64,000 bases of DNA from positions 62,001-126,000 of the forward strand of contig JAAFGX010000001.1 of the NCBI GenBank assembly GCA_010365115.1. Reading direction: 5' to 3'. Both the position numbers and the translations under genes were made by a program. The notes beneath the pieces are model-generated. The model had not been told where the DNA came from. It did no database searches and worked only from the letters and a program-made list of their open reading frames with translations. The DNA comes from Paludibacter sp. GTDB taxonomy: Bacteria; Bacteroidota; Bacteroidia; Bacteroidales; Paludibacteraceae. Positions 1 through 64,000 of this stretch are shown here, piece after piece; the first letter of the stretch is position 1, and every line of letters starts with the position of its first letter.

Positions 1-110
1 TTGTGATCTTCAAGAATGGTATCACCATAATTGTTTCCACCATACCAGTTTGAATCCCAACCACGAATGATACCTAAGCGGTTACTTATTGGATTAATTT
101 TTTGTCCCAT
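1..110 (-). CDS. rpsC: 30S ribosomal protein S3, 5' end only
   Basis: The N-terminal 36 or so residues of S3 are visible, beginning [20 protein letters not shown], the conserved S3 start. The rest runs off the left edge of the window. S3 binds 16S rRNA in the head of the small subunit near the mRNA entry channel. The ATG at 110 lies 7 nt after the rplV stop, in the standard S10-operon order, so it is co-transcribed with the upstream ribosomal genes. Confidence 0.95.
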
Positions 111-117
111 CGAGCAA

Positions 118-528
118 TTAATTTTGATTATCGTTAGTATTCTTTGAGTCAACAAACAATGTAACGTGGTTAGAACGTTTACGAATGCGGTAACCACGAC
201 CTTGTGGAGCTGTGCGCAGACGTTTAAGCATAGTTGCTGAATCTACTGAAATTCCACTTACATATAAGTTTGCATTATCGGCTTTTTGCTCTGTTTTTGT
301 TTCCCAGTTAGCAATAGCTGATTTAAGCAATTTTTCTAATCGTCCCGAAGCTTCTTTTGACGAAAACTTCAGTACGCTCAATGCTTTGTTCACTTCCATG
401 CCACGGATCATATCCGCCACAAGGCGCATTTTACGTGGTGAGGTAGGAACTCCGTTGAGCTTGGCAAAGTAAAGAGTCTTGTTAGCTTCTTTTCTTTCTT
501 CGGCTGATATTTTTTTTCTTGCACCCAT
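118..528 (-). CDS. rplV: 50S ribosomal protein L22
   Basis: 136 aa, typical for the Bacteroidota form. L22 binds 23S rRNA and its long loop lines the peptide exit tunnel. The tip region (residues about 97-120, with [20 protein letters not shown]) is intact, so no macrolide-resistance deletion is evident. The N-terminal [14 protein letters not shown] stretch and the short C-terminal tail (SKNTNDNQN) are lineage-type extensions. It lies between rpsS (44 nt) and rpsC (7 nt) in the S10 operon. Confidence 0.97.
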
Positions 529-572
529 TTTCTTGAAATGTTTATTTTTTTCTGATTTTAAATTTCAATGGA

Positions 573-839
573 TTATTTTTTCTTACCACCGTGACCGCGG
601 AAGTTACGAGTAGGAGAAAATTCGCCTAACTTGTGACCAACCATATTTTCGGTTACATACACGGGGATAAACTTATTACCATTGTGAACTGCAATTGTGT
701 GACCTACAAAATCAGGTGATATCATTGAAGCGCGAGCCCATGTTTTGATCACGGTCTTTTTTCCGCTTTCATTCATAGCTAATACTTTATTCTCTAGCTT
801 CAAGTAGATGTAGGGTCCTTTTTTTAATGAACGGCTCAT
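573..839 (-). CDS. rpsS: 30S ribosomal protein S19
   Basis: 88 aa, full length. S19 sits in the head of the 30S subunit with S13 and contacts the A-site tRNA side. The conserved opening [11 protein letters not shown] and the [16 protein letters not shown] and [14 protein letters not shown] motifs are present. It follows rplB by 22 nt on the same transcript. Nothing unusual is seen. Confidence 0.97.
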
Positions 840-861
840 ATTATTTACTTAATTTTTTCGA

Positions 862-1686
862 TTATTTTTTCTTTCTTTCAATAATATATTGACTTGATTG
901 CTTCTTTTTAGAGCGCGTTTTGAACCCTTTAGCTAACAAGCCTTTGCGAGAACGTGGGTGTCCTCCAGAAGCGCGGCCTTCGCCACCACCCATGGGGTGA
1001 TCAACCGGATTCATTGCAACACCACGAACGCGTGGACGGCGTCCAAGCCAGCGTGAGCGTCCTGCTTTACCTGATCTTTCTAGTGCATGGTCAGAGTTTC
1101 CTACGCTACCAATAGTAGCGATACAAGTGCCAAGCACTTTGCGAACTTCACCTGAAGGCAATTTGACAATGCAATACTTGTCCTCACGTGAAGTGAGTTG
1201 TGCAAATGTTCCTGCCGAACGTACCATCGCGGCACCTTGACCTGGGCGTAATTCAATGCTATGAATTATAGTTCCCAGTGGAATGTTTTGCAACGGCAAT
1301 GCGTTACCAACTTCAGGAGCAGCTTCCGCTCCAGAAACGATTTTCTGACCAACTTGCAATCCATTTGGCGCAAGAATGTATCTTTTTTCACCATCAACAT
1401 AATAAAGTAATGCGATACGTGCCGAACGATTCGGATCGTATTCGATTTCCTTTACCACAGCGGGAACTCCCTCTTTGTTGCGTTTAAAGTCAATTACTCT
1501 ATATTTCTGCTTGTGTCCGCCACCAACGTTACGGATAGTCATTTTACCATCGTGGTTACGACCTCCGGATTTCGTTCCGCCTCTCACAAGAGATTTCTCT
1601 GGTGCATTCGTAGTAATTGTTTCGAACGTACCAATAATCTTGTGTCTTTGCCCCGGTGTTGTGGGTCTTAGTTTACGTACAGCCAT
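862..1686 (-). CDS. rplB: 50S ribosomal protein L2
   Basis: 274 aa, the usual length. L2 binds 23S rRNA close to the peptidyl transferase centre and bridges to the 30S subunit. The catalytic-centre-proximal region [17 protein letters not shown], containing the conserved His of the NPVDHP motif, is intact at residues about 222-240. The basic C-terminus [19 protein letters not shown] is typical. It starts 8 nt after rplW. Confidence 0.98.
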
Positions 1687-1694
1687 TTTTCTTA

Positions 1695-1985
1695 TTAAAT
1701 ATTGCTATAAAAATCAATTTGTTCTCCATCTTTCACTGTAACAATAGCTTTCTTATAAGCTGATGCACTACCTTTAATTACACCACCTTTTGTAAAGCGG
1801 CTTTTTTTCTTAGGTGCTACAACCATTGTATTCACTTCATTTACAGTTACATTATACATCGCTTCAACCGCTTGTTTGATCTCAATCTTGTTTGCGGTTT
1901 TTTGAACTTTAAAGCCATAGCGATTCAGTTTGTCGCCCAGCTTAGTCATCTTTTCTGTAACGATTGGTTTTATGATAATTCCCAT
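1695..1985 (-). CDS. rplW: 50S ribosomal protein L23
   Basis: 96 aa. L23 binds domain III of 23S rRNA at the tunnel exit and is the docking site for trigger factor and SRP. The conserved [11 protein letters not shown] start, the central [21 protein letters not shown] segment and the basic loop [10 protein letters not shown] are visible. It sits 11 nt downstream of rplD and 8 nt upstream of rplB. Confidence 0.97.
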
Positions 1986-1996
1986 ATTCTGTCTCC

Positions 1997-2626
1997 TTAT
2001 GCTTTAAAAATTTGTTCTACTGCTGATACTGCTTCTTCAGTTAATACAAGCGATTTGGCATTAAGAACTATGTAAGTGCTTAATTCCGAAACTGTTACGA
2101 CATTTACCTTAGATAAATTACGAGCCGACAAATATACGTTTATATTTGCGGTTGCTAAAATAATTAGCGGCTTTTTATCAGCTATTTGTAAACTTTTTGT
2201 CATTGACACGATTTCTTTGGTTTTTGGAGTCTCAAAGTTAATGCTGTCAACTACTGTAATCATGTTCTCAATCGCTTTATACGATAGAGCAGATTTACGT
2301 GCCAATTGTTTTACTTTCTTGTTCAATTTGAAGTTGTAATCGCGAGGTGTAGGACCAAACATACGACCACCACCGACACGAACACCCGATTTAATATCAC
2401 CGGGACGAGCGCCGCCGCCACCTTTTTGTTTTCCTAATTTACGAGTACTACCAGACAATTGGCTTCTGCCTTTTGACGAGTGTGTTCCTTGACGTTGGTT
2501 GGCCAAATATTGTTTCACATCTAAATAAATAGCATGGTCATTTGGCTCAATACCGAAGATAGCATCGTTCAGCGATACTTTTCTTCCTGTGTCTTCTCCT
2601 TTAATATTTACTATACTTAGTTCCAT
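1997..2626 (-). CDS. rplD: 50S ribosomal protein L4
   Basis: 209 aa, full length. L4 is a 23S rRNA-binding protein whose loop forms the exit-tunnel constriction with L22. The loop is present around residues 45-80 ([20 protein letters not shown] followed by [12 protein letters not shown]), including the conserved GGGGARPG stretch. In enterobacteria L4 also represses the S10 operon. That role has not been shown for this phylum and no L4-type leader is recognised here. It starts 2 nt after rplC. Confidence 0.97.
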
Positions 2627-2628
2627 GG

Positions 2629-3246
2629 TTATTTATTGATGATTACGATTGAACCTTTCGCTCCTGGAACTGAACCTTTGATCAAGATCAAGTTATGCTC
2701 AGGAATTACTTTTAATATTTTTAAGTTCTGCATGGTAACTTTGTCACCACCCATGCGGCCACCCATACGCATACCTTTAAATACACGTGAAGGATACGAA
2801 GAAGCTCCTAATGAACCCGGTGCACGTAGACGGTTATGTTGACCGTGAGTAGCTTGACCTACCCCAGCAAAACCATGGCGTTTTACAACTCCCTGGAATC
2901 CTTTACCTTTTGAAGTTCCAACTACGTCGACGAACGTGTCTGCTTCAAACATTTCGCAAGTGATAGCATCACCCAATTTGAATTCAGTTTCGAATCCTTT
3001 GAACTCAACCAAGTGTCTTTGAGGTGCTACTCCAGCAGCTTTGAAAATTCCGGCTTCAGCTTTGTTCGTGTGTTTTTCAGTTTTAACCTGAAAACCTACC
3101 TGAACAGCTTCATAACCATCAGCTTCTACTGATTTGATTTGAGTAACAACACAAGGACCTGCTTCGATAACAGTGCATGGTACATTTTTACCATCGGCAC
3201 TGAAAACGGATGTCATTCCGATTTTTTTTCCTAATAATCCTGGCAT
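2629..3246 (-). CDS. rplC: 50S ribosomal protein L3
   Basis: 205 aa, usual for Bacteroidota. L3 is an early-assembly 23S rRNA protein with an extension reaching the peptidyl transferase centre. The start [19 protein letters not shown] and the PTC-proximal loop (GHQ-type methylation region seen here as [16 protein letters not shown]) are clear. It is preceded by an unusually long 163-nt spacer after rpsJ that contains two repeat elements, whereas the genes downstream are tightly packed. Confidence 0.97.
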
Positions 3247-3261
3247 TTCAATTGTTGTTTA

Positions 3262-3290
3262 ATGACCCCTAACCCCAATACGGGGGATCG
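3262..3290. repeat. C-rich palindromic repeat, half element upstream of rplC
   Basis: The stretch has ACCCCTAACCCC followed by a G run (CGGGGGATC), so it can fold as a small hairpin. It resembles the CCCCTAAATCCCC units at 3729-3885, 11449-11577, 36881-36911 and 40208-40315. It ends 16 nt or so upstream of the rplC start. No partner arm is seen close by, so it may be a decayed copy. Confidence 0.55.
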
Positions 3291-3306
3291 GTCGTTTTAA
3301 TTAATT

Positions 3307-3403
3307 TAGTTACAAGTTACGGGTTACAAGTTACAAGAAACTTAACACGTAAAATATTTAAATTTGCTCGAATTACTCGTAACTGAATACTTGTAACTCG
3401 TAG
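3307..3403. repeat. GTTACAAG inverted-repeat element between rpsJ and rplC
   Basis: One arm (3307-3337) holds direct copies of GTTACAAG or GTTACGGG. The other arm (3376-3403) is the approximate reverse complement, containing ACTCGTAACTG and CTTGTAACTCG. They flank about 40 nt of AT-rich DNA, giving a near-palindrome of about 97 bp with no ORF. It begins 6 nt after the rpsJ stop. Related single arms lie after dnaG (10520) and after the CotH gene (26876). Confidence 0.75.
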
Positions 3404-3409
3404 CAGCTA

Positions 3410-3715
3410 TTAAACTTTGATTTCTACTTCAACACCGCTTGGCAATTCTAGTTTCATCAATGCATCAACAGTTTTGCTGGTTGAATTGTAAATGTCTATT
3501 AGACGTTTATACGATGAAAGTTGAAATTGTTCACGTGATTTCTTGTTTACGAAAGTAGCACGGTTTACAGTGAAGATACGTTTGTGAGTAGGTAATGGAA
3601 TTGGTCCGCTTACAACAGCACCGGTAGCTTTTACTGTTTTTACGATTTTTTCAGCTGATTTGTCAACCAAGTTGTGATCGTAAGATTTTAATTTAATTCT
3701 GATCTTTTGACTCAT
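3410..3715 (-). CDS. rpsJ: 30S ribosomal protein S10
   Basis: 101 aa from the ATG at 3715 ([13 protein letters not shown]), which is the family start. A reading frame extends ten codons further upstream, but that extension is encoded by the flanking repeat and is not part of S10. S10 binds 16S rRNA in the 30S head and doubles as NusE in antitermination. The conserved GPIPLPT and the C-terminal GVEVEIKV are present. It lies between fusA and rplC, with repeat elements filling both spacers. Confidence 0.96.
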
Positions 3716-3728
3716 TGTCGTTTTTATT

Positions 3729-3885
3729 GAGCCCCTAAATCCCACAATGGGGACTTATTGAGCGATTATGATTTTGTTATTCTTTTATTTGTTTTAGAAT
3801 TTAGTTAAGAGTCATTCACTAACTAAATATCAATTATTGTTTCAAAAACTGCCAAAAGTCCCCCTTAGGAAATTTATGGAGCCTT
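3729..3885. repeat. C-rich inverted-repeat element filling the fusA-rpsJ spacer
   Basis: The left arm at 3729-3755 (GAGCCCCTAAATCCC then ATGGGGACTT) matches the reverse complement of the right arm at 3854-3885 (AAAGTCCCCCTTAGG, then ATTTATGGAGCC), with several mismatches. About 100 nt of AT-rich DNA lies between. The element starts 2-5 nt after the fusA stop and ends about 14 nt before the rpsJ start, so it makes up almost the whole spacer. It is transcribed in the operon and is not coding. Confidence 0.75.
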
Positions 3886-3886
3886 T

Positions 3887-6007
3887 TTATAGTAATTCTA
3901 CTTTACCTTTAGCTTCAGCTACAACTACTTTTGCAATTGCATTGGTTACTTCGGCATAATGATCAAATTCCATTGTAGAAGTAGCACGACCAGAACTAAT
4001 AGTACGTAAAGCAGTAACATAACCGAATGTTTCGGATAATGGAACTTTAGCTTTTACAACACGAGCACCAGAACGGCTTGATTCCATACCTTCAACTTGT
4101 CCACGGCGTTTGTTTAAATCCCCAATTACATCACCCATGTTTTCTTCTGGCGTAACCACTTCCATTTTCATGATTGGTTCCAATAGAACTGGTCTTGCTT
4201 TGGCACAAGCGGTTTTATAAGCTATAGAGGCACATATTTCAAATGATAATTGATCCGAGTCAACAGCGTGAAATGATCCGTCAAGGACAGTAACTTTCAA
4301 GTTGTCTAATGGGAATCCTGCCAATACACCATTTTTCATTGCATTTGCAAATCCTTTTTGGATAGAAGGAATAAATTCTTTAGGGATATTACCACCTTTT
4401 ACAGAGTCAATAAATTGTAATGGACCACCTTCAAAATCTTTATCCATTGGTTCCACTTTTACAATCATATCGGCAAACTTACCACGTCCACCAGATTGTT
4501 TTTTGTAAGTTTCGCGCAATTGAACTGTTTGAGTAATAGCTTCTTTATAATTTACCTGAGGGCGACCTTGGTTACATTCAACTTTAAACTCACGTTTCAA
4601 CCGATCGATAATGATTTCAAGATGAAGTTCACCCATACCACTAATAATTGTTTGACCTGATTGTTCTTGTGTATGAACTGTAAACGTAGGATCTTCTTCT
4701 GCTAATTTTGACAATCCAAGACCTAATTTATCTAAATCCTTTTGAGTTTTAGGCTCAATAGAAATACCAATAACGGGTGCAGGGAAATCCATAGATTCCA
4801 ATGTAATTTGGTGATTTTCATCACACAAAGTATCACCAGTACGAATGTCTTTAAATCCAACTCCAGCACCAATATCACCAGCTGAAATTAATTCAACTGC
4901 GTTTTGTTTATTTGAGTGCATTTGGAAAATACGTGAAATACGTTCTTTCTTTTCAGAACGAGTATTATAAACGTACGAACCAGCTTCAAGTTTACCTGAA
5001 TAAACTCTGAAGAAACACAAGCGACCTACATAAGGGTCCGTTGCAATCTTAAATGCAAGAGCACATAAAGGTTCTTTTGCATCAGGATGACGTATAACTT
5101 GTTTTTCAGGGTCACGAGGATCGTAACCAATTGTTTCTGGAGTGTCTAATGGGCTTGGAAGGTAAGCACAAACTGCATCAAGCATTGTTTGAACACCTTT
5201 ATTCTTAAAAGCTGAACCACAAATCATTGGATTTATTTCCATTGAAAGTGTAGCTTTACGTATAGCAACTTGAATTTCTTCGACAGTAATAGAAGACGGA
5301 TCATCAAAGAATTTCTCCATCAGCACATCATCGTATTCAGCAACAATTTCGAGCATTTTTTCTCTCCATTCTTCTGCTTCGGCTAATAAATCTGCAGGAA
5401 TTTCCTCTACTGAGTACTCTGCACCCATTGATTCGTCATGCCATAGAATAGCTTTCATTTTCACTAAATCGATAACGCCTTTGAATTTTTCTTCAGCTCC
5501 GATTGGAATTTGAATAGGACAAGGTTTAGCACCCAAAACAGTTTTGATTTGACGAATTACTTCGTAAAAATCAGCACCAGAACGGTCCATTTTATTTACG
5601 AAACCAATACGAGGTACATTATATTTGTCAGCCTGGCGCCATACTGTTTCAGATTGAGGCTCAACACCACCAACTGCACAGAATGTTGCGACTGCACCAT
5701 CCAAAATACGTAAAGAACGCTCTACCTCAACTGTAAAATCAACGTGTCCCGGAGTGTCAATAAGGTTGATTTTGTATTTATCACCCATATAATCCCAAGA
5801 AGTAGTTGTTGCAGCAGAAGTGATAGTAATACCACGTTCTTGCTCTTGTTCCATCCAGTCCATTGTAGCAGCACCATCATGAACTTCACCGATTTTGTGT
5901 GTCAAACCTGTGTAGAACAAAATACGCTCGGAAGTTGTAGTTTTTCCAGCGTCGATATGCGCCATGATCCCGATGTTTCTATTATAATTTAAATCTCCTT
6001 TAGCCAT
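3887..6007 (-). CDS. fusA: Elongation factor G
   Basis: 706 aa, full length. This GTPase translocates tRNA and mRNA on the ribosome and acts in recycling. The G domain shows AHIDAGKT (residues 16-23), DTPGHVDFT and NKMD. Domains II-V follow in order, with the domain IV motif region near [16 protein letters not shown] and the C-terminal domain V around [22 protein letters not shown]. Its place between rpsG and rpsJ with no tuf gene is the usual Bacteroidota arrangement. It starts 28 nt after rpsG. Confidence 0.98.
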
Positions 6008-6035
6008 TTCTTACTTTTTAATTTTTTGTTGTCAA

Positions 6036-6512
6036 TTAAAATCTAAAGTGAGCAAATGCGCGGTTAGCTTCAGCCATGCGGTGCATATCTTCTTTACGCT
6101 TGAATGCGCCACCCTGGTTATTGAATGCATCAACAATCTCGGCGGCCAATTTATCAGCCATCGAGCGTCCTCCACGTTTGCGTGAATACATAATAAGATT
6201 TTTCATTGAGATTGATTCCTTGCGATCAGCACGGATTTCAGTAGGAACTTGGAATGTAGCACCACCCACGCGACGAGATTTTACTTCTACTAGCGGAGTA
6301 ATGTTTTCGAGGGCTTTTTTCCAAATTTCAAGTGGGGATTTCTCTTCGTTAGGAAGTTTGTTCTTGACAGTTTCGAGCGATGAATAAAATATGTCGAAAG
6401 CTGTAGACTTCTTTCCATCATACATCAAATGGTTAACAAACTTTGTTACCATTGATTCATTGAAAACCGGATCAGGTAATACGACCCTCTTTTTTGGTTT
6501 CGATTTTCTCAT
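6036..6512 (-). CDS. rpsG: 30S ribosomal protein S7
   Basis: 158 aa. S7 nucleates assembly of the 30S head and contacts E-site tRNA and mRNA. The opening [17 protein letters not shown], the [17 protein letters not shown] motif (about residues 78-94) and the [14 protein letters not shown] helix are conserved. The spacer from rpsL is about 200 nt, long for this operon. I see no ORF or convincing hairpin in it. Confidence 0.97.
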
Positions 6513-6711
6513 TTTTACTTAAAATTTCCGTTTTTGTTTTTTGGTTGCTTTTAGTCTTACTTCAACGACTCCTCCGAGCCATTTACTCAACCTTTCATCT
6601 GCTACCTAAAACGCCAACAAGTGTTTAAACTTGATTTTGTTAGTTTTTTTTGAAAGGAGATTGAAACTTGCATCAGCATTTTCAGCTTCTACAATTGTTT
6701 CGGTGTTCTAC

Positions 6712-7140
6712 TTATTTCTTTTTTCCTTTTACCGGTGCACCTTTTGCTCCTTTAGCTGCTGGCTGACCTGGTTTTGGGCGTTTTGCTCCGTATTTCGAAC
6801 GACGTTGTGTGCGACCACTTACGCCGGCTGTATCGAGTGTTCCACGAACCACGTGATAACGTACTCCCGGAAGATCTTTTACACGACCACCACGTACTAA
6901 TACGATAGAGTGTTCTTGCAAGTTGTGACCTTCGCCCGGAATGTAAGCATTCACTTCTTTTTGGTTAGTTAAACGTACACGAGCCACTTTACGCATAGCC
7001 GAGTTCGGTTTTTTAGGAGTTGTAGTGTACACACGAACACAAACACCTCGACGCTGTGGACAAGAATCCAATGCGCGGGATTTGCTTTGCACGATGATTT
7101 CTGCTCTTCCTTTTCTAACTAATTGCTGAATTGTAGGCAT
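6712..7140 (-). CDS. rpsL: 30S ribosomal protein S12
   Basis: 142 aa with a basic, Ala/Gly/Lys-rich C-terminal tail ([15 protein letters not shown]) longer than in Escherichia coli. S12 monitors decoding in the A site. The decoding loop [12 protein letters not shown] is wild type with Lys43 unchanged, and the [11 protein letters not shown] loop is intact, so no streptomycin-resistance substitution is visible. It is the first gene of the str-S10 operon, with a promoter about 70-100 nt upstream. Confidence 0.97.
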
Positions 7141-7208
7141 TTTTACTTTGTTTTTTGTAACTTAAATACTTTATTTATATCCAATTGGTTTTTATCCAAA
7201 ATGGGTTG

Positions 7209-7241
7209 CAAAGATAGATATAATATTTTAATCTGCAACAA
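7209..7241 (-). promoter_or_regulatory. Promoter of the str-S10 operon
   Basis: Read on the minus strand, TATCTTTG (7216-7209) matches the Bacteroidota -7 consensus TAnnTTTG. A GTTGTTG stretch (TTG at about 7241-7239) lies roughly 20 nt upstream in the -33 position. Transcription would start near 7203, giving a leader of about 60 nt before rpsL. Confidence 0.7.
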
Positions 7242-7593
7242 CCTTGTTGTAAATATTTTTTATTCTATTATAATACGCTTAAGGCGATTGACTTAGGCAG
7301 AATAAAAACAACATAATTTTCTGGTTGACGGGCATATTAATGTCTATTTTGTTTCCTTTTTAAAAACTATAAATTGAATTTAAAGTTTTTTTATTTGGAG
7401 AATAATTCATAATTTAATTGGAGACTTAAATTACCATCAAAATGTTGTAAATTTTATTTATTGGTACTGTTTAAAATAGGTAATTTGAAAATTGTTATAT
7501 TATGTTGTCATGTAAATAGCACGAAATACATCTATTCATCCTAGTTTTTAAGCACCTAAAGTTCAATTGAATGTACATTCCGTTTTTTTATAG
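7242..7593. other. Non-coding spacer between the divergent rpsL and cold-shock genes
   Basis: About 350 bp of AT-rich DNA with stops in all frames and no strong hairpin or tRNA-like fold that I can see. With the two outward-facing promoters beside it, this is a divergent intergenic region. Upstream activating elements for the ribosomal promoter may lie here, but none is recognised. Confidence 0.5.
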
Positions 7594-7601
7594 TATCTTT
7601 G
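7594..7601 (+). promoter_or_regulatory. -7 element for the cold-shock-domain gene
   Basis: TATCTTTG matches TAnnTTTG. It lies about 157 nt upstream of the ATG at 7758, so the mRNA would have a long leader. That is typical of cold-shock genes whose leaders fold differently at low temperature. No clear -33 TTG at the normal 19-21 nt spacing is visible. Confidence 0.6.
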
Positions 7602-7757
7602 TGCGCAAATAATTGATTATTCATCCCGTTTGAATCATTCTTTTTGTACAATGGGATTGAATTCAATTATAAATACCGTTTTTTTGGATAACCCATAAAA
7701 AATCTGGTTCTCAAATCAATCATTTTTCACTTCATTTAAAAAAAATCATTAAGTTGA

Positions 7758-8204
7758 ATGGCAAAATCTCAGAATTCATTTATTAAGCAAGAAAACGAGA
7801 AAAAACGTTTAAAAAAAAGACAAGATAAAATTCAAAAAAAGGAAGAGCGTAAATCAAACTCATCGGAATCAGGGTTCGATAATATGATTGCTTATGTTGA
7901 TGAAAATGGGAACCTATCTAATACTCCTCCAGATCCATCAAAGAAAAGAAAAGTAGATGCTTCAACTATTGAAATCGGCGTATCAAGAAGAGAAGATATT
8001 GAAGTTCCTGCCGTAAGAAGTGGTAAGATTGATTTTTTTGATGATTCGAAAGGATTTGGCTTTATAAAAGAAACTGGGACGCAAGAAAAATTCTTCGTAC
8101 ACGTAAAAGGATTGTTGCAAGAAGTGAAAGAAGGCGATAATGTTAACTTTGAATTAGAACGTGGAATGAAAGGCATGAATGCTGTTCGCGTGAAAAAAAT
8201 ATAG
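7758..8204 (+). CDS. Cold-shock-domain protein with basic N-terminal extension
   Basis: 148 aa. The C-terminal part (about residues 85-148) is a cold-shock domain with an RNP1-like motif (KGFGFIK) and RNP2-like motif (KFFVHVK), so it should bind single-stranded RNA or DNA. The first 45 residues are Lys/Glu/Arg-rich (KKRLKKRQDKIQKKEERK) and probably helical. The middle is a linker. Such extended Csp proteins are common in Bacteroidota and have been linked to RNA chaperoning. A long leader and a strong terminator show it is a monocistronic gene. Confidence 0.88.
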   Translation: MAKSQNSFIKQENEKKRLKKRQDKIQKKEERKSNSSESGFDNMIAYVDENGNLSNTPPDPSKKRKVDASTIEIGVSRREDIEVPAVRSGKIDFFDDSKGFGFIKETGTQEKFFVHVKGLLQEVKEGDNVNFELERGMKGMNAVRVKKI

Positions 8205-8228
8205 TTTTCTCATGTAAAATAATAATTT

Positions 8229-8271
8229 CCGATTATGCAATAGAAATTGCATAATCGGATTTTTGTTTTTT
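8229..8271 (+). terminator. Intrinsic terminator of the cold-shock-domain gene
   Basis: A perfect 13-bp stem (CCGATTATGCAAT with its complement) closes a 4-nt AGAA loop and is followed by a T-rich tract (ATTTTTGTTTTTT). It starts 25 nt after the stop codon. Confidence 0.9.
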
Positions 8272-8458
8272 ATACTTATTAGGATTCTTCCGTAGTAATT
8301 TTTTGTCTGAATTAGAAGTTTGTAAATTCATTTAAAATTTGAAATCTATTTAAATTCGACTCAGTAGGCGAAAATTGTGTAAAATATAAGAATATTTTTT
8401 ACATTGCTAAATCACATTTTTTAATTTCACAATAAGTTATTTTCTAGAATAAAATAAG

Positions 8459-8466
8459 TAGTTTTG
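8459..8466 (+). promoter_or_regulatory. -7 element for dnaG
   Basis: TAGTTTTG matches TAnnTTTG and lies about 95 nt before the dnaG start. The remaining spacer from 8272 to 8560 shows no ORF or other structure. Confidence 0.5.
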
Positions 8467-8560
8467 TGTCCAGTTTTTTTTGATTAGATTAATACTCATA
8501 AAACAGTTCAACGCTTTTTTTTTCTGAAAATAGAATTGAGTTAGAGCTAAACTTATATAT

Positions 8561-10513
8561 ATGATTGACCAACCAACAATAGACCGAATAACTGAAGCCG
8601 CACAAATTCAAGATGTAGTATCTGATTATGTTACCCTGAAGAAACGCGGGGTGAACTTGTTGGGGTTGTGTCCGTTTCATGGCGAGAAAACGCCATCGTT
8701 TATTGTTTCTCCTGCAAAAGGTATATTTAAATGTTTCGGATGTGGTAAAGGTGGCAACTCAGTGCATTTCATTATGGAGCATGAGCAGATAACGTATTAT
8801 GAAGCACTAAAGTATTTAGCAAAAAAATACAATATTGAAGTTCATGAACGTGAACTGAGTCCCGAAGAAATGGCGGTGCGAAACGATCGCGAAAGCATGT
8901 TTCTGGTCAATGATTTTGCACAAAAGCATTTTGCACATACCCTTCACAATCATATTGATGGCAAGTCTATAGGACTTAGTTATTTCCGTGAACGAGGATT
9001 TAGAGACGATATTATACAAAAATTCCAACTCGGTTACAGTCTCGAACAGCGTGATGCATTTACGCAATCTGCTATAAAAGCAGGTTATAATAAGGAGTAC
9101 CTGATTAAAACCGGGCTCACGCTCGAAGGTGACAATAATTACCTTGCCGATCGATTCCGGGGTCGGGTTATGTTTCCTGTACATTCGCTTTCGGGCAAAG
9201 TGGTGGCATTTGGTGGTCGTATTCTAAAAAAGGACGACAAAATGGCGAAATACGTCAATTCGCCCGAATCGGAAATATATCACAAAAGCAACGAACTCTA
9301 TGGAATATATTTTGCCAAGCAAGCCATAGTAAAACAAGACCGCTGCTTTTTGGTGGAAGGTTACACGGACGTGATTTCGATGCATCAAAGTGGTATCGAA
9401 AATGTTGTAGCTTCATCAGGTACGTCGCTTACGCCTGGACAAATTCGATTAATTCACCGGTTTACGGAAAATGTAACCATAATTTATGATGGCGATGCTG
9501 CCGGAATTAAAGCGTCCATTCGTGGAATTGATTTGTTGCTTGAAGAGGGTTTAAACATCAAAGTTCTGCTGTTGCCCGATGGTGACGATCCTGATTCTTT
9601 TGCCCGCAAAACCAATGCATCTGATTTTATTGATTATGTGGAACGAAATGCTGCTGATTTTATTCGTTTTAAAACCAATTTACTGCTCGCCGAAGCCGGA
9701 AAAGATCCTGTAAAACGTGCAGGATTGGTATTGGATATTGTTCGAAGTATTTCCATTATTCCAAACACTGCCATTAGGGGTGAGTATGTAAAAGAGTGCA
9801 GCACGTTGCTGAATGTTGAAGAGCAAATGCTCTACTACGAAATCAATAAGCTTAAAAATTCCGAGCAAGACAAAATTGCTTTACGCCGACCAAATGACGT
9901 CACCAACTCGGGACCACCCGATGATTTCTTTCTGCCCGACGAAGTTGGCGTTGTTGCATCAAAATTTGAAGATCAAGAACGGAATATTCTCCAAATATTG
10001 ATAAAGCATGGTGAAGCTGTCTTTTTCTATTCTGATGATGCCAAACAAGAACCTATAACTGTAGGTGATTATATTATGGAAGAATTAGAACACGACAATC
10101 TGGTGTTTGACAATGCAATTCATTCTTTAATGCTGGAAGAATATAAGGCTCATCATAAACAGAAAAATTTTGTAGCCGAAAAATTTTTCCTGTATCACCA
10201 AAATGGTCAAATAAGTATGCTAACTGCAGAACTGGTGACAGATAAATATACGTTAAGCAGGATCCATTCGAAAGTAAAAAAAGTGGAAGCTGATGCCGAT
10301 CGCTTTATTGATTTGGTTCCACGTGTGGTTTTTGAATTTAAAAACTGTTTAATTCTGGAAAAAATAAAACAAAAACTTATGGAAATGAAATCAGCCAACG
10401 ATTTGAAAAATAATGCATTGGTTGATCAGATTATGCAGGAAATGAGTCAACTTGAAATTGTAAAAAAACAACTTTCTAAAACGCTGGGTGAAAGAATAAT
10501 CATAAAATTATAA
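8561..10513 (+). CDS. dnaG: DNA primase
   Basis: 650 aa. DnaG makes RNA primers at the replication fork with the DnaB helicase. The zinc finger is C37-x2-H40-x17-C58-x2-C61. The catalytic core follows, with the TOPRIM motifs EGYTDV and DGDAAG around residues 267-320. The C-terminal 200 residues, a helicase-binding-type helical region, are divergent as usual. The ATG at 8561 is the family start (MIDQPTIDRI). It is a single-gene unit here, not part of an rpsU-dnaG-rpoD operon. Confidence 0.96.
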   Translation: MIDQPTIDRITEAAQIQDVVSDYVTLKKRGVNLLGLCPFHGEKTPSFIVSPAKGIFKCFGCGKGGNSVHFIMEHEQITYYEALKYLAKKYNIEVHERELSPEEMAVRNDRESMFLVNDFAQKHFAHTLHNHIDGKSIGLSYFRERGFRDDIIQKFQLGYSLEQRDAFTQSAIKAGYNKEYLIKTGLTLEGDNNYLADRFRGRVMFPVHSLSGKVVAFGGRILKKDDKMAKYVNSPESEIYHKSNELYGIYFAKQAIVKQDRCFLVEGYTDVISMHQSGIENVVASSGTSLTPGQIRLIHRFTENVTIIYDGDAAGIKASIRGIDLLLEEGLNIKVLLLPDGDDPDSFARKTNASDFIDYVERNAADFIRFKTNLLLAEAGKDPVKRAGLVLDIVRSISIIPNTAIRGEYVKECSTLLNVEEQMLYYEINKLKNSEQDKIALRRPNDVTNSGPPDDFFLPDEVGVVASKFEDQERNILQILIKHGEAVFFYSDDAKQEPITVGDYIMEELEHDNLVFDNAIHSLMLEEYKAHHKQKNFVAEKFFLYHQNGQISMLTAELVTDKYTLSRIHSKVKKVEADADRFIDLVPRVVFEFKNCLILEKIKQKLMEMKSANDLKNNALVDQIMQEMSQLEIVKKQLSKTLGERIIIKL

Positions 10514-10519
10514 CTAGCT

Positions 10520-10549
10520 AAGTAGTTACAAGGGTTTAGTTACAAGTAG
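10520..10549 (+). repeat. GTTACAAG repeat after dnaG
   Basis: AAGTAGTTACAAGGG followed by TTTAGTTACAAGTAG begins 7 nt after the dnaG stop. It is almost the same as the copy at 26876-26910 after the CotH gene and is related to the inverted pair at 3307-3403. Confidence 0.7.
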
Positions 10550-10641
10550 AAAGCTACCGATTGGTATTGCTATTGAAAGTTATTTCAAAATAACATATCA
10601 ATAAATATTTTCAATTACTTAAAATATCTTTTCCCAACGTT

Positions 10642-10649
10642 TAATTTTG
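10642..10649 (+). promoter_or_regulatory. -7 element for the radical SAM gene
   Basis: TAATTTTG matches TAnnTTTG. It overlaps a possible upstream TTG start at 10647, which is therefore unlikely to be translated, and places transcription start near 10656, about 18 nt before the ATG at 10674. Confidence 0.5.
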
Positions 10650-10673
10650 GGCAAATTCATAAATAAAAATGAA

Positions 10674-11444
10674 ATGATCTTATTCAACCAACTAATATTT
10701 GGACCCATCCACAGTCGCAGATTGGGTCTTTCTTTGGGTGTAAACCTATTGCCAGTTGATGCAAAAATTTGCACGTTTGATTGTATCTATTGCGAGTGCG
10801 GTTTTAATACTACCATGCAGGAATCGCCAATTCCTACACGAGAACAAGTGAGTGAAGCATTGGAAGCAAAACTAAAAGAAATGGTGAAAGAAGGTCAAAT
10901 GCCCGATGTCATTACTTTTGCAGGAAATGGTGAGCCAACGCTTCATAAAGATTTCGAGGGGATTATTGACGATACAATGCTGTTGAGAAATCAATATTGC
11001 CCAACCGCCAAAGTAAGCGTATTGTCGAATTCGACCCAAATACATAAACTTTCTGTTTTCAGAGCACTGAATAAAATAGACAATAATATACTGAAATTTG
11101 ACACAGCTATCAATAGAACACTTCAATTATTGGATCGACCAACAAGCAAGAAATACACCGTTGAATGGTTTATAGAACAATTAAAAAAGTTTGAAGGACA
11201 CTTGATAATTCAAACCATGTTTTTGAGAGGTAATTATAAAAATGAAATTATTGATAATACCACCGAAAACGAGTTAAACGCATGGCTTGATGCATTGGAA
11301 ATAATTCGTCCCCAACAAGTTATGATTTACACCCTCGACCGTGAAACTCCGGTTCAAAATCTACAGAAAATTTCGCAAGAAGAATTAAAGGCGATTGCCG
11401 AAAAAACAAGAACCAGAGGATTTGTTGTTTCAGTTGCAGGATGA
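10674..11444 (+). CDS. Radical SAM protein, COG0731 (wyosine synthetase-like)
   Basis: 256 aa from ATG 10674 (MILFNQLIFGPIHSRR). The TTG frame start at 10647 lies inside the promoter. The radical SAM cluster motif CTFDCIYC (C-x3-C-x2-C) binds the 4Fe-4S cluster that cleaves S-adenosylmethionine. The FAGNGEPTLH motif binds SAM. The family resembles the tRNA-wyosine synthetase Taw1/TYW1 core, but bacteria lack wyosine and the bacterial substrate is not known to me. It is followed 4 nt later by an inverted-repeat element. Confidence 0.85.
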   Translation: MILFNQLIFGPIHSRRLGLSLGVNLLPVDAKICTFDCIYCECGFNTTMQESPIPTREQVSEALEAKLKEMVKEGQMPDVITFAGNGEPTLHKDFEGIIDDTMLLRNQYCPTAKVSVLSNSTQIHKLSVFRALNKIDNNILKFDTAINRTLQLLDRPTSKKYTVEWFIEQLKKFEGHLIIQTMFLRGNYKNEIIDNTTENELNAWLDALEIIRPQQVMIYTLDRETPVQNLQKISQEELKAIAEKTRTRGFVVSVAG

Positions 11445-11448
11445 CAAA

Positions 11449-11577
11449 CCCCCAACCCCTCCCGATAAAAATCGGGATAAATTGCGGGGAGTAAAAAATA
11501 TTACTTCTGATGACTGAAAATATAATATCGAATAATATAGACGAAAGTAATTTCAGCCCCCCTTTAGGGGTTGGGGG
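11449..11577. repeat. C-rich MITE-like element with perfect 12-bp terminal inverted repeats
   Basis: The left end CCCCCAACCCCT (11449-11460) is exactly inverted at the right end AGGGGTTGGGGG (11566-11577). The 129-bp element has no ORF. An internal hairpin CCCGAT-AAAA-ATCGGG lies at 11461-11476. It starts 4 nt after the radical SAM stop and ends about 50 nt before the glycosyltransferase start. Confidence 0.85.
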
Positions 11578-11625
11578 TCGTTCTCGTACTTTAAGAGTTA
11601 GGGGTTCTTTTGGAATTGGAAGGTC

Positions 11626-12567
11626 ATGAAAATTCTCGTTTGTCCGTTAAATTGGGGTTTGGGACATGCTACCCGATGCGTGCCTATTATCCTACAGCTA
11701 ATGGCACAAGGTCATGAGCTGGCAGTGGCAGCAAATGGTTTTCCACTTGAATTTCTGCAACAGGAGTTTCCATCGCTTCGGTTTATTGAGTTTCCTTCCT
11801 ACTCTATTTCTTATTCCTCGGGTAAATCTCAAATAAGTTCGATAGGTTTTTCTATTCCAAAAATCATTCGTGGCATTGTAAAAGAACATTTTTGGCTCAA
11901 TAAATTATTGAGAACAGAACCTTTCGATCAAATCATTTCGGATAATCGCTTCGGAATGTGGCATAAATGTGTTCATTCCATTTACATTACGCATCAATTG
12001 ATGGTGAAAATGCCACACGGCTTAAAAACACTTGAGCCCTTAGTTTGGTTTATTCATCGTTGTTTTATCAATCGTTACAACGAATGTTGGATTCCTGATA
12101 ATAATGAGTGTGGGGGTTTGTCTGGCGATTTATCGCATAAATACCGTTTGCCATCTAATGCCAAATTCATAGGACCGCTTTCGCGATTTCAAAATCTGAT
12201 TGACTTAAAACCAAATACTAAGTTTGAAGTTGTGGTGGTTATCTCAGGCGTAGAACCACAACGCACCATTTTTGAAGAAAGTTTAATAGAAAAATTAAGG
12301 AATGAAAGTTACGTGTCTTTGATTATTTGCGGAAAACCTCAAGTTGTCAATACTGAACGGAAAATTGGAAATGTCAGCCTTGTTTCGCATCTCTCCGATT
12401 CCGAAATGGCTTCGGTTCTTATAGGAAGTAAAAAAATAATTTCACGTTCAGGTTTTTCTACCATTATGGATTTATCAGCCTTGAATTGTTTGCATAAAGT
12501 AGAATTTATTCCTACTCCCGGACAAACAGAACAAGAGTATCTTGCGGTTTTTCATCATAAGAAATAA
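11626..12567 (+). CDS. Glycosyltransferase-like protein (GT-B fold, GT28/UGT-like)
   Basis: 313 aa, cytosolic. The N-terminal motif CPLNWGLGHATRCVPI resembles the GxGH donor/acceptor loop of GT28/MurG-like enzymes. A C-terminal nucleotide-sugar-binding half contains SRSGFSTIMDLSAL, then PTPGQTEQEYLA near the end. The family (conserved glycosyltransferase-related proteins) usually extends 30-40 residues beyond this point, but a TAA follows HHKK, so the C-terminus may be truncated. The acceptor is unknown. Neighbours are unrelated, so it gives no pathway. Confidence 0.75.
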   Translation: MKILVCPLNWGLGHATRCVPIILQLMAQGHELAVAANGFPLEFLQQEFPSLRFIEFPSYSISYSSGKSQISSIGFSIPKIIRGIVKEHFWLNKLLRTEPFDQIISDNRFGMWHKCVHSIYITHQLMVKMPHGLKTLEPLVWFIHRCFINRYNECWIPDNNECGGLSGDLSHKYRLPSNAKFIGPLSRFQNLIDLKPNTKFEVVVVISGVEPQRTIFEESLIEKLRNESYVSLIICGKPQVVNTERKIGNVSLVSHLSDSEMASVLIGSKKIISRSGFSTIMDLSALNCLHKVEFIPTPGQTEQEYLAVFHHKK

Positions 12568-12606
12568 TTAAAGTTACTAATTTCAAAAGCCAATAAAACA
12601 ATAAGA

Positions 12607-12646
12607 AAGCCGTTAAGATTTCCTGATTGGAACATCTCAACGGCTT
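12607..12646 (-). terminator. Probable terminator of the Tyr/Arg-rich secreted protein gene
   Basis: AAGCCGTT and AACGGCTT form an 8-bp stem extended by weaker pairing toward the loop. On the minus strand a T-rich stretch follows. It lies about 35 nt past the stop of the gene at 12680-13954 and could also stop transcription arriving from the opposite strand. Confidence 0.6.
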
Positions 12647-12679
12647 AAGTTAAATAAATAAACATCTATCTAAATGTAA

Positions 12680-13954
12680 TTATCTTCTACCAGAATTGCT
12701 ATCTGTGGATCGACTTCTTTTTTCTGATTTAGTTTCCGTTGTCGGTCTACTTTCCGGAGCTTTCCGTTCTGCTGGTTTAGACTCCACACTTCTTCTTGGT
12801 GTATTTACCGTAGGAGCAACTCTGTTTGTATTGCTTTCTCGTTTGATAGTTGGATTTGTGCTTTCAGTTCTATTTGTAGAAGGACGTGTTTCATAAGTTC
12901 TGTTGTTTGTAGGACGAGTATTCGTATTTGTATTTCGTTCTATACGATTTTCAGAAGGTCTTTGTACGCTTTCATTTACTTTACGTCCTGATTCGATTGA
13001 TCGTTTATTCGACTCTCTTTTTATCTCAGAATTTCCAGACCCTCTTGATGGAGTTGTATTTCTTTGAATTGTTCCGCCGCCATTCCATGTTGGACTTGTA
13101 TTTCTTGTTCCGGAAGAATTACGTTCCGTTCGGCTTCCATTTGATCTTTCAATACCTTGTTCTGTTCTTCTTCCAGATTCTGATCTTGAACCGCTTGGTC
13201 TTGTATTTATATCTCTTCTGGTTTCAATTTCTTTTTTATTCCTAACATTTTCATTTCGGCTACTGAATGTACGATCAGGATATCTCTTGCTATAGTCATT
13301 GCGACTAATGGATTTTTGTAATCTTTCAGAATATACATTTTGTCTGTAAGTAGAATACCGATAATCATGTCTATGATTTATGTGTGAATTAATATGTGAT
13401 AAATAAAGATTTACTTCGTATGGATTACGATACCGGTAATAACTTGGATAATAGCCCCAATAGTATGGTGAATTCCAATAATGGTATCTGCTGCTCCAAA
13501 GATAAGAGAAAATTGATGGAGTCCTATAAAAAGAAGGTTCTATTACATAATTGTTTCCATAAAGGTACGGATCGCCAATTATCTGAACGTAAGTTCTGTT
13601 ATATCTGTTTTTTTCGACCACTATTGTTGCTACATCCTGAAAAACATTTCTGTCGAGAACAGCTTGTATTACAACAACGTGTACATTGCTTTCAGAGGAT
13701 TCGATAACCCTTAAATAATCGACTTCACCATCATTATTCAAATCCAGGTTCGAAATTTGACTGTCATAGTCATTTAATCTCATTTCGAATTCTTCCAAAT
13801 CTCTCGATTCACCAAAGATAGAAGCCACGGCTTTTAAGTCAAGATTATAACTAATGTCATTGCTTTGAGCTTCTACAGTGATTCTTTTCTGTGCCATACA
13901 TTGAGTGGTTGTAAGTAATATTACCACTAACAGGCTTGCTACTTTTGCTTTCAT
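12680..13954 (-). CDS. Secreted protein with Tyr-rich middle and Arg/Ser/Asn-rich low-complexity tail
   Basis: 424 aa; not a family I can name with a function. Residues 1-21 are a signal peptide ending CMAQ. Residues 22-140 form a globular domain that includes DLNNDGEVDYLRV, which looks like an EF-hand-type calcium loop. Residues about 145-205 are very rich in Tyr and Trp (HYWNSPYYWGYYPSYYRYR). From about 215 to the end the protein is low complexity: Arg, Ser, Asn, Thr, Glu with few hydrophobics. The tail is positively charged and probably disordered, so a role in the envelope or in binding nucleic acid or polysaccharide is possible but unproven. Confidence 0.8.
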   Translation of the reverse strand: MKAKVASLLVVILLTTTQCMAQKRITVEAQSNDISYNLDLKAVASIFGESRDLEEFEMRLNDYDSQISNLDLNNDGEVDYLRVIESSESNVHVVVIQAVLDRNVFQDVATIVVEKNRYNRTYVQIIGDPYLYGNNYVIEPSFYRTPSIFSYLWSSRYHYWNSPYYWGYYPSYYRYRNPYEVNLYLSHINSHINHRHDYRYSTYRQNVYSERLQKSISRNDYSKRYPDRTFSSRNENVRNKKEIETRRDINTRPSGSRSESGRRTEQGIERSNGSRTERNSSGTRNTSPTWNGGGTIQRNTTPSRGSGNSEIKRESNKRSIESGRKVNESVQRPSENRIERNTNTNTRPTNNRTYETRPSTNRTESTNPTIKRESNTNRVAPTVNTPRRSVESKPAERKAPESRPTTETKSEKRSRSTDSNSGRR

Positions 13955-14192
13955 AATCGTGTTTTTTTAAACTGTAAATATTCTGGTTAAATGCTCGATA
14001 CGTTTTTTTTTATTCGTATACATTCCATTTCAATTTCTATGCCAAAATATATTTTAACATATTGACTTGCATTATTATACCCTTTTCATTCAGATTTACA
14101 AAATTTTGATGTAGCAATCTGTTTTGAAGATAGTTCATTTTAAAACTTTAAATAAACCCATAGTTCGCAGTTTTTAGTCATTTATTTTTATT

Positions 14193-14200
14193 TATCTTTG
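14193..14200 (+). promoter_or_regulatory. -7 element for cvpA-rnhB
   Basis: TATCTTTG matches TAnnTTTG and places transcription start about 15 nt before the ATG at 14222. It includes the TTG that could otherwise be read as an upstream start. Confidence 0.65.
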
Positions 14201-14221
14201 CAAGACTTAAACCGCAGTAAC

Positions 14222-14761
14222 ATGAATTCCTTAGACCTTTTAGTTTTGATTCCAATTACAATTGGATTTGTTTTTGGCCTTTTTAAAGGTTTAATTAAAG
14301 AACTCACATCTTTAGCTGCAATTGTTTTCGGAATTTATGGTGCAAAAATATTTGCTCCATCAGTTTCAGAAATGCTTGAAAAATCATTCGAATTTTCTTC
14401 AAAAACATCTAAACCAGTTGCCTACTTGATTTTATTTGTAACTATTGCTGTAATTTTGCTTGTTATAGCCAACATGTTGGATAAGCTATTTAGTTCATTG
14501 TCCTTAGGTGGGTTTAATAAATTGATGGGTGGTATTTTTGGTGGTTTAAAATACGCACTAATAGTAAGCGTTTTGTTAAATATATTTGATGCATTAGATA
14601 GTCGGTTTTCAATTGTAAAGATAGAAACAAAAGAACAATCCCTTACTTATAAGCCTTTAATGAAATTTGGACCTGCATTGTGGAACGAAACCAAAACCAA
14701 TAAAAAGTTTGACTTTGATAAAGATACCACCGATGAAGACAACAAAATCAAAAATTACTGA
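14222..14761 (+). CDS. cvpA: CvpA family inner-membrane protein
   Basis: 179 aa from ATG 14222 ([19 protein letters not shown]). The TTG at 14198 is part of the promoter. Four hydrophobic segments are visible at about residues 5-22, 27-45, 64-85 and 100-120, with the [10 protein letters not shown] motif typical of CvpA. In Escherichia coli CvpA is needed for colicin V production and envelope tolerance; the molecular activity is unclear. It overlaps the start of rnhB by 29 nt, so the two are translationally linked. Confidence 0.85.
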
Positions 14762-15407
14762 TGATGACATTCTGCTTTTTGTGGAAACGAAAGGTTTGAA
14801 AGAAAATTATTCATTTTTTCCAAATGAATGCGGTTGTGATGAAGCCGGTCGAGGCTGTTTGGCTGGTCCGGTGGTAGCGGCTGCCGTTATTTTACCTCCT
14901 GATTTTTATTGTCCTCAGTTGAACGACTCCAAACAGCTTTCGGAACATGAACGAGACTTATTACGTCCAATAATTGAGAATGAAGCATTGGCATGGGCTG
15001 TAGCCGAAGTTGATAATTACGAAATTGATGAAATCAATATTTTGAATGCTTCGATTCTAGCTATGCATAGAGCCATTGATAAATTAAGTATTCGTCCGGG
15101 ATTTATTATTGTTGATGGAAATAAATTTAAACCTTATGCTGATATTCACCACCAAACAATTGTAAAAGGAGATAGTAAATATTTATCCATTGCAGCCGCA
15201 TCGGTATTAGCCAAAACACACCGGGATGAAAAAATGCAAAAGCTTCATGCCGAATTCCCAGTCTATGCATGGAATAAGAATAAAGCCTATCCTACTCTAA
15301 AACATCGCGCTGCTATTCGTTCGTCCGGAACAACGCCTTATCATCGAATGACTTATGATTTGCTAGGCGAGAAAAAACTAGAGAAGAAAAACTCGAAAAA
15401 GAACTGA
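14733..15407 (+). CDS. rnhB: Ribonuclease HII
   Basis: 224 aa from the ATG at 14733 ([12 protein letters not shown]), which gives the family length. It removes ribonucleotides from DNA and degrades RNA in RNA-DNA hybrids. The catalytic carboxylates are visible in [20 protein letters not shown] (Asp, Glu), in VDGNKF (Asp), and a later Asp near HRDEKM. The start lies inside the cvpA end in another frame. The C-terminus is lysine-rich ([12 protein letters not shown]). Confidence 0.95.
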
Positions 15408-15442
15408 CTTTACAAACTTTTGAACTTTAAGAACTTTCAAAC

Positions 15443-17725
15443 TTAAAACGGATATCCAATAGCGAAGTGTAAAGCAAAATCATCGTTGAAATTTGGGTTT
15501 ACACGCCATTGTTCACGTCGGGTTAGTACAGGATCGAAAAGTTTCACGCCTACATCAACACGTGCAATAAAGAAAGAAAAATCGAAACGAATCCCAAAAC
15601 CATATGCAATTGCAATTTGCTTCATAAAAGTATCAAATCTGAAAGTGCCATTTTTTTGAGTATCATAATCCTGAATGGTCCATATATTTCCCGCATCCAG
15701 AAAAAGTGCTCCTTCCATTAACCAAAACATTTTTGCCCTGTACTCCAGGTTCATGTCTAATTTTATATCGCCTACTTGATTGTAATCTCTTGATTTGTAA
15801 TTTATACCAGTTGTATTTTTATAACCGCCCGGACCTAATGTACTCTCACTCCAACCTCTTACACTATTTGCTCCGCCACTATAAAATCGTTTTTCATAAG
15901 GAATGGAATTGGCATTGCCATATGGAACGCCCACTCCAATGCCTAAATGATATACAAACCGATTTTCAGCATTATAAATTTGGTGATGAGTAATATTGTA
16001 TTCTCCCTTCACATATTGCGAATAGCGAATATTGAAAAGCCTAAAGGAGCCATCTACACTACTGGGAACACTTCCAAGCAAATGATTCAGTCCATATAAT
16101 AAATTACCAGCAGTTTCAATATTATATCGCATGGTGGAAAAGTTTCTCAGTGGACGATTGGCGCTAAAATTTGTGTATGATCCGGCATAACCCGTACGCA
16201 TTATAAAATGATTCTCGTAGTTGTATGGATTAAATTTTGGTTGTACAGGATTTAAAAAACTGTCTCTAAATGCAGGTTCTATTACTGGAAAATAGATATA
16301 ATTCAAATCGAATAACTGGAAACTATGTTGAAATTGACGCCTGTTCCATGAGTATTTTACACCAGCTCCCACACTAATTGTTGAAAATTCAGCAGGACGT
16401 AATTGATAAGAAAAGGCAGTTGTAAATTCGGTATTGGCATGAATGTTTCTTTTAAAATCATAGTTGCCAATTGGGAGCATAAATCGAGGAAATTTCAATC
16501 CTACCTGTGCGCCCCATTCTTGTGCCCATATTCCTTTTTGCCATTCAAAAGCTATCCGACCCAAAACGGAAAGTGTTTCAGCGCCTTTAAAACGGTTTCT
16601 GTCAATGTAATTTATGTTTCCGGCAACTCCCCAATATCCTCCGGTATATGTTCCTTCTAATTCTGTGGAAACAGAAATTGTTTTCGATGGAACGATAAGA
16701 ATATTGCAATCTAAAAGGGTGTCTGATGTTTCTTTAAAACTGATGTTGACATATTTAATCGGACCTAACGAGTTGAGTGCCGAATAAGTCCGCTCAACTG
16801 ATCTGTCGCTGTAAATATTTTCCGGATTAATAAAGGTGTTTTGAACTAACGCATCCAGCTTTATGGTTTGGTCTTTTGGACTTATCAATATGAAATTCCG
16901 GAATTGAACAGTATCCATCTTACCAATATTTGATACATCGTTAACAATATTAGCATCGGTATTGCTATAAAAAGTAACTTTGCGAATGGAATATTTTTTG
17001 AAAATAATGTTTGAAATGGAATCATCGGAGCGTTTCAGATAATCTTGTACTTCAAGTGTTATATCTACTTGATTTGACTTAAGCGTACTATCGGCAGTAT
17101 AAATTAGAAATTCTTTATTGAAGTTGTAGTATCCAATTTGTCGAAGCCTGCTGGCAATTCTTTCTCGCTCTGCGTTAAGAATATCAACATCAAACAGCAT
17201 ATTTGGTCGTATTAAAGTACGCGAAGTGTCCAACGCTGTTTCGTTTAACATCTTATTTTTGACATTAACGGTATAGTTACGTAAGATGTAGGGCTTGTTT
17301 GAGTTTACAATATATTCTACATTTGCCTTTTTGCCTTTAGTGGTGAGGTTGCTCTCTACTTTTGCATGAATATACCCTTTGTTTTCTAAAACACGCTGAA
17401 GTTGTTGGACAGTTAATGAAGTAAGTGAAGAATTATAGAGTACCGGTGGATCACCTATTCTTTTCAACATTCTGTTTGTCCATTTTGTGGTATCATTTCC
17501 AGCCCAATTGTAAATGCCCAATTGCATTTTGAAAACTCCAAAAACTGCTGCATTGGGTGTTTGTCTGTAATAATCAGTCAATTCGTCTTTGTTGATGTTT
17601 TTGGTATCTGTTTTTATGCTTACTTTATTAAGCAAATACTCGCCATCTGGCACGTATTTGGTTGTGTTGCAGGCAGTAAATAGCAAAATAAAAGAAAATA
17701 AAGGATAAATAAATCTCCACTTCAT
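15443..17725 (-). CDS. tamL: TamA/BamA-like outer-membrane lipoprotein (TamL type)
   Basis: 760 aa from the ATG at 17725 (MKWRFIYPLF), which sits about 28 nt after the predicted transcription start. A TTG further upstream overlaps the promoter. The signal peptide ends FILLFTAC, a lipobox with Cys19. POTRA-like repeats fill residues about 20-330, and a C-terminal Omp85 beta-barrel includes the GGANSVRGWSESTLGPGGY motif and ends in aromatic PF. In Bacteroidota TamL pairs with TamB for outer-membrane biogenesis. It is divergent from the SpoU methyltransferase gene, with about 215 bp between. Confidence 0.88.
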   Translation of the reverse strand: MKWRFIYPLFSFILLFTACNTTKYVPDGEYLLNKVSIKTDTKNINKDELTDYYRQTPNAAVFGVFKMQLGIYNWAGNDTTKWTNRMLKRIGDPPVLYNSSLTSLTVQQLQRVLENKGYIHAKVESNLTTKGKKANVEYIVNSNKPYILRNYTVNVKNKMLNETALDTSRTLIRPNMLFDVDILNAERERIASRLRQIGYYNFNKEFLIYTADSTLKSNQVDITLEVQDYLKRSDDSISNIIFKKYSIRKVTFYSNTDANIVNDVSNIGKMDTVQFRNFILISPKDQTIKLDALVQNTFINPENIYSDRSVERTYSALNSLGPIKYVNISFKETSDTLLDCNILIVPSKTISVSTELEGTYTGGYWGVAGNINYIDRNRFKGAETLSVLGRIAFEWQKGIWAQEWGAQVGLKFPRFMLPIGNYDFKRNIHANTEFTTAFSYQLRPAEFSTISVGAGVKYSWNRRQFQHSFQLFDLNYIYFPVIEPAFRDSFLNPVQPKFNPYNYENHFIMRTGYAGSYTNFSANRPLRNFSTMRYNIETAGNLLYGLNHLLGSVPSSVDGSFRLFNIRYSQYVKGEYNITHHQIYNAENRFVYHLGIGVGVPYGNANSIPYEKRFYSGGANSVRGWSESTLGPGGYKNTTGINYKSRDYNQVGDIKLDMNLEYRAKMFWLMEGALFLDAGNIWTIQDYDTQKNGTFRFDTFMKQIAIAYGFGIRFDFSFFIARVDVGVKLFDPVLTRREQWRVNPNFNDDFALHFAIGYPF

Positions 17726-17758
17726 AACAAGGCAAAAAAATGAATAAAAAATAATTTG

Positions 17759-17766
17759 CAAATATA
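17759..17766 (-). promoter_or_regulatory. -7 element for tamL
   Basis: On the minus strand the bases read TATATTTG, matching TAnnTTTG. It lies 34 nt upstream of the ATG at 17725 and supports that start over the upstream TTG at 17761. Confidence 0.65.
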
Positions 17767-17787
17767 GCTTTTTATCGTTTTCTTTGT

Positions 17788-17795
17788 TAGCTTTG
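17788..17795 (+). promoter_or_regulatory. -7 element for the SpoU methyltransferase
   Basis: TAGCTTTG matches TAnnTTTG. The ATG is at 17940, so the leader would be about 140 nt. No hairpin or riboswitch-like fold is recognised in it. Confidence 0.5.
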
Positions 17796-17939
17796 TGCCA
17801 TTAAATTTTAATCCTTTAAATAAAACGCTGCTTTCAATTTTAGGATAATAAAGTTTTTTGGATCCTTAATTATTTAAAGATTTCGCTACTTCGAAACCGA
17901 TCAAGATAAGTTGAAATTAAAACAACCTTAAAACATCCG

Positions 17940-18692
17940 ATGTTATCAAAAAGTAAAATTAAACTTATTTCAAGTTTGTCCCAAAAAAAATATCGTGACG
18001 AAACAGGACTCTTTATTGCCGAAGGAACTAAATTGGTAACTGATTTGGCTCCGGCATTTGCCTGTTCGATGTTGATTGCCACCAGCGAATGGCTGAAAAA
18101 CAACGCTAAAATTAATGCCGCAGAATTGATTGAAGTAAATGAACTTGAACTTCAAAAAATCACGAATCAAAAAAGTCCGCAAGGCGTTCTGGCTGTTTTC
18201 GTAAAACCTGATTATAAATGGACAAACGATAATTTGAGTTCGAAACTAAGTCTGGCTTTAGACGACATTCAAGATCCAGGAAACATGGGTACGATTATTC
18301 GTGTGGCCGATTGGTTTGGAATTACCGATATATTTTGTTCCGAACATTCGGCCGATGCGTTTAATACAAAAACCGTGCAAGCAACCATGGGAGCATTGGC
18401 ACGTGTTAAGGTTCACTCTGTAAATTTGGCTGATTTTCTGGAAAACATCTTACCACTAGTGCCTATCTACGGCACTTTTATGGATGGTGATAATATCTAT
18501 AATAAAGAATTGACACCACATGGTATTATCGTTATGGGAAACGAAGGCAACGGAATCTCTACTGAAATAGAGCAGTTTGTCACCCAGCGATTACTAATCC
18601 CCAATTATCCAGCCGGACAAATCACTTCCGAATCATTGAATGTGGGAGTTGCATCAGCTTTGGTCTGCGGAGAGTTTAGAAGAAGAATATAG
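17940..18692 (+). CDS. SpoU/TrmH-family RNA 2'-O-ribose methyltransferase
   Basis: 250 aa. N-terminal substrate-binding region (KYRDETGLFIAEGTKLV), then the SPOUT knotted domain. All three SpoU motifs are visible: DDIQDPGNMGTIIRVADW (motif 1, with catalytic Asn and Arg), GNEGNGIS (motif 2) and IPNYPAGQITSESLNVGVA (motif 3). It methylates a ribose 2'-OH of 23S rRNA or tRNA; which nucleotide cannot be told from sequence alone. An inverted repeat starts 3 nt after the stop. Confidence 0.9.
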   Translation: MLSKSKIKLISSLSQKKYRDETGLFIAEGTKLVTDLAPAFACSMLIATSEWLKNNAKINAAELIEVNELELQKITNQKSPQGVLAVFVKPDYKWTNDNLSSKLSLALDDIQDPGNMGTIIRVADWFGITDIFCSEHSADAFNTKTVQATMGALARVKVHSVNLADFLENILPLVPIYGTFMDGDNIYNKELTPHGIIVMGNEGNGISTEIEQFVTQRLLIPNYPAGQITSESLNVGVASALVCGEFRRRI

Positions 18693-18695
18693 AAC

Positions 18696-18747
18696 TCCCG
18701 CTGACTAACGCAGAAAAAATTTGCAAAAAACTGCGAAATTTGCGGGA
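18696..18747. repeat. TCCCGC...GCGGGA inverted-repeat element
   Basis: A 52-bp palindromic stretch bounded by TCCCGC (18696-18701) and GCGGGA (18742-18747), with a nested pair ACGCAG / CTGCGA inside. It lies between two convergent genes, 3 nt after the methyltransferase stop and 13 nt before the end of the outer-membrane protein gene. It could act as a bidirectional hairpin, but no T tract follows directly. Confidence 0.75.
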
Positions 18748-18760
18748 AACATCTTTTCGA

Positions 18761-21211
18761 TTATTCCATTCCGCTATCCATATTTAAATCTGGCGAAGCA
18801 CTTTTTTTCTTCATATCTGCAGGTTTTGGTTTCATGTTTCCAAAATTGTAACTAACTGTCAGACCAAGCATTCGTCGGTGAAAATACGATTCGTTTATTT
18901 GATAGAAACCGGTTCCCCAAGTTGTTGTACGTTCTTTGTTGAAGTTGAAAATGTCAATTGCCATAATATTGACACTCAATTTTTTGTCGAAAAATGTTTT
19001 GCGCAATCCTAAATCGACTTGATATTCAGGGCTTTCAATACCTTGTGCAATTAATGTAGGTGCAGAATATTCAGCAGTAATTTGACCGGACAATGTTTTG
19101 CTTAACATAAAATTCGCCATAATATTGGCACTCCATGAAAATGTGCTTTGTTCTGGTATTGTGGTTGTAATAGCTGTATTTAAACGATTCTCATATTTAG
19201 TAGAATCCATTTTGCTATAATACAGATTTAATGATGAAGTAAGATTCACAACTTTGAATAATCTGTTTTTTGCCACCAACTCAACACCTGAATTCTGCAC
19301 TTTTGCTATATTCATATATGTGCTTTCCATTGTGTTATTATTTATAAAACGTACATCTTCAATCACATTGTCAATATATCGGTAATAAAGTGAAGCTGAA
19401 AGCGAGTGATTATCCCAAGTTTTCATATAATTAAATTCAAGTGCAGAAGCATATTCAGGGTCCAAAGTAGGTTCTCCATAAGTAATATTTGTTGAATCGG
19501 AATAGTTACGGAAAGGATTTATTTGTCTGCCTCGTGGACGATTTACACGTCGTGTAAAGTTTAATTGTAATTCATTATTTTTAGGCAATGTATAGGTCAG
19601 ATACATACTTGGGAAAAGTTGAATTGTTGGCTTTGGGCTGAACGTCTGATCGCTAGTCAAAGGAGTTTTTAAAGTTGATTGCTTCTGCAAGTATTCAGCT
19701 CTTAATCCTCCCTGAACGCTGAGGTCGTCAAATCTGTTACCATAGGTTAAATATGCGGCATGGATCTGTTCATTATAATCGAAATCATTTGCGTACTCTA
19801 TAATAGGTTTTATTTTCATACTATCAGCAGTTGCAATACTTAACCTATTATTGAATGTGCTTTGCCAACCGGCCTCCAAGCGGCTTGTTTCAGTAATTTT
19901 ATTTGTATAATCAGCTTTGAAATTAACATCTCTGCTGGTTCCTTCATTTTTTTGATTGATATTTAATTCTTCTACGTTAGAAGCATCTTTCTGCACAATA
20001 TTATTTTCCATACCTCTTGTATGTTGAGAATATGATAAAGAAGCCATTAAATTGGTCCCTTTTTTATTAAAATCGTGTTTGTAATCGAGATTCACATTTA
20101 AACTTGGGCGAGTACCATCGCCTTCATTCATTCTGCTATACTTGCGTAAATCCACATTATTTTTTATGTCAAATAAATTGTATGAGATATTGTTATTTGA
20201 AACACCTGTTCCAGCCATACCAAAACCTGAAATGCTAAGAGTATTTACGGTGTCTAAATGGAAATCGATGCCTGCTCGCATAAATAAACCTGAATAGGCA
20301 TTCGTTATTTCACCTTTTTGCCTCAACACTGATACAGTATCAATTCCAGTCAAATTGTATCTATCATTAATATTCGCTCCTTTAAAACTCATTGCCCTGT
20401 AACCTACATTGGCATAGGCATCTATTTTAGAGCTGCTATAATTGATATTTGCACCCAGAGTAGGTGTCACCCTTCCACCATCAGGATACATAGCTCCGGC
20501 CGATACACTTCCATAGTATCCGGCTTTTCGGTTCTTTTTCATTACAATATTGATTATACCGGCAGTTCCTTCAGGATTGAATTTGGCTGAAGGATTGGTC
20601 ATAACTTCAATAGATTCAATGCTTTCAGCCGGCATCTGCTGAAGCACTTGTGCGCGATTGTCGGCGGTTAAACCAGATGGTTTTCCATTTACCCACACTT
20701 CAACGTTTCCATCTTTTCTGAGCGAAACATTTCCTTCGTTATCAACTTTAACCGAAGGGATGTTTTTCAATACATCAGACGCAGAACCTCCGGCAGCAGC
20801 AATATTTTGATCGACACTGAAAACTTTTTTGTCAATGTCGAATCGCATTTGGGAACCTTGTCCCAACACTTCCACTTCTGTCAGTTTTTTACTGTCTTCT
20901 ATCAGTTTAAAAATGCCCAAGTTTAATGCCTTTTCATTTACATTCAATACATAATCAATCGTATTGTATCCGATGAAACTTAATCGCAGGATGTATTTTC
21001 CGGTGGGTACATCCGGGAGTGAAAAAGCACCGTTTGCATCAGTTGTTACTCCGGCTGCAGGGGTTTGTGTCCCGGTTTTTATTAATGCTACATTTGCAAA
21101 TTCAATAGGACTTTTTGTGTCAGCATCAATAATTTTCCCATTAATAATGGAAGATGCTAGAATTGGTAGTGTGAAAAATACAATTAAAAACAAAGACAGA
21201 ACCTTTTTCAT
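18761..21211 (-). CDS. Outer-membrane beta-barrel protein with CarboxypepD-like and plug domains
   Basis: 816 aa. Signal peptide (residues 1-19), then a carboxypeptidase-regulatory-like domain (about 20-105: NGKIIDADTKSPIEFANV...). A plug-like domain (about 125-230) has the SDVLKNIPSVKVDNEGNVSLRKDG motif. A large barrel of the OMP_b-brl_3 type follows. It resembles TonB-dependent receptors but carries no recognisable TonB box, and no SusD partner lies beside it. Ligand unknown. The C-terminal tail after YNFGNMKPKP is charged rather than the usual aromatic end. Confidence 0.85.
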   Translation of the reverse strand: MKKVLSLFLIVFFTLPILASSIINGKIIDADTKSPIEFANVALIKTGTQTPAAGVTTDANGAFSLPDVPTGKYILRLSFIGYNTIDYVLNVNEKALNLGIFKLIEDSKKLTEVEVLGQGSQMRFDIDKKVFSVDQNIAAAGGSASDVLKNIPSVKVDNEGNVSLRKDGNVEVWVNGKPSGLTADNRAQVLQQMPAESIESIEVMTNPSAKFNPEGTAGIINIVMKKNRKAGYYGSVSAGAMYPDGGRVTPTLGANINYSSSKIDAYANVGYRAMSFKGANINDRYNLTGIDTVSVLRQKGEITNAYSGLFMRAGIDFHLDTVNTLSISGFGMAGTGVSNNNISYNLFDIKNNVDLRKYSRMNEGDGTRPSLNVNLDYKHDFNKKGTNLMASLSYSQHTRGMENNIVQKDASNVEELNINQKNEGTSRDVNFKADYTNKITETSRLEAGWQSTFNNRLSIATADSMKIKPIIEYANDFDYNEQIHAAYLTYGNRFDDLSVQGGLRAEYLQKQSTLKTPLTSDQTFSPKPTIQLFPSMYLTYTLPKNNELQLNFTRRVNRPRGRQINPFRNYSDSTNITYGEPTLDPEYASALEFNYMKTWDNHSLSASLYYRYIDNVIEDVRFINNNTMESTYMNIAKVQNSGVELVAKNRLFKVVNLTSSLNLYYSKMDSTKYENRLNTAITTTIPEQSTFSWSANIMANFMLSKTLSGQITAEYSAPTLIAQGIESPEYQVDLGLRKTFFDKKLSVNIMAIDIFNFNKERTTTWGTGFYQINESYFHRRMLGLTVSYNFGNMKPKPADMKKKSASPDLNMDSGME

Positions 21212-21263
21212 TATGAATTATTTAAAGAATGAGAAAATTTAATTCAGAACCTTTTTAGACCGG

Positions 21264-21271
21264 CAAAAGTA
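21264..21271 (-). promoter_or_regulatory. -7 element for the outer-membrane protein gene
   Basis: Minus-strand TACTTTTG matches TAnnTTTG, 53 nt upstream of the start at 21211. Confidence 0.55.
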
Positions 21272-21314
21272 CTAAAAGTTTAATCTGACTTTTGTGTAGT
21301 TTTATTAAAAAAAC

Positions 21315-21338
21315 AAAAGGCGTTATAAAACGCCTTTT
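21315..21338 (-). terminator. Terminator of pyk
   Basis: AAAAGGCGTT and AACGCCTTTT form a 10-bp stem with a 4-nt loop. On the minus strand a run of seven T follows after one G. It lies 15 nt past the pyk stop and separates pyk from the outer-membrane protein gene. Confidence 0.88.
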
Positions 21339-21352
21339 GAAAATATCAGGGA

Positions 21353-22795
21353 TTAGAAATTTGGTAGTAAGTATTTGTCTCTCGATTCAAAGATTTTATC
21401 CACTCTGTTTACTTCGAGGAAAGTTGTACCAAAACCTTCGCCAAAACTTCCGCTAAGATAACTAACATAATCGTCAGTTTTAATAAAACCTTCTTTGATC
21501 AGTTCCTGCAAACCTGCCATAAAGTATTTTTGAGTATTCCCTTTTTCGCTTTGGAAAATTGGAAAAACTCCGTACGAAAGTGCCAGTTCACGCGTTGAAC
21601 GTTCGTTGTAACACAGTGCTAAAACTGGATTTGTACCTCTGTAAGCAGCTAGATGTCTAGCTGTTCTTCCGCTGTATGTGTCAGTGATTATGGCTTTTGT
21701 TCCAATTTTAGTACTTGCTTCTACTGCTGCATTTGCCAAAAAAGAAGTAATGTCGCTTGTGCTGATATTAATAGGTATATCATTTTCCGACAATTTTGTT
21801 TTTTCGGCTTCTTTCGCAATTTTCGCCATGGTGCGAACAGATTCAACAGGATATTTTCCATAAGCTGTTTCTCCACTTAGCATCAACGCATCCGTGCGGT
21901 AATAAATTGCATTTGCAATATCGGTAACTTCTGCTCGCGTAGGACGAGGATTCTTTATCATGGAATGCAACATTTGGGTTGCCACGATAACCGGTTTTTT
22001 AGCAACAACACATTTACGAATTAATCTGCGCTGAATGCCCGGAATTTTTTCCTGAGCAACCTCTATTCCTAAATCGCCACGTGCAATCATTACACCATAA
22101 GTATATTCTAAAATTTCATCAATATTATCAACGCCTTCCTGGTTTTCAATTTTTGATATAATTTTTATCGGACTGTTATGTGCATCCAAAATTTGCTGAA
22201 TATCCAACAAGTCCTGTTTATTTCTTACAAAAGAGTGGGCGATAAAATCCAAATCCATTTCAATGGCAAAAAGGATGTTCTGACGGTCACGCTCGGTAAG
22301 CGAAGGCAAATTAATGCGCACTCCGGGAACGTTCACACTTTTGCGACTTCCCAATACGCCATCGTTCAATACGCGGCAATATAAGGCAGCACTATCTTTA
22401 GATTCAACCTTCAACTCAATTTCTCCATCGTCAAACAAAATATCGTCATCTACTTTCAAATCGCGAACGAAAAACGGATAATTAACCGCTATACATTCTT
22501 GTGTGGAAATAACATCGGGATTTCCAATTACTTTTACCAAAGTTCCTGTACTCAGTTCAATGGCATCGTCTTGTGCAATTGTAGTTCTTACTTCTGGCCC
22601 TTTTGTGTCCATTAGTAACGCTATATGACTACTTACAGTACGTACGTTTTGAATAATTTTTGTGAATCCTTCTCGTTGTAAATGAGCCGAATTCATACGA
22701 ACTACATTCATTCCTTCGTTATACATGGCCTGTATAAATTCTACTTCGCAATTTTTATCGCTGATAGTTGCAACTATTTTAGTTGATTTTGACAT
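21353..22795 (-). CDS. pyk: Pyruvate kinase
   Basis: 480 aa, full length. It converts phosphoenolpyruvate and ADP to pyruvate and ATP at the end of glycolysis. Visible motifs are VVRMNSAHL near the N-terminus (Arg binding the phosphate), MDTKGPEVRT, the catalytic IISKIENQEG (active-site Lys) and the MIARGDLGIEV metal-binding loop. The second conserved half includes MLSGETAYGKYPVE. The usual N-terminal NFSHG is NSAHL here. It follows aroQ by 91 nt. Confidence 0.97.
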   Translation of the reverse strand: MSKSTKIVATISDKNCEVEFIQAMYNEGMNVVRMNSAHLQREGFTKIIQNVRTVSSHIALLMDTKGPEVRTTIAQDDAIELSTGTLVKVIGNPDVISTQECIAVNYPFFVRDLKVDDDILFDDGEIELKVESKDSAALYCRVLNDGVLGSRKSVNVPGVRINLPSLTERDRQNILFAIEMDLDFIAHSFVRNKQDLLDIQQILDAHNSPIKIISKIENQEGVDNIDEILEYTYGVMIARGDLGIEVAQEKIPGIQRRLIRKCVVAKKPVIVATQMLHSMIKNPRPTRAEVTDIANAIYYRTDALMLSGETAYGKYPVESVRTMAKIAKEAEKTKLSENDIPINISTSDITSFLANAAVEASTKIGTKAIITDTYSGRTARHLAAYRGTNPVLALCYNERSTRELALSYGVFPIFQSEKGNTQKYFMAGLQELIKEGFIKTDDYVSYLSGSFGEGFGTTFLEVNRVDKIFESRDKYLLPNF

Positions 22796-22886
22796 ACAAA
22801 TTAATTAATATTATTATACTCCAATATGTATTATCGGAGTAGAGTTGTTTTAAAATAATGGTGTGATTTAATGCTTTTTTTAAGTA

Positions 22887-23309
22887 TTAGAATTGTAAAA
22901 TCGCATCCACGGCTAAGCGATACGAATCGAGCCCAAATCCGACTATGCAACCTTTGCATGCCTCTGACATGTAGGAATGATGACGGAATGTTTCACGTTT
23001 AAAAACATTGGATATATGCACCTCGATTACAGGAGTTGTAATTGAACGAATGGCATCGGCAATTGCAATCGAAGTATGAGTATAAGCTCCGGCGTTGAGC
23101 ACTATACCATCGCATGAAAAACCAACTTCGTGCAGTTTGTCGATAATTAAACCTTCTGTATTCGATTGAAAATACTCAAATTCAGCTTCCGGGAATTTTG
23201 AAATTAAATCAAGAAAATAAGCTTCAAATGTTTGATTGCCATATACTGTTGGCTCGCGTTTACCTAACAGATTGAGATTCGGACCATTAATAATTTGAAT
23301 ACGTTTCAT
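22887..23309 (-). CDS. aroQ: Type II 3-dehydroquinate dehydratase
   Basis: 140 aa. Third step of the shikimate pathway: 3-dehydroquinate to 3-dehydroshikimate. The type II signatures are present: INGPNLNLLGKREPTVYG (with the catalytic Tyr and lid Arg), SNTEG, NAGAYTHTS and EVHISNVFKRETFRHHS (active-site His). Its ATG overlaps the SemiSWEET stop by 4 nt (ATGA), so the two are translationally coupled. Confidence 0.97.
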   Translation of the reverse strand: MKRIQIINGPNLNLLGKREPTVYGNQTFEAYFLDLISKFPEAEFEYFQSNTEGLIIDKLHEVGFSCDGIVLNAGAYTHTSIAIADAIRSITTPVIEVHISNVFKRETFRHHSYMSEACKGCIVGFGLDSYRLAVDAILQF

Positions 23310-23587
23310 AAAGCTTGTTTATTTGTTCTTGTCAAATTTCGAATTAAAATAAAAAGTATATATAATGAAGGTATCAAACTAATTCCATTCGCCAATATCA
23401 TTGGAAGATCTGGAATTAAAATTCCATATAAAAACCAAAACAGGATTCCCAATGTCATTATTAAATACATTATTGGCGATATTGCTTCTGTATTTCCAGT
23501 TTTAATTACTTTATAGGCTTGTGGAAACTGAGCTATGGCAGTGCAAAATCCGGCAATATACCCTACAATAATTATATCAAATGACAT
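23306..23587 (-). CDS. SemiSWEET family small sugar transporter
   Basis: 93 aa from the ATG at 23587 (MSFDIIIVGYIAGFC). The promoter at 23604-23611 rules out the longer upstream frame. Three transmembrane helices are visible (about residues 4-25, 37-57, 63-83), with the PQ-loop motif FPQAYKVIKTG in helix 1 and a helix 2-3 Pro pattern. SemiSWEETs are dimeric sugar uniporters. Substrate not predictable. The ATGA overlap with aroQ is probably an accident of packing rather than a pathway link. Confidence 0.85.
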   Translation of the reverse strand: MSFDIIIVGYIAGFCTAIAQFPQAYKVIKTGNTEAISPIMYLIMTLGILFWFLYGILIPDLPMILANGISLIPSLYILFILIRNLTRTNKQAL

Positions 23588-23603
23588 AGAATATTTTTTT
23601 TTG

Positions 23604-23611
23604 CAAAAGTA
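23604..23611 (-). promoter_or_regulatory. -7 element for the SemiSWEET-aroQ unit
   Basis: Minus-strand TACTTTTG matches TAnnTTTG and lies 17 nt before the ATG at 23587. Confidence 0.6.
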
Positions 23612-23737
23612 ACTAAAAAAAAGCGATGTACAAAAAAGGACTAAATTTAAAGTTTTATAATTTCTGATATTCTTCATATAGAATTCCAACAACATGTAAG
23701 AAAAAATTATGTACTTTTACAATCTGAAATATCTCAA

Positions 23738-24214
23738 ATGAACAAATCTAGCTCTATTTTATTAAGATGTAAACCGGGTATATCCAAAAGATATTTACTG
23801 TTTGTGGCTGCAATAATGTGGACATTTGCTGGCGGTATGCTTTTAGTAAGAGGTTGTTCTTTTTTGCTGGTCAATAATTATTTCTTAAGTTTGAAAGCCA
23901 TAGTAAGCCTGTTGGCAGGTTTTGTATTCTATTTTGCTTTGTTTTCAGGAGTTTCATCAAAACATATAAACAGAATTGTCAGTCTAACAGTTGAAAAACC
24001 TTGCTTTTTTTCTTTTTTTGGTTGGAAGAGCTATTTTATGATGTTTATTATGATCAGTTTTGGAATCACGCTCAGAAAATCAGGATTTATTCCACTGGAA
24101 TATCTCTCGTTTTTTTATATTACAATGGGAATTCCACTATTTCTTTCTGCTTTACGGTTTTATTTTTACGGTTTTAACTTTAAAAATGCAGAAAAAGGAA
24201 TAAAAATGAATTAG
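23738..24214 (+). CDS. Small integral membrane protein, function unknown
   Basis: 158 aa. I do not recognise the family. Four hydrophobic stretches (about residues 18-38, 47-70, 95-113, 120-142) make it a likely inner-membrane protein, with basic loops (CKPGISKRY near the N-terminus). There is a Cys/Gly pattern MLLVRGC in helix 1. It lies between divergent SemiSWEET and the CotH gene, with no operon partner. Confidence 0.6.
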   Translation: MNKSSSILLRCKPGISKRYLLFVAAIMWTFAGGMLLVRGCSFLLVNNYFLSLKAIVSLLAGFVFYFALFSGVSSKHINRIVSLTVEKPCFFSFFGWKSYFMMFIMISFGITLRKSGFIPLEYLSFFYITMGIPLFLSALRFYFYGFNFKNAEKGIKMN

Positions 24215-24275
24215 TTGAAATTTATTATATTGAAAAAAAATAAAGAATTGGTTATTCTTTTGATGTAATTATTAA

Positions 24276-26870
24276 ATGAAAGTTTTAATGAAAAAAATCC
24301 TACTCTTAATTTTACTGTCAGTATCAATGACGGTTTTCTCACAAAATCTTCCTCATTATAGGTTATCAATTGCCCCGGCTGATTTGGATTCAATGAATGC
24401 TCATCCAAAAGATGAAGCCTATTATAAAGCTGTACTTTATGTAGATATTTACACATACAACGTTCTTGCCAGATATAAAGGTTCAACGAGTTTGAATTAT
24501 CCAAAAAGAAGTTGGGCTATTAAATTTCCTGATGCAAACAATTACTTTGGTGCTTCACGCATAAATCTTCATGCTGATTACAAGGATTATTCAAATATGA
24601 GGAATTTTCTGATTATGAATCTTTTTGAATTTCTAGGTTCTCCTGCATCTCGGATTAAACACATTACATACGAGGTAAATGGTCAACCTTATGGAATTCA
24701 TACACAAACAGAACAGATTGACAATGAATACTTAGTGAGGAATGGCAGAACTTCTGTCTCGCTTTACAAAGCAAGAAACCATGGTGCGTTAATGGCACCA
24801 GCAGTGCACGATGAGTATTATGGAGTTATCTGGGAAACAGAAGCTGGTGGCGATCCTACATTGAATGAATTAAGAGTTTTTTTCAATAAATGTTTGTATT
24901 GGTCAAAAGCCGATTTTGATGCAAATATTAGCAATGAAATTGATGTGGATAATTTTCTGAATTTCTTTGCAGTCCATTTCGTTTTTGCTGACATGGATAA
25001 TTTTACGAAAAATATCTTTTTGAATAAAAACAGCAATACTATGAAATGGGAATTGTTACCGTGGGACAATGAAGGTTCGTTTGGTAATTCTGCATTTGGA
25101 GTTTTCGACTCTACGTTGGTTGAGTACAATATGCGTGATGCGCACACGCCAGAATATCAAGTAGTTTTCCAGCGATTGTTGGAAAATGCGACTTTCAGAA
25201 CTTTATTTCAAACAAAGGTGAATCGGGTTCTAACGGATGGTTTCCCTATGCTGGATACGTTGATTGACAATACTTACCTGCGAATAAAACAAGATGTGTA
25301 TGCTGATACAAAAAGGGAAGCAACAAACGAAGATTTTGATAATTCGATTCCACGTCTGAAATGGTTTATGTCTCAACGTAAAACGTTTTTGGAAAACAAT
25401 ACTTTGCCCGAAAGAAATGTGTTGACCGACTTTTATTGTTCCAATCCTATGCCAACAGCCGGAAATTCTCAAGTAACATTCCGGATTGCATCTCCGGTGG
25501 AACAGCACGTAAATATGTTTTTTGCCGATTCGGTCGATTTTAATATATTCGGACAACCGTTTAAATTCAGCCGGATGCAACTTTATGACGATGGCTTGCA
25601 CGATGATTTGTTAGCAAATGATTTTGTGTATGGAAATACAAAAGATGTGAGCAATTTTGTAAGTCCATTAATTCCTTTTGCCATAACAGGTGCTGAACAA
25701 AATTATCCGCCAAATGGAATCTTTTATGTTGATTATTACGGTTCAAAATCGTTTGCCATCAACAAAGGAAATTCATTGGGAAATATTGCCGATAGCTTGG
25801 CAATTGGAGACATGTTTAAATATGGTAGCAATTACTTTGTGGAAGTGAAAAATACTTCTATTCTATCAAGTATCGATTTATCATACTGCCATTTGCGCAC
25901 AAATGAAGCTACTAAAGATTTTATGTTTCCCGAACAAGTAGTGCTTGAACCAAACGAAACAATTTATATTTCTTCCAATTACAATTTGGGGAATCAGTTT
26001 TTTAACGGCAAGCGAAGTTTCTATAATTTATACTATCAATTGGCGGTGGGCGATTCTTTACATTTGTTATCACCAGTTCTGACTCCATTAATTTCTGCTA
26101 AGGTAAATGCCATTCAAACGTTGACGGTACAAAGTCCTCCATTGGTAATCAACGAAATAAACTATAAATCGGGAACTGCAAAGCCAATGGGCGATTGGGT
26201 GGAAATTTACAATCCCAATTCCTCAACGGTTGATTTATCGGGTTGGATATTTAAAGATGGCGATAACAAACACGCATTCCCTTTTCCTTACGGATACTTG
26301 TTGCCTGCAAACGGATATGTTGTTGTGGCTGAAGATTCTGTAGTGTTTAAAGCAGCTTGTCCTACTGTTAGCAATTTTGTTGGAAATACAGCTTTTGGTC
26401 TTTCGGGTACTGGTGAGCCGGTGCGTTTATATGATAATTATGGGCAAATTATCGACTCGGTAAATTATAGCATTGCTGTACCTTGGCCGATGGCTGCAGC
26501 CGGATTTGGTGCTACTTTGGAATTGAAAAATCCGACATTGGATAACACCGATGGAAATAACTGGTTTGCAGATATACTGAAAAACGGTTCGCCGGGAATT
26601 GAAAATTACCTGTCTACTGCTGTAACTGAAATTGAAACTTTAAATAATAATATTCATCCCAATCCAACAACTGGAGTGTTTTTTATAAACACCGATCAGA
26701 GTGATGTCCAAATTGAACTGATTGACTTACAAGGCAGAATTCTAAAACATATTAATTTAAACTCAGTTGGAGAACATGTGATTGATATAACTGGCTTACC
26801 TGCCGGAATATATTTTGTAAAAAAGGTTGCAAACGGTGAACGGAGAATTGAAAAATTGATAGTGAAATGA
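24276..26870 (+). CDS. Secreted CotH-kinase-like protein with lamin-tail domain and T9SS sorting domain
   Basis: 864 aa. Signal peptide (residues 1-22; a second ATG four codons in, MKKILLL, is equally possible). The CotH domain fills about 45-385, with YPKRSWAIKF, the substrate loop HADYKDYSNMRNFLI and the probable catalytic region KWELLPWDNEGSFG. A lamin-tail domain is at about 620-735 (VINEINYKSG, GDWVEIYNPN, LSGWIF). The C-terminal sorting domain is at about 785-864 (HPNPTTGVFFIN to LIVK). CotH proteins in Bacillus phosphorylate spore-coat serines; here the target is unknown, but the layout implies cell-surface export through the T9SS. Confidence 0.88.
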   Translation: MKVLMKKILLLILLSVSMTVFSQNLPHYRLSIAPADLDSMNAHPKDEAYYKAVLYVDIYTYNVLARYKGSTSLNYPKRSWAIKFPDANNYFGASRINLHADYKDYSNMRNFLIMNLFEFLGSPASRIKHITYEVNGQPYGIHTQTEQIDNEYLVRNGRTSVSLYKARNHGALMAPAVHDEYYGVIWETEAGGDPTLNELRVFFNKCLYWSKADFDANISNEIDVDNFLNFFAVHFVFADMDNFTKNIFLNKNSNTMKWELLPWDNEGSFGNSAFGVFDSTLVEYNMRDAHTPEYQVVFQRLLENATFRTLFQTKVNRVLTDGFPMLDTLIDNTYLRIKQDVYADTKREATNEDFDNSIPRLKWFMSQRKTFLENNTLPERNVLTDFYCSNPMPTAGNSQVTFRIASPVEQHVNMFFADSVDFNIFGQPFKFSRMQLYDDGLHDDLLANDFVYGNTKDVSNFVSPLIPFAITGAEQNYPPNGIFYVDYYGSKSFAINKGNSLGNIADSLAIGDMFKYGSNYFVEVKNTSILSSIDLSYCHLRTNEATKDFMFPEQVVLEPNETIYISSNYNLGNQFFNGKRSFYNLYYQLAVGDSLHLLSPVLTPLISAKVNAIQTLTVQSPPLVINEINYKSGTAKPMGDWVEIYNPNSSTVDLSGWIFKDGDNKHAFPFPYGYLLPANGYVVVAEDSVVFKAACPTVSNFVGNTAFGLSGTGEPVRLYDNYGQIIDSVNYSIAVPWPMAAAGFGATLELKNPTLDNTDGNNWFADILKNGSPGIENYLSTAVTEIETLNNNIHPNPTTGVFFINTDQSDVQIELIDLQGRILKHINLNSVGEHVIDITGLPAGIYFVKKVANGERRIEKLIVK

Positions 26871-26875
26871 TATAT

Positions 26876-26910
26876 AAGTAGTTACAAGGGTCTAGTTACA
26901 AGTTACAAGG
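26876..26910 (+). repeat. GTTACAAG repeat after the CotH gene
   Basis: AAGTAGTTACAAGGG, then TCTAGTTACAAG and TTACAAGG, starting 6 nt after the stop. The first 30 nt nearly match the copy after dnaG at 10520-10549. Confidence 0.7.
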
Positions 26911-26970
26911 CGAATAGCGATAATTTTCAATTATTTATACCAACTTGTTTGTGCAATCGGCATTGCATTA

Positions 26971-27019
26971 AAAACGTATTATCTCTCACTCATTTTGTGA
27001 GAAATAATACGTTTTTTTT
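26971..27019. terminator. Bidirectional terminator between the CotH and S1/P1 genes
   Basis: A 19-bp stem (AAAACGTATTATCTCTCAC with its complement, one mismatch) and a 7-nt loop, followed on the plus strand by a run of eight T. The A run on the other side would serve the minus-strand gene. The two genes converge here. Confidence 0.9.
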
Positions 27020-27053
27020 GAAGAGAAATGTGTTTTTTTTTAATTCTTTTTTT

Positions 27054-27830
27054 TTATTTATAAATGGCATTCAGCACATTAGCAAGTTGCATGCCGCCCC
27101 GATACAACAATTCGTCCAATTTTCCTGAAAAGAAATAAACGTAATGATAATTATTAGTATCTGCTGAATCATAATTATAAATCAAATTTCGAACTGCGTA
27201 GGATGCTTCCACAGATTGTAACATGGTGTATCTTTTGAAATCTGTGTTTTGTGGCTCAAATTTATCCTGTAAATAAATGCTGTATTCCGAATACGACATT
27301 TGCTTGTTATCAAGCATATAACTGTCCCATAAAGAATGAAGGTTAATCGTTTTTCCAAACCATTTTGTTTCCACTTTATTTCCACCCAAATCTTCTTTTC
27401 GTCCTAGATGCATTGGTTGATGCAAATCTGCAACAAAATGAACCAGAAACTTCAGTGCTTCAACATCACTTCTATCTTTATTTAAGCGTTGCGATAACGT
27501 ATCGATAGCGAAAAATAAGTGCTCGCCTTCTAATTTTGAGTTGACAAGTAGCATTTTCATGTCGTTTACATTCATCTTGTCGCTTAAGTTTTGATAATGC
27601 CATTGATAGCTGTATGCATATTTTTTATCACTTCGCACTTCATCGGCCCAGGTTGAAGCATAAATGATGCCCTGTTTTCCTAATATTTTGTCCAATTGTT
27701 TTCGTGCTTTTGTAGTCAGATTATGATAGGCAATATCGGCTACAATGCGATGACCTACAGCATCGTAAGCCGAAAGAGTAATGGAGATGCACAATAATGA
27801 CAATGTGATAAAGCGCTTCACGTTTTTCAT
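27054..27830 (-). CDS. Secreted S1/P1-type nuclease
   Basis: 258 aa. The fold binds three zinc ions and cleaves single-stranded DNA, RNA and 3'-phosphates. The signal peptide likely ends ITLSA, leaving YDAVGH as mature N-terminus. Zinc ligands are visible as GH, STWADEVR (Asp), YQWHYQN (His), HFVADLHQPMHLG (His, Asp, His, His) and NLHSLWDSYML (His, Asp). In characterised members the first residue is Trp and its amino group binds zinc; Tyr is predicted here. It probably scavenges nucleotides in the periplasm or outside. It is convergent with the CotH gene. Confidence 0.88.
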   Translation of the reverse strand: MKNVKRFITLSLLCISITLSAYDAVGHRIVADIAYHNLTTKARKQLDKILGKQGIIYASTWADEVRSDKKYAYSYQWHYQNLSDKMNVNDMKMLLVNSKLEGEHLFFAIDTLSQRLNKDRSDVEALKFLVHFVADLHQPMHLGRKEDLGGNKVETKWFGKTINLHSLWDSYMLDNKQMSYSEYSIYLQDKFEPQNTDFKRYTMLQSVEASYAVRNLIYNYDSADTNNYHYVYFFSGKLDELLYRGGMQLANVLNAIYK

Positions 27831-27974
27831 ATAGATATTATCAGTTATAAATTGATTTATTTTTCAACAAAGATAGAATATTTATTCATATTTAATTCAG
27901 TTTAATTTCCATTAAATTTTGAATGTTTAGTACAACTAGCTACTTATTTGTTCGAGTTACGTTACAATTTTATA

Positions 27975-27982
27975 TATCTTTG
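27975..27982 (+). promoter_or_regulatory. -7 element for xerD
   Basis: TATCTTTG matches TAnnTTTG, about 38 nt before the ATG at 28021. A TTTG at 27947-27950 is 24 nt upstream, a little farther than the usual -33 spacing. Confidence 0.6.
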
Positions 27983-28020
27983 TAAGTTAATTGTAAATTC
28001 CTAACTTGAAAATCAGGCAC

Positions 28021-28923
28021 ATGCTTTCAATTTCCGACGATTATCATTTGTATCTGAAACTTGAGAAATCTTTATCGAACAATACGATAGAGGCTTACGA
28101 GCGTGATTTGCAAAAGTTATCAAGTTATTTGGCCGATGCCCATGTGAGTTTTGAGGAAGCTACGATGGCAGTTTTACGCGATTTTATTATTGAAATTAGT
28201 AGTTTGGGCATTCATCCCCGTTCACAGGCACGTATTTTATCGAGCATAAAATCATTTTATCATTTTCTGATTTATAGAAATATTCTAGACAATGATCCGA
28301 CCGAATTGCTTGAAAGCCCCAAAATTGGGTTGCGGCTGCCGGAAGTTTTATCTCTAAGGGAAATAGATGAAATTGTAGCGGCTATTGATCTTTCGAAGCC
28401 TGAAGGTCAGCGGAATAAAACAATTATTGAAGTGCTGTATGGTTCAGGTCTGCGTGTATCCGAACTGATTGGACTGCAACTTTCAAAACTGTATATTGAA
28501 GAAGGATATATGTTGGTGGAAGGTAAAGGAAGTAAACAACGGCTGGTTCCGTTGTCATCTCAAGCCCTTAAACAGATTGAATTGTGGAAAATTGATCGAA
28601 ATATCCTGAATATTAAAAAAGGCCAGGAGGATTTGTTATTTCTAAATAGAAGAGGAATGAAACTCACTCGTGATATGATTTTCAAAATTGTAAAAGATCT
28701 TGCCATAATGGCCGGAATTCGAAAAAACGTGAGTCCGCATACTTTCCGCCATTCATTTGCTACGCATTTGCTCGAAAACGGAGCCAATCTGCGTGCCATT
28801 CAACAATTGTTGGGGCATGAATCTATTACAACAACCGAACTTTACACACACATGGATGTGCATTTTCTGAGAAAAACCGTGTTGGATTGTCATCCGTTTT
28901 ATAAGAAAAAACTGTCTGACTAA
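28021..28923 (+). CDS. xerD: Site-specific tyrosine recombinase XerD
   Basis: 300 aa from ATG 28021 (MLSISDDYHLYLKLE). A TTG five codons upstream is less likely. XerC/D resolve chromosome dimers at dif. N-terminal SAM-like core-binding domain (about 5-90), then the catalytic domain with Arg in YGSGLRVSEL, Lys in VEGKGSKQR, the box HTFRHSFATHLLE, GHESI and the nucleophile Tyr in TTTELYTH. No att sites or phage genes lie nearby, so this is the housekeeping enzyme, not an element integrase. Confidence 0.93.
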   Translation: MLSISDDYHLYLKLEKSLSNNTIEAYERDLQKLSSYLADAHVSFEEATMAVLRDFIIEISSLGIHPRSQARILSSIKSFYHFLIYRNILDNDPTELLESPKIGLRLPEVLSLREIDEIVAAIDLSKPEGQRNKTIIEVLYGSGLRVSELIGLQLSKLYIEEGYMLVEGKGSKQRLVPLSSQALKQIELWKIDRNILNIKKGQEDLLFLNRRGMKLTRDMIFKIVKDLAIMAGIRKNVSPHTFRHSFATHLLENGANLRAIQQLLGHESITTTELYTHMDVHFLRKTVLDCHPFYKKKLSD

Positions 28924-28977
28924 TCAAAAATTATTGCTAGAAATTGCGATATTCAAGAATAATCTTTTGATTTTAAT
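28923..28977 (+). terminator. Weak hairpin after xerD
   Basis: ATCAAAA-ATTATT pairs with AATAATCTTTTGAT across a 22-nt loop with a small bulge, and a short T stretch follows. It is AT-only and therefore weak. Confidence 0.4.
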
Positions 28978-29019
28978 ATATTTATCTTGTTTGTATTTTA
29001 CCTTTTATCATCAATTTCA

Positions 29020-31422
29020 TTGAAAACAAAGAATATAAAATTATTAGTTCTTAGTTTGTTGATTTTACTATCGGCATTTATAAATTTGTCCGCTCAAGAA
29101 ACCACAGTTGTAGGCCAGGTTTTAAATAAAGTTGATAAAAGTCCGATCTCCAATGTGAGTATTTATTATAAAAACTCAACTGTTGGCACTAAGAGCGATG
29201 ACGAAGGATATTTTATGATTCGAACGAACGGAAATTACAAAACACTTGTGTTTTCGGCAGTGGGATTTAGGAATACTGAAATTCATATAAAGCCTGGTCA
29301 GAGTATTGGAACTCAAATTGAATTGGACGAAGAAAATATGCTGCTTCAGGAAGTATTTGTGATTCCGGGAGCAAATCCGGCATTGATAATGATGAGAAAG
29401 ATGCGCTTGTTAAGATCTGAAAATGATGCGAGTCGGCACTCTGAATACAAAATGAAAAGTACAGAGCAAAATTTGGTATTACTGAATAAACTTACTCAAC
29501 GTTCAATCAGTAAACGCCTTTTTAATCAGCTAAGAAAAGGTTCATTAAGCAGTTCTGATTCGGCATTAGTACTCCCACTTTACATGACCGAGTCCAACTT
29601 TTTGATTACAGCAGGTAAAAAAGAACAACTTTCGAAAAACACCTTTACTTCACCTGACTTTGGAGAAAAAATAATTGAGAAATTAGTTGGCGAAATGGAT
29701 GTTCAGTTAAATTTCTACGAAAACGCAATTACAGTTTTTGGGAAAAGTCTTGTAAGTCCACTTTCTAGTGTAGGTAATGCGTATTACAATTATTACTTGG
29801 CGGATAGTTTAAAAACAACTACCGGCAAGCAATATGAAATTCATTTCCGAACAAAAAATTCAAAGAATCTGGCGTTTAATGGTCTGTTTTTAGTAGACTC
29901 GTCAAGTTATGCTTTGACAGGTATTGAAGCCGAATTGCCTGTTCAGGCCAATATAAATTTCATTCGTAATTTACACATTTCCCAAAAATTCTCACTTCAG
30001 TCCAATAATTATTGGTTCCCACAATTTGAAGAAATGGCTTTAAATATGAATTACGAATTGCTGGCTGATAGTTTGCATCAGAAACCAGAAATTTTTGTAA
30101 AACGCAGTGCCACTTTTCAGTTTACGGATACATTAACTGTAAAATCTGACAATTTTGCACAAAGTGATTATACTCAAACCAACCTAAATGACAAACTAAA
30201 GGATTTGAACAACACACCTATTTTGCGAACTGCTAAATGGATAGCCGATGTGATCTTTACCGGCTATATTCCTGTTGGGAAAATTGATATTGGGAAAATT
30301 CAACAAACGATACGGATAACTGATATTGAAGGCTTACGCATGACATTACCTTTAAGAACAAATGAAAAATTGTGGAAAAATATTTCGCTAGGTGGTTTTG
30401 TTGGTTATGGTTTTAAAAATAATATTGTCAAATATTCAGGGCAGGCTCAATTTAAAATTCCGGGAGAAAAACGTCGGGTTTTAAGTTTTAATTACACCGA
30501 TGATTATCGACGTATCGACTACAACTATAATGGTTTTATGTTTCGTGAGAATCCCTTGGTGACAGGCGATGAAGATATTTCCAGTTCTGTTTTTGGTTTG
30601 CGGTCGGCAGGAAAAATGAGCGAAAGAAATGAATACTCAATTTCATTTACCAACGAATGGAATGCGGATATTGAAAGCATTTTCTTTGTTCGTTCCAATA
30701 AGTTAATAGCCAATAATTCATTACCTCTGTTGTTGAACGGTATAAATGCAGTTTCGTTTTTGCAACAACAATCGGCCACATTTACCACTCGTTATTCATT
30801 CGGCGAAAAAACCTACGACGATCACATGCAACGCATTTATATTGCTAACAAAAAGCCTGTTATCTACAGCATTATAGAAGTTGGAAGATATCAATTTGGC
30901 AATCAATTAGGGAAATATGGAAAAATCATGGCATCAATGAAACATCTTGCCAATCTAGGTTTTGCAGAATTAAATTACAATGCCGAAGCAGGAATTGTAA
31001 TTGGGAATGTCCCCTACCCCTTGCTCGAAATTCCTTCGGGTAGCGAAACGGGCGGTTATAGCACCTATCAATTCAACATGATGAATTACATGGAATATGC
31101 GGCTGATAAATATATAAATCTTCATTCAGAATTGACCTTTAATGGACAACTTATGAATCAGATTCCACTTATTAAACATCTTAATTTACGCGAAATATGC
31201 TCGTTCAATATTTCGTATGGTGGTTTGAGAGATGCGCACAAATCACTTCTCGATTTTCCGGCATATTTAAATCCTTTATCAAAACCATACATGGAAGTTG
31301 GAGTTGGGTTTTCGAATATTTTCAAGATTTTTACGCTTCAATCGGTTTGGCGACTCACCGATTTGAATCATCCAGAGGTTTCACCCTGGGGATTAAGAGG
31401 ATGTTTAAGATTAAGTTTTTAG
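29020..31422 (+). CDS. DUF5686 outer-membrane protein with CarboxypepD-like domain
   Basis: 800 aa if started at TTG 29020, which gives a standard signal peptide (MKTKNIKLLVLSLLILLSA, then SAQ). No ATG is available nearby, and the frame also extends to a TTG at 28987. Residues about 28-115 form a carboxypeptidase-regulatory-like domain (VVGQVLNKVDKSPISNVSI). The rest is the DUF5686 region, starting near FVIPGANPALIMMRKM and continuing into a probable beta-barrel whose C-terminus ends in LRLSF, aromatic as in outer-membrane proteins. Function unknown; widespread in Bacteroidota. No partner gene is adjacent. Confidence 0.8.
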   Translation: MKTKNIKLLVLSLLILLSAFINLSAQETTVVGQVLNKVDKSPISNVSIYYKNSTVGTKSDDEGYFMIRTNGNYKTLVFSAVGFRNTEIHIKPGQSIGTQIELDEENMLLQEVFVIPGANPALIMMRKMRLLRSENDASRHSEYKMKSTEQNLVLLNKLTQRSISKRLFNQLRKGSLSSSDSALVLPLYMTESNFLITAGKKEQLSKNTFTSPDFGEKIIEKLVGEMDVQLNFYENAITVFGKSLVSPLSSVGNAYYNYYLADSLKTTTGKQYEIHFRTKNSKNLAFNGLFLVDSSSYALTGIEAELPVQANINFIRNLHISQKFSLQSNNYWFPQFEEMALNMNYELLADSLHQKPEIFVKRSATFQFTDTLTVKSDNFAQSDYTQTNLNDKLKDLNNTPILRTAKWIADVIFTGYIPVGKIDIGKIQQTIRITDIEGLRMTLPLRTNEKLWKNISLGGFVGYGFKNNIVKYSGQAQFKIPGEKRRVLSFNYTDDYRRIDYNYNGFMFRENPLVTGDEDISSSVFGLRSAGKMSERNEYSISFTNEWNADIESIFFVRSNKLIANNSLPLLLNGINAVSFLQQQSATFTTRYSFGEKTYDDHMQRIYIANKKPVIYSIIEVGRYQFGNQLGKYGKIMASMKHLANLGFAELNYNAEAGIVIGNVPYPLLEIPSGSETGGYSTYQFNMMNYMEYAADKYINLHSELTFNGQLMNQIPLIKHLNLREICSFNISYGGLRDAHKSLLDFPAYLNPLSKPYMEVGVGFSNIFKIFTLQSVWRLTDLNHPEVSPWGLRGCLRLSF

Positions 31423-31505
31423 CAAAAAAAAGATGACTTAAGACATTTAATTCAAAATACAACAAAATTATTAATTGTTCATTATTAAATTTTAATAACT
31501 TATTC

Positions 31506-31513
31506 TATCTTTG
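31506..31513 (+). promoter_or_regulatory. -7 element for proC
   Basis: TATCTTTG matches TAnnTTTG, 49 nt before the proC start. No good -33 element at the right distance. Confidence 0.55.
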
Positions 31514-31562
31514 TGTTTAATAATCAAATCTACCAAAAAACGTTATTACAAACTTTATAATT

Positions 31563-32363
31563 ATGGAAACAAGTAACATTCAAATTGCCATTATCGGAGC
31601 CGGAAATATGGGCGGAGCTATTGCACGCGGCTTGTCAAAAGGAACGCTGGTACAATCGAAAAATATTAGGATAAGTGATATTTCGCAAACAAATTTGGAT
31701 GCCATAAAGGCATTTGCACCAGAAATTACAATTAGTAATTCAAACAGGGACATTATAAAAGATGCTGATATTATCATTTTGGCGGTGAAGCCGTGGCTGG
31801 TTCATTCTATTACTGAAGAGTTGGAAAATAAATTCGATTACAAAAAACAAATAGTAGTTTCTATTGCAGCTGGTGTTGAATTCAATCAGCTTGCAAAATT
31901 TCTAAATACCGATGCTACTCTTTTCCGAGTTATTCCGAATACAGCAATCGATGTATTACAAAGTGCTTCTACCATCTCATCGTTCAATGCAACTAAAGAA
32001 CAGGAAGATTTAATCATTACATTATTTTCAGAATTAGGCAAAGCGTTTTTAGTTCCCGAAAATCAGTTAAATGCGTATATGTCACTCTCATCGTGCGGAA
32101 TTGCGTATGCATTCCGTTATATTCGCGCTGCCGTAGAAGGCGGTGTGGAGATGGGAATTTATCCAAATATTGCTAAAGATGTGGTAATACAAACTTTGCG
32201 TGGTGCTATCGATTTGTTGGAAGCAAACAACTCTCACCCTGAAGTGGAAATTGACAAAGTAACTACGCCTGGAGGAATTACTATTAAAGGTTTGAACGAA
32301 ATGGAGGCAAATGGATTTACTAATGCGGTGATTAAAGGGTTGAAAGCTTCGCATTTGAAATAA
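31563..32363 (+). CDS. proC: Pyrroline-5-carboxylate reductase
   Basis: 266 aa. Last step of proline synthesis, using NAD(P)H. The Rossmann motif IAIIGAGNMGGAIARGL is at residues 8-24, and the C-terminal signature region VTTPGGITIKGLNEME is clear. In many Bacteroidales it belongs to the arginine-proline operon; here it is followed by the XRE-cupin regulator and the acyl-CoA synthetase, while argR-GNAT-argG lie 6.6 kb further on. A hairpin repeat begins 2 nt after the stop. Confidence 0.96.
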   Translation: METSNIQIAIIGAGNMGGAIARGLSKGTLVQSKNIRISDISQTNLDAIKAFAPEITISNSNRDIIKDADIIILAVKPWLVHSITEELENKFDYKKQIVVSIAAGVEFNQLAKFLNTDATLFRVIPNTAIDVLQSASTISSFNATKEQEDLIITLFSELGKAFLVPENQLNAYMSLSSCGIAYAFRYIRAAVEGGVEMGIYPNIAKDVVIQTLRGAIDLLEANNSHPEVEIDKVTTPGGITIKGLNEMEANGFTNAVIKGLKASHLK

Positions 32364-32364
32364 C

Positions 32365-32398
32365 CTCACCCCAACCCTCTCCTTGAGGAGAGGGAGTG
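32365..32398. repeat. C-rich palindromic repeat after proC
   Basis: CTCACCCCAACCCTCTCC, TTGA loop and GGAGAGGGAGTG form a stem of 8 perfect pairs (32375-32382 with 32387-32394) with extended outer pairing. It starts 2 nt after the proC stop. This CACCCCAACCCTCTCC hairpin belongs to the same style of element as the CCCCTAA units but has its own sequence. Confidence 0.7.
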
Positions 32399-32419
32399 AA
32401 TATCTTAAATTGATTTACC

Positions 32420-32968
32420 ATGAACATACAAATCAAACAAATAGCAGAACGTCTTCGCGGATTGCGGGATGCGCTGGACTTGACCATAAGCCAGGCTGCC
32501 GAAAAATGCGGAATTTCCGAAGTTGAATATACCCGATATGAATCTGGAAATTCTGATATTCCGCTCAGTTTTATTTGTGAAGTGGCACAAGTTTTTGGAG
32601 TAGAAACTACAGCGTTAATTTCAGGGAATGATCCTCATTCGCTGGCATATTTCCTTACCCGTAAAGGAAATGGAGCAACTGTTGAACGGACAAAAGCATA
32701 TAAATACCAATCGTTGGCACAAGGTTTTCGTCATGCTAATGCAGAGCCTTTTGAAGTTACAGTAGAACCCAATGATAAACCATTTCATCTCAATTCTCAT
32801 TCGGGACAGGAGTTTAATTTTATACTTGAAGGAACTGTGCAACTTCAAATTGCAGGTAATAATATTGTATTGAACGAGGGCGACAGTATCTATTTTGATG
32901 CTAACAAACCACACGGAATGAAAGCACTGAACGGAAAAAATGTACGTTTTCTAGCTGTGATTATATAA
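32420..32968 (+). CDS. XRE-family regulator with cupin sensor domain
   Basis: 182 aa. N-terminal helix-turn-helix (about residues 6-62: IAERLRGLRDALDLTISQAA, CGISEVEYTRYESG). The C-terminal cupin domain (about 105-182) contains HSGQEFNFILEG and GDSIYFDANKPHGMKA, which may bind a small ligand or metal. This type is usually found before an AMP-forming acyl-CoA synthetase, as here, and probably controls it in response to an organic acid or amino-acid-derived metabolite (inference). Confidence 0.88.
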   Translation: MNIQIKQIAERLRGLRDALDLTISQAAEKCGISEVEYTRYESGNSDIPLSFICEVAQVFGVETTALISGNDPHSLAYFLTRKGNGATVERTKAYKYQSLAQGFRHANAEPFEVTVEPNDKPFHLNSHSGQEFNFILEGTVQLQIAGNNIVLNEGDSIYFDANKPHGMKALNGKNVRFLAVII

Positions 32969-32972
32969 TTTT

Positions 32973-33044
32973 AACCACATAGAAGCACATAGTTATATAG
33001 TAACACTTAGTAATTCTTATGTAACTATGAGCTACTATGTGGTT
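32973..33044. repeat. AACCACATAG inverted-repeat element
   Basis: A 72-bp near-palindrome. The left arm AACCACATAGAAGCACATAG, continuing TTA, pairs with the right arm TAACTATGAGCTACTATG, continuing TGGTT, with two mismatches over 23 bp. The AT-rich loop is about 26 nt. It begins 5 nt after the regulator stop and has no coding content. Confidence 0.85.
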
Positions 33045-33191
33045 GATTTTAATTTGTCACAAAAAATATTTACACCTTAATTCATAATTTCATACCAAAT
33101 AGTTCAGTTTTATCCCTCTTATTTGTAGAATTAAAGCTTCTGATATTACTTTGCAGAGCAAAATCAGAATAGCTCACACAAAAAATTACTT

Positions 33192-34850
33192 ATGTTAGAA
33201 AAGTATCTTCAACAAACTGAATTTAAAGACTTTGACGATTTCAAAGCCAATTATAAACTTTTAGTTCCCGATAATTTTAATTTTGCCTATGATGTAGTGG
33301 ATGAATGGGCAACCAAAGAACCCAATAAACGAGCCTTGTTATGGACAAATGATCAGGGCGAATGTAGGGAATTTACATTTGGTGAAATTAAAAAATACAG
33401 CGATCAGGCTGCTTCCTATTTTCAAAGCCTGGGTATAAAAAAAGGCGATATCGTGATGGCAATTCTCAAACGTCGTTTCGAGTTTTGGTTTACAATTTTA
33501 GCGTTGCATAAAATTGGTGCTGTCATTATTCCTGCCACTCATTTATTGACTAAAAAAGATTTGGTTTACCGAAATAATGCTGCTGATATTAAGGCTATAA
33601 TTGCTGTTGGCGAAGAAATTATTATCAATCATATTAACGATTCAATCTACGAATCGCCAAGTGTGGAACTGTTGATTTCTGTTGGTCCGATTGTCCCGGA
33701 AAACTGGTGCAATTTCCACAAAGGAATAGAAAATGCTCAACCATTTACTCCCATTGTCAATGTAAATAAAAACGATGATCCGCTCATCATTAGTTTCACT
33801 TCCGGCACCACAGGGAATCCGAAAATGGTTTTGCTGGATTGTGTTTATCCGTTGGCACATATTATTACAGCAAAATATTGGCACAATTTACGCGAAGATA
33901 GTTTGCACCTCACTATTGCCGATACTGGTTGGTTGAAAGCTGTCTGGGGGAAATTGTACGGACAGTGGATTGTTGGCGCATGTGTTTTTGTGTACGATCA
34001 TGAGAAATTTACTCCGGCAGCTATGTTGGAAATGATTCAGAAATATCGAATTACTTCACTCTGCGCACCTCCAACTATTTTCCGCTTTTTGATTCGTGAA
34101 GATCTTTCCAACTATGATCTATCCTCTTTGGAATATTGCACTATTGCCGGCGAAGCCTTGAATCCTGCTGTTTACGAGCAGTTTTTAAAATTGACAGGTA
34201 TAAAATTAAAGGAGGGTTACGGACAAAGTGAAACAACGTTATCGTTGTTTACTTCGCCCTGGACAAATCCAAAACCAGGATCAATGGGATTAATAAATCC
34301 ACATTACGATGTCGATTTGCTGACCGCCGAAGGTCGTGTGGCAGAGGTGGGTGAGCAGGGACAAATTGTAATTCGCACAGACAAGCATTATCCTGTAGGA
34401 CTTTTTAAAGGATATTACCGCAATGCAGCGCTCACAAACGAAGCATGGCACGATAATATTTATTATACCGGCGATGTAGCTTGGCGAGATGAAGACGGTT
34501 ATTTTTGGTTTGTTGGTCGTGCTGATGATGTGATTAAAAGTTCGGGTTATAGAATTGGACCGTTTGAAGTTGAAAGTGCACTAATGACTCATCCCGCAGT
34601 GGTAGAATGTGCTGTTACAGGAGTTCCCGATGAAATCCGTGGGCAACTTGTAAAGGCAACTATTATTCTTTCGAAAGAATACAAAGATAGAGCAGGAGAT
34701 GAATTGGTGAAAGAAATTCAGGAACATGTAAAAACAGTTACTGCTCCTTACAAATATCCAAGAATGATAGAGTTTGTGGACGCTTTGCCAAAAACAATCA
34801 GTGGTAAAATTCGAAGAACTGAAATTAGAGAAAAAGACAGTAAAAATTGA
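33192..34850 (+). CDS. AMP-forming acyl-CoA synthetase (medium-chain/aryl type)
   Basis: 552 aa, ANL superfamily. It activates a carboxylic acid with ATP to the acyl-AMP and then the CoA thioester. Motifs: A3 SFTSGTTGNPK at about residues 200-210, A5 GYGQSETT (about 343-350), A7 YYTGDVA, A8 FVGRADDVIKSSGYRIGP and the C-terminal adenylation lysine in PKTISGKIRR. It resembles ACSM or benzoate-CoA ligase-like enzymes more than acetyl-CoA synthetase. The acid is unknown. The upstream XRE-cupin gene is its probable regulator. Confidence 0.88.
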   Translation: MLEKYLQQTEFKDFDDFKANYKLLVPDNFNFAYDVVDEWATKEPNKRALLWTNDQGECREFTFGEIKKYSDQAASYFQSLGIKKGDIVMAILKRRFEFWFTILALHKIGAVIIPATHLLTKKDLVYRNNAADIKAIIAVGEEIIINHINDSIYESPSVELLISVGPIVPENWCNFHKGIENAQPFTPIVNVNKNDDPLIISFTSGTTGNPKMVLLDCVYPLAHIITAKYWHNLREDSLHLTIADTGWLKAVWGKLYGQWIVGACVFVYDHEKFTPAAMLEMIQKYRITSLCAPPTIFRFLIREDLSNYDLSSLEYCTIAGEALNPAVYEQFLKLTGIKLKEGYGQSETTLSLFTSPWTNPKPGSMGLINPHYDVDLLTAEGRVAEVGEQGQIVIRTDKHYPVGLFKGYYRNAALTNEAWHDNIYYTGDVAWRDEDGYFWFVGRADDVIKSSGYRIGPFEVESALMTHPAVVECAVTGVPDEIRGQLVKATIILSKEYKDRAGDELVKEIQEHVKTVTAPYKYPRMIEFVDALPKTISGKIRRTEIREKDSKN

Positions 34851-34866
34851 GAATCAATCGATTTGT

Positions 34867-34902
34867 AAAAAGAGAGGAAAAGAAATCTTCCTCTCTTTTT
34901 TG
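34867..34902 (+). terminator. Terminator of the acyl-CoA synthetase gene
   Basis: AAAAAGAGAGGAA pairs with TTCCTCTCTTTTT across an 8-nt loop, with the T tract forming part of the stem end. It lies 17 nt after the stop. Confidence 0.85.
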
Positions 34903-34945
34903 GATTTATATTCAAATATTTGCACTGTTTGATTGAAAAAAGCAT

Positions 34946-34953
34946 TATTTTTG
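34946..34953 (+). promoter_or_regulatory. -7 element for upp
   Basis: TATTTTTG matches TAnnTTTG, 18 nt before the upp ATG. Confidence 0.5.
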
Positions 34954-34971
34954 TTCAAAAATACAACATAA

Positions 34972-35625
34972 ATGAAAATCATAAATTTAGCGGAAAATAA
35001 TTCCATTCTGAAACATTACATTAAAGAAATACGATCCGTAAAAATTCAAAAAGATTCCATGCGTTTTCGTCGGAATATGGAGCGAATTGGCGAGATAATG
35101 GCCTATGAGATAAGTAAAACCATGCGTTACAAGGCGGAAGATGTGAAAACTCCGCTAGGCATCTCAAGCACTGAAGTAATTGACGAAAAAATTGTGATTG
35201 CCACCATTCTTCGAGCAGGATTGCCGTTTCATACCGGATTTCTGAATTACTTTGATGGTGCTGAAAATGCATTTGTGTCAGCTTATCGAAAATACAAGGA
35301 TGCGCTAAAATTTGATATTTACATTGAATATATCGCATCACCAAATCTGGATGGTAAAACTTTGATTATTACCGATCCGATGCTGGCAACCGGAGGTTCA
35401 ATGGAATTGGCTTACGGCGCATTGCTTACCAAGGGGAAACCGGCTCACATTCATATTGCAACGGTTATTTCCAGTCAGGTGGCGATTGATTATGTGGCTT
35501 CACATTTCCCTGATGCTAAAACCACCGTTTGGGCAGCAGCAATAGATCCTGAACTGAACGAACATTCATATATTATTCCGGGACTGGGTGATGCAGGTGA
35601 TTTGGCGTATGGTGAGAAATTATAG
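34972..35625 (+). CDS. upp: Uracil phosphoribosyltransferase
   Basis: 217 aa. Pyrimidine salvage: uracil and PRPP to UMP. The PRPP-binding loop DPMLATGGSM (about residues 137-146) and the C-terminal uracil-binding region YIIPGLGDAGDLAYG are intact. It is a single gene between two terminators. Confidence 0.95.
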   Translation: MKIINLAENNSILKHYIKEIRSVKIQKDSMRFRRNMERIGEIMAYEISKTMRYKAEDVKTPLGISSTEVIDEKIVIATILRAGLPFHTGFLNYFDGAENAFVSAYRKYKDALKFDIYIEYIASPNLDGKTLIITDPMLATGGSMELAYGALLTKGKPAHIHIATVISSQVAIDYVASHFPDAKTTVWAAAIDPELNEHSYIIPGLGDAGDLAYGEKL

Positions 35626-35684
35626 TGTTAAAAATTCATTTTTTATACTAATTGGATCACTACATGTGATTCCATGATATTTTT

Positions 35685-35729
35685 ATCGGCTGAACTTTAT
35701 TTTTGAAGTTCAGCCGATATTTTTTTTAT
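35685..35729. terminator. Terminator between upp and uvrA
   Basis: A 13-bp perfect stem (ATCGGCTGAACTT with its complement) with an 8-nt loop, followed on the plus strand by A and a run of eight T. It stops upp. uvrA converges on it and could use the same hairpin with a shorter T stretch. Confidence 0.88.
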
Positions 35730-35787
35730 CAATAAGCCAATATAAATATTGTGAAAACAATGATATTCAACACTTTGCATTTAGTAT

Positions 35788-38598
35788 CTATTTCATTTTC
35801 TCTTTCAGATATTTTCCAGTATACGATGCTTTGCAGTCAATAATTCTTTCTGGAGTTCCTTCAAAAACAAGATTTCCTCCTTTGTCTCCTCCCTCGGGTC
35901 CAATATCTATAATGTGATCGGCACATTTTATGACTTCGATATTGTGTTCAATAATTATTACGGTATGACCTTTGAAAATTAATGCATTAAGAGCTTTTAA
36001 TAAGGTTTTAATATCATGGAAATGCAAGCCGGTGGTTGGTTCGTCAAAAACAAAAATGGTTGGTTCTGATTTTTCGTTTGCAAGAAACGAAGCCAGTTTT
36101 ACGCGCTGACTTTCACCACCCGAAAGTGTACTGCTCGATTGACCAAGTTTTACATACCCAACGCCAACATCCTGCAACGGTTTCATACGTTTCACAATTT
36201 TTTTCTCAATACTCCCTTGATTTTCGGAAAAGAATTCAATCGCCTGATTGACTGTCATTTGTAATACGTCGAAGATATTTACGTCTCGGTATTGAACATC
36301 GAGCACATCTTGTTTGAAGCGTTTTCCATGGCAATGTTCACACTCCAACACCAGATCGGCCATAAACTGCATTTCCACCGTTACTGTTCCCTCGCCCTGA
36401 CATTCTTCGCATCGTCCACCTTCGGTATTGAATGAGAAATGCGAAGCAGTATAATTCATTTGTTTGGAAAGCTGTTGATCGGCAAAAAGTTTACGAATTT
36501 CGTCGTAGGCTTTTATATACGTTACCGGATTGGAGCGAGATGAACGTCCGATGGGGTTCTGATCAACAAATTCAATGTCTTTTGCCAAATGCATACTGCC
36601 TTTCAATGTTCCAAACTGTCCGGTGCGATCGGCCACGCCACCGTAATACTTTTTCAAAGCGGCATAAAACACATTGCGTACCAACGACGATTTCCCTGAA
36701 CCGCTAACGCCGGTTATAACAGTCATAACGTTTAAAGGAAATTTTACATCAATGCCTTTCAAGTTGTTTTCGCGCGCACCAAGCACTTCGATAAAATTAT
36801 TCCATTTTCGGCGATGTGTTGGAATATCAATAGCTTCTTCTCCCCATAAATACTTCAAAGTGTACGATTTGGAGCTATCTAAGCTTCCCCCTTTAGGGAG
36901 ATTGAGGGGGCATATTCCCTGAAAAACCACTTCGCCACCCAATCTTCCAGCATTTGGACCAATATCGATAATATAATCTGCAGCCCTCATAATTTCCTCG
37001 TCGTGTTCTACAACCACTACCGTATTTCCTAAATCACGAAGTTGTTTCAGTACTTTTATAAGCAAATGCGTATCGCGCGAATGCAATCCAATGCTCGGTT
37101 CGTCTAAAATATAAAGTGACCCAACCAAACTGCTTCCCAATGAAGTTGCCAGATTAATGCGCTGACTTTCACCACCAGAAAGCGAGTTAGATAATCTGTT
37201 TAGAGTCAGATAACCTAATCCTACATCCAATAGAAATTGAATCCGATTATTTATTTCTAACAATAACCGTTTGGCGATGGCAGCATCTTGTTCATCTAGC
37301 TTTATAGTATCAAAATAAATTTTTAAAGTGCTAATTGGCATAATCACAAGTTCAGATATCGATTTTCTATCAATGCGAATGTATGAAGCTTCTTTTTTTA
37401 ACCGGCTTCCATTGCATTCCGGACAAATCGTTTTTCCTCTGTAACGAGCTAACATTACACGATATTGAATTTTATACTGTCCGGCTTCCAAATGTTTGAA
37501 AAATGCATTTAATCCCTCAAAATATTTATTTCCTGTCCAAATCAGCTGTCGCTGTTCTTCTGTCAATTCGTAATAAGGTTTGTGAATAGGAAAATTGTAT
37601 TTAGTTGCTGTTTGAATCAGTTGGTTTTTCCATTCGCTCATTACTTCGCCTTTCCAGCAAGCCACTGCATCTTCGAAAATGGATAAGTTTTTATTTGGAA
37701 CAACCAAATCTTCATCTATTCCAATGACTCGCCCGAATCCTTCACATTTTGGACAAGCTCCCAACGGACTGTTGAAACTAAATGTGTGAACTGTTGGTGT
37801 TTCAAATTTTATTCCATCTGCTTCAAAAGTCTTTGAAAACTCAAGCATTTGCGTTTCGTTTTCTAAAAAAATTTTAAGAATGCAAGTTCCATTTCCTTCG
37901 AAAAAAGCAGTTTCAATTGAGTCGTTAAGTCGGCTGATGGCTGTTTGGTTGTGTTCCACCAATAAACGATCTATGAGTAAATAAATAGATTTTTTATCTA
38001 TTGATTTGTCCTTTTTTTCGATCAATTCTGAAATCTGAATAATTTCACCGTTAATTTCTACACGGCTGAAACCCTGTAGTTGCAACCCGTGTAGTTGTTC
38101 AGACATGGTTCTGTCGGCAGTTGGACTAACCGGCGACATTATCATTAATTTTGTACCATCTGCATAATTCATGGCCGCATCTATCACATCCTGTGCCTCA
38201 TGTCTTCTGACCAATTCACCAGTTACCGGCGAATAAGTTTTGCCAATACGTGCATAAAGCAGCTTTATATATTCGTAAATTTCAGTAGAAGTACCAACTG
38301 TCGAACGCGGATTTCGAGTGTTCACTCGCTGTTCAATGGCTATTGCCGGTGGAATCCCTTTGATAAAATCCACTTCGGGTTTACTCATTCGTCCTAAAAA
38401 CTGACGGGCATAGGACGAAAGACTTTCTACATAACGACGCTGACCTTCTGCATAAAGTGTATCGAAAGCAAGCGACGATTTTCCTGAACCCGATAAGCCG
38501 GTAATAACCACCAATTTATTGCGTGGTATTTCCACATCAATATTTTTAAGGTTATGAACTCGGGCACCTTTAATAATTATATTTCCCTGTTTTGACAT
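35788..38598 (-). CDS. uvrA: UvrABC excision nuclease subunit A with repeat-derived insertion
   Basis: 936 aa. ATP-dependent DNA damage recognition in nucleotide excision repair. Two ABC modules: Walker [13 protein letters not shown] (about 34-45) and [11 protein letters not shown] (about 648-658), two ABC signatures ([10 protein letters not shown] and [10 protein letters not shown]), two zinc fingers (CPKCEGFG to CPECNGSR, and CEECQGEG to CEHCHGKR). Between the first nucleotide-binding module and the second Walker A, about residues 562-576 ([14 protein letters not shown]), the protein is encoded by a copy of the genome's C-rich repeat (36881-36911). Frame and downstream motifs are intact, so the enzyme is probably functional. 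Confidence 0.95.
36871..36912. repeat. Copy of the C-rich palindromic repeat inside uvrA
   Basis: AAGCTTCCCCCTTTAGGG and AGATTGAGGGGGCAT (36881-36913) match the half-element units of the intergenic family at 3854-3885 and 40292-40315. It encodes [14 protein letters not shown] in the variable linker of UvrA without breaking the frame. Confidence 0.75.
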
Positions 38599-38951
38599 GC
38601 TCTAATTTAATTCAGAATGAATAATTTCCATTCAATAATAAGGTAATAAGTCGAATTTTGTTCAGTTGTTTTCTAATTATTACTATCTATTTTCTATTTT
38701 TTTTCTTCGACCTACAAAGATACAACATTAGTTATAATCTTGTTAGTAAATAAAATCATTATTGATTTATTAGATTGGCTAAACATTTTTTATGTTTGAA
38801 CAAAAACGGCTATAATCAATATTTTGAACTTTTAAGAATAAAAATGTATATTTTATAGTATATGTATCCATTTATTATTTATAAATATACTAAATGGCAA
38901 TTAAATACAAGGGTATTCAATTAAAATATGGAATAAATATAAGAAAACTGT
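38599..38951. other. Spacer between divergent uvrA and argR
   Basis: About 350 bp of AT-rich DNA without a credible gene. A reading frame running into argR from 38894 is only an upstream extension over the promoter. Several ATAT-rich stretches (for example 38846-38892) resemble weak ARG-box half sites, but none stands out. Confidence 0.5.
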
Positions 38952-38981
38952 TTAATATATGCATATTAATTTGTACTTTTG
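38952..38981 (+). promoter_or_regulatory. argR promoter with possible ArgR operator
   Basis: TACTTTTG at 38974-38981 matches TAnnTTTG. Directly upstream, TTAATATATGCATATTAA (38952-38969) is a near-perfect 18-bp palindrome in the AT-rich style of an ARG box and covers the space between the -33 and -7 positions. ArgR binding here would give autorepression by arginine (inference). Confidence 0.5.
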
Positions 38982-39007
38982 CCACAAATCTAAATAATTA
39001 TGCATTT

Positions 39008-39478
39008 ATGAAGAATAAACGAAATCGTTTACAAATAATCTCTGAAATTCTTCGGTCGACCGTGGTTGGGAGTCAGGAAGAGTTGTTGAAAATGCTCAAT
39101 GAGCGACAGTGTGAAGTAACTCAAGCAACTTTGTCGCGTGATTTGAAATTGCTTAAAGTAGCAAAGACACCATTGTCAAATGGTACCTATAAATATATTT
39201 TGCCATCGTACAATAAACCGTTGCCAAATCAAGGAGCATTCAGTTCATTAATCGCTCATGGTGCAGTTTTAAGCCTCGAGTTTTCTGGTCATTTGGGAGT
39301 CGTTAAAACAAAACCAGGATATGCCAGTGCCATTGCATGGGATATTGACAGCAAAGGTACAGAGGAAGTGTTAGGAACTATAGCCGGTGATGATACTATT
39401 TTAGTTATTCCACGTGAAGGTATATCACGTGAAGCCATACTTGACATGTTGAATGTGACTTTTGCAGATAAAAACTAA
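39008..39478 (+). CDS. argR: Arginine repressor
   Basis: 156 aa from the ATG at 39008 (MKNKRNRLQIISEIL), the family start; the 38-codon longer frame covers the promoter. N-terminal winged helix (about 1-70) with QATLSRDLKLLKV as recognition helix. The C-terminal hexamerisation and arginine-binding domain contains GTIAGDDTILVIPRE, including the conserved GDD-type arginine contacts. It is first in the argR-GNAT-argG group and likely represses arginine genes when arginine is abundant. Confidence 0.94.
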   Translation: MKNKRNRLQIISEILRSTVVGSQEELLKMLNERQCEVTQATLSRDLKLLKVAKTPLSNGTYKYILPSYNKPLPNQGAFSSLIAHGAVLSLEFSGHLGVVKTKPGYASAIAWDIDSKGTEEVLGTIAGDDTILVIPREGISREAILDMLNVTFADKN

Positions 39479-39641
39479 AAATTTATTGCAGAACATATTA
39501 ATTTCATAAAGAATAATTGTTTAGTAATTTGGGAAATATCTTCAGTGATAGTATTTGAATTAAAAAAAAATAGAAATAAAAAGCACCTTTGCAAAATACT
39601 TATTTTTTTGTGAAGAATTAAAGAATTCAATTAAATTGGAA

Positions 39642-40205
39642 ATGGATAAAGAAAATACCGTTGACGAAATAAAGGTACAAGTAGCCGATGAGCGTTTTTT
39701 AGGATATGTTGATACAATTTTGACCACCATAGCCGATGCGGCAAAAGTTAGAGGAACAGGAATAGCCAGACGCTCGCCCGAGTATATCGAGCAAAAAATT
39801 AAAGAAGGAAAAGCAATCATAGCGCTTAATGGCGAGGAGTTTGCAGGGTTTTGTTACATTGAATCATGGGGTAACAAGAAGTTTGTTGCCAATTCTGGTT
39901 TAATCGTAGTTGATAAATTTCGTGGTCATGGATTGGCGAAAAGAATAAAACGCAAAGCTTTTGAACTTTCTCGACTGCGTTATCCAGATGCAAAAATATT
40001 CGGTTTAACCACTGGTTTGGCTGTGATGAAAATTAACTCAGAACTTGGTTACAAACCAGTTACGTTCTCTGAACTAACAGATGATGAGGCATTTTGGAAA
40101 GGTTGTCAAAGTTGTGTAAATTATGACATTTTACAACGTACAGAACGCAAACATTGTTTATGTACAGGTATGTTATTTGATCCTGCAAAGGACGAAGCGA
40201 AATAG
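39642..40205 (+). CDS. GNAT acetyl/succinyltransferase of the arginine pathway
   Basis: 187 aa from ATG 39642 (MDKENTVDEIKVQ); the frame also has a TTG two codons earlier. A GNAT fold with the acyl-CoA-binding motif VDKFRGHGLAKRIKRKAF (about residues 88-105). The C-terminus holds a cluster of cysteines (GCQSCVNYD, KHCLCTGM), suggesting a metal site. Its fixed place between argR and argG in Bacteroidales suggests it makes N-acyl-glutamate, possibly N-succinylglutamate, because Bacteroides use succinylated ornithine precursors. The assignment is by context. Confidence 0.75.
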   Translation: MDKENTVDEIKVQVADERFLGYVDTILTTIADAAKVRGTGIARRSPEYIEQKIKEGKAIIALNGEEFAGFCYIESWGNKKFVANSGLIVVDKFRGHGLAKRIKRKAFELSRLRYPDAKIFGLTTGLAVMKINSELGYKPVTFSELTDDEAFWKGCQSCVNYDILQRTERKHCLCTGMLFDPAKDEAK

Positions 40206-40207
40206 CT

Positions 40208-40315
40208 GTCCCCTAAATCGCCCAAGGGTGACTTCAAGAGGGAATTAGCAGTGTTAATAAATTATATAAATCAAACTATTTAAAATTCCTCCTTCGGGGG
40301 ATTTAAGGGGGCTTT
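40208..40315. repeat. C-rich inverted-repeat element between the GNAT gene and argG
   Basis: The left end CCCCTAAATCGCCC (40210-40223, with CTGT before it) matches the reverse complement of the right end CGGGGGATTTAAGGGGGC (40295-40312). The element is about 105 bp, starts 2-5 nt after the GNAT stop and ends at the argG start codon, so its G-rich arm occupies the ribosome-binding region of argG. Confidence 0.82.
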
Positions 40316-40316
40316 A

Positions 40317-41516
40317 ATGAAAGAAAAAGTATTATTAGCATTTAGTGGCGGTCTGGATACATCCTTTTGCGCCATGTATCTGGCTCAAGAAAAAGGTTAT
40401 GAAGTACACACAGCTGTAGCCAACACTGGTGGGTTTAGTGATGAAGAATTGAAAGTGATTGAATATAAGGCATTTCGCCTTGGAGCAACTACCCATGTGA
40501 CATTAGATGTTACACAAGAGTATTACGATAAAAGCATAAAATACATGGTTTTTGGCAATGTGCTTCGCAATGGAACTTATCCCATTTCGGTGAGTTCGGA
40601 GCGTATTTTTCAAGCTATTGCCATTATTAATTATGCAAAAGAAATTGGTGCAGATTATGTTGCACACGGTAGCACTGGAGCCGGAAACGATCAGGTACGT
40701 TTCGACTTAACTTTTGATGTAATTGCCCCGGAAATTAAAATTCTGACTCCAACACGTGATATGGTGTTGACGCGCGAATATGAAATAAATTATTTGAAAG
40801 ATCACGGTTTTGTAGCTGATTTTAAAAAGATGGAATATTCCATTAATAAAGGATTGTGGGGAACCAGTATTGGCGGTAAGGAAACATTGAAATCAGAACA
40901 AACTTTGCCAGAAGAGGCTTATCCAAGTCAGGTTCAAAAACAAGGAGAAGAAACTGTTACCATTGGATTTGAAAACGGTGAAATTTGTTCGGTGAATGGG
41001 AATAGCAATGAAAATAAGGTTTTGTTGATAAATCAATTAGAAGATATTGCAAACAAATACGGAATTGGCAGGGATATGCATATTGGCGATACGATTATCG
41101 GAATCAAAGGTCGTGTGGGATTTGAAGCTGCTGCTCCACTATTGATTATCAATGCGCATAAAATGCTTGAAAAACATACGCTTACCAAATGGCAGCAATA
41201 CTGGAAAGATCAGTTGGGCAACTGGTACGGAATGTTCCTCCACGAGGCACAATATATGGAACCGGTAATGCGTGATATTGAGCAATTTCTGCAAAGTTCA
41301 CAACAAAACGTTACAGGAAGTGTGATTGTCAATCTTCGTCCATACAGCTACACATTGGTGGGAGTTGAAAGTACTTTCGACCTTATGAAAACAGATTTTG
41401 GCGAATACGGTGAAGTGAATCGCGCCTGGAGTGCTGATGATGTAAAAGGTTTTACCAAAATTATGGGCAACCAAATGAAAATTTACTATAACGTTCAGAA
41501 ACGAAACGAAAAATAA
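40317..41516 (+). CDS. argG: Argininosuccinate synthase
   Basis: 399 aa. Joins citrulline and aspartate with ATP to make argininosuccinate. The P-loop LLAFSGGLDTSF (residues 6-17), the citrulline and aspartate region GNVLRNGTYPISVSSER, and AHGSTGAGNDQVRF are clear. In relatives argC and argD follow directly; here the next sequence is a GH89 pseudogene on the other strand. The upstream repeat replaces a normal leader. Confidence 0.96.
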   Translation: MKEKVLLAFSGGLDTSFCAMYLAQEKGYEVHTAVANTGGFSDEELKVIEYKAFRLGATTHVTLDVTQEYYDKSIKYMVFGNVLRNGTYPISVSSERIFQAIAIINYAKEIGADYVAHGSTGAGNDQVRFDLTFDVIAPEIKILTPTRDMVLTREYEINYLKDHGFVADFKKMEYSINKGLWGTSIGGKETLKSEQTLPEEAYPSQVQKQGEETVTIGFENGEICSVNGNSNENKVLLINQLEDIANKYGIGRDMHIGDTIIGIKGRVGFEAAAPLLIINAHKMLEKHTLTKWQQYWKDQLGNWYGMFLHEAQYMEPVMRDIEQFLQSSQQNVTGSVIVNLRPYSYTLVGVESTFDLMKTDFGEYGEVNRAWSADDVKGFTKIMGNQMKIYYNVQKRNEK

Positions 41517-41544
41517 GAAAATAAATTAAGAAAAGCCTCTATAC

Positions 41545-42049
41545 TGAAAACCCATCGAAAAATTGCTTCATAAGTTCCAGAAAGAAGTGGCATATCTTAG
41601 CCATGTACAGCCATCTAATCAATTTCTTTTTCCCAATGCACCCAATCCCAATAAGGCATTGTGTATCCATGAATTACCACATTCAGATAATAATGGTATG
41701 TAAATGGAGATTGCACGGTACGAGTGTATTCCGGTAAAACCTCTGGAATATTGATACGGTTTCCCGACCAAGATACAATTGAATTACAAGCATTCGAAAG
41801 ATAATCGTAAGTGGCTCGGCAAAGTGTAGCTTGATCGGATGCAACAATGTAAACTTTGTTGTTTTTCACATTTATTGAATAGCTTTTTTGTTTTGATTTA
41901 TCTATTTCAAAACGGAAATTTGAAGCAGTTTTATCACCTGTAACTCTGGCAATAACATCTGCTGCAGGATTTACATCCGCAATCAAGTTAACCGGCATTA
42001 CAATTACGAAAAATACAATTAAAACTGATATACAATAAATCGATCTCAT
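41545..42049 (-). pseudogene. Remnant of alpha-N-acetylglucosaminidase (GH89), N-terminal part
   Basis: Reading starts MRSIYCISVLIVFF (signal peptide), continues through the GH89 N-terminal domain (residues about 25-110) and reaches the barrel start FTYHYYLNVVIHGYT, PYWDWVHWEKEID. There TAG replaces the expected Trp codon (41615-41617). The frame then continues MAVHG, a second stop TAA (41597-41599), and DMPLLSG before similarity fades near 41550. Intact enzymes are over 700 aa, so most of the barrel is gone. It remains next to argG at the end of the enzyme island. Confidence 0.85.
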
Positions 42050-42092
42050 ATTTACAATAACTATTATAAAATAAACAATTACAAAACACAGC

Positions 42093-43149
42093 TTAAATAA
42101 CTATTATTTTCTGAACAAATTTTCTGTTATTGTTCTTTAGAATAGCCACATAACAGCCCGGACGAAGCTCAGGAATATTATTTTTATAGGAATTTTGAAT
42201 TTTTCTTTCAAAAACTATTTTTCCATCCATATTAGTTAGCTGCAAATTACCAGTCTCGCAATTGGAAGGCATTTCCAAATTTAATGTATGTTTATTATCA
42301 ATCCAAATTTTAGGATTTAATTCACTTATATTTTCTATGTTGTTGGGTGCATTTTCAATTAATGTTAAATGAGCAAATGTGATTGAATTTTGCCATGAAG
42401 CATCTCTGTTAGACGATGTCTCGTATTTTGAAGCAATAAAATTATCACGTGTTTCATCTTCACCATCATTATCGCAATAGGCCAACGTTAATCCCATTTT
42501 TTTGCCATTTACCAAATTGGCTTTGAATAGATTAGGGTTATCTGTTGCTTTGTAATTACGATTAAGCACCATTAACGAAAATTCCAAGGTATATTTTGTT
42601 CCCACATTGGTACATTTAAATTCTGGGAAATGACTTCGATAATTCACATAAATTCCTGCACCCCAATTGAGTTGATTGTTTTCACTAAATATATCAAGGG
42701 CATCGAAATCGGTGTTAGTATTTCCCCCGGTAATATGATAAGCAAAAGCACTATTGTTAGCCGCATGGTCTCCACCCGGTCTGTCCTCGTCCAAAAACAC
42801 TTCTACCACATCGTAAAATGAATATTTACCGTTTGTTTTACTAAAAACATAGCCTGTTCTGAAATACTCGTCCGTAGTTTCAACCAAAAAATACAATAAA
42901 TTAGTCGTTTTGTTCCATAAAACTTTATAACGACCTGAGAAATCTGCTGTGGGAAGTGTAGTGTTGTAGGGATCCCACATATAATTCAGATCCAACCAAT
43001 TTGCCCCACTCCAAACTGCATCTGCTCCATCGCCATCAATCACAGGTAAAACTGAAGTATGAATAGCAACGATACTATCGCTCCATGGCTCGAAGCAATG
43101 AAAGCGGGAGAATAAAGAAAAAAAGAATAGAAAAATATAGTTTTTTCAT
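42093..43149 (-). pseudogene. CBM9-like secreted protein, signal peptide split off by frameshift
   Basis: The long frame 42093-43043 encodes a carbohydrate-binding family 9-like domain (VIDGDGADAVW, YFLVETTDEYF, YDVVEVFLDEDRPGG; about residues 1-225). A T9SS-type C-terminal sorting domain follows (about 240-316, ending QKIIVI). It lacks a signal peptide. The proper start, ATG 43149, encodes MKKLYFSILFFFILPLSLL in another frame and meets a stop after MER. The two frames differ by one base between about 43130 and 43060. Either a real frameshift or a base-call error in T runs explains it; neighbours are also broken, favouring decay. Confidence 0.78.
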
Positions 43150-43331
43150 TTTGATCGCTTAAATTAAAAGTCCACTCCAAAAAGTGGAAGAACACAAAAC
43201 ATGCTGAAAGTCGTAAATTTAAGCAAACAACAAACACATAATTTAGAGAAAATGCAAGAATTTGATTTTGAAAATATGCTCTATTTGTGTCATTTGGGTT
43301 CAAAGAATCCTTTTCAGAAGAAACTCTTTTT

Positions 43332-44741
43332 TTATTTATTTTCAATAATTAGAACCCAATCGCACCCATCACCTTTCGAAGGCGGCACTGCTTCATATAT
43401 TAAATTGTTGGTTGAAATAGGGGTTTTTTCAGAATAGCTACCATCGCGTGGATTATACCAACTAAGACTTAAATCATTGCCTTTAACTTTGCTTAACGAG
43501 ACATAGAATTTTTCGCCCATAGGAGTATAGGCCAAAATTGTAGATTCATCTTTTGCACATAGTGCTGTTACATAGTTATCGCTAATATCCGTGTTATAAA
43601 GAATCGCAGTTTTGTCGGGCTGCAAATTATTAATTCCGAATTTTTCAATTAATTTACGCAGATGTCCCATGTCTTCTGCACCAGGACTATAGATTGCCTT
43701 TTGCCACGAAAATTTTACTGCGATTGGGGCAAATCGACCTTTGTCCCAAAAACACCATATACTTCCATTTCCATAAGTATGCCCGCAAGCACCTGAAAAA
43801 ACGGAACCATAAGCAGCCCTACGGACATCATAATCGTTATAATAACCGTAAGATGTTAAAGAATCGGGCATTTCGTAAGGATTTTTCTTATATGCTTCGT
43901 CAAGTTTCATTTGCCCAAATTTTACAGGAATATCTTCATACCGGCATTCTCCATCCAAACATGGCTTTGCTGGGTTGAGCATATAGTTATTTGTTGTGTA
44001 TAAATAATTTGGCGCTCCACGTTCATCATGACCACTTTGAGTCATGTTAAAATCCAGCCATTTATCATTATGAAAAAAGCTCGAAGACGAAATACTTCCG
44101 CTTGGATGGTAAGTTAACAGATGCTTTCCTGCGTCACCTTCACTAATCCCCTTGGCCATGTTTCGAATTAATTTATAATGCTCCTCGGTTGTGGGATTGC
44201 GGTCGCCACCTAATACCCAAATGATATTCCATTGGTTTTTATATCGGTTGCCGATATATTTTCCATAAATCATGGCATTTTCAGATGTGAATATTTCCTT
44301 CTCAACGCCCCATATTCTACTCCATTTGTCTCCCCAGGCAGGAAGCATTGCGATAAATATTCCCAAACTGGCGGCCTTTTTCACCACATAATCCACATGT
44401 TTGAAATATGCTTCGTTCGGTTTTTCAGGATTTTTGTCTATCAAAGACAAATCTCCATTTCTGTTGGGCTCTGTCAAGCCAAATAATTCGGCAAGTGCAA
44501 CAGCCTGAATAACATTAAACCCTTGTTTCGAAAGTGTTTACAAATAAAAATCGGTCTCCTTATCGTCTAATCGATGAAACAATTCCCATGCGGTATCGCC
44601 CATCCAGAAAAAGGGTGAACCATCGGAATATTCAAGTAAATGCCCGTTAGTTGAAACTTTTAACCCTTTTGCGGGATTTTTGAATTGAGCAGTTGCGTTT
44701 TGCATTAAAACACAAAATAAAAGGATTACTATGTATCTCAT
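43332..44741 (-). pseudogene. GH140-type (DUF4038) glycoside hydrolase with internal stop
   Basis: Start ATG 44741 ([14 protein letters not shown], signal peptide ending TAQ). The barrel begins [26 protein letters not shown]. At 44538-44540 a TAA interrupts DFYL-stop-TLSKQGFNVIQ, where a Lys codon is expected. The same frame then runs on uninterrupted to 43332 with LGGDRNP and DGECRYED (the conserved acidic residues of this family) and a C-terminal beta domain. GH140 enzymes release apiose from rhamnogalacturonan II; related DUF4038 proteins have other targets. Without readthrough the product is a 67-residue fragment. Confidence 0.85.
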
Positions 44742-44763
44742 GAGATTAATTATTTTAAGATAT

Positions 44764-46403
44764 TTATTGTTGAATACAGATTTTCGTTCTATGAATAACT
44801 CCATTTTCATTACGAGCCTCAACAATATAGAAACCGTTTGAAAGCGTTAAATTTACAGGCAATTTATCGTAACCTTTTGATTGATATGCAATTTTTCCTG
44901 ACATATCAATTACGCTGACAGTAAAATTACCTTCAGATTCAATTGTAAATAAACATTACTTGGAATAGGATAAATTTTGAAATTGTCAGCTATGTTATTA
45001 TTTAATCCAGAAGGAATTTGCGACCGCAACGCCACTATCTCCATACTTGTCACCGAGATAGTGGCTTTTCCGTTTATCATAACTATTGGCTCTGAGGTAG
45101 TTATGAATTGTTCACCACTCCGAATACGCGAGACTGTTAGACTAAGCAACGGAACATTTGCAAGTTCAGGTATATTTAGCGTTACAACTATGGTTTTTTC
45201 ATTGGCTGAATAATAGTTTAAAAACCTGTGCTCAGCATTCAAACCAGTTAGATTAACAATACCAATACCAAAACTCCCATCCAGATTTTTGGTTGTAGCC
45301 GAAATAATATCAGGTTCTTTCAGATATTTCCATTGCATATCAGAACTATACAAATAGGGTGTGCTGGTTGAGATTCTAAAAACTGAACCAACATCAAAAA
45401 TCTCATTCAACGCTTTGAAAACATAAAATCGACCCTGAAATATCGGATTTGAAGGAGTACCATCTTGAATAAATTGCCCTGATGACCAATGAGTAAAATG
45501 CGTTGCACCATGGTTTACGTCCGACAGATATTGTGCAGCTGAAATTGCTGGAAGCATCCAATTGGCATTGTTGTTCCCGGCATCGTCAGTAGCCGCCAAC
45601 GAAACCCACGATTCTTTGCCTGACGCCAAAGTGATATTTTGCATATAGGTACTGATTCCTAAACCATAGTCCTGCATACTAAAACCCTTTAGCGCCGCCA
45701 TAGCCGCTGGACTATTATTTATAGCGGTATAATACAAACTATCGTCACCTAATTTACAGTCGTAAGCCGCAACATGTGCTGCATCGATATGGTTTTTTGG
45801 AAAGAACTCGACAGTACTTGGTCCGATAATTCCTATATCCTTAAGTCCGTTACTATCAAAAAGTGTTCGTGCTGTTGTAATAGCATTAATCACATCCGAT
45901 GGCTCCATACGACAATTGGCGAATTGGCGAGTATTGGTTTTGTTTCGAATATCAAAATGAGTTACTTTATATCCGGCGTCCACCAAAGACTTAATTCTTG
46001 AAAAGTAATAAGCAGCTCTACCAAAAGCATTTGTACACGGATTACTAACGCCGTCATTTTCATTTAAGCCACCAGTAATAACTACGAATTTTACACCTGC
46101 ATCAACCATATAAGGAATCAGTTTATTGCTGAAATACTTTGATTTTAAATCATTTTCGGGCCATGGACGTACAATCGTAAATTTACTTTCAGTAATAAAT
46201 TTCGACATAAAATATCGCTTATCAGATTCGCTGGAATTTATCCATAAATCCCAATCACCATAATTAAGCGTATTAAAACCAGTCCCTTGAAAGGTTTGAG
46301 CTGGTTTTGATCCGACAGTTATAGTAGTCTGGGAATAAGTAGTTTGCCTATGAAAAATAAGTAAAAAGAGTATAGCTTTTAACAATTTGAATTTACTTTT
46401 CAT
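44764..46403 (-). pseudogene. GH30-like secreted protein with altered catalytic motif and frameshifted sorting domain
   Basis: Signal peptide (residues 1-25), then a GH30-like barrel and beta domain to about residue 465. Where the paralogues at 59435-62998 have NEP with the acid/base Glu, this protein has FDIRNKTN (Lys155, codon AAA, one change from GAA). The nucleophile segment WMTEA is WVSLAA. The main frame stops at 44910 after NFKIYPIPSNVYLQ, but the neighbouring frame continues IESEGNFTVSVIDMSGK to [11 protein letters not shown] and a stop at 44764. That is a complete T9SS sorting domain, displaced by one base near 44945-44955. Confidence 0.75.
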
Positions 46404-46464
46404 AATCTATTTATTCAAGCATTGAGATTTTCTATTGTAAATTTGTTATCTAAGATATTTGCAC

Positions 46465-48549
46465 TTAATACTTCCAAACTGCAATGCCGGCAGGCTCAAG
46501 ATTTTCAGAACCAATAATAAGTTTTTTGATAGTTGTTGACGGTATTTTAGCTGATTCACTACTGTAGTTAATAGCCACGCCAAAACCATCGCGGTAATCA
46601 ACAACCATCCCTTGTGGTAATTCAACAAATGGAATTTCATTTTTTTGAAATAATAATTTCATAACATTTCGTTCCATAATGCCATTTTCGGTGCTTACAC
46701 CTATAAACGTGACTGTTCCTTTTCCTAATTTATGATTTGTCACCGCAGCTTTACCTTTATAAAACTGATCGGAATAACTAGCCCAAACTTCCGTTTCCGG
46801 CATTGGCGAAATTATATCTGCCCAATTGTTCCACTTAAATTTCTCGTTTTGCAACTCTACAGTCCCAAAAATATTTTCAGGTAAGTTATCATATTTATCA
46901 ACAGACCCTCCTATCAATTTACTAATTTTAGCCGCCCATTTTGCTTCATATAAATTACCATTGACATCCTTTTGTCCACTACGAACAGTAAGTACTAGAT
47001 GACCTCCATCTAAAACATATTTTTCCCATTCTTGGCATAATTTATCAGAAACGAGCTGATAACTCGGCGCCACAATAACTTTGTATTTAGAAAAATCGCT
47101 CACAGAATCCAGAAAATCAACAGGACAATTCAATGATTTTAAATTGGCATATAATTTATACTGATGTTGCAAATAACTCCATTTTATATTTTGAGCTTGA
47201 ATTTGTTGATCCCATAGATTATCAAGACTAAACATAAATCCTACTCTACGTAATTCATAATCTGATGGATTTTTTGCATCAGGTTCATATAGTTCACGTA
47301 CTTTTTTCATATCCTTAATAAACTGAATCCATTCCAGTCCACCTGGAGTATCGGTCACTCCATCCGGACCAACCATACCAGTATAGTATTGTTCTGCTCC
47401 ATTTAGAGGTTGTCGAAAACGATATGCACATGCAAATTTCAGATTTCCTACAAATGCATTCCATAAGTAAGCCGTAGGCGTACCAGGAAGTAGCAATGAA
47501 GTAGAATTTCCCCAATTTACTTGACCAGGCTGCAACTCCATAACACCTGTAATGCCGTTACACGATCTGAAATAATCATTTGCCCATGATATTTTCCACC
47601 AATCGCCCATACGAAAACCATTGGTTCCAGAACCAGTACTAAACCCTGAAACCGGATAAGCAGTGTACGAAATGAAATCTAAATCTTTATTACGCCATGG
47701 ATCAACCGGATCGTGTTCATACATAAAATTAGTAGTAACAAACTGGCTTTTGTCAACATACTTTTTTAGAATTACATTTTGCATTGAAACAAAACTGGCA
47801 CATTCATCAGCAGAAAACCTTTTAAAATCGAGTATGGAATGTGGGCTTGCTGGGCTGCTAATAAGACGCAAAGGATTAGGTAATTCTATTTGATTGAAAT
47901 TATTGTACATTCCACTCCAAAATGTGCCACCCCATGTTTTGTTTAATTTATCGATTGAGCCGTATTTGTTTTTAAGCCAAACTCGAAAATTCTTTTCTAC
48001 CGAAGGACCATAATCAATCACTCCATAGTGCGATGGTTCATTATCAATTTGCCAACCCCAAATACGCCTATCGTTTCCATAATGTTTTGCCATTTCAAGT
48101 ACAATTTTAGATACTAATTGTCGGTATTTTGGACTTGACCAAGAGCATTGCTGTCTTGTTCCATGCGATGCTTTTACGCCATTATCTTTCACCAAAAGCA
48201 CTTCGGGATATTTTTGTGTTAACCAAGCCGGTGGCGTAGGTGATGGTGTGCACATAATAACCTTTAAACCATGTTTGTGAGCTAACTCCAGAGCTGCATC
48301 AAGCCATTTGAAGTCGTACTTTCCTTCAGTAGGTTCGAGCATTGCCCAACTAAATTCTGCAAAATGTGTAAACTCGTAGCCACGTGCTGCAATATTTGCC
48401 AAATCTCTATTCCATTGTGTTGGAGACCAATTTTCAGGATAGTAATACACACCTGTTTCCATTAGTTTTTCTTTTGGGAAAAACTCCTGTGATTTTATAT
48501 CGTAGGCACTGATTATTAGAATCAGAATCATGCAATAAATAGATTTCAT
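46465..48549 (-). CDS. Beta-galactosidase, GH42
   Basis: 694 aa. Removes terminal beta-linked galactose. Signal peptide (residues 1-20, cleaved around IKSQ). TIM barrel with acid/base Glu171 in WGWQIDNEPSHYG and nucleophile Glu338 in GVMELQPGQVNWG. A beta-galactosidase trimerisation-like domain (about 430-620) and a small C-terminal domain follow. Length and domain order match family norms. It lies between the GH30-like pseudogene and the GH29-GH16 fusion, all on one strand. Confidence 0.92.
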   Translation of the reverse strand: MKSIYCMILILIISAYDIKSQEFFPKEKLMETGVYYYPENWSPTQWNRDLANIAARGYEFTHFAEFSWAMLEPTEGKYDFKWLDAALELAHKHGLKVIMCTPSPTPPAWLTQKYPEVLLVKDNGVKASHGTRQQCSWSSPKYRQLVSKIVLEMAKHYGNDRRIWGWQIDNEPSHYGVIDYGPSVEKNFRVWLKNKYGSIDKLNKTWGGTFWSGMYNNFNQIELPNPLRLISSPASPHSILDFKRFSADECASFVSMQNVILKKYVDKSQFVTTNFMYEHDPVDPWRNKDLDFISYTAYPVSGFSTGSGTNGFRMGDWWKISWANDYFRSCNGITGVMELQPGQVNWGNSTSLLLPGTPTAYLWNAFVGNLKFACAYRFRQPLNGAEQYYTGMVGPDGVTDTPGGLEWIQFIKDMKKVRELYEPDAKNPSDYELRRVGFMFSLDNLWDQQIQAQNIKWSYLQHQYKLYANLKSLNCPVDFLDSVSDFSKYKVIVAPSYQLVSDKLCQEWEKYVLDGGHLVLTVRSGQKDVNGNLYEAKWAAKISKLIGGSVDKYDNLPENIFGTVELQNEKFKWNNWADIISPMPETEVWASYSDQFYKGKAAVTNHKLGKGTVTFIGVSTENGIMERNVMKLLFQKNEIPFVELPQGMVVDYRDGFGVAINYSSESAKIPSTTIKKLIIGSENLEPAGIAVWKY

Positions 48550-48624
48550 ACTGTATTTTTTATATACTTTGTTCGTGATAAATTGACATCTACAATACAG
48601 AGAAAATACCTCTACAACATTTAA

Positions 48625-50748
48625 TTAGTCGAGCGAATACATTCTCACATAATCCACTTTATATTCCATAGGGAAGATTTTGTCATCAATACCTTTCTGA
48701 CCACCCCAAGAACCCCCAATTGCAAGGTTAATGAGTAAAAATTGTGGAGAATCAAAAGGCCATTCGCCGACTCCCTCGTTTTTCCGATTACATGTAAAAT
48801 AAAGTTTGTCATCGAAAAAGAAATCCATGCGATCCTTGTACCAATCTACAGCATAAATATGAAAACCTGCAGATGGATTTTCAACATTAAAAGTTCCACC
48901 ACGTGGATTTCCTTTGGTCCAGTTATAATCACGTGTGTGAACATTGGCATGGATTTTATTCGGATCAAAACCGACAAACTCCATGATATCTATTTCACCA
49001 CAGGCTGGCCATTTTCCGTTAGAATTACTAAATTCTGTTCCCAATGTCCAGATTGCAGGCCAAACGCCAACACCATGTGGTATTTGAGCACGAACTTCGA
49101 TTCTACCTCTTGTAAACTCATGTTTTCCCTGTGTATTAAGACAGGCCGATGTATATTTACCTTCTCTGTAATTTTCTTTTCGAGCGGTAATAATTAAGTT
49201 TCCATTTTCAACACGTGCATTTTCTAATCTGTTTTTGGTGTAATATTGCTTTTCGTCATTCCGAACCATCCCCTCTTCACAAACCCATTTTGTTGAATCA
49301 GGCAAACCTTTATAATTAAACTCGTCGGACCATACTAATTTTTTCAATATTTTAGGAGACTTTATACCTACGCTATTTTTAATTTTATATACCCATGCAT
49401 ATTCACTTGGATTGTTATTAGGAGTAACAGCCGGTGGAGTGATGAAAAGTCTTCCACCAGAAACATTGTACTTTATTTTCTCATCTAGACCCAACATTTT
49501 TACTGATTCGCAACTATTCACTCCTTCAATAACGAGTTGTTTGCTATTCCAACCAGTGACAATTAAATATAAATCGTTACCCTTTGTAGTAAAAAATAAA
49601 TTGCTTTCATTATTAACTCTGGGTGCTTTATTCCAAATTCTCGTATCATAAATAGCCTCCCCGTTTATTTTAAGCCAATTACCAATATCGGTCAACCGTT
49701 GTTGCATTACTACTGGAATAAGCCCATCGGAAGTTGGCCCTATGTTAAGTAATAAATTTCCTCCAGTAGATACTTTTTTAATTAACATGTGGATGAGTTG
49801 TTCAGAAGTACTGTAATCTTCCAAGTTTTCCATTTTGTTATAACCAAATGAATTACCTATTCCACGACATTCTTCCCAAGGTCGTGAATGTGTTGTAAGT
49901 GATGTGCCTTGAAGCACTTCATCGTATTCGGTAGTATAAAATCCACCATGCTTGCTTCGGGTTTCTTTTCCCCAACGGTCGTTTACCACAATACTTTCTT
50001 TAACTTCAGACTCGTTATACAACCACGCCAGAAAATCGACACTCTTATATTTTTCAGATGGAAAATCCCATTCACCATCAGTCCACAACATATCAGGTTT
50101 ATAGCGGGTTACCAAATCTTTCATCTGAGGAATCATGTGTTCGTCGACATATTTTTCTGTATTACTATACATATAGGGATGATACCACTCCAACAATGAA
50201 TAATAAAAACCCATTCGCATACCTTTTCTTTTCACCTCTTTTGACAACTCACCACATAAATCGCGATGTGCACCAATATCGACCGAATTCCAATTTACAC
50301 TTTGTGCACTTGGCCAAAGTGTAAAACCATCGTGATGTTTTGAAGTAAGCACCACATATTTTGCTCCAGCATTTTTAAACAAATCAGCCCAAATATTCGG
50401 GTCGAAATTGGTTGCTTTGAATTGTGTTGCAAAGTCTTGATACTTGAAATTCTTGCCATATACACTATCATGGTATGCTTTAAAGTACTGATTTCCACTT
50501 TGAACTTTGTTCCAATAATGTTCAGCATATCGCTGCGCACCATCACCTTTAGGAACGTTTACCGGTGCCCAGGCAGGCACACTGTAAACACCCCAATGTA
50601 TAAAAATTCCAAATTTTGCATTTTGGAACCAACCAGGGATAGGCCTGCTATCAATTGACTCCCAAGTAGGCATGTACTTGTTTTGTGAACTGACTAAATT
50701 GTTATTTAACAACAAGGTAATAATCAATAAAAATAATGTTTTTCGCAT
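48625..50748 (-). CDS. GH29 alpha-L-fucosidase fused to GH16 endo-hydrolase
   Basis: 707 aa from ATG 50748 (MRKTLFLLIITLLL signal peptide; an upstream frame adds 17 codons without signal features). Residues 25-455 are a GH29 fucosidase: GIFIHWGVYSVPAW, SKHHDGFTLWPS, and DMLWTDGEWDFP with the predicted nucleophile Asp224. Residues about 468-707 are a GH16 barrel: LVWSDEFNYKGLPD, KYTSACLNTQGKHEFTRGRI, and the active-site motif GEIDIMEFVG with Glu585, Asp587 and Glu590. The linker (about 455-467) is short. GH16 of this type cuts beta-1,3-glucans or beta-galactans. The combination should debranch fucose and cut the backbone of one polymer (inference). Confidence 0.9.
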   Translation of the reverse strand: MRKTLFLLIITLLLNNNLVSSQNKYMPTWESIDSRPIPGWFQNAKFGIFIHWGVYSVPAWAPVNVPKGDGAQRYAEHYWNKVQSGNQYFKAYHDSVYGKNFKYQDFATQFKATNFDPNIWADLFKNAGAKYVVLTSKHHDGFTLWPSAQSVNWNSVDIGAHRDLCGELSKEVKRKGMRMGFYYSLLEWYHPYMYSNTEKYVDEHMIPQMKDLVTRYKPDMLWTDGEWDFPSEKYKSVDFLAWLYNESEVKESIVVNDRWGKETRSKHGGFYTTEYDEVLQGTSLTTHSRPWEECRGIGNSFGYNKMENLEDYSTSEQLIHMLIKKVSTGGNLLLNIGPTSDGLIPVVMQQRLTDIGNWLKINGEAIYDTRIWNKAPRVNNESNLFFTTKGNDLYLIVTGWNSKQLVIEGVNSCESVKMLGLDEKIKYNVSGGRLFITPPAVTPNNNPSEYAWVYKIKNSVGIKSPKILKKLVWSDEFNYKGLPDSTKWVCEEGMVRNDEKQYYTKNRLENARVENGNLIITARKENYREGKYTSACLNTQGKHEFTRGRIEVRAQIPHGVGVWPAIWTLGTEFSNSNGKWPACGEIDIMEFVGFDPNKIHANVHTRDYNWTKGNPRGGTFNVENPSAGFHIYAVDWYKDRMDFFFDDKLYFTCNRKNEGVGEWPFDSPQFLLINLAIGGSWGGQKGIDDKIFPMEYKVDYVRMYSLD

Positions 50749-50932
50749 TTTTGTTCTTTTTTTAATACCTGACCACATCAATTTGAGATATGCTATCAAG
50801 TCCGTTATTTATTTAATTAAATGTTTTCAATTTTAGTTTTATGTTTCGAAAAATAAAAAAATAATTTTCTCATTATCCTTTCAAAACACAATCTGGCTTA
50901 ACATCGTAATACTAAAAATTAATTTAGTGAAT

Positions 50933-51336
50933 TTACATTTTTACCACAAAAGCAAAGCCACCGTTTTCTTGCATGGTGATTTCTAAAGGTTTGGTTTCAA
51001 TTATTTTACAATTAATTATTCCCAAACGATTCAAGTCGTTCTTCAAATCGGTATAAACATGAATATTACCGCCTTTTATATTTGGCAACTTCAATGAAAC
51101 TTTTCGGGCTTTACCTGCGTTGATTCCGGCAATAAACCAGGTGTTCCCTTTTCTACGGGCCATACAACAGTATTCACCAGGGTAGCCAGCAAGAAGACGG
51201 GTTTCGTCCCATGTCGAAGTTAGTTGGGTTAAAATGGTTTTGCCACCGAATTCAGCAAGGCTTCAGGCGTGTCGGAAATTCCTTGCCAGCCCGACTCGAA
51301 GATTACTGACAGTGCCAATTCATGTGCCATGGTGGT
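50933..51336 (-). pseudogene. GH97 C-terminal remnant with frameshift
   Basis: Two frames together give a GH97-like C-terminus. The first (from about 51330) reads AHELALSVIFESGWQGISD, then a stop. The second, shifted by one or two bases near 51250, reads TILTQLTSTWDETRLLAGYP, then ARRKGNTWFIAGINAG, and ends IETKPLEITMQENGGFAFVV. The matching region in intact GH97 enzymes is the end of a protein of about 650 aa; the catalytic barrel is missing. It lies between the fusion fucosidase and the simple GH29 gene. Confidence 0.8.
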
Positions 51337-51420
51337 TGTTTATATTTTCGAACTAAAGTTAACCGGTGTATAATCTTCGTAGTACACGAAAGCTTAAGAA
51401 AAAAAACGACATTCATAAAT

Positions 51421-52779
51421 TTATTTTTTGGTGTCCGAAAGTTTGAATTTTACCACCGTATCAATTTCATCATCCAACTGATAAGTACCATTTGATGAAG
51501 GTCCCAAATTGAAAAACACATCGTTTTCGTCGATGTATGACCTTTTACCATTCCAGTATGTACCGATAAACATCTCGCGATCATCACTCAACATTTTTCC
51601 ATTGCAAATTTTCCCTTTCATACCAGGCATATAGTATTGACCCATATTTGAATCAGTTATGTGTGCAAAAAGGGTATCGCCTTTCATCGTAAATCTTCCC
51701 CATTCGGGTTTTGAAAGAGGTGCAGAACCACAACCATATATACTTTCACTATTTATGTCCATCCATTCACCTACTTTAGACAAAACATCGAGCGATTTTT
51801 TAGGAATTCTTCCTTTGGCATCGGGACCAACATTGAGTAGTAGATTCCCATTTTTGCTCACAACATTTACAAGGGCTCTAATCACATCTTTGTCAGTTTT
51901 GTAATGATTGTCAGCACTATAACCCCAATCATTATTTAAAGTGATACAGGCTTCCCAAGGCACATTACGCCCCAATTGATCTAGAATTGGATGCGCAGGT
52001 ATTATTTGTTCTGGGCCTTCAAAGTCACCAGCATACTCTTCTGGTTTTGCCAATTCAATATTTCCTCCTAAACGATTATCTAAAATTATTTCGGGTTGTA
52101 ATTTCTTCACCATTCTTACCAATTCAGTCGCTTTCCATTTCTCTCCAGAGTATTCGGCCCATGAATAATCAAACCACATTACATCAATTTTTCCATAGTT
52201 GGTAAGCAATTCACTCACCTGATTTTGCATATAAGTGGTGTAATTATCCCAATTGAACTTCTTTTTTGAATATTCTTTATTACCATTCATGGGATGATTT
52301 CCAACGTTTGGATAATCAGGATGATGCCAGTCGATAAGCGAATAATAAAATCCCACTTTAAGTCCTTCGGCACGAAACGCATCAACAAATTCACGTATCA
52401 AATCTCTGCCAGCTGGCGAATTCACTGATTTATAATCGGTATATTTGCTATCGAACATACAAAAACCATCGTGGTGTTTTGCAGTCATAATGGCATATTT
52501 CATTCCCGCTTTTTTAGCAGCACGAGCCCATTCGCGAGGATTGTATTCGGTGGGATTAAATGCATCGACATATTTTTGATAGTTTTCTGCCGAAATATGT
52601 TCATTCGTTTGTACCCATTCACCACGTGCAGGTATAGCATACACACCCCAATGGATAAACATTCCGAACCTTGCATCGCGAAACCATTTAGTACGATCTT
52701 CACGTTGTTGATACACATCCTGTGAAAACAATTGAAAGCTAAACATGATACTAATTGCGAATAAAATTATTTTTTTCAT
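51421..52779 (-). CDS. Alpha-L-fucosidase, GH29
   Basis: 452 aa. Removes alpha-linked fucose. Signal peptide (residues 1-20, ending LFSQ). Barrel motifs: MFIHWGVYAIPARGEW, TAKHHDGFCMFDS, and the nucleophile Asp204 in DVMWFDYSW. The C-terminal beta-sandwich is shorter than in the fusion protein. Its start overlaps the end of the GH31 gene by 4 nt, so the two are translationally coupled and probably used together. Confidence 0.92.
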   Translation of the reverse strand: MKKIILFAISIMFSFQLFSQDVYQQREDRTKWFRDARFGMFIHWGVYAIPARGEWVQTNEHISAENYQKYVDAFNPTEYNPREWARAAKKAGMKYAIMTAKHHDGFCMFDSKYTDYKSVNSPAGRDLIREFVDAFRAEGLKVGFYYSLIDWHHPDYPNVGNHPMNGNKEYSKKKFNWDNYTTYMQNQVSELLTNYGKIDVMWFDYSWAEYSGEKWKATELVRMVKKLQPEIILDNRLGGNIELAKPEEYAGDFEGPEQIIPAHPILDQLGRNVPWEACITLNNDWGYSADNHYKTDKDVIRALVNVVSKNGNLLLNVGPDAKGRIPKKSLDVLSKVGEWMDINSESIYGCGSAPLSKPEWGRFTMKGDTLFAHITDSNMGQYYMPGMKGKICNGKMLSDDREMFIGTYWNGKRSYIDENDVFFNLGPSSNGTYQLDDEIDTVVKFKLSDTKK

Positions 52780-55175
52780 AATATTACTATTGTTTGTTTT
52801 GTACTTGTATTATCTTGATTTACTGATATTTTCATTATTCCATCTTCAAATTTCCACAGGTTTGTTTTAGCTCCATTCACGCTTATTTTTTTTGGCTTTT
52901 CCGCTAATACCACTTCAAAAATATAAGTGCGCGACGATGGCTTGCCCTTATAATTGCCCCTTGTGGGATGTATTGTTATTAGTGTACTTTTGCCTGTTTG
53001 TTCGCATTCAAATAGTGTTGATGCCCTTTTTCCGGTTTCGTATTCAAACGATACTCCATCGTCCTCGTATAAAGTATATTCGCATTTATTTTCCGGAAAT
53101 ACTTTTAACAATAGTGTGTCGAGCGTTTTTTCCCCAATATATTGTGTGGGCAACTGAAAAGGAGTTATCGAACCTGATTTTACAAAAATAAGTCCACCTC
53201 TGTTATCGGGTATCTTAGCATGAACGACATTGCCGCCTTTCATTTTTTGACCATTCCAAAAGTTTACCCAGTTACCTTCGGGCAGATAAATAGAATCGCT
53301 GAATACATTCACCAATAAATTTTGTCCAAACATATATTGATAGATGATATTGTCCACCTTTCGGTCGTTGGGAAACATCAGCGGCATGGCACGTAAAATA
53401 GGCATACCAGTTTCACTGCCTTCGATAGCAGCAGAGTAAATGTAGGGAAAAAGCGCATTTCGAAGCTGTGCATAATAACGGAAAGTTTCTTTTTCGATAG
53501 GTTTCATATACCATGGTTGATGCATGCTGTACCAACTATTAATTTGAACCCACGGCAGCAAAAAACCAAGGTGCAATCCGGCTTTGTTATCTTCAACACC
53601 TTCTAACACATCGGCCGAAGTATTTAAAAAACCACTTAATCCCAGGTTTAATTGGTCAAATAAAGCATTTTTCCCGCCACCATTATCGCCACTTGTCGAA
53701 GCTGACCAATGCTGCGCACCCGCATATCCACCGCAATAATGGTGAAATGAGCGTATTCCTTTGTGTTCCCTAAAGGTATTATACATTTGTTTTGGCAATA
53801 ATACCTGCGATAAATTATGCATGGTTTTGTCGGTTTGCCCATTAAAATAAACTCTATCGGGATGCTCATCGAGCGTACGTCCTGGGTCTAACTTAAATCC
53901 ATCCACACCGTTATCCATAAATTTTGTTAAATGGTCGAACCAATGTTCCTGTCCCGAGGGTTTTTTGCCTTCTTTTATTGCAATATGATCTTCCTCTTCG
54001 ATGGACAAATCGTGATCGATACAAAGCCACAATGCTAACTTAAAGCCTAAATTATGAAGTTTTGAAACAAAAAGAGTATTGCCTTCTTCTTTGGGATAAT
54101 ACGGTTCGTTCCACGAGGGTTCGCCCATAAATGAATTTTGATTCCAACGTTTTTTGGTTGAATAATCGTAGTATTTAGCCATCCACTGAGGCTCAATCCA
54201 AAATATATCAACAGGTATTTTTTCTTCGCGAAAACGTACCGCATCATCCAGCACGTCGAATTGATTTTGCATGGTATTACCGCCAAAAGCCAATCCATAA
54301 GCCCACTTAGGTAGCAAGTATGGTTTTCCGGTAATTGTAATAAACGATTTTAAAACACTTGGCATTGAATTACCAAACATTAAATAAAAATCAACAGATC
54401 CATCAGTGTTATATATCAGTAGTTTATCATTATCGAAGCGACCCACATCAAAATAATTTTTGGCTGTCGTGTTGTTGAAAATTCCCCAACCATCTGAACT
54501 CATTAAAAATGGCGATGGAATCTCGGTCTTTTGATAGGTAGCCCACATACGCAATGCTGTACCTCTGTGTTGTATGTTCGTACGACTTGTATTCCCACCA
54601 CCATAGAACCTTTCATCAGCTTTTAGCGAAATGCTATATACACTACTATTTTTAGTTTCGCCAACTTCTTCAAATTCAGTCTGTTTACCCGTGTAATCAA
54701 CATCTCCTATGATTCCACCACCTCTCTTGGCTTTGCCAAAATATTTATCCAATGATATCCCTAAGTTTTTACTAACTTCGTTAGTACCATCAAGAAGATT
54801 AATCTTATTTAATTGAATTTTATTGTTTTTATCTTTTACAGTTAACTCACCCGTTTTCTTATTTATTATTAATGAATAAGTTCCACTTTGTACTTCTACA
54901 CTCGTACTTGAACTAATGGTTTTTGGACTGATAATCTCCCAATCGGTTTTAAGAATACCATACCGTTCCATTAGACTTTCGCTAAATTCATTTTTGGATT
55001 CTAGGCGGACACGAAAAATATTGACATCGCAAACCTGAATTTGCAGGTAATTTCCATTATCAAGCTTTGTAACAATTTTTTGATTCGATGTTTGCGCCTG
55101 TGTCGAAACAATTACTGTCAAAAACATAACATTAAAAAAGAGCTGTTTGATAAATCGATTCATTATTTTAATCAT
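52776..55175 (-). CDS. GH31 family alpha-glycosidase
   Basis: 799 aa (795 if the ATG four codons in, MNRFIKQ, is used). GH31 enzymes release alpha-glucose or alpha-xylose, and some release alpha-galactose. Signal peptide ends TQAQ. Motifs in the 799-aa numbering: substrate region FWIEPQWMAKYYD (about 325-337), nucleophile Asp430 in DGFKLDPGRT, and acid/base Asp497 in STSGDNGG. The first motif differs from the classic alpha-glucosidase WxDM pattern, so the sugar specificity is open. It is coupled to the GH29 gene. Confidence 0.88.
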   Translation of the reverse strand: MIKIMNRFIKQLFFNVMFLTVIVSTQAQTSNQKIVTKLDNGNYLQIQVCDVNIFRVRLESKNEFSESLMERYGILKTDWEIISPKTISSSTSVEVQSGTYSLIINKKTGELTVKDKNNKIQLNKINLLDGTNEVSKNLGISLDKYFGKAKRGGGIIGDVDYTGKQTEFEEVGETKNSSVYSISLKADERFYGGGNTSRTNIQHRGTALRMWATYQKTEIPSPFLMSSDGWGIFNNTTAKNYFDVGRFDNDKLLIYNTDGSVDFYLMFGNSMPSVLKSFITITGKPYLLPKWAYGLAFGGNTMQNQFDVLDDAVRFREEKIPVDIFWIEPQWMAKYYDYSTKKRWNQNSFMGEPSWNEPYYPKEEGNTLFVSKLHNLGFKLALWLCIDHDLSIEEEDHIAIKEGKKPSGQEHWFDHLTKFMDNGVDGFKLDPGRTLDEHPDRVYFNGQTDKTMHNLSQVLLPKQMYNTFREHKGIRSFHHYCGGYAGAQHWSASTSGDNGGGKNALFDQLNLGLSGFLNTSADVLEGVEDNKAGLHLGFLLPWVQINSWYSMHQPWYMKPIEKETFRYYAQLRNALFPYIYSAAIEGSETGMPILRAMPLMFPNDRKVDNIIYQYMFGQNLLVNVFSDSIYLPEGNWVNFWNGQKMKGGNVVHAKIPDNRGGLIFVKSGSITPFQLPTQYIGEKTLDTLLLKVFPENKCEYTLYEDDGVSFEYETGKRASTLFECEQTGKSTLITIHPTRGNYKGKPSSRTYIFEVVLAEKPKKISVNGAKTNLWKFEDGIMKISVNQDNTSTKQTIVIL

Positions 55176-55217
55176 TAAATTTATAAAGAATTTTTTAAGT
55201 ATTTTCTATTGTTTAAA

Positions 55218-57413
55218 TCATTCCACAGGTTTGTTTCCCATCACAAAAAGCAATGAACCACCTTTCATTATATCTTTGTGCAAAATTGTAGTTTTCGAAT
55301 ATACGTTCCCATTCAAAAATATACGTTGAACATATTTATTCGCTTCAGATAAGTTTTTGGCCTCAATCACAAAAGACTTTGAGTTAGGTAGACTTAAGCT
55401 GATTTTAGGCAATTGTGGAGCACCAAAAACATATTCACCACCAACTGGATTCACTGGATAGAAACCCATAGCGGTAAAAATATACCACGCCGACATTTGA
55501 CCACAATCATCGTTGCCACATAAACCATCAGGTTTGTTTAGATAAAATTTGTTGTTAATTTCCCTAACTAATTCTTGTGTTCGTGCAGGTTTACCTAACA
55601 AAGTGAAAATGTAAGGGACATGGTGACTTGGTTCGTTTCCATGTGCATATTGACCAATTAATCCGCTCACATCACCCGAAAAGCCGCTACTTTTTATTAC
55701 TGGTTCAAGCTTGAAAAGCGAATCTAATTTTTCCGTCATTAAATTTTTCCCACCAAACAAATTTGCCAATCCCACAATATCTTGCTGAACATGCCAAGTA
55801 TATTGCCATGCATTGCCTTCGGTGTAATCTCCACCAGCTGTTCCGGCATGTGAGAGCACCAAAACATCAAATGGATTGCGCCATTTTCCATTGGAATCCT
55901 TTCCACGCATCAAATTATTAGTGCTATCAAAAACATTTTTGTAGTTATTTGCTCTTTTTGCAAAAAATAAATAATCATCCGTTTTCCCAAGTGCTTTTGC
56001 CATTTGTGCAGCTGCAAAATCATCCATACAAGTTTCTAAAGTTCTCGATATAGATTCTTCTTTTATCAAATCAAAAGGATAATAACCATATTTATTGTAA
56101 ATTTCCCAATTCGATTTCTCGTATGATTTTGTCAGAGTCGATTTAATAGCTTCGTATAACTTTTCAGCATCGAAACCTCTAAATCCTTTGAGGTAAGCAT
56201 CTACAATTACTGGGATGGAGTGATTGCCTATCATACAGTTATTTTCCGTTCCCCAAAGTGTCCAAATGGGCAATACACCTACCGCATTGAAATGTGCAAA
56301 CATAGAATTAACCATGTCATCTACTTTTTCTGGTATTAGTATTGTATATAATGGATGAGCTGCCCTGTAAGTATCCCAAAGTGAGAATGTTGAATAATAA
56401 TTCTTTGAGGCAGAAGTTACAACTACATTGTCTGCACCCCGATATCTACCATCCGTATCTGCTATATTTGAGGGTTGCAAATACAAATGGTAAAGCGAAG
56501 TGTAAAAACTCACTTTTTGATCAATAGTTCCCTGTACTTCTACTCGTGATAGCAGTTTATTCCATTCGGCAAGTGCTTTTTGTCTGATTAAATTGAAATC
56601 CCAAGTAGGGTTTTCTGCTTTTAAATTATTTTTTGCACCATCAACACTCACTGTCGAAATTGCAATTTTTGTCAAGAGTTGTTCCCCCTTTTTTAAATCA
56701 AATTTCAGGATTAATCTTTTCGCTTTTTCACCTTTTAAAGCGGGTAATTCTCTAACAATCTGGTATGGTTTATTAAATTCTATGACATAAAACAAATTGC
56801 GGTTTACCCACACATTTACGTTGTGGCTACCTGAAATAATAGTATTACTTTCGAAACTTGTTTCGGCTGAAAGCACACGATTGTGAAGCTGAGATTCGTC
56901 CCACGACAAGCCACTTTGTAAATCGAGCAACAAATAAGCACCCGAATCTCTAAAAGTGTAACGATGCATTGCTGTATGGGCTGAAGCAGTAAGTTCAACC
57001 TTTGTTTTTGCATCGGTAAGATTTACAGTATAATAACCCGGAGTGGCTTTTTGAGATTTTTTATCGAAAGCACTTTTAAATATATTTCTATTACTATTGC
57101 CGCTAAAAGGAAAAATCAAAATATCGCCCAAATCCGGGCAACCAGTTCCGTTAAGGTGCGTCTGAGCAAATCCAATAATGGTAGAATCGACATAATTATA
57201 ACCTGAACAGTATCGCCAACCTACATTTTCAGTTTCGGGACTTGCTTGCACCAGCCCAAATGGCATTGCAGCACCTGGAAAAGTATGGCCATTATCGGCA
57301 TTACCAATAAAAGGATTAACATATAATGCCGGGCTTTTTTCATTAACTTTAGCTGAAAGAACAACTATAGTTAGTAAGCTGAATAATAAGGCATAAAATA
57401 ACTTTGCATTCAT
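55218..57413 (-). CDS. GH92 alpha-mannosidase
   Basis: 731 aa. Calcium-dependent exo-alpha-mannosidase family. Signal peptide (residues 1-21). N-terminal beta domain with NPFIGNADNGHTFPGAAMPFG, then the alpha/alpha barrel with FSLWDTYRAAHPL, GNEPSHHVPY and CGNDDCGQMSAWYIF, the conserved GH92 signatures. Linkage (1,2, 1,3 or 1,6) cannot be read from sequence alone. It lies 22 nt downstream of the GH39-like gene, so it is probably in the same operon. Confidence 0.92.
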   Translation of the reverse strand: MNAKLFYALLFSLLTIVVLSAKVNEKSPALYVNPFIGNADNGHTFPGAAMPFGLVQASPETENVGWRYCSGYNYVDSTIIGFAQTHLNGTGCPDLGDILIFPFSGNSNRNIFKSAFDKKSQKATPGYYTVNLTDAKTKVELTASAHTAMHRYTFRDSGAYLLLDLQSGLSWDESQLHNRVLSAETSFESNTIISGSHNVNVWVNRNLFYVIEFNKPYQIVRELPALKGEKAKRLILKFDLKKGEQLLTKIAISTVSVDGAKNNLKAENPTWDFNLIRQKALAEWNKLLSRVEVQGTIDQKVSFYTSLYHLYLQPSNIADTDGRYRGADNVVVTSASKNYYSTFSLWDTYRAAHPLYTILIPEKVDDMVNSMFAHFNAVGVLPIWTLWGTENNCMIGNHSIPVIVDAYLKGFRGFDAEKLYEAIKSTLTKSYEKSNWEIYNKYGYYPFDLIKEESISRTLETCMDDFAAAQMAKALGKTDDYLFFAKRANNYKNVFDSTNNLMRGKDSNGKWRNPFDVLVLSHAGTAGGDYTEGNAWQYTWHVQQDIVGLANLFGGKNLMTEKLDSLFKLEPVIKSSGFSGDVSGLIGQYAHGNEPSHHVPYIFTLLGKPARTQELVREINNKFYLNKPDGLCGNDDCGQMSAWYIFTAMGFYPVNPVGGEYVFGAPQLPKISLSLPNSKSFVIEAKNLSEANKYVQRIFLNGNVYSKTTILHKDIMKGGSLLFVMGNKPVE

Positions 57414-57434
57414 AAAATTGATAGATTATAGATT

Positions 57435-59255
57435 TCAATCAGGTAAAACAGCATATATAACTTCGCCACCGGCTTCAAGTATCCATTGACCTTTAATTTT
57501 ATCAGGTATTGGAATTTTTCTACCCAAATAGTTATAAATACAGATTGGTTTTTTAGGTAAAATAAAACGTGTTGTATAACCAGCTTCATCCTTCACTAAC
57601 TTTCCTGCACTTGTCCATAGCACCAATAAATTATCATTTTTACCCTTAAATTGTAGTGCGTAAGCTCCCGTATTTTGAGTTTTGATTCTTCCAAGCAATA
57701 AACGATTTTCAGTCAACAATTGAAGTGTACTTATAGCGTGGTATGATGGTCTTGGCTTCATGTCAAACCCAATAATTCCATAATTGTCTTGGTGATCGAC
57801 AGAATCACCTTTGCAGAAAAATTCGTACTTATAGGTATATGCAAAACCCACCATCCAGTTGGCAAGAATGGTACGCACATCCAAACGCGCTTGACAAAAT
57901 TGAGCAGAATCAGAAAGTCCGTTTCCGTATTTTGAACTAATTGCACCACATTCAGTAGACCATTCTTTTGGTACTTTTTTAAAGTATTTTTTTAGCAAAT
58001 GGCGAAGACAAATTAAATCTTCAGAAATACTTTCGGGACTCCCATCAACATAAGGATGAACACCGATACCATCTAAGCCCGTAAGCGATTTGTTTTCTCC
58101 AAGTGTATTGATAAATCCCCAATCAATGCCAGCTGTTCCAGCCGAAATAAGGGTAACTTTTGGATTTGCACTTTTTATCGAATCAATAGAAACTCGTAAT
58201 AATTTTGAGAAATCAATAGCATCTGGCTTTGGAAGCCAGAACCAAGGATGATTTGGTTCGTTCCAGATTTCAAAATCAACATCCTTTCCCTTGAAATGCC
58301 TGACAGTAGTAGCACAATAGTGTGCAAATGCTGTTATTTGTTCGGTCGAAACTAAGCCATCCGAAGTATTTTTTGCATAAAGCTTGTTTCCATAACACAA
58401 AATGAACAAGGTTCTCAGTTTATTATTTTCAGCGACCTTTACAATACTGTCAAAATAACTGTAATTGAACTGACCCTTTTTTGTTTCAACAGATCCCCAT
58501 GCTAGATCCCCCCTTATACATTTAAAACCTAACGATGTAATTAAATCTGGTTTATTTAAGTCGCCATGTTCAAAATGAGTACACACTCCGGTTTTATTCC
58601 ACAATGCTGTTGAACTGATTGTATCTTTTTCATTGGTTATTAAATGCAATGTCTCATCAAAATCGGTTATCCATTCAATATTGTCGAACCACATTTCGCC
58701 TTTTGGTTGCGGTATCCATTTGTCTCTACCAAACATGTTACTGACACGTGGTTCGATGGCAACTGTAATTTTTTTTAGTCCAGTTTGTATGGTAGGTGTA
58801 AACACGCCACCTGTTATAGAATCCGGCGTTGTGCTGAATGCCAAGGTGATATTAAACCAATTCATCTCATCTAAATCTGAAAGCGATCGCGATAATCTAT
58901 GTCTGAAACATCTCCCTGTTGAGTCGGTCAGAAATATCCAAGCTGTAGAAGTGGCTGAACATTTAATTTGTAACCGCAACCCTTTTGCATTTTTCGGGAC
59001 AATCTGAATACTTTTTTGTGCTCCCACCCAACTACCGCCATTACTTATATCGTAATTTAATTTAGCTACAGTATTATTTCCAATTTTCTCAAAACCGAAT
59101 GAGCCTGTTGCACCTGAATCTTTGACCAAAGACCAACCGTATGGATTAGTATCATTTTCAAAATTGTCAACGAAAAGTGCTGTTGATTTGCTTACACATG
59201 AAAATGACAATATGGCAATTAAAAGCAGAGCAGAAATATGGGATTTTTTTTTCAT
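57435..59255 (-). CDS. Lipoprotein glycoside hydrolase, GH39/GH5-like, with N-terminal binding domain
   Basis: 606 aa. Lipobox ILSFSC with Cys20, so an outer-membrane lipoprotein. Residues about 25-200 are a jelly-roll carbohydrate-binding-like domain (DNFENDTNPYGWSLV to GEMWFDNIEWI). Residues about 215-530 are a TIM barrel with acid/base Glu333 in FEIWNEPNHPW and nucleophile Glu435 in EWSTECGA, then a C-terminal beta part. It falls in clan A near GH39 and GH5, but the family is not certain and neither is the substrate. Confidence 0.8.
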   Translation of the reverse strand: MKKKSHISALLLIAILSFSCVSKSTALFVDNFENDTNPYGWSLVKDSGATGSFGFEKIGNNTVAKLNYDISNGGSWVGAQKSIQIVPKNAKGLRLQIKCSATSTAWIFLTDSTGRCFRHRLSRSLSDLDEMNWFNITLAFSTTPDSITGGVFTPTIQTGLKKITVAIEPRVSNMFGRDKWIPQPKGEMWFDNIEWITDFDETLHLITNEKDTISSTALWNKTGVCTHFEHGDLNKPDLITSLGFKCIRGDLAWGSVETKKGQFNYSYFDSIVKVAENNKLRTLFILCYGNKLYAKNTSDGLVSTEQITAFAHYCATTVRHFKGKDVDFEIWNEPNHPWFWLPKPDAIDFSKLLRVSIDSIKSANPKVTLISAGTAGIDWGFINTLGENKSLTGLDGIGVHPYVDGSPESISEDLICLRHLLKKYFKKVPKEWSTECGAISSKYGNGLSDSAQFCQARLDVRTILANWMVGFAYTYKYEFFCKGDSVDHQDNYGIIGFDMKPRPSYHAISTLQLLTENRLLLGRIKTQNTGAYALQFKGKNDNLLVLWTSAGKLVKDEAGYTTRFILPKKPICIYNYLGRKIPIPDKIKGQWILEAGGEVIYAVLPD

Positions 59256-59434
59256 CTTAAAAATTATTCTTTTTACTTACAGAGTTACAATTTATTAAAA
59301 TTTAAATACTTAAAACCGATCCAGATTAGTTTACTTAAGGTTTTGACATAGCTGAATTTCAGCATCCAAGATTTGCATTGAAATAAAAAAAACAACGTAA
59401 TATTCAAATAAACGTGTTTTCTTCTTCAAATAGA

Positions 59435-60712
59435 TTATTTAATTGTGGTTAATGTTACTAATTCTTTAGGATTGACGGTGATTGAAATACGACCCTTTTT
59501 CATAATAAGTTTGCCTTCATTCACAATTTTCTTAGTTACATTGGTTCTTAAAACTGTAAATTTCAAATTAGCGTATTTTGCCAATTCAGGTACATTAAAT
59601 GTAAACTTATAGGGTAGTGGGTTAATATCATGAATACCAGTACCATTTACAACGGATAAACTCCAACTTCCATCGGCATTTTGAGCAACTGCCGCATTGT
59701 AGGGTGATTTACTTTTATAGGTTTGGTTCATTTCGTTATTTTTATTTGCCAACACCTTTCGGAAAATGGCACCTTTGTGAAAGGTAGTAAACAACTGCTT
59801 CATGTAGTAGTATTTACAGAATACAATTATTTTATTTGATGGAATATCATACACCACGAATTTTGTCATTGAATCTTCGGTGTCACTGGAGTATGCAATG
59901 AAATAAATCCAATTGGTTACTCCATGGTTCATGTCGTTCAAAAACCGGGAAGCAATGCTGGCAGCCTCATTATCATTGGTTTCACTATCTAAGCCGTTAC
60001 TACTTGCCTCAGTCATCCAATAGTTTTTTTTACTGTCAAACGACAATTGTGCCCAATTTTCTAATGCCGACATACCGTATGAATGGGAAGCTATATAATC
60101 AACTTTATTCCAAGCCGTGGGATATTTATCTTTTACGTCAATCATAATATTGTACCAATGGTCATCGCAATTGGAAGATTCAGGAGCAACAATCTTGACC
60201 GATTGATTTCCTGACGCATTTAACGATTCACGCATTTTCACTAATCCAGATGCAATATCTTCAGCCGTCCATGTGTCAGGCTCATTGGCTAATCCTGTTA
60301 CATTGATCTGAAATCCAGCTTCATTTTTCAGTCTGTTTGTTAATTTTGAAATATCATCAACATACGTATTCATATCTTTTGGTGGGTTTTTTCCACCTGG
60401 AGCAAGTAATAAGGTGTTGACGCCGCCTTGTTTTGCAAATTCAATTACTTTACTATCCACATAATGTCTCCAGAATTCGGCATCATTCCATTTCCACATT
60501 CGAAGGGTGGTCAAATTCATGTCCTTAAATACCATATCGGACATTATTTTCCGTGTTGATTCTGGAATATTATCAACATGGTCGGTTATACTCGCACCAT
60601 AGCCTTCTAGGGTTTGTCGTTTTTCAGAACTAACATTAAGAATTATCTCTGTTTGAGCAAAAACAGAATAACTTATTAGCAAAAATAAAATAAGTGATTT
60701 ATATTTTTTCAT
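59435..60712 (-). CDS. GH30 family glycoside hydrolase, catalytic domain only
   Basis: 425 aa from ATG 60712 (MKKYKSLILFLLIS; the upstream frame adds ten codons). Signal peptide ends VFAQ. Barrel with LEGYGASITDHV, acid/base Glu144 in GLANEPDTW and nucleophile Glu235 in NYWMTEAS. C-terminal beta domain ends VTLTTIK, with no sorting signal. It is very similar along its length to the first 420 residues of the next gene upstream (60773-62998), so this is a tandem duplication. GH30 members cut beta-1,6-glucan, xylan or beta-1,6-galactan; which is unknown here. Confidence 0.88.
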   Translation of the reverse strand: MKKYKSLILFLLISYSVFAQTEIILNVSSEKRQTLEGYGASITDHVDNIPESTRKIMSDMVFKDMNLTTLRMWKWNDAEFWRHYVDSKVIEFAKQGGVNTLLLAPGGKNPPKDMNTYVDDISKLTNRLKNEAGFQINVTGLANEPDTWTAEDIASGLVKMRESLNASGNQSVKIVAPESSNCDDHWYNIMIDVKDKYPTAWNKVDYIASHSYGMSALENWAQLSFDSKKNYWMTEASSNGLDSETNDNEAASIASRFLNDMNHGVTNWIYFIAYSSDTEDSMTKFVVYDIPSNKIIVFCKYYYMKQLFTTFHKGAIFRKVLANKNNEMNQTYKSKSPYNAAVAQNADGSWSLSVVNGTGIHDINPLPYKFTFNVPELAKYANLKFTVLRTNVTKKIVNEGKLIMKKGRISITVNPKELVTLTTIK

Positions 60713-60729
60713 TTTGGAGTTATAGTTTG

Positions 60730-60768
60730 AAAAATCTACCAAGAATGAAATTCCAGGCAGATTTTTTT
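60730..60768 (-). terminator. Hairpin between the two GH30 genes
   Basis: AAAAATCTACC and GGCAGATTTTTTT pair with one mismatch across a 15-nt loop, and on the minus strand a T run follows. It lies 4 nt after the stop of the upstream gene, so the second GH30 gene may be read at a lower level or from its own promoter. Confidence 0.65.
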
Positions 60769-60772
60769 AGTT

Positions 60773-62998
60773 TTATTTTACTATCAATTTCAAGGTTTTA
60801 GATCCTTTATCGGTAGAAATGGAAACTTGGTAGATGCCACTTATAAAATTTGAACGGTTGATAGTAATCGATTCATTATTCAAATCTTGAGAATTCAATT
60901 TCCTGAGTAAAATGTCTTTTCCATTGATGTCAATAATTCGGATTTGAACATTTTGCTCATTTTTAAAATCCCCGAGTTTTACGGTTACATTTCCGTTTAT
61001 TATTGGATTTGGGAAAACTTCAAATTCTAAATCAGTAGGTGTAATTAATGCCGTTTTGGGATCAGTCCAAAATTGCAATTCTGAGACATTACCAAAACCT
61101 CCCACAGGCGATAGGTAGCGCACATATCGGAATGCTGTATTATCAGTGTTAATGAAAATATTTTGAATGTTTTCTGTCAATAATTTGTTTACAGTCAATA
61201 AATCGGTTGGATTACTAAAATCGGGAGTATTTGAAGCTTGGATTTTGCCACCTATCATTCTGTCGGCAAAGCCAATTCGGGGTGACATTTTTACTGTAGA
61301 AATGGTACGTTCAGCTCCAAAATCAACTCCAACCCAAGCATTATCTGCCATCGTTGAATTAAAATACGTAGTAAAATCAGCATCGAATACTTTACTTTCA
61401 TCGTTAGCTTCAGCACTTGCACCACTACTACTCCACGTACCGTTTAGTTTGTTTTCTAAACGCACGTTTACAGTACAAGTTGCCACTTTCGAACCCTCAG
61501 CCGTTGTAGCAGTTATAGTAGCAGTTCCTGGCACCATGGCAGTGATTACACCCGAATCGTCCACCTTTACGAAACCACTGTTGCTCGACTTCCAAATTAT
61601 TCCTTTAATAGTAGCATTCGCAGGCGTAATCGTTGGTGTTAAAGTCAAGGAAGCTCTAAGTCCCAAATTAATTAACTGAGGATCTATGCTGAAACTGGTA
61701 ATTGGAATATGAGGCTGAATATTGCCAGTAGTAAGCGTAACCACTTCTTTTGCATTAATTACAATGGATAATTTACCATTTGTCATAGTAACAATCCCAT
61801 CATCAACCATTTTTCGTGTCAAATTAGTTCTAAGCACCTTAAAATCTATAGCTACTGCAGAAGCTAATTCGGGCATATTGAAGGTAAATTTGTAGGGTGT
61901 GGCAGAAAAACCTTGAATACCAGTACCGTTTATAACAGCTATGCTCCATGTGCCGTCGGTATTTTGAGCCACTGCTGCATTGTAAGGGGATTTGTTGTTA
62001 TATGTTTGATCCATTTCGCCTGTACCGTTTGCCAATACTTTGCGAAACACAGAACCGCTTTTAAAAGTAGTATACACTTGTTTCATATAAAAATACTTAC
62101 ATGGCATAAATATTTTACCAGTTACTGCGTCATACGATAATAGTTTTGTCATCGTATTACCCATATCGCTTGAGTAGGCAATAAAATAAACCCAATTAAC
62201 TACACCATGATTCATATCATTTATAAACCGAGCAGCTAAGCTGGTTGCCTCATTGTCATTAGTTTCCGAATCCACTCCATCATTTGCCGATTCGGTCATC
62301 CAATAATCTTTGTTATTACTAAAAGAGAATTGTGCCCATTTTTCGGTGGCGCACATATTATAGGAGTGCGAAGCAATATAATCTAATTTGCCCCACGCTG
62401 TTGGGTTTGTGTTTTTAACCCCAACCATGATGTTATACCAATGATCATCGCAATTTGACGATTCTGGACCTACAATTTTAACCATTGACAATCCATTTGC
62501 ATCTAATGCCGTACGAATTTTCGAAATACCATCGCCTAAGTGTGCACTTGTCCAATTGTCTGGTTCATTAGCCACACCTGTTACATTAATCAAAAAACCG
62601 GTGGCATCTTTCAGGTTTTTAATACGAAGAGCAATACCATTTGCATAAGCCGTCATATCAGCTGGTGCATTGATGCCATTTCCAGGTCCTAATAACAAAT
62701 TGGTAACACCATCTTTGGTTGCAAATTCTATAGCTCTTGTGGCTACATATTGATTATCGAATGTATTACCGCCCCAGTTCCACATTCGTAGCGTGTTCAT
62801 ATTGAAATCTTTGAATGTCATGGCTGACATTACTTTTCTTGCTCCTTCGGGAATCAGATCAATGTGATCGGTTAAGCTTGCACCTGAACCCTTAAATTCC
62901 TGACGTTTAGTAATGCCTACATTCATTATCACCTCGGTTTGTGCCGATAAACAATAAGCAAAAAGTAGAAAAATAAATAGTGAGTTAATTTTTTTCAT
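60773..62998 (-). CDS. GH30 hydrolase with Big_2, discoidin and T9SS sorting domains
   Basis: 741 aa. Signal peptide ends LSAQ. GH30 barrel with FKGSGASLTDHI, acid/base Glu145 in GVANEPDNW and nucleophile Glu236 in DYWMTESAND. Then a bacterial Ig-like (Big_2) domain at about 430-510 (WKSSNSGFVKVDDSGVITAM). A F5/8-type C discoidin domain follows at about 515-650, with FDADFTTYFNSTMADNAW and FRYVRYLSPVGGFGNVSEL. A C-terminal T9SS domain spans about 660-741 (EVFPNPIINGNVTVK to LKLIVK). Expected on the cell surface or secreted, with the discoidin part binding glycan. Confidence 0.92.
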   Translation of the reverse strand: MKKINSLFIFLLFAYCLSAQTEVIMNVGITKRQEFKGSGASLTDHIDLIPEGARKVMSAMTFKDFNMNTLRMWNWGGNTFDNQYVATRAIEFATKDGVTNLLLGPGNGINAPADMTAYANGIALRIKNLKDATGFLINVTGVANEPDNWTSAHLGDGISKIRTALDANGLSMVKIVGPESSNCDDHWYNIMVGVKNTNPTAWGKLDYIASHSYNMCATEKWAQFSFSNNKDYWMTESANDGVDSETNDNEATSLAARFINDMNHGVVNWVYFIAYSSDMGNTMTKLLSYDAVTGKIFMPCKYFYMKQVYTTFKSGSVFRKVLANGTGEMDQTYNNKSPYNAAVAQNTDGTWSIAVINGTGIQGFSATPYKFTFNMPELASAVAIDFKVLRTNLTRKMVDDGIVTMTNGKLSIVINAKEVVTLTTGNIQPHIPITSFSIDPQLINLGLRASLTLTPTITPANATIKGIIWKSSNSGFVKVDDSGVITAMVPGTATITATTAEGSKVATCTVNVRLENKLNGTWSSSGASAEANDESKVFDADFTTYFNSTMADNAWVGVDFGAERTISTVKMSPRIGFADRMIGGKIQASNTPDFSNPTDLLTVNKLLTENIQNIFINTDNTAFRYVRYLSPVGGFGNVSELQFWTDPKTALITPTDLEFEVFPNPIINGNVTVKLGDFKNEQNVQIRIIDINGKDILLRKLNSQDLNNESITINRSNFISGIYQVSISTDKGSKTLKLIVK

Positions 62999-63058
62999 AT
63001 TTTTAATATTATCATCACTCTTACTAAATTAGAAATGAATGAGTCAAGTTGTCTTTAA

Positions 63059-63092
63059 AAATCTACCGAACCTTTTACAATTCGGTAGATTT
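63059..63092 (-). terminator. Terminator of the partial discoidin/T9SS gene
   Basis: A 12-bp stem (AAATCTACCGAA with its complement) and a 10-nt loop, followed on the minus strand by TTTAAAG. It starts 7 nt after the stop at 63099. Confidence 0.8.
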
Positions 63093-63098
63093 ATATAA

Positions 63099-64000
63099 TT
63101 ATTGTATTACTAATCGCAAATTTTTAATGCATCCATTAGCAACAACACTGATAGAATATACTCCACTTTTAAGACCAGAACGTTGAATAATAAAAGGTTG
63201 ATTTGTTAAGTCCTCCTGTCTTAAATTTTTCATAAAAACTACTTTCCCTACTAAATCACACATAAGAATCGATACAGTTCGTTCATTCTCATAGCCTGTC
63301 AATTTAATACTTATATCGCCCATAACTAACGGATTGGGATACACGGTAGCATTCATGCCTTCAGAGTCTTTTATGGTTATAGTAGAAGTTGATAATTTAG
63401 GGGCATTTTGAGCTCCAGAATTTCCCCAAAATTCTAATTCAGAAATATTGCAATAACCGTTGTTAGGCGATAAATATCGAACATATCTAAATGCTGTAGA
63501 ATTAGATACGGTGCCAACCGTCAGTGTATTTTCAACAGGGTTTGATGCAATTGTATATAAATTGACTGAAGTTCCAAAGTTAGAAACATTTGAACCTTGG
63601 AATATTCCACCATTCATTCTGCTCGCCCATGATGCTCTTGGCGCAAATTTAACCTTGGATATTACTTTGGCTGATCCTAAATCAAGACCCACCCAAGCTC
63701 CATTAGCAGGAACGGCATCGTAAAATGTTGTAAAATTGCCATCAAAAACTTTATCCATAGTAGCACCTGAAGTACCCGAACCACCAGTGCCAATAGTAGT
63801 ACCAGTTAGCTTACTTTCAAGGGAGGTTATAGTTACAGCACATGTTGCAGTTTTACTTCCATCTTGTGTGGTAACGGTAATAGTTGCTAAACCAGCCGCT
63901 ATTCCAGTAACAACACCACTTGAATTAACAGTGGCTACCGAAGTATTATTGCTCGACCAACTCACTGTTTTATTGGTTGCATTGCTTGGTGCAACAGTTG
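63099..64000 (-). CDS. Big_2, discoidin and T9SS protein, 3' part
   Basis: About 300 residues of the C-terminus; the frame is open to the right edge of the window. Visible in order are the end of a Big_2 domain (SWSSNNTSVATVNSSGVVTG), a F5/8-type C discoidin domain (TFYDAVPANGAWVGLDLG, FRYVRYLSPNNGYCNISEL) and a T9SS sorting domain (VYPNPLVMGDISIK to LRLVIQ). This matches the C-terminal half of the GH30 protein at 60773-62998, so a third GH30 or related enzyme probably lies just outside. Confidence 0.88.
   Translation of the reverse strand, partial: TVAPSNATNKTVSWSSNNTSVATVNSSGVVTGIAAGLATITVTTQDGSKTATCAVTITSLESKLTGTTIGTGGSGTSGATMDKVFDGNFTTFYDAVPANGAWVGLDLGSAKVISKVKFAPRASWASRMNGGIFQGSNVSNFGTSVNLYTIASNPVENTLTVGTVSNSTAFRYVRYLSPNNGYCNISELEFWGNSGAQNAPKLSTSTITIKDSEGMNATVYPNPLVMGDISIKLTGYENERTVSILMCDLVGKVVFMKNLRQEDLTNQPFIIQRSGLKSGVYSISVVANGCIKNLRLVIQ

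Follow-up and report, generated by a model that had tools for sequence, protein, structure and literature searches.

The fusion gene and its locus

The window, that is, the whole 64,000-nucleotide stretch of Paludibacter sp. DNA analysed here, contains on its minus strand one open reading frame (ORF) in which a GH29 domain is followed by a GH16 domain. The gene and its parts are, in window coordinates:

48625..50748, minus: fused GH29-GH16 protein, 707 aa (ORF translation and Pfam)
50683..50748, minus: putative type I leader peptide, residues 1-22 (hydrophobic stretch, judged by eye)
49657..50709, minus: GH29 catalytic domain, residues 14-364 (Pfam), with nucleophile D224 and likely acid/base E274
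49378..49608, minus: Fucosidase_C domain, residues 381-457 (Pfam)
49342..49377, minus: linker, residues 458-469 (Pfam and similarity to solved structures)
48628..49341, minus: GH16 laminarinase-type domain, residues 470-707, with E585, D587 and E590

The minus-strand translation of 48625-50748 has 707 residues, with a single terminal stop and none internal. An alternative TTG start lies 17 codons further upstream in the same frame, and by eye the start at MRKT appears to give the better leader. Three Pfam domains follow one another along the chain: Alpha_L_fucos at residues 14-364 (4e-122), Fucosidase_C at 381-457 (4e-8) and Glyco_hydro_16 at 500-701 (2e-25). Because these E-values are so low, there is no room for chance matches. 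Three GH16 models of NCBIfam also match the protein, all below cut-off. Frame and Pfam agree with the original prediction of a single 707-residue ORF holding a complete GH29 and a complete GH16 domain; the Fucosidase_C domain was absent from that description. In the best rows, the similarity of the GH16 part to solved enzymes begins at residues 469-471, which places the linker at about 458-469, just after the end of Fucosidase_C at 457, and so bears out the 12-residue length given for it.

The neighbouring features, from the downstream to the upstream side of the fusion, are:

43335..44537 (open frame), minus: apiosidase-like protein with Collagen_bind_2 (Pfam, scanned as 43332-44477)
46465..48549, minus: GH42 beta-galactosidase, 694 aa (Pfam)
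50942..51333, minus: decayed C-terminal remnant of a GH97, in two frames, between the fusion and the second GH29
51421..52779, minus: second GH29 fucosidase, 452 aa (Pfam)
52776..55175, minus: GH31, 799 aa (Pfam; NCBIfam matches below cut-off)
55218..57413, minus: GH92, 731 aa (Pfam)
57435..59255, minus: distant GH39/PslG-like protein (Pfam GH39 at 25.3 bits, just below the cut-off of 26)
60773..62998, minus: distant GH59-like protein with Big_2, F5/8C and a T9SS sorting tail (GH59 at 19.7 bits, below the cut-off of 27)

These genes belong to a run of 21 minus-strand ORFs of at least 200 aa, which extends from 42.1 kb to the window-equivalent position 82.3 kb, beyond the window (one ORF split at the border between the extracted loci L070 and L071 is counted as one). 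The far end of the run, at window-equivalent 74.5-82.3 kb, encodes SusD, SusC and a sigma factor. In L071, Pfam finds the SusD_RagB, TonB plug and sigma-70 domains, with glycoside hydrolases between these and the fusion, and two genes at the same end resemble anti-sigma factors, as judged by eye from their position. From the SusC/SusD end towards the fusion there are GH97, GH39/PslG-like, GH92, GH31 and second GH29 proteins, as well as Big_2, F5/8C or CBM9 proteins, some of which carry T9SS tails. On the other side of the fusion come the GH42 and the apiosidase-like protein. All four neighbours named in the original prediction (GH42, GH31, GH92 and a second GH29) are thus confirmed by Pfam. 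Two further proteins of the locus, at 44910-46403 and 59435-60742, have no Pfam match and look by eye like distant glycosidases; the former (497 aa) has no match at E 0.1 among solved structures. Judged by its SusC/SusD pair, co-directional glycoside hydrolases and regulator, the fusion gene lies within a Bacteroidota polysaccharide-utilisation locus. The locus is of the heteroglycan type; its predicted enzymes would suit a polymer that bears galactose, fucose and further kinds of side group, without identifying that polymer.

The GH97 remnant falls in the 672 bp that precede the fusion gene and resembles a gene at L090:7373-9394, itself checked to be a GH97. The two matching stretches are 104 aa (36.5% identical) and 38 aa (34% identical) long. 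Its presence indicates that a GH97 gene has been lost here and that the locus has been rearranged. Where a GH97 adjoins the GH29 gene in relatives, it is mostly downstream (L090, L120, L121 and L144). An upstream GH97, the arrangement of the remnant beside the fusion, occurs only in L086 and, further off, in L085.

The fucosidase half

The GH29 domain is full-length, its match (4e-122) covering positions 3-345 of the 345 in the Pfam profile. D224, in the motif WTDG, aligns with chain position 224 of the Thermotoga fucosidase 1hl8, and E274 aligns with position 266, which we take to be the catalytic nucleophile and the acid/base of that enzyme, respectively. The assignment of the nucleophile to Asp224 therefore stands. 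Both residues are invariant in the 26 aligned GH29 sequences, and so is D276. Alignment A1, in which solo GH16 rows are misplaced on the GH29 half, served as a search query and for inspecting its GH29 rows.

Among solved chains, the best match is human alpha-L-fucosidase 7pls (FUCA1; 5e-115, 389 bits), followed by 1hl8 at 293 bits and chains of the 2wvv/4pee type at about 113 bits. We take 7pls and 1hl8 to be A-type enzymes and 2wvv/4pee to represent the B-type. With these labels, the GH29 half is by similarity of the A-type, because its scores against 7pls and 1hl8 lie far above those against 2wvv-type chains. Its predicted activity is that of an alpha-L-fucosidase, and it is 52-66% identical to orthologues without a GH16 part. 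In PMC11189522, the catalytic residues of GH29-A enzymes are described as less conserved, and the A-type enzymes tested are all active on pNP-fucose with variable linkage preference. The GH29 half alone consequently does not tell which linkage is cut.

The GH16 half

The Pfam match of the GH16 half (2e-25) spans positions 3-174 of the 175 in the profile, which rules out a truncated fragment. The predicted ExDxxE active site is present as E585-I-D587-I-M-E590. By sequence, the top solved match is the laminarinase 3iln (7e-71 to 6e-72), and 19 rows, most of which carry the name of a laminarinase or glucanase, precede the first O-glycanase, 6t2n (2e-40). When modelled alone from 14 sequences, the GH16 half gives a pLDDT of 87.8 and a pTM of 0.89, and the best fold matches of this model are again 3iln (TM 0.92, 47% identity), then 7ww4/7wwc and SCLam. 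The first mucin O-glycanase among the fold matches is 6t2n, at rank 28. In the full-length model, residues 462-707 are below pLDDT 50; the alignment used for it had no GH16 rows. An agarase, porphyranase or carrageenase type was considered and set aside, since laminarinases and glucanases rank first by both sequence and fold.

Members of GH16 subfamily 3 are characterised mostly on beta-1,3/4-glucans and have a three-tryptophan motif in finger 3, according to PMC7419316. In 14 aligned GH16 sequences, W563 and W567 are invariant and W580 is nearly so (W99, W103 and W116 of alignment A3), and these residues may well be that motif. Sequence and model together suggest that the GH16 half is laminarinase-like, closest to the beta-1,3(4)-glucanases, and such an activity is predicted for it. 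A stand-alone GH16 protein of 267 aa, whose start looks like a leader, is 67% identical to the GH16 half. The closest GH16 in the genome samples comes from outside the family, and the genes around it do not, by eye, resemble a glycan locus, which counts against the reading favoured below. Laminarinase-like GH16 genes also occur in loci from IMG/VR (L172-L183), on contigs filed as viral.

Distribution of the fusion

The full protein was used as a query over 300 genomes of the family, 393 of the order, 395 of the class, 395 of the phylum and 48 of the genus. The window's own genome is a member of every set, and there is partial overlap between the sets; the genus was taken in full and the others are drawn samples. 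Up to two candidates per genome were scored from the rows listed for order, class and phylum, and up to three for the family. Among the matches listed for these four samples, only the window's own genome has one spanning residues 1-707. No full-length match occurs in the 47 other genomes of the genus, 25 of which reach 90% completeness or more with no more than 5% contamination. Four of the genus genomes (G144, G194, G136 and G192) hold a close relative of the GH29 half, 53-64% identical to it and encoded by an open frame of 461-484 aa.

The named relatives, the best 80 of 154, give 80 GH29 orthologues, and none of these has a GH16 in the same ORF. In 79 of them the alignment stops at query residues 456-460 and the open frame goes on for another 1-6 residues; for the 80th (L153), the contig ends first. 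Across all 221 loci, a GH16 and a GH29 share one ORF only in L001, L003, L010 and L164, each of which is the window's own gene. Among plasmids, tblastn gave 548 matching records, none with one place covering at least 80% of the query. A contig scan with the fusion protein alone gave five stretches that fitted the pattern, none of which was confirmed. In the open-access literature, the titles and abstract openings seen contain no description of a GH29-GH16 pairing. Within the genomes, loci and parts of open-access papers searched, there is then no second case, in keeping with the view that the pairing is not already common and characterised.

Several candidates for further fusions were rejected. 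L089 (an Arcicella MAG) and L150 (Hufsiella ginkgonis) give near full-length matches, but each has two separate ORFs, a GH16 gene immediately preceding the GH29 gene and sharing its strand. Seven of the long ORFs flagged in the genome scans (L072, L077 and L217-L221) have other partner domains: in L217 and L218 the GH29 is joined to PA14, and in L220 to CBM6 and fn3. L072:5377-7611 and L077:5458-7677 combine a calcineurin-like metallophosphatase (MetallophosN/C) with a C-terminal GH16; both genomes belong to the order, and one of them to the window's genus. In a Candidatus Symbiothrix MAG, a heparinase II/III-like domain precedes a GH29-A in one open frame (L119:300-3566).

Adjacent same-strand GH16 and GH29 genes are thus found in 2 of the 80 named relatives, in an order opposite to that of the fusion. 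Commoner companions near the GH29 gene are a second GH29 (8/80) and a GH97 (6/80, including two near-duplicates). These counts refer to the 80 named loci only, of which L120 and L121 share an identical GH29 stretch.

Origin and function of the fusion

The genome is one draft assembly of 207 contigs, probably metagenome-derived, with an estimated contamination of 7.2%. This single draft, with its contamination estimate, is one ground for suspecting an artefact, in which the contig would join GH29 and GH16 genes that are not adjacent, or a missed stop would merge two genes; an independent copy of the junction was also not found in the searched genomes. Codon usage adds a little to the suspicion, as the correlation with four neighbouring genes is 0.85 for the GH16 half against 0.93 for the GH29 half, the former being about half as long. 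GC content, which is similar in the two halves, speaks for a real fusion: it is 37.6% in 48625-49380 and 36.7% in 49381-50748, and third-position GC is 0.307 for GH29 and 0.297 for GH16. The reading frame also runs through the junction, which sits precisely between the domains, and the surrounding 200 bp occur only once in the genome (the next match scores 32.8 bits, against 361), while the 149-kb contig carries housekeeping genes, as recognised by eye, together with one continuous same-strand locus. The other two frames contain many stops at the junction, and no room is left for a GH16 leader. A missed stop alone would then yield a GH16 without an export signal, which, with the in-frame and single-copy junction, makes that variant unlikely. 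We regard an artefact of either kind as decidedly improbable, and the pairing of these two familiar enzyme families is probably real, new and narrowly distributed. A real fusion could nevertheless be neutral, having arisen when a rearrangement removed the stop of one gene and the leader of the other, so that the halves would have separate substrates and the tether no role. It is shared by no relative examined, the locus has been rearranged, with the GH97 remnant just upstream, and these domains occur in further fusions as well (heparinase II/III-GH29 in L119, metallophosphatase-GH16 in L072 and L077). On the other hand, the catalytic residues are kept in both halves and both suit a glycan-degradation locus. 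The adjacent genes of L089 and L150 give a weak hint of shared use, in an arrangement rarer than a second GH29 or a GH97. Neutrality is a possibility that we take seriously but doubt.

On balance we lean towards a genuine, narrowly distributed fusion of a GH29-A with a laminarinase-type GH16, exported, with both halves acting on a glycan imported by SusC/SusD. In this scheme the mature part of a laminarinase-type GH16 would have been attached in frame to the fucosidase, directly behind its C-terminal domain. The fucosidase's leader would direct export of the product, probably to the periplasm. In that compartment, the GH16 half would cut internal beta-1,3(4)-glucosidic or similar bonds of the imported oligosaccharides, and the GH29 half would take off terminal alpha-L-fucose, this being one step in the work of a large locus for heteroglycan breakdown. 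The protein had been described as secreted, and the leader peptide agrees with export; Pfam finds no T9SS tail on it, however, and no lipobox is visible by eye. Since the fusion has no T9SS tail, the periplasm is the simpler inference, and seems at least as likely a destination as the outside.

Enzymes fused in one chain often share one substrate, and the architecture had been said to imply one fucose-branched polymer built on a beta-linked backbone. That implication is not established, since GH29-A linkages vary and this type of GH16 acts mostly on beta-1,3(4)-glucans; that both halves serve one such polymer is plausible but unproven. A stronger version, that of a dedicated bifunctional depolymerase for an undescribed fucose-branched, beta-glucan-like heteropolysaccharide, in which fucose removal would unmask sites for the tethered endo-enzyme, seems unlikely to us. 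Fucose is also common on mucins. The GH16 half might then be a mucin-type O-glycanase and the protein act on fucosylated host glycans, which is compatible with a real fusion. The fold of the GH16 half does match those of 6t2n (TM 0.86) and 6t2r (TM 0.84), and PMC7419316 places O-glycanases within subfamily 3. The ranking by sequence, in which the 19 mostly laminarinase and glucanase rows outrank 6t2n, and the low place of 6t2n by fold make this reading the least credible of those considered.

If the halves do share a substrate, the fusion would point to an uncharacterised fucosylated polymer of the beta-glucan type in the habitat of this Paludibacter-like bacterium, and would be a ready tool to find it. 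If they do not, it would be a recent chance fusion, of use mainly as a warning not to deduce a substrate from the company two domains keep.

Comparison with known systems

Judged from sequence, each half belongs to an ordinary, well-known family, and the new part is the pairing, not found elsewhere in the searches made. With the GH29-A fucosidases (FUCA1 7pls, 1hl8 and the Bacteroidota orthologues), the fusion has in common the catalytic and C-terminal domains, the nucleophile and a candidate acid/base. The named orthologues stop after the C-terminal domain, apart from the one cut by its contig end, whereas the fusion continues with a GH16. With the laminarinases and beta-1,3(4)-glucanases 3iln, 7ww4/7wwc and SCLam (6xof), the GH16 half shares the fold, the motifs EIDIME and WPAIW...WP, and 44-48% identity in the fold alignment; unlike them, it is without a leader of its own and is fused behind a fucosidase. 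L089 and L150 resemble the fusion in having both families side by side on one strand, but as two genes with the GH16 first, and the GH16 of L150 is no more than a distant relative, scoring 127 bits where that of L089 scores 266. Finally, the heparinase II/III-GH29 and metallophosphatase-GH16 proteins, and the GH29 proteins with PA14 or with CBM6 and fn3, show that GH29 and GH16 domains also fuse with other partners.
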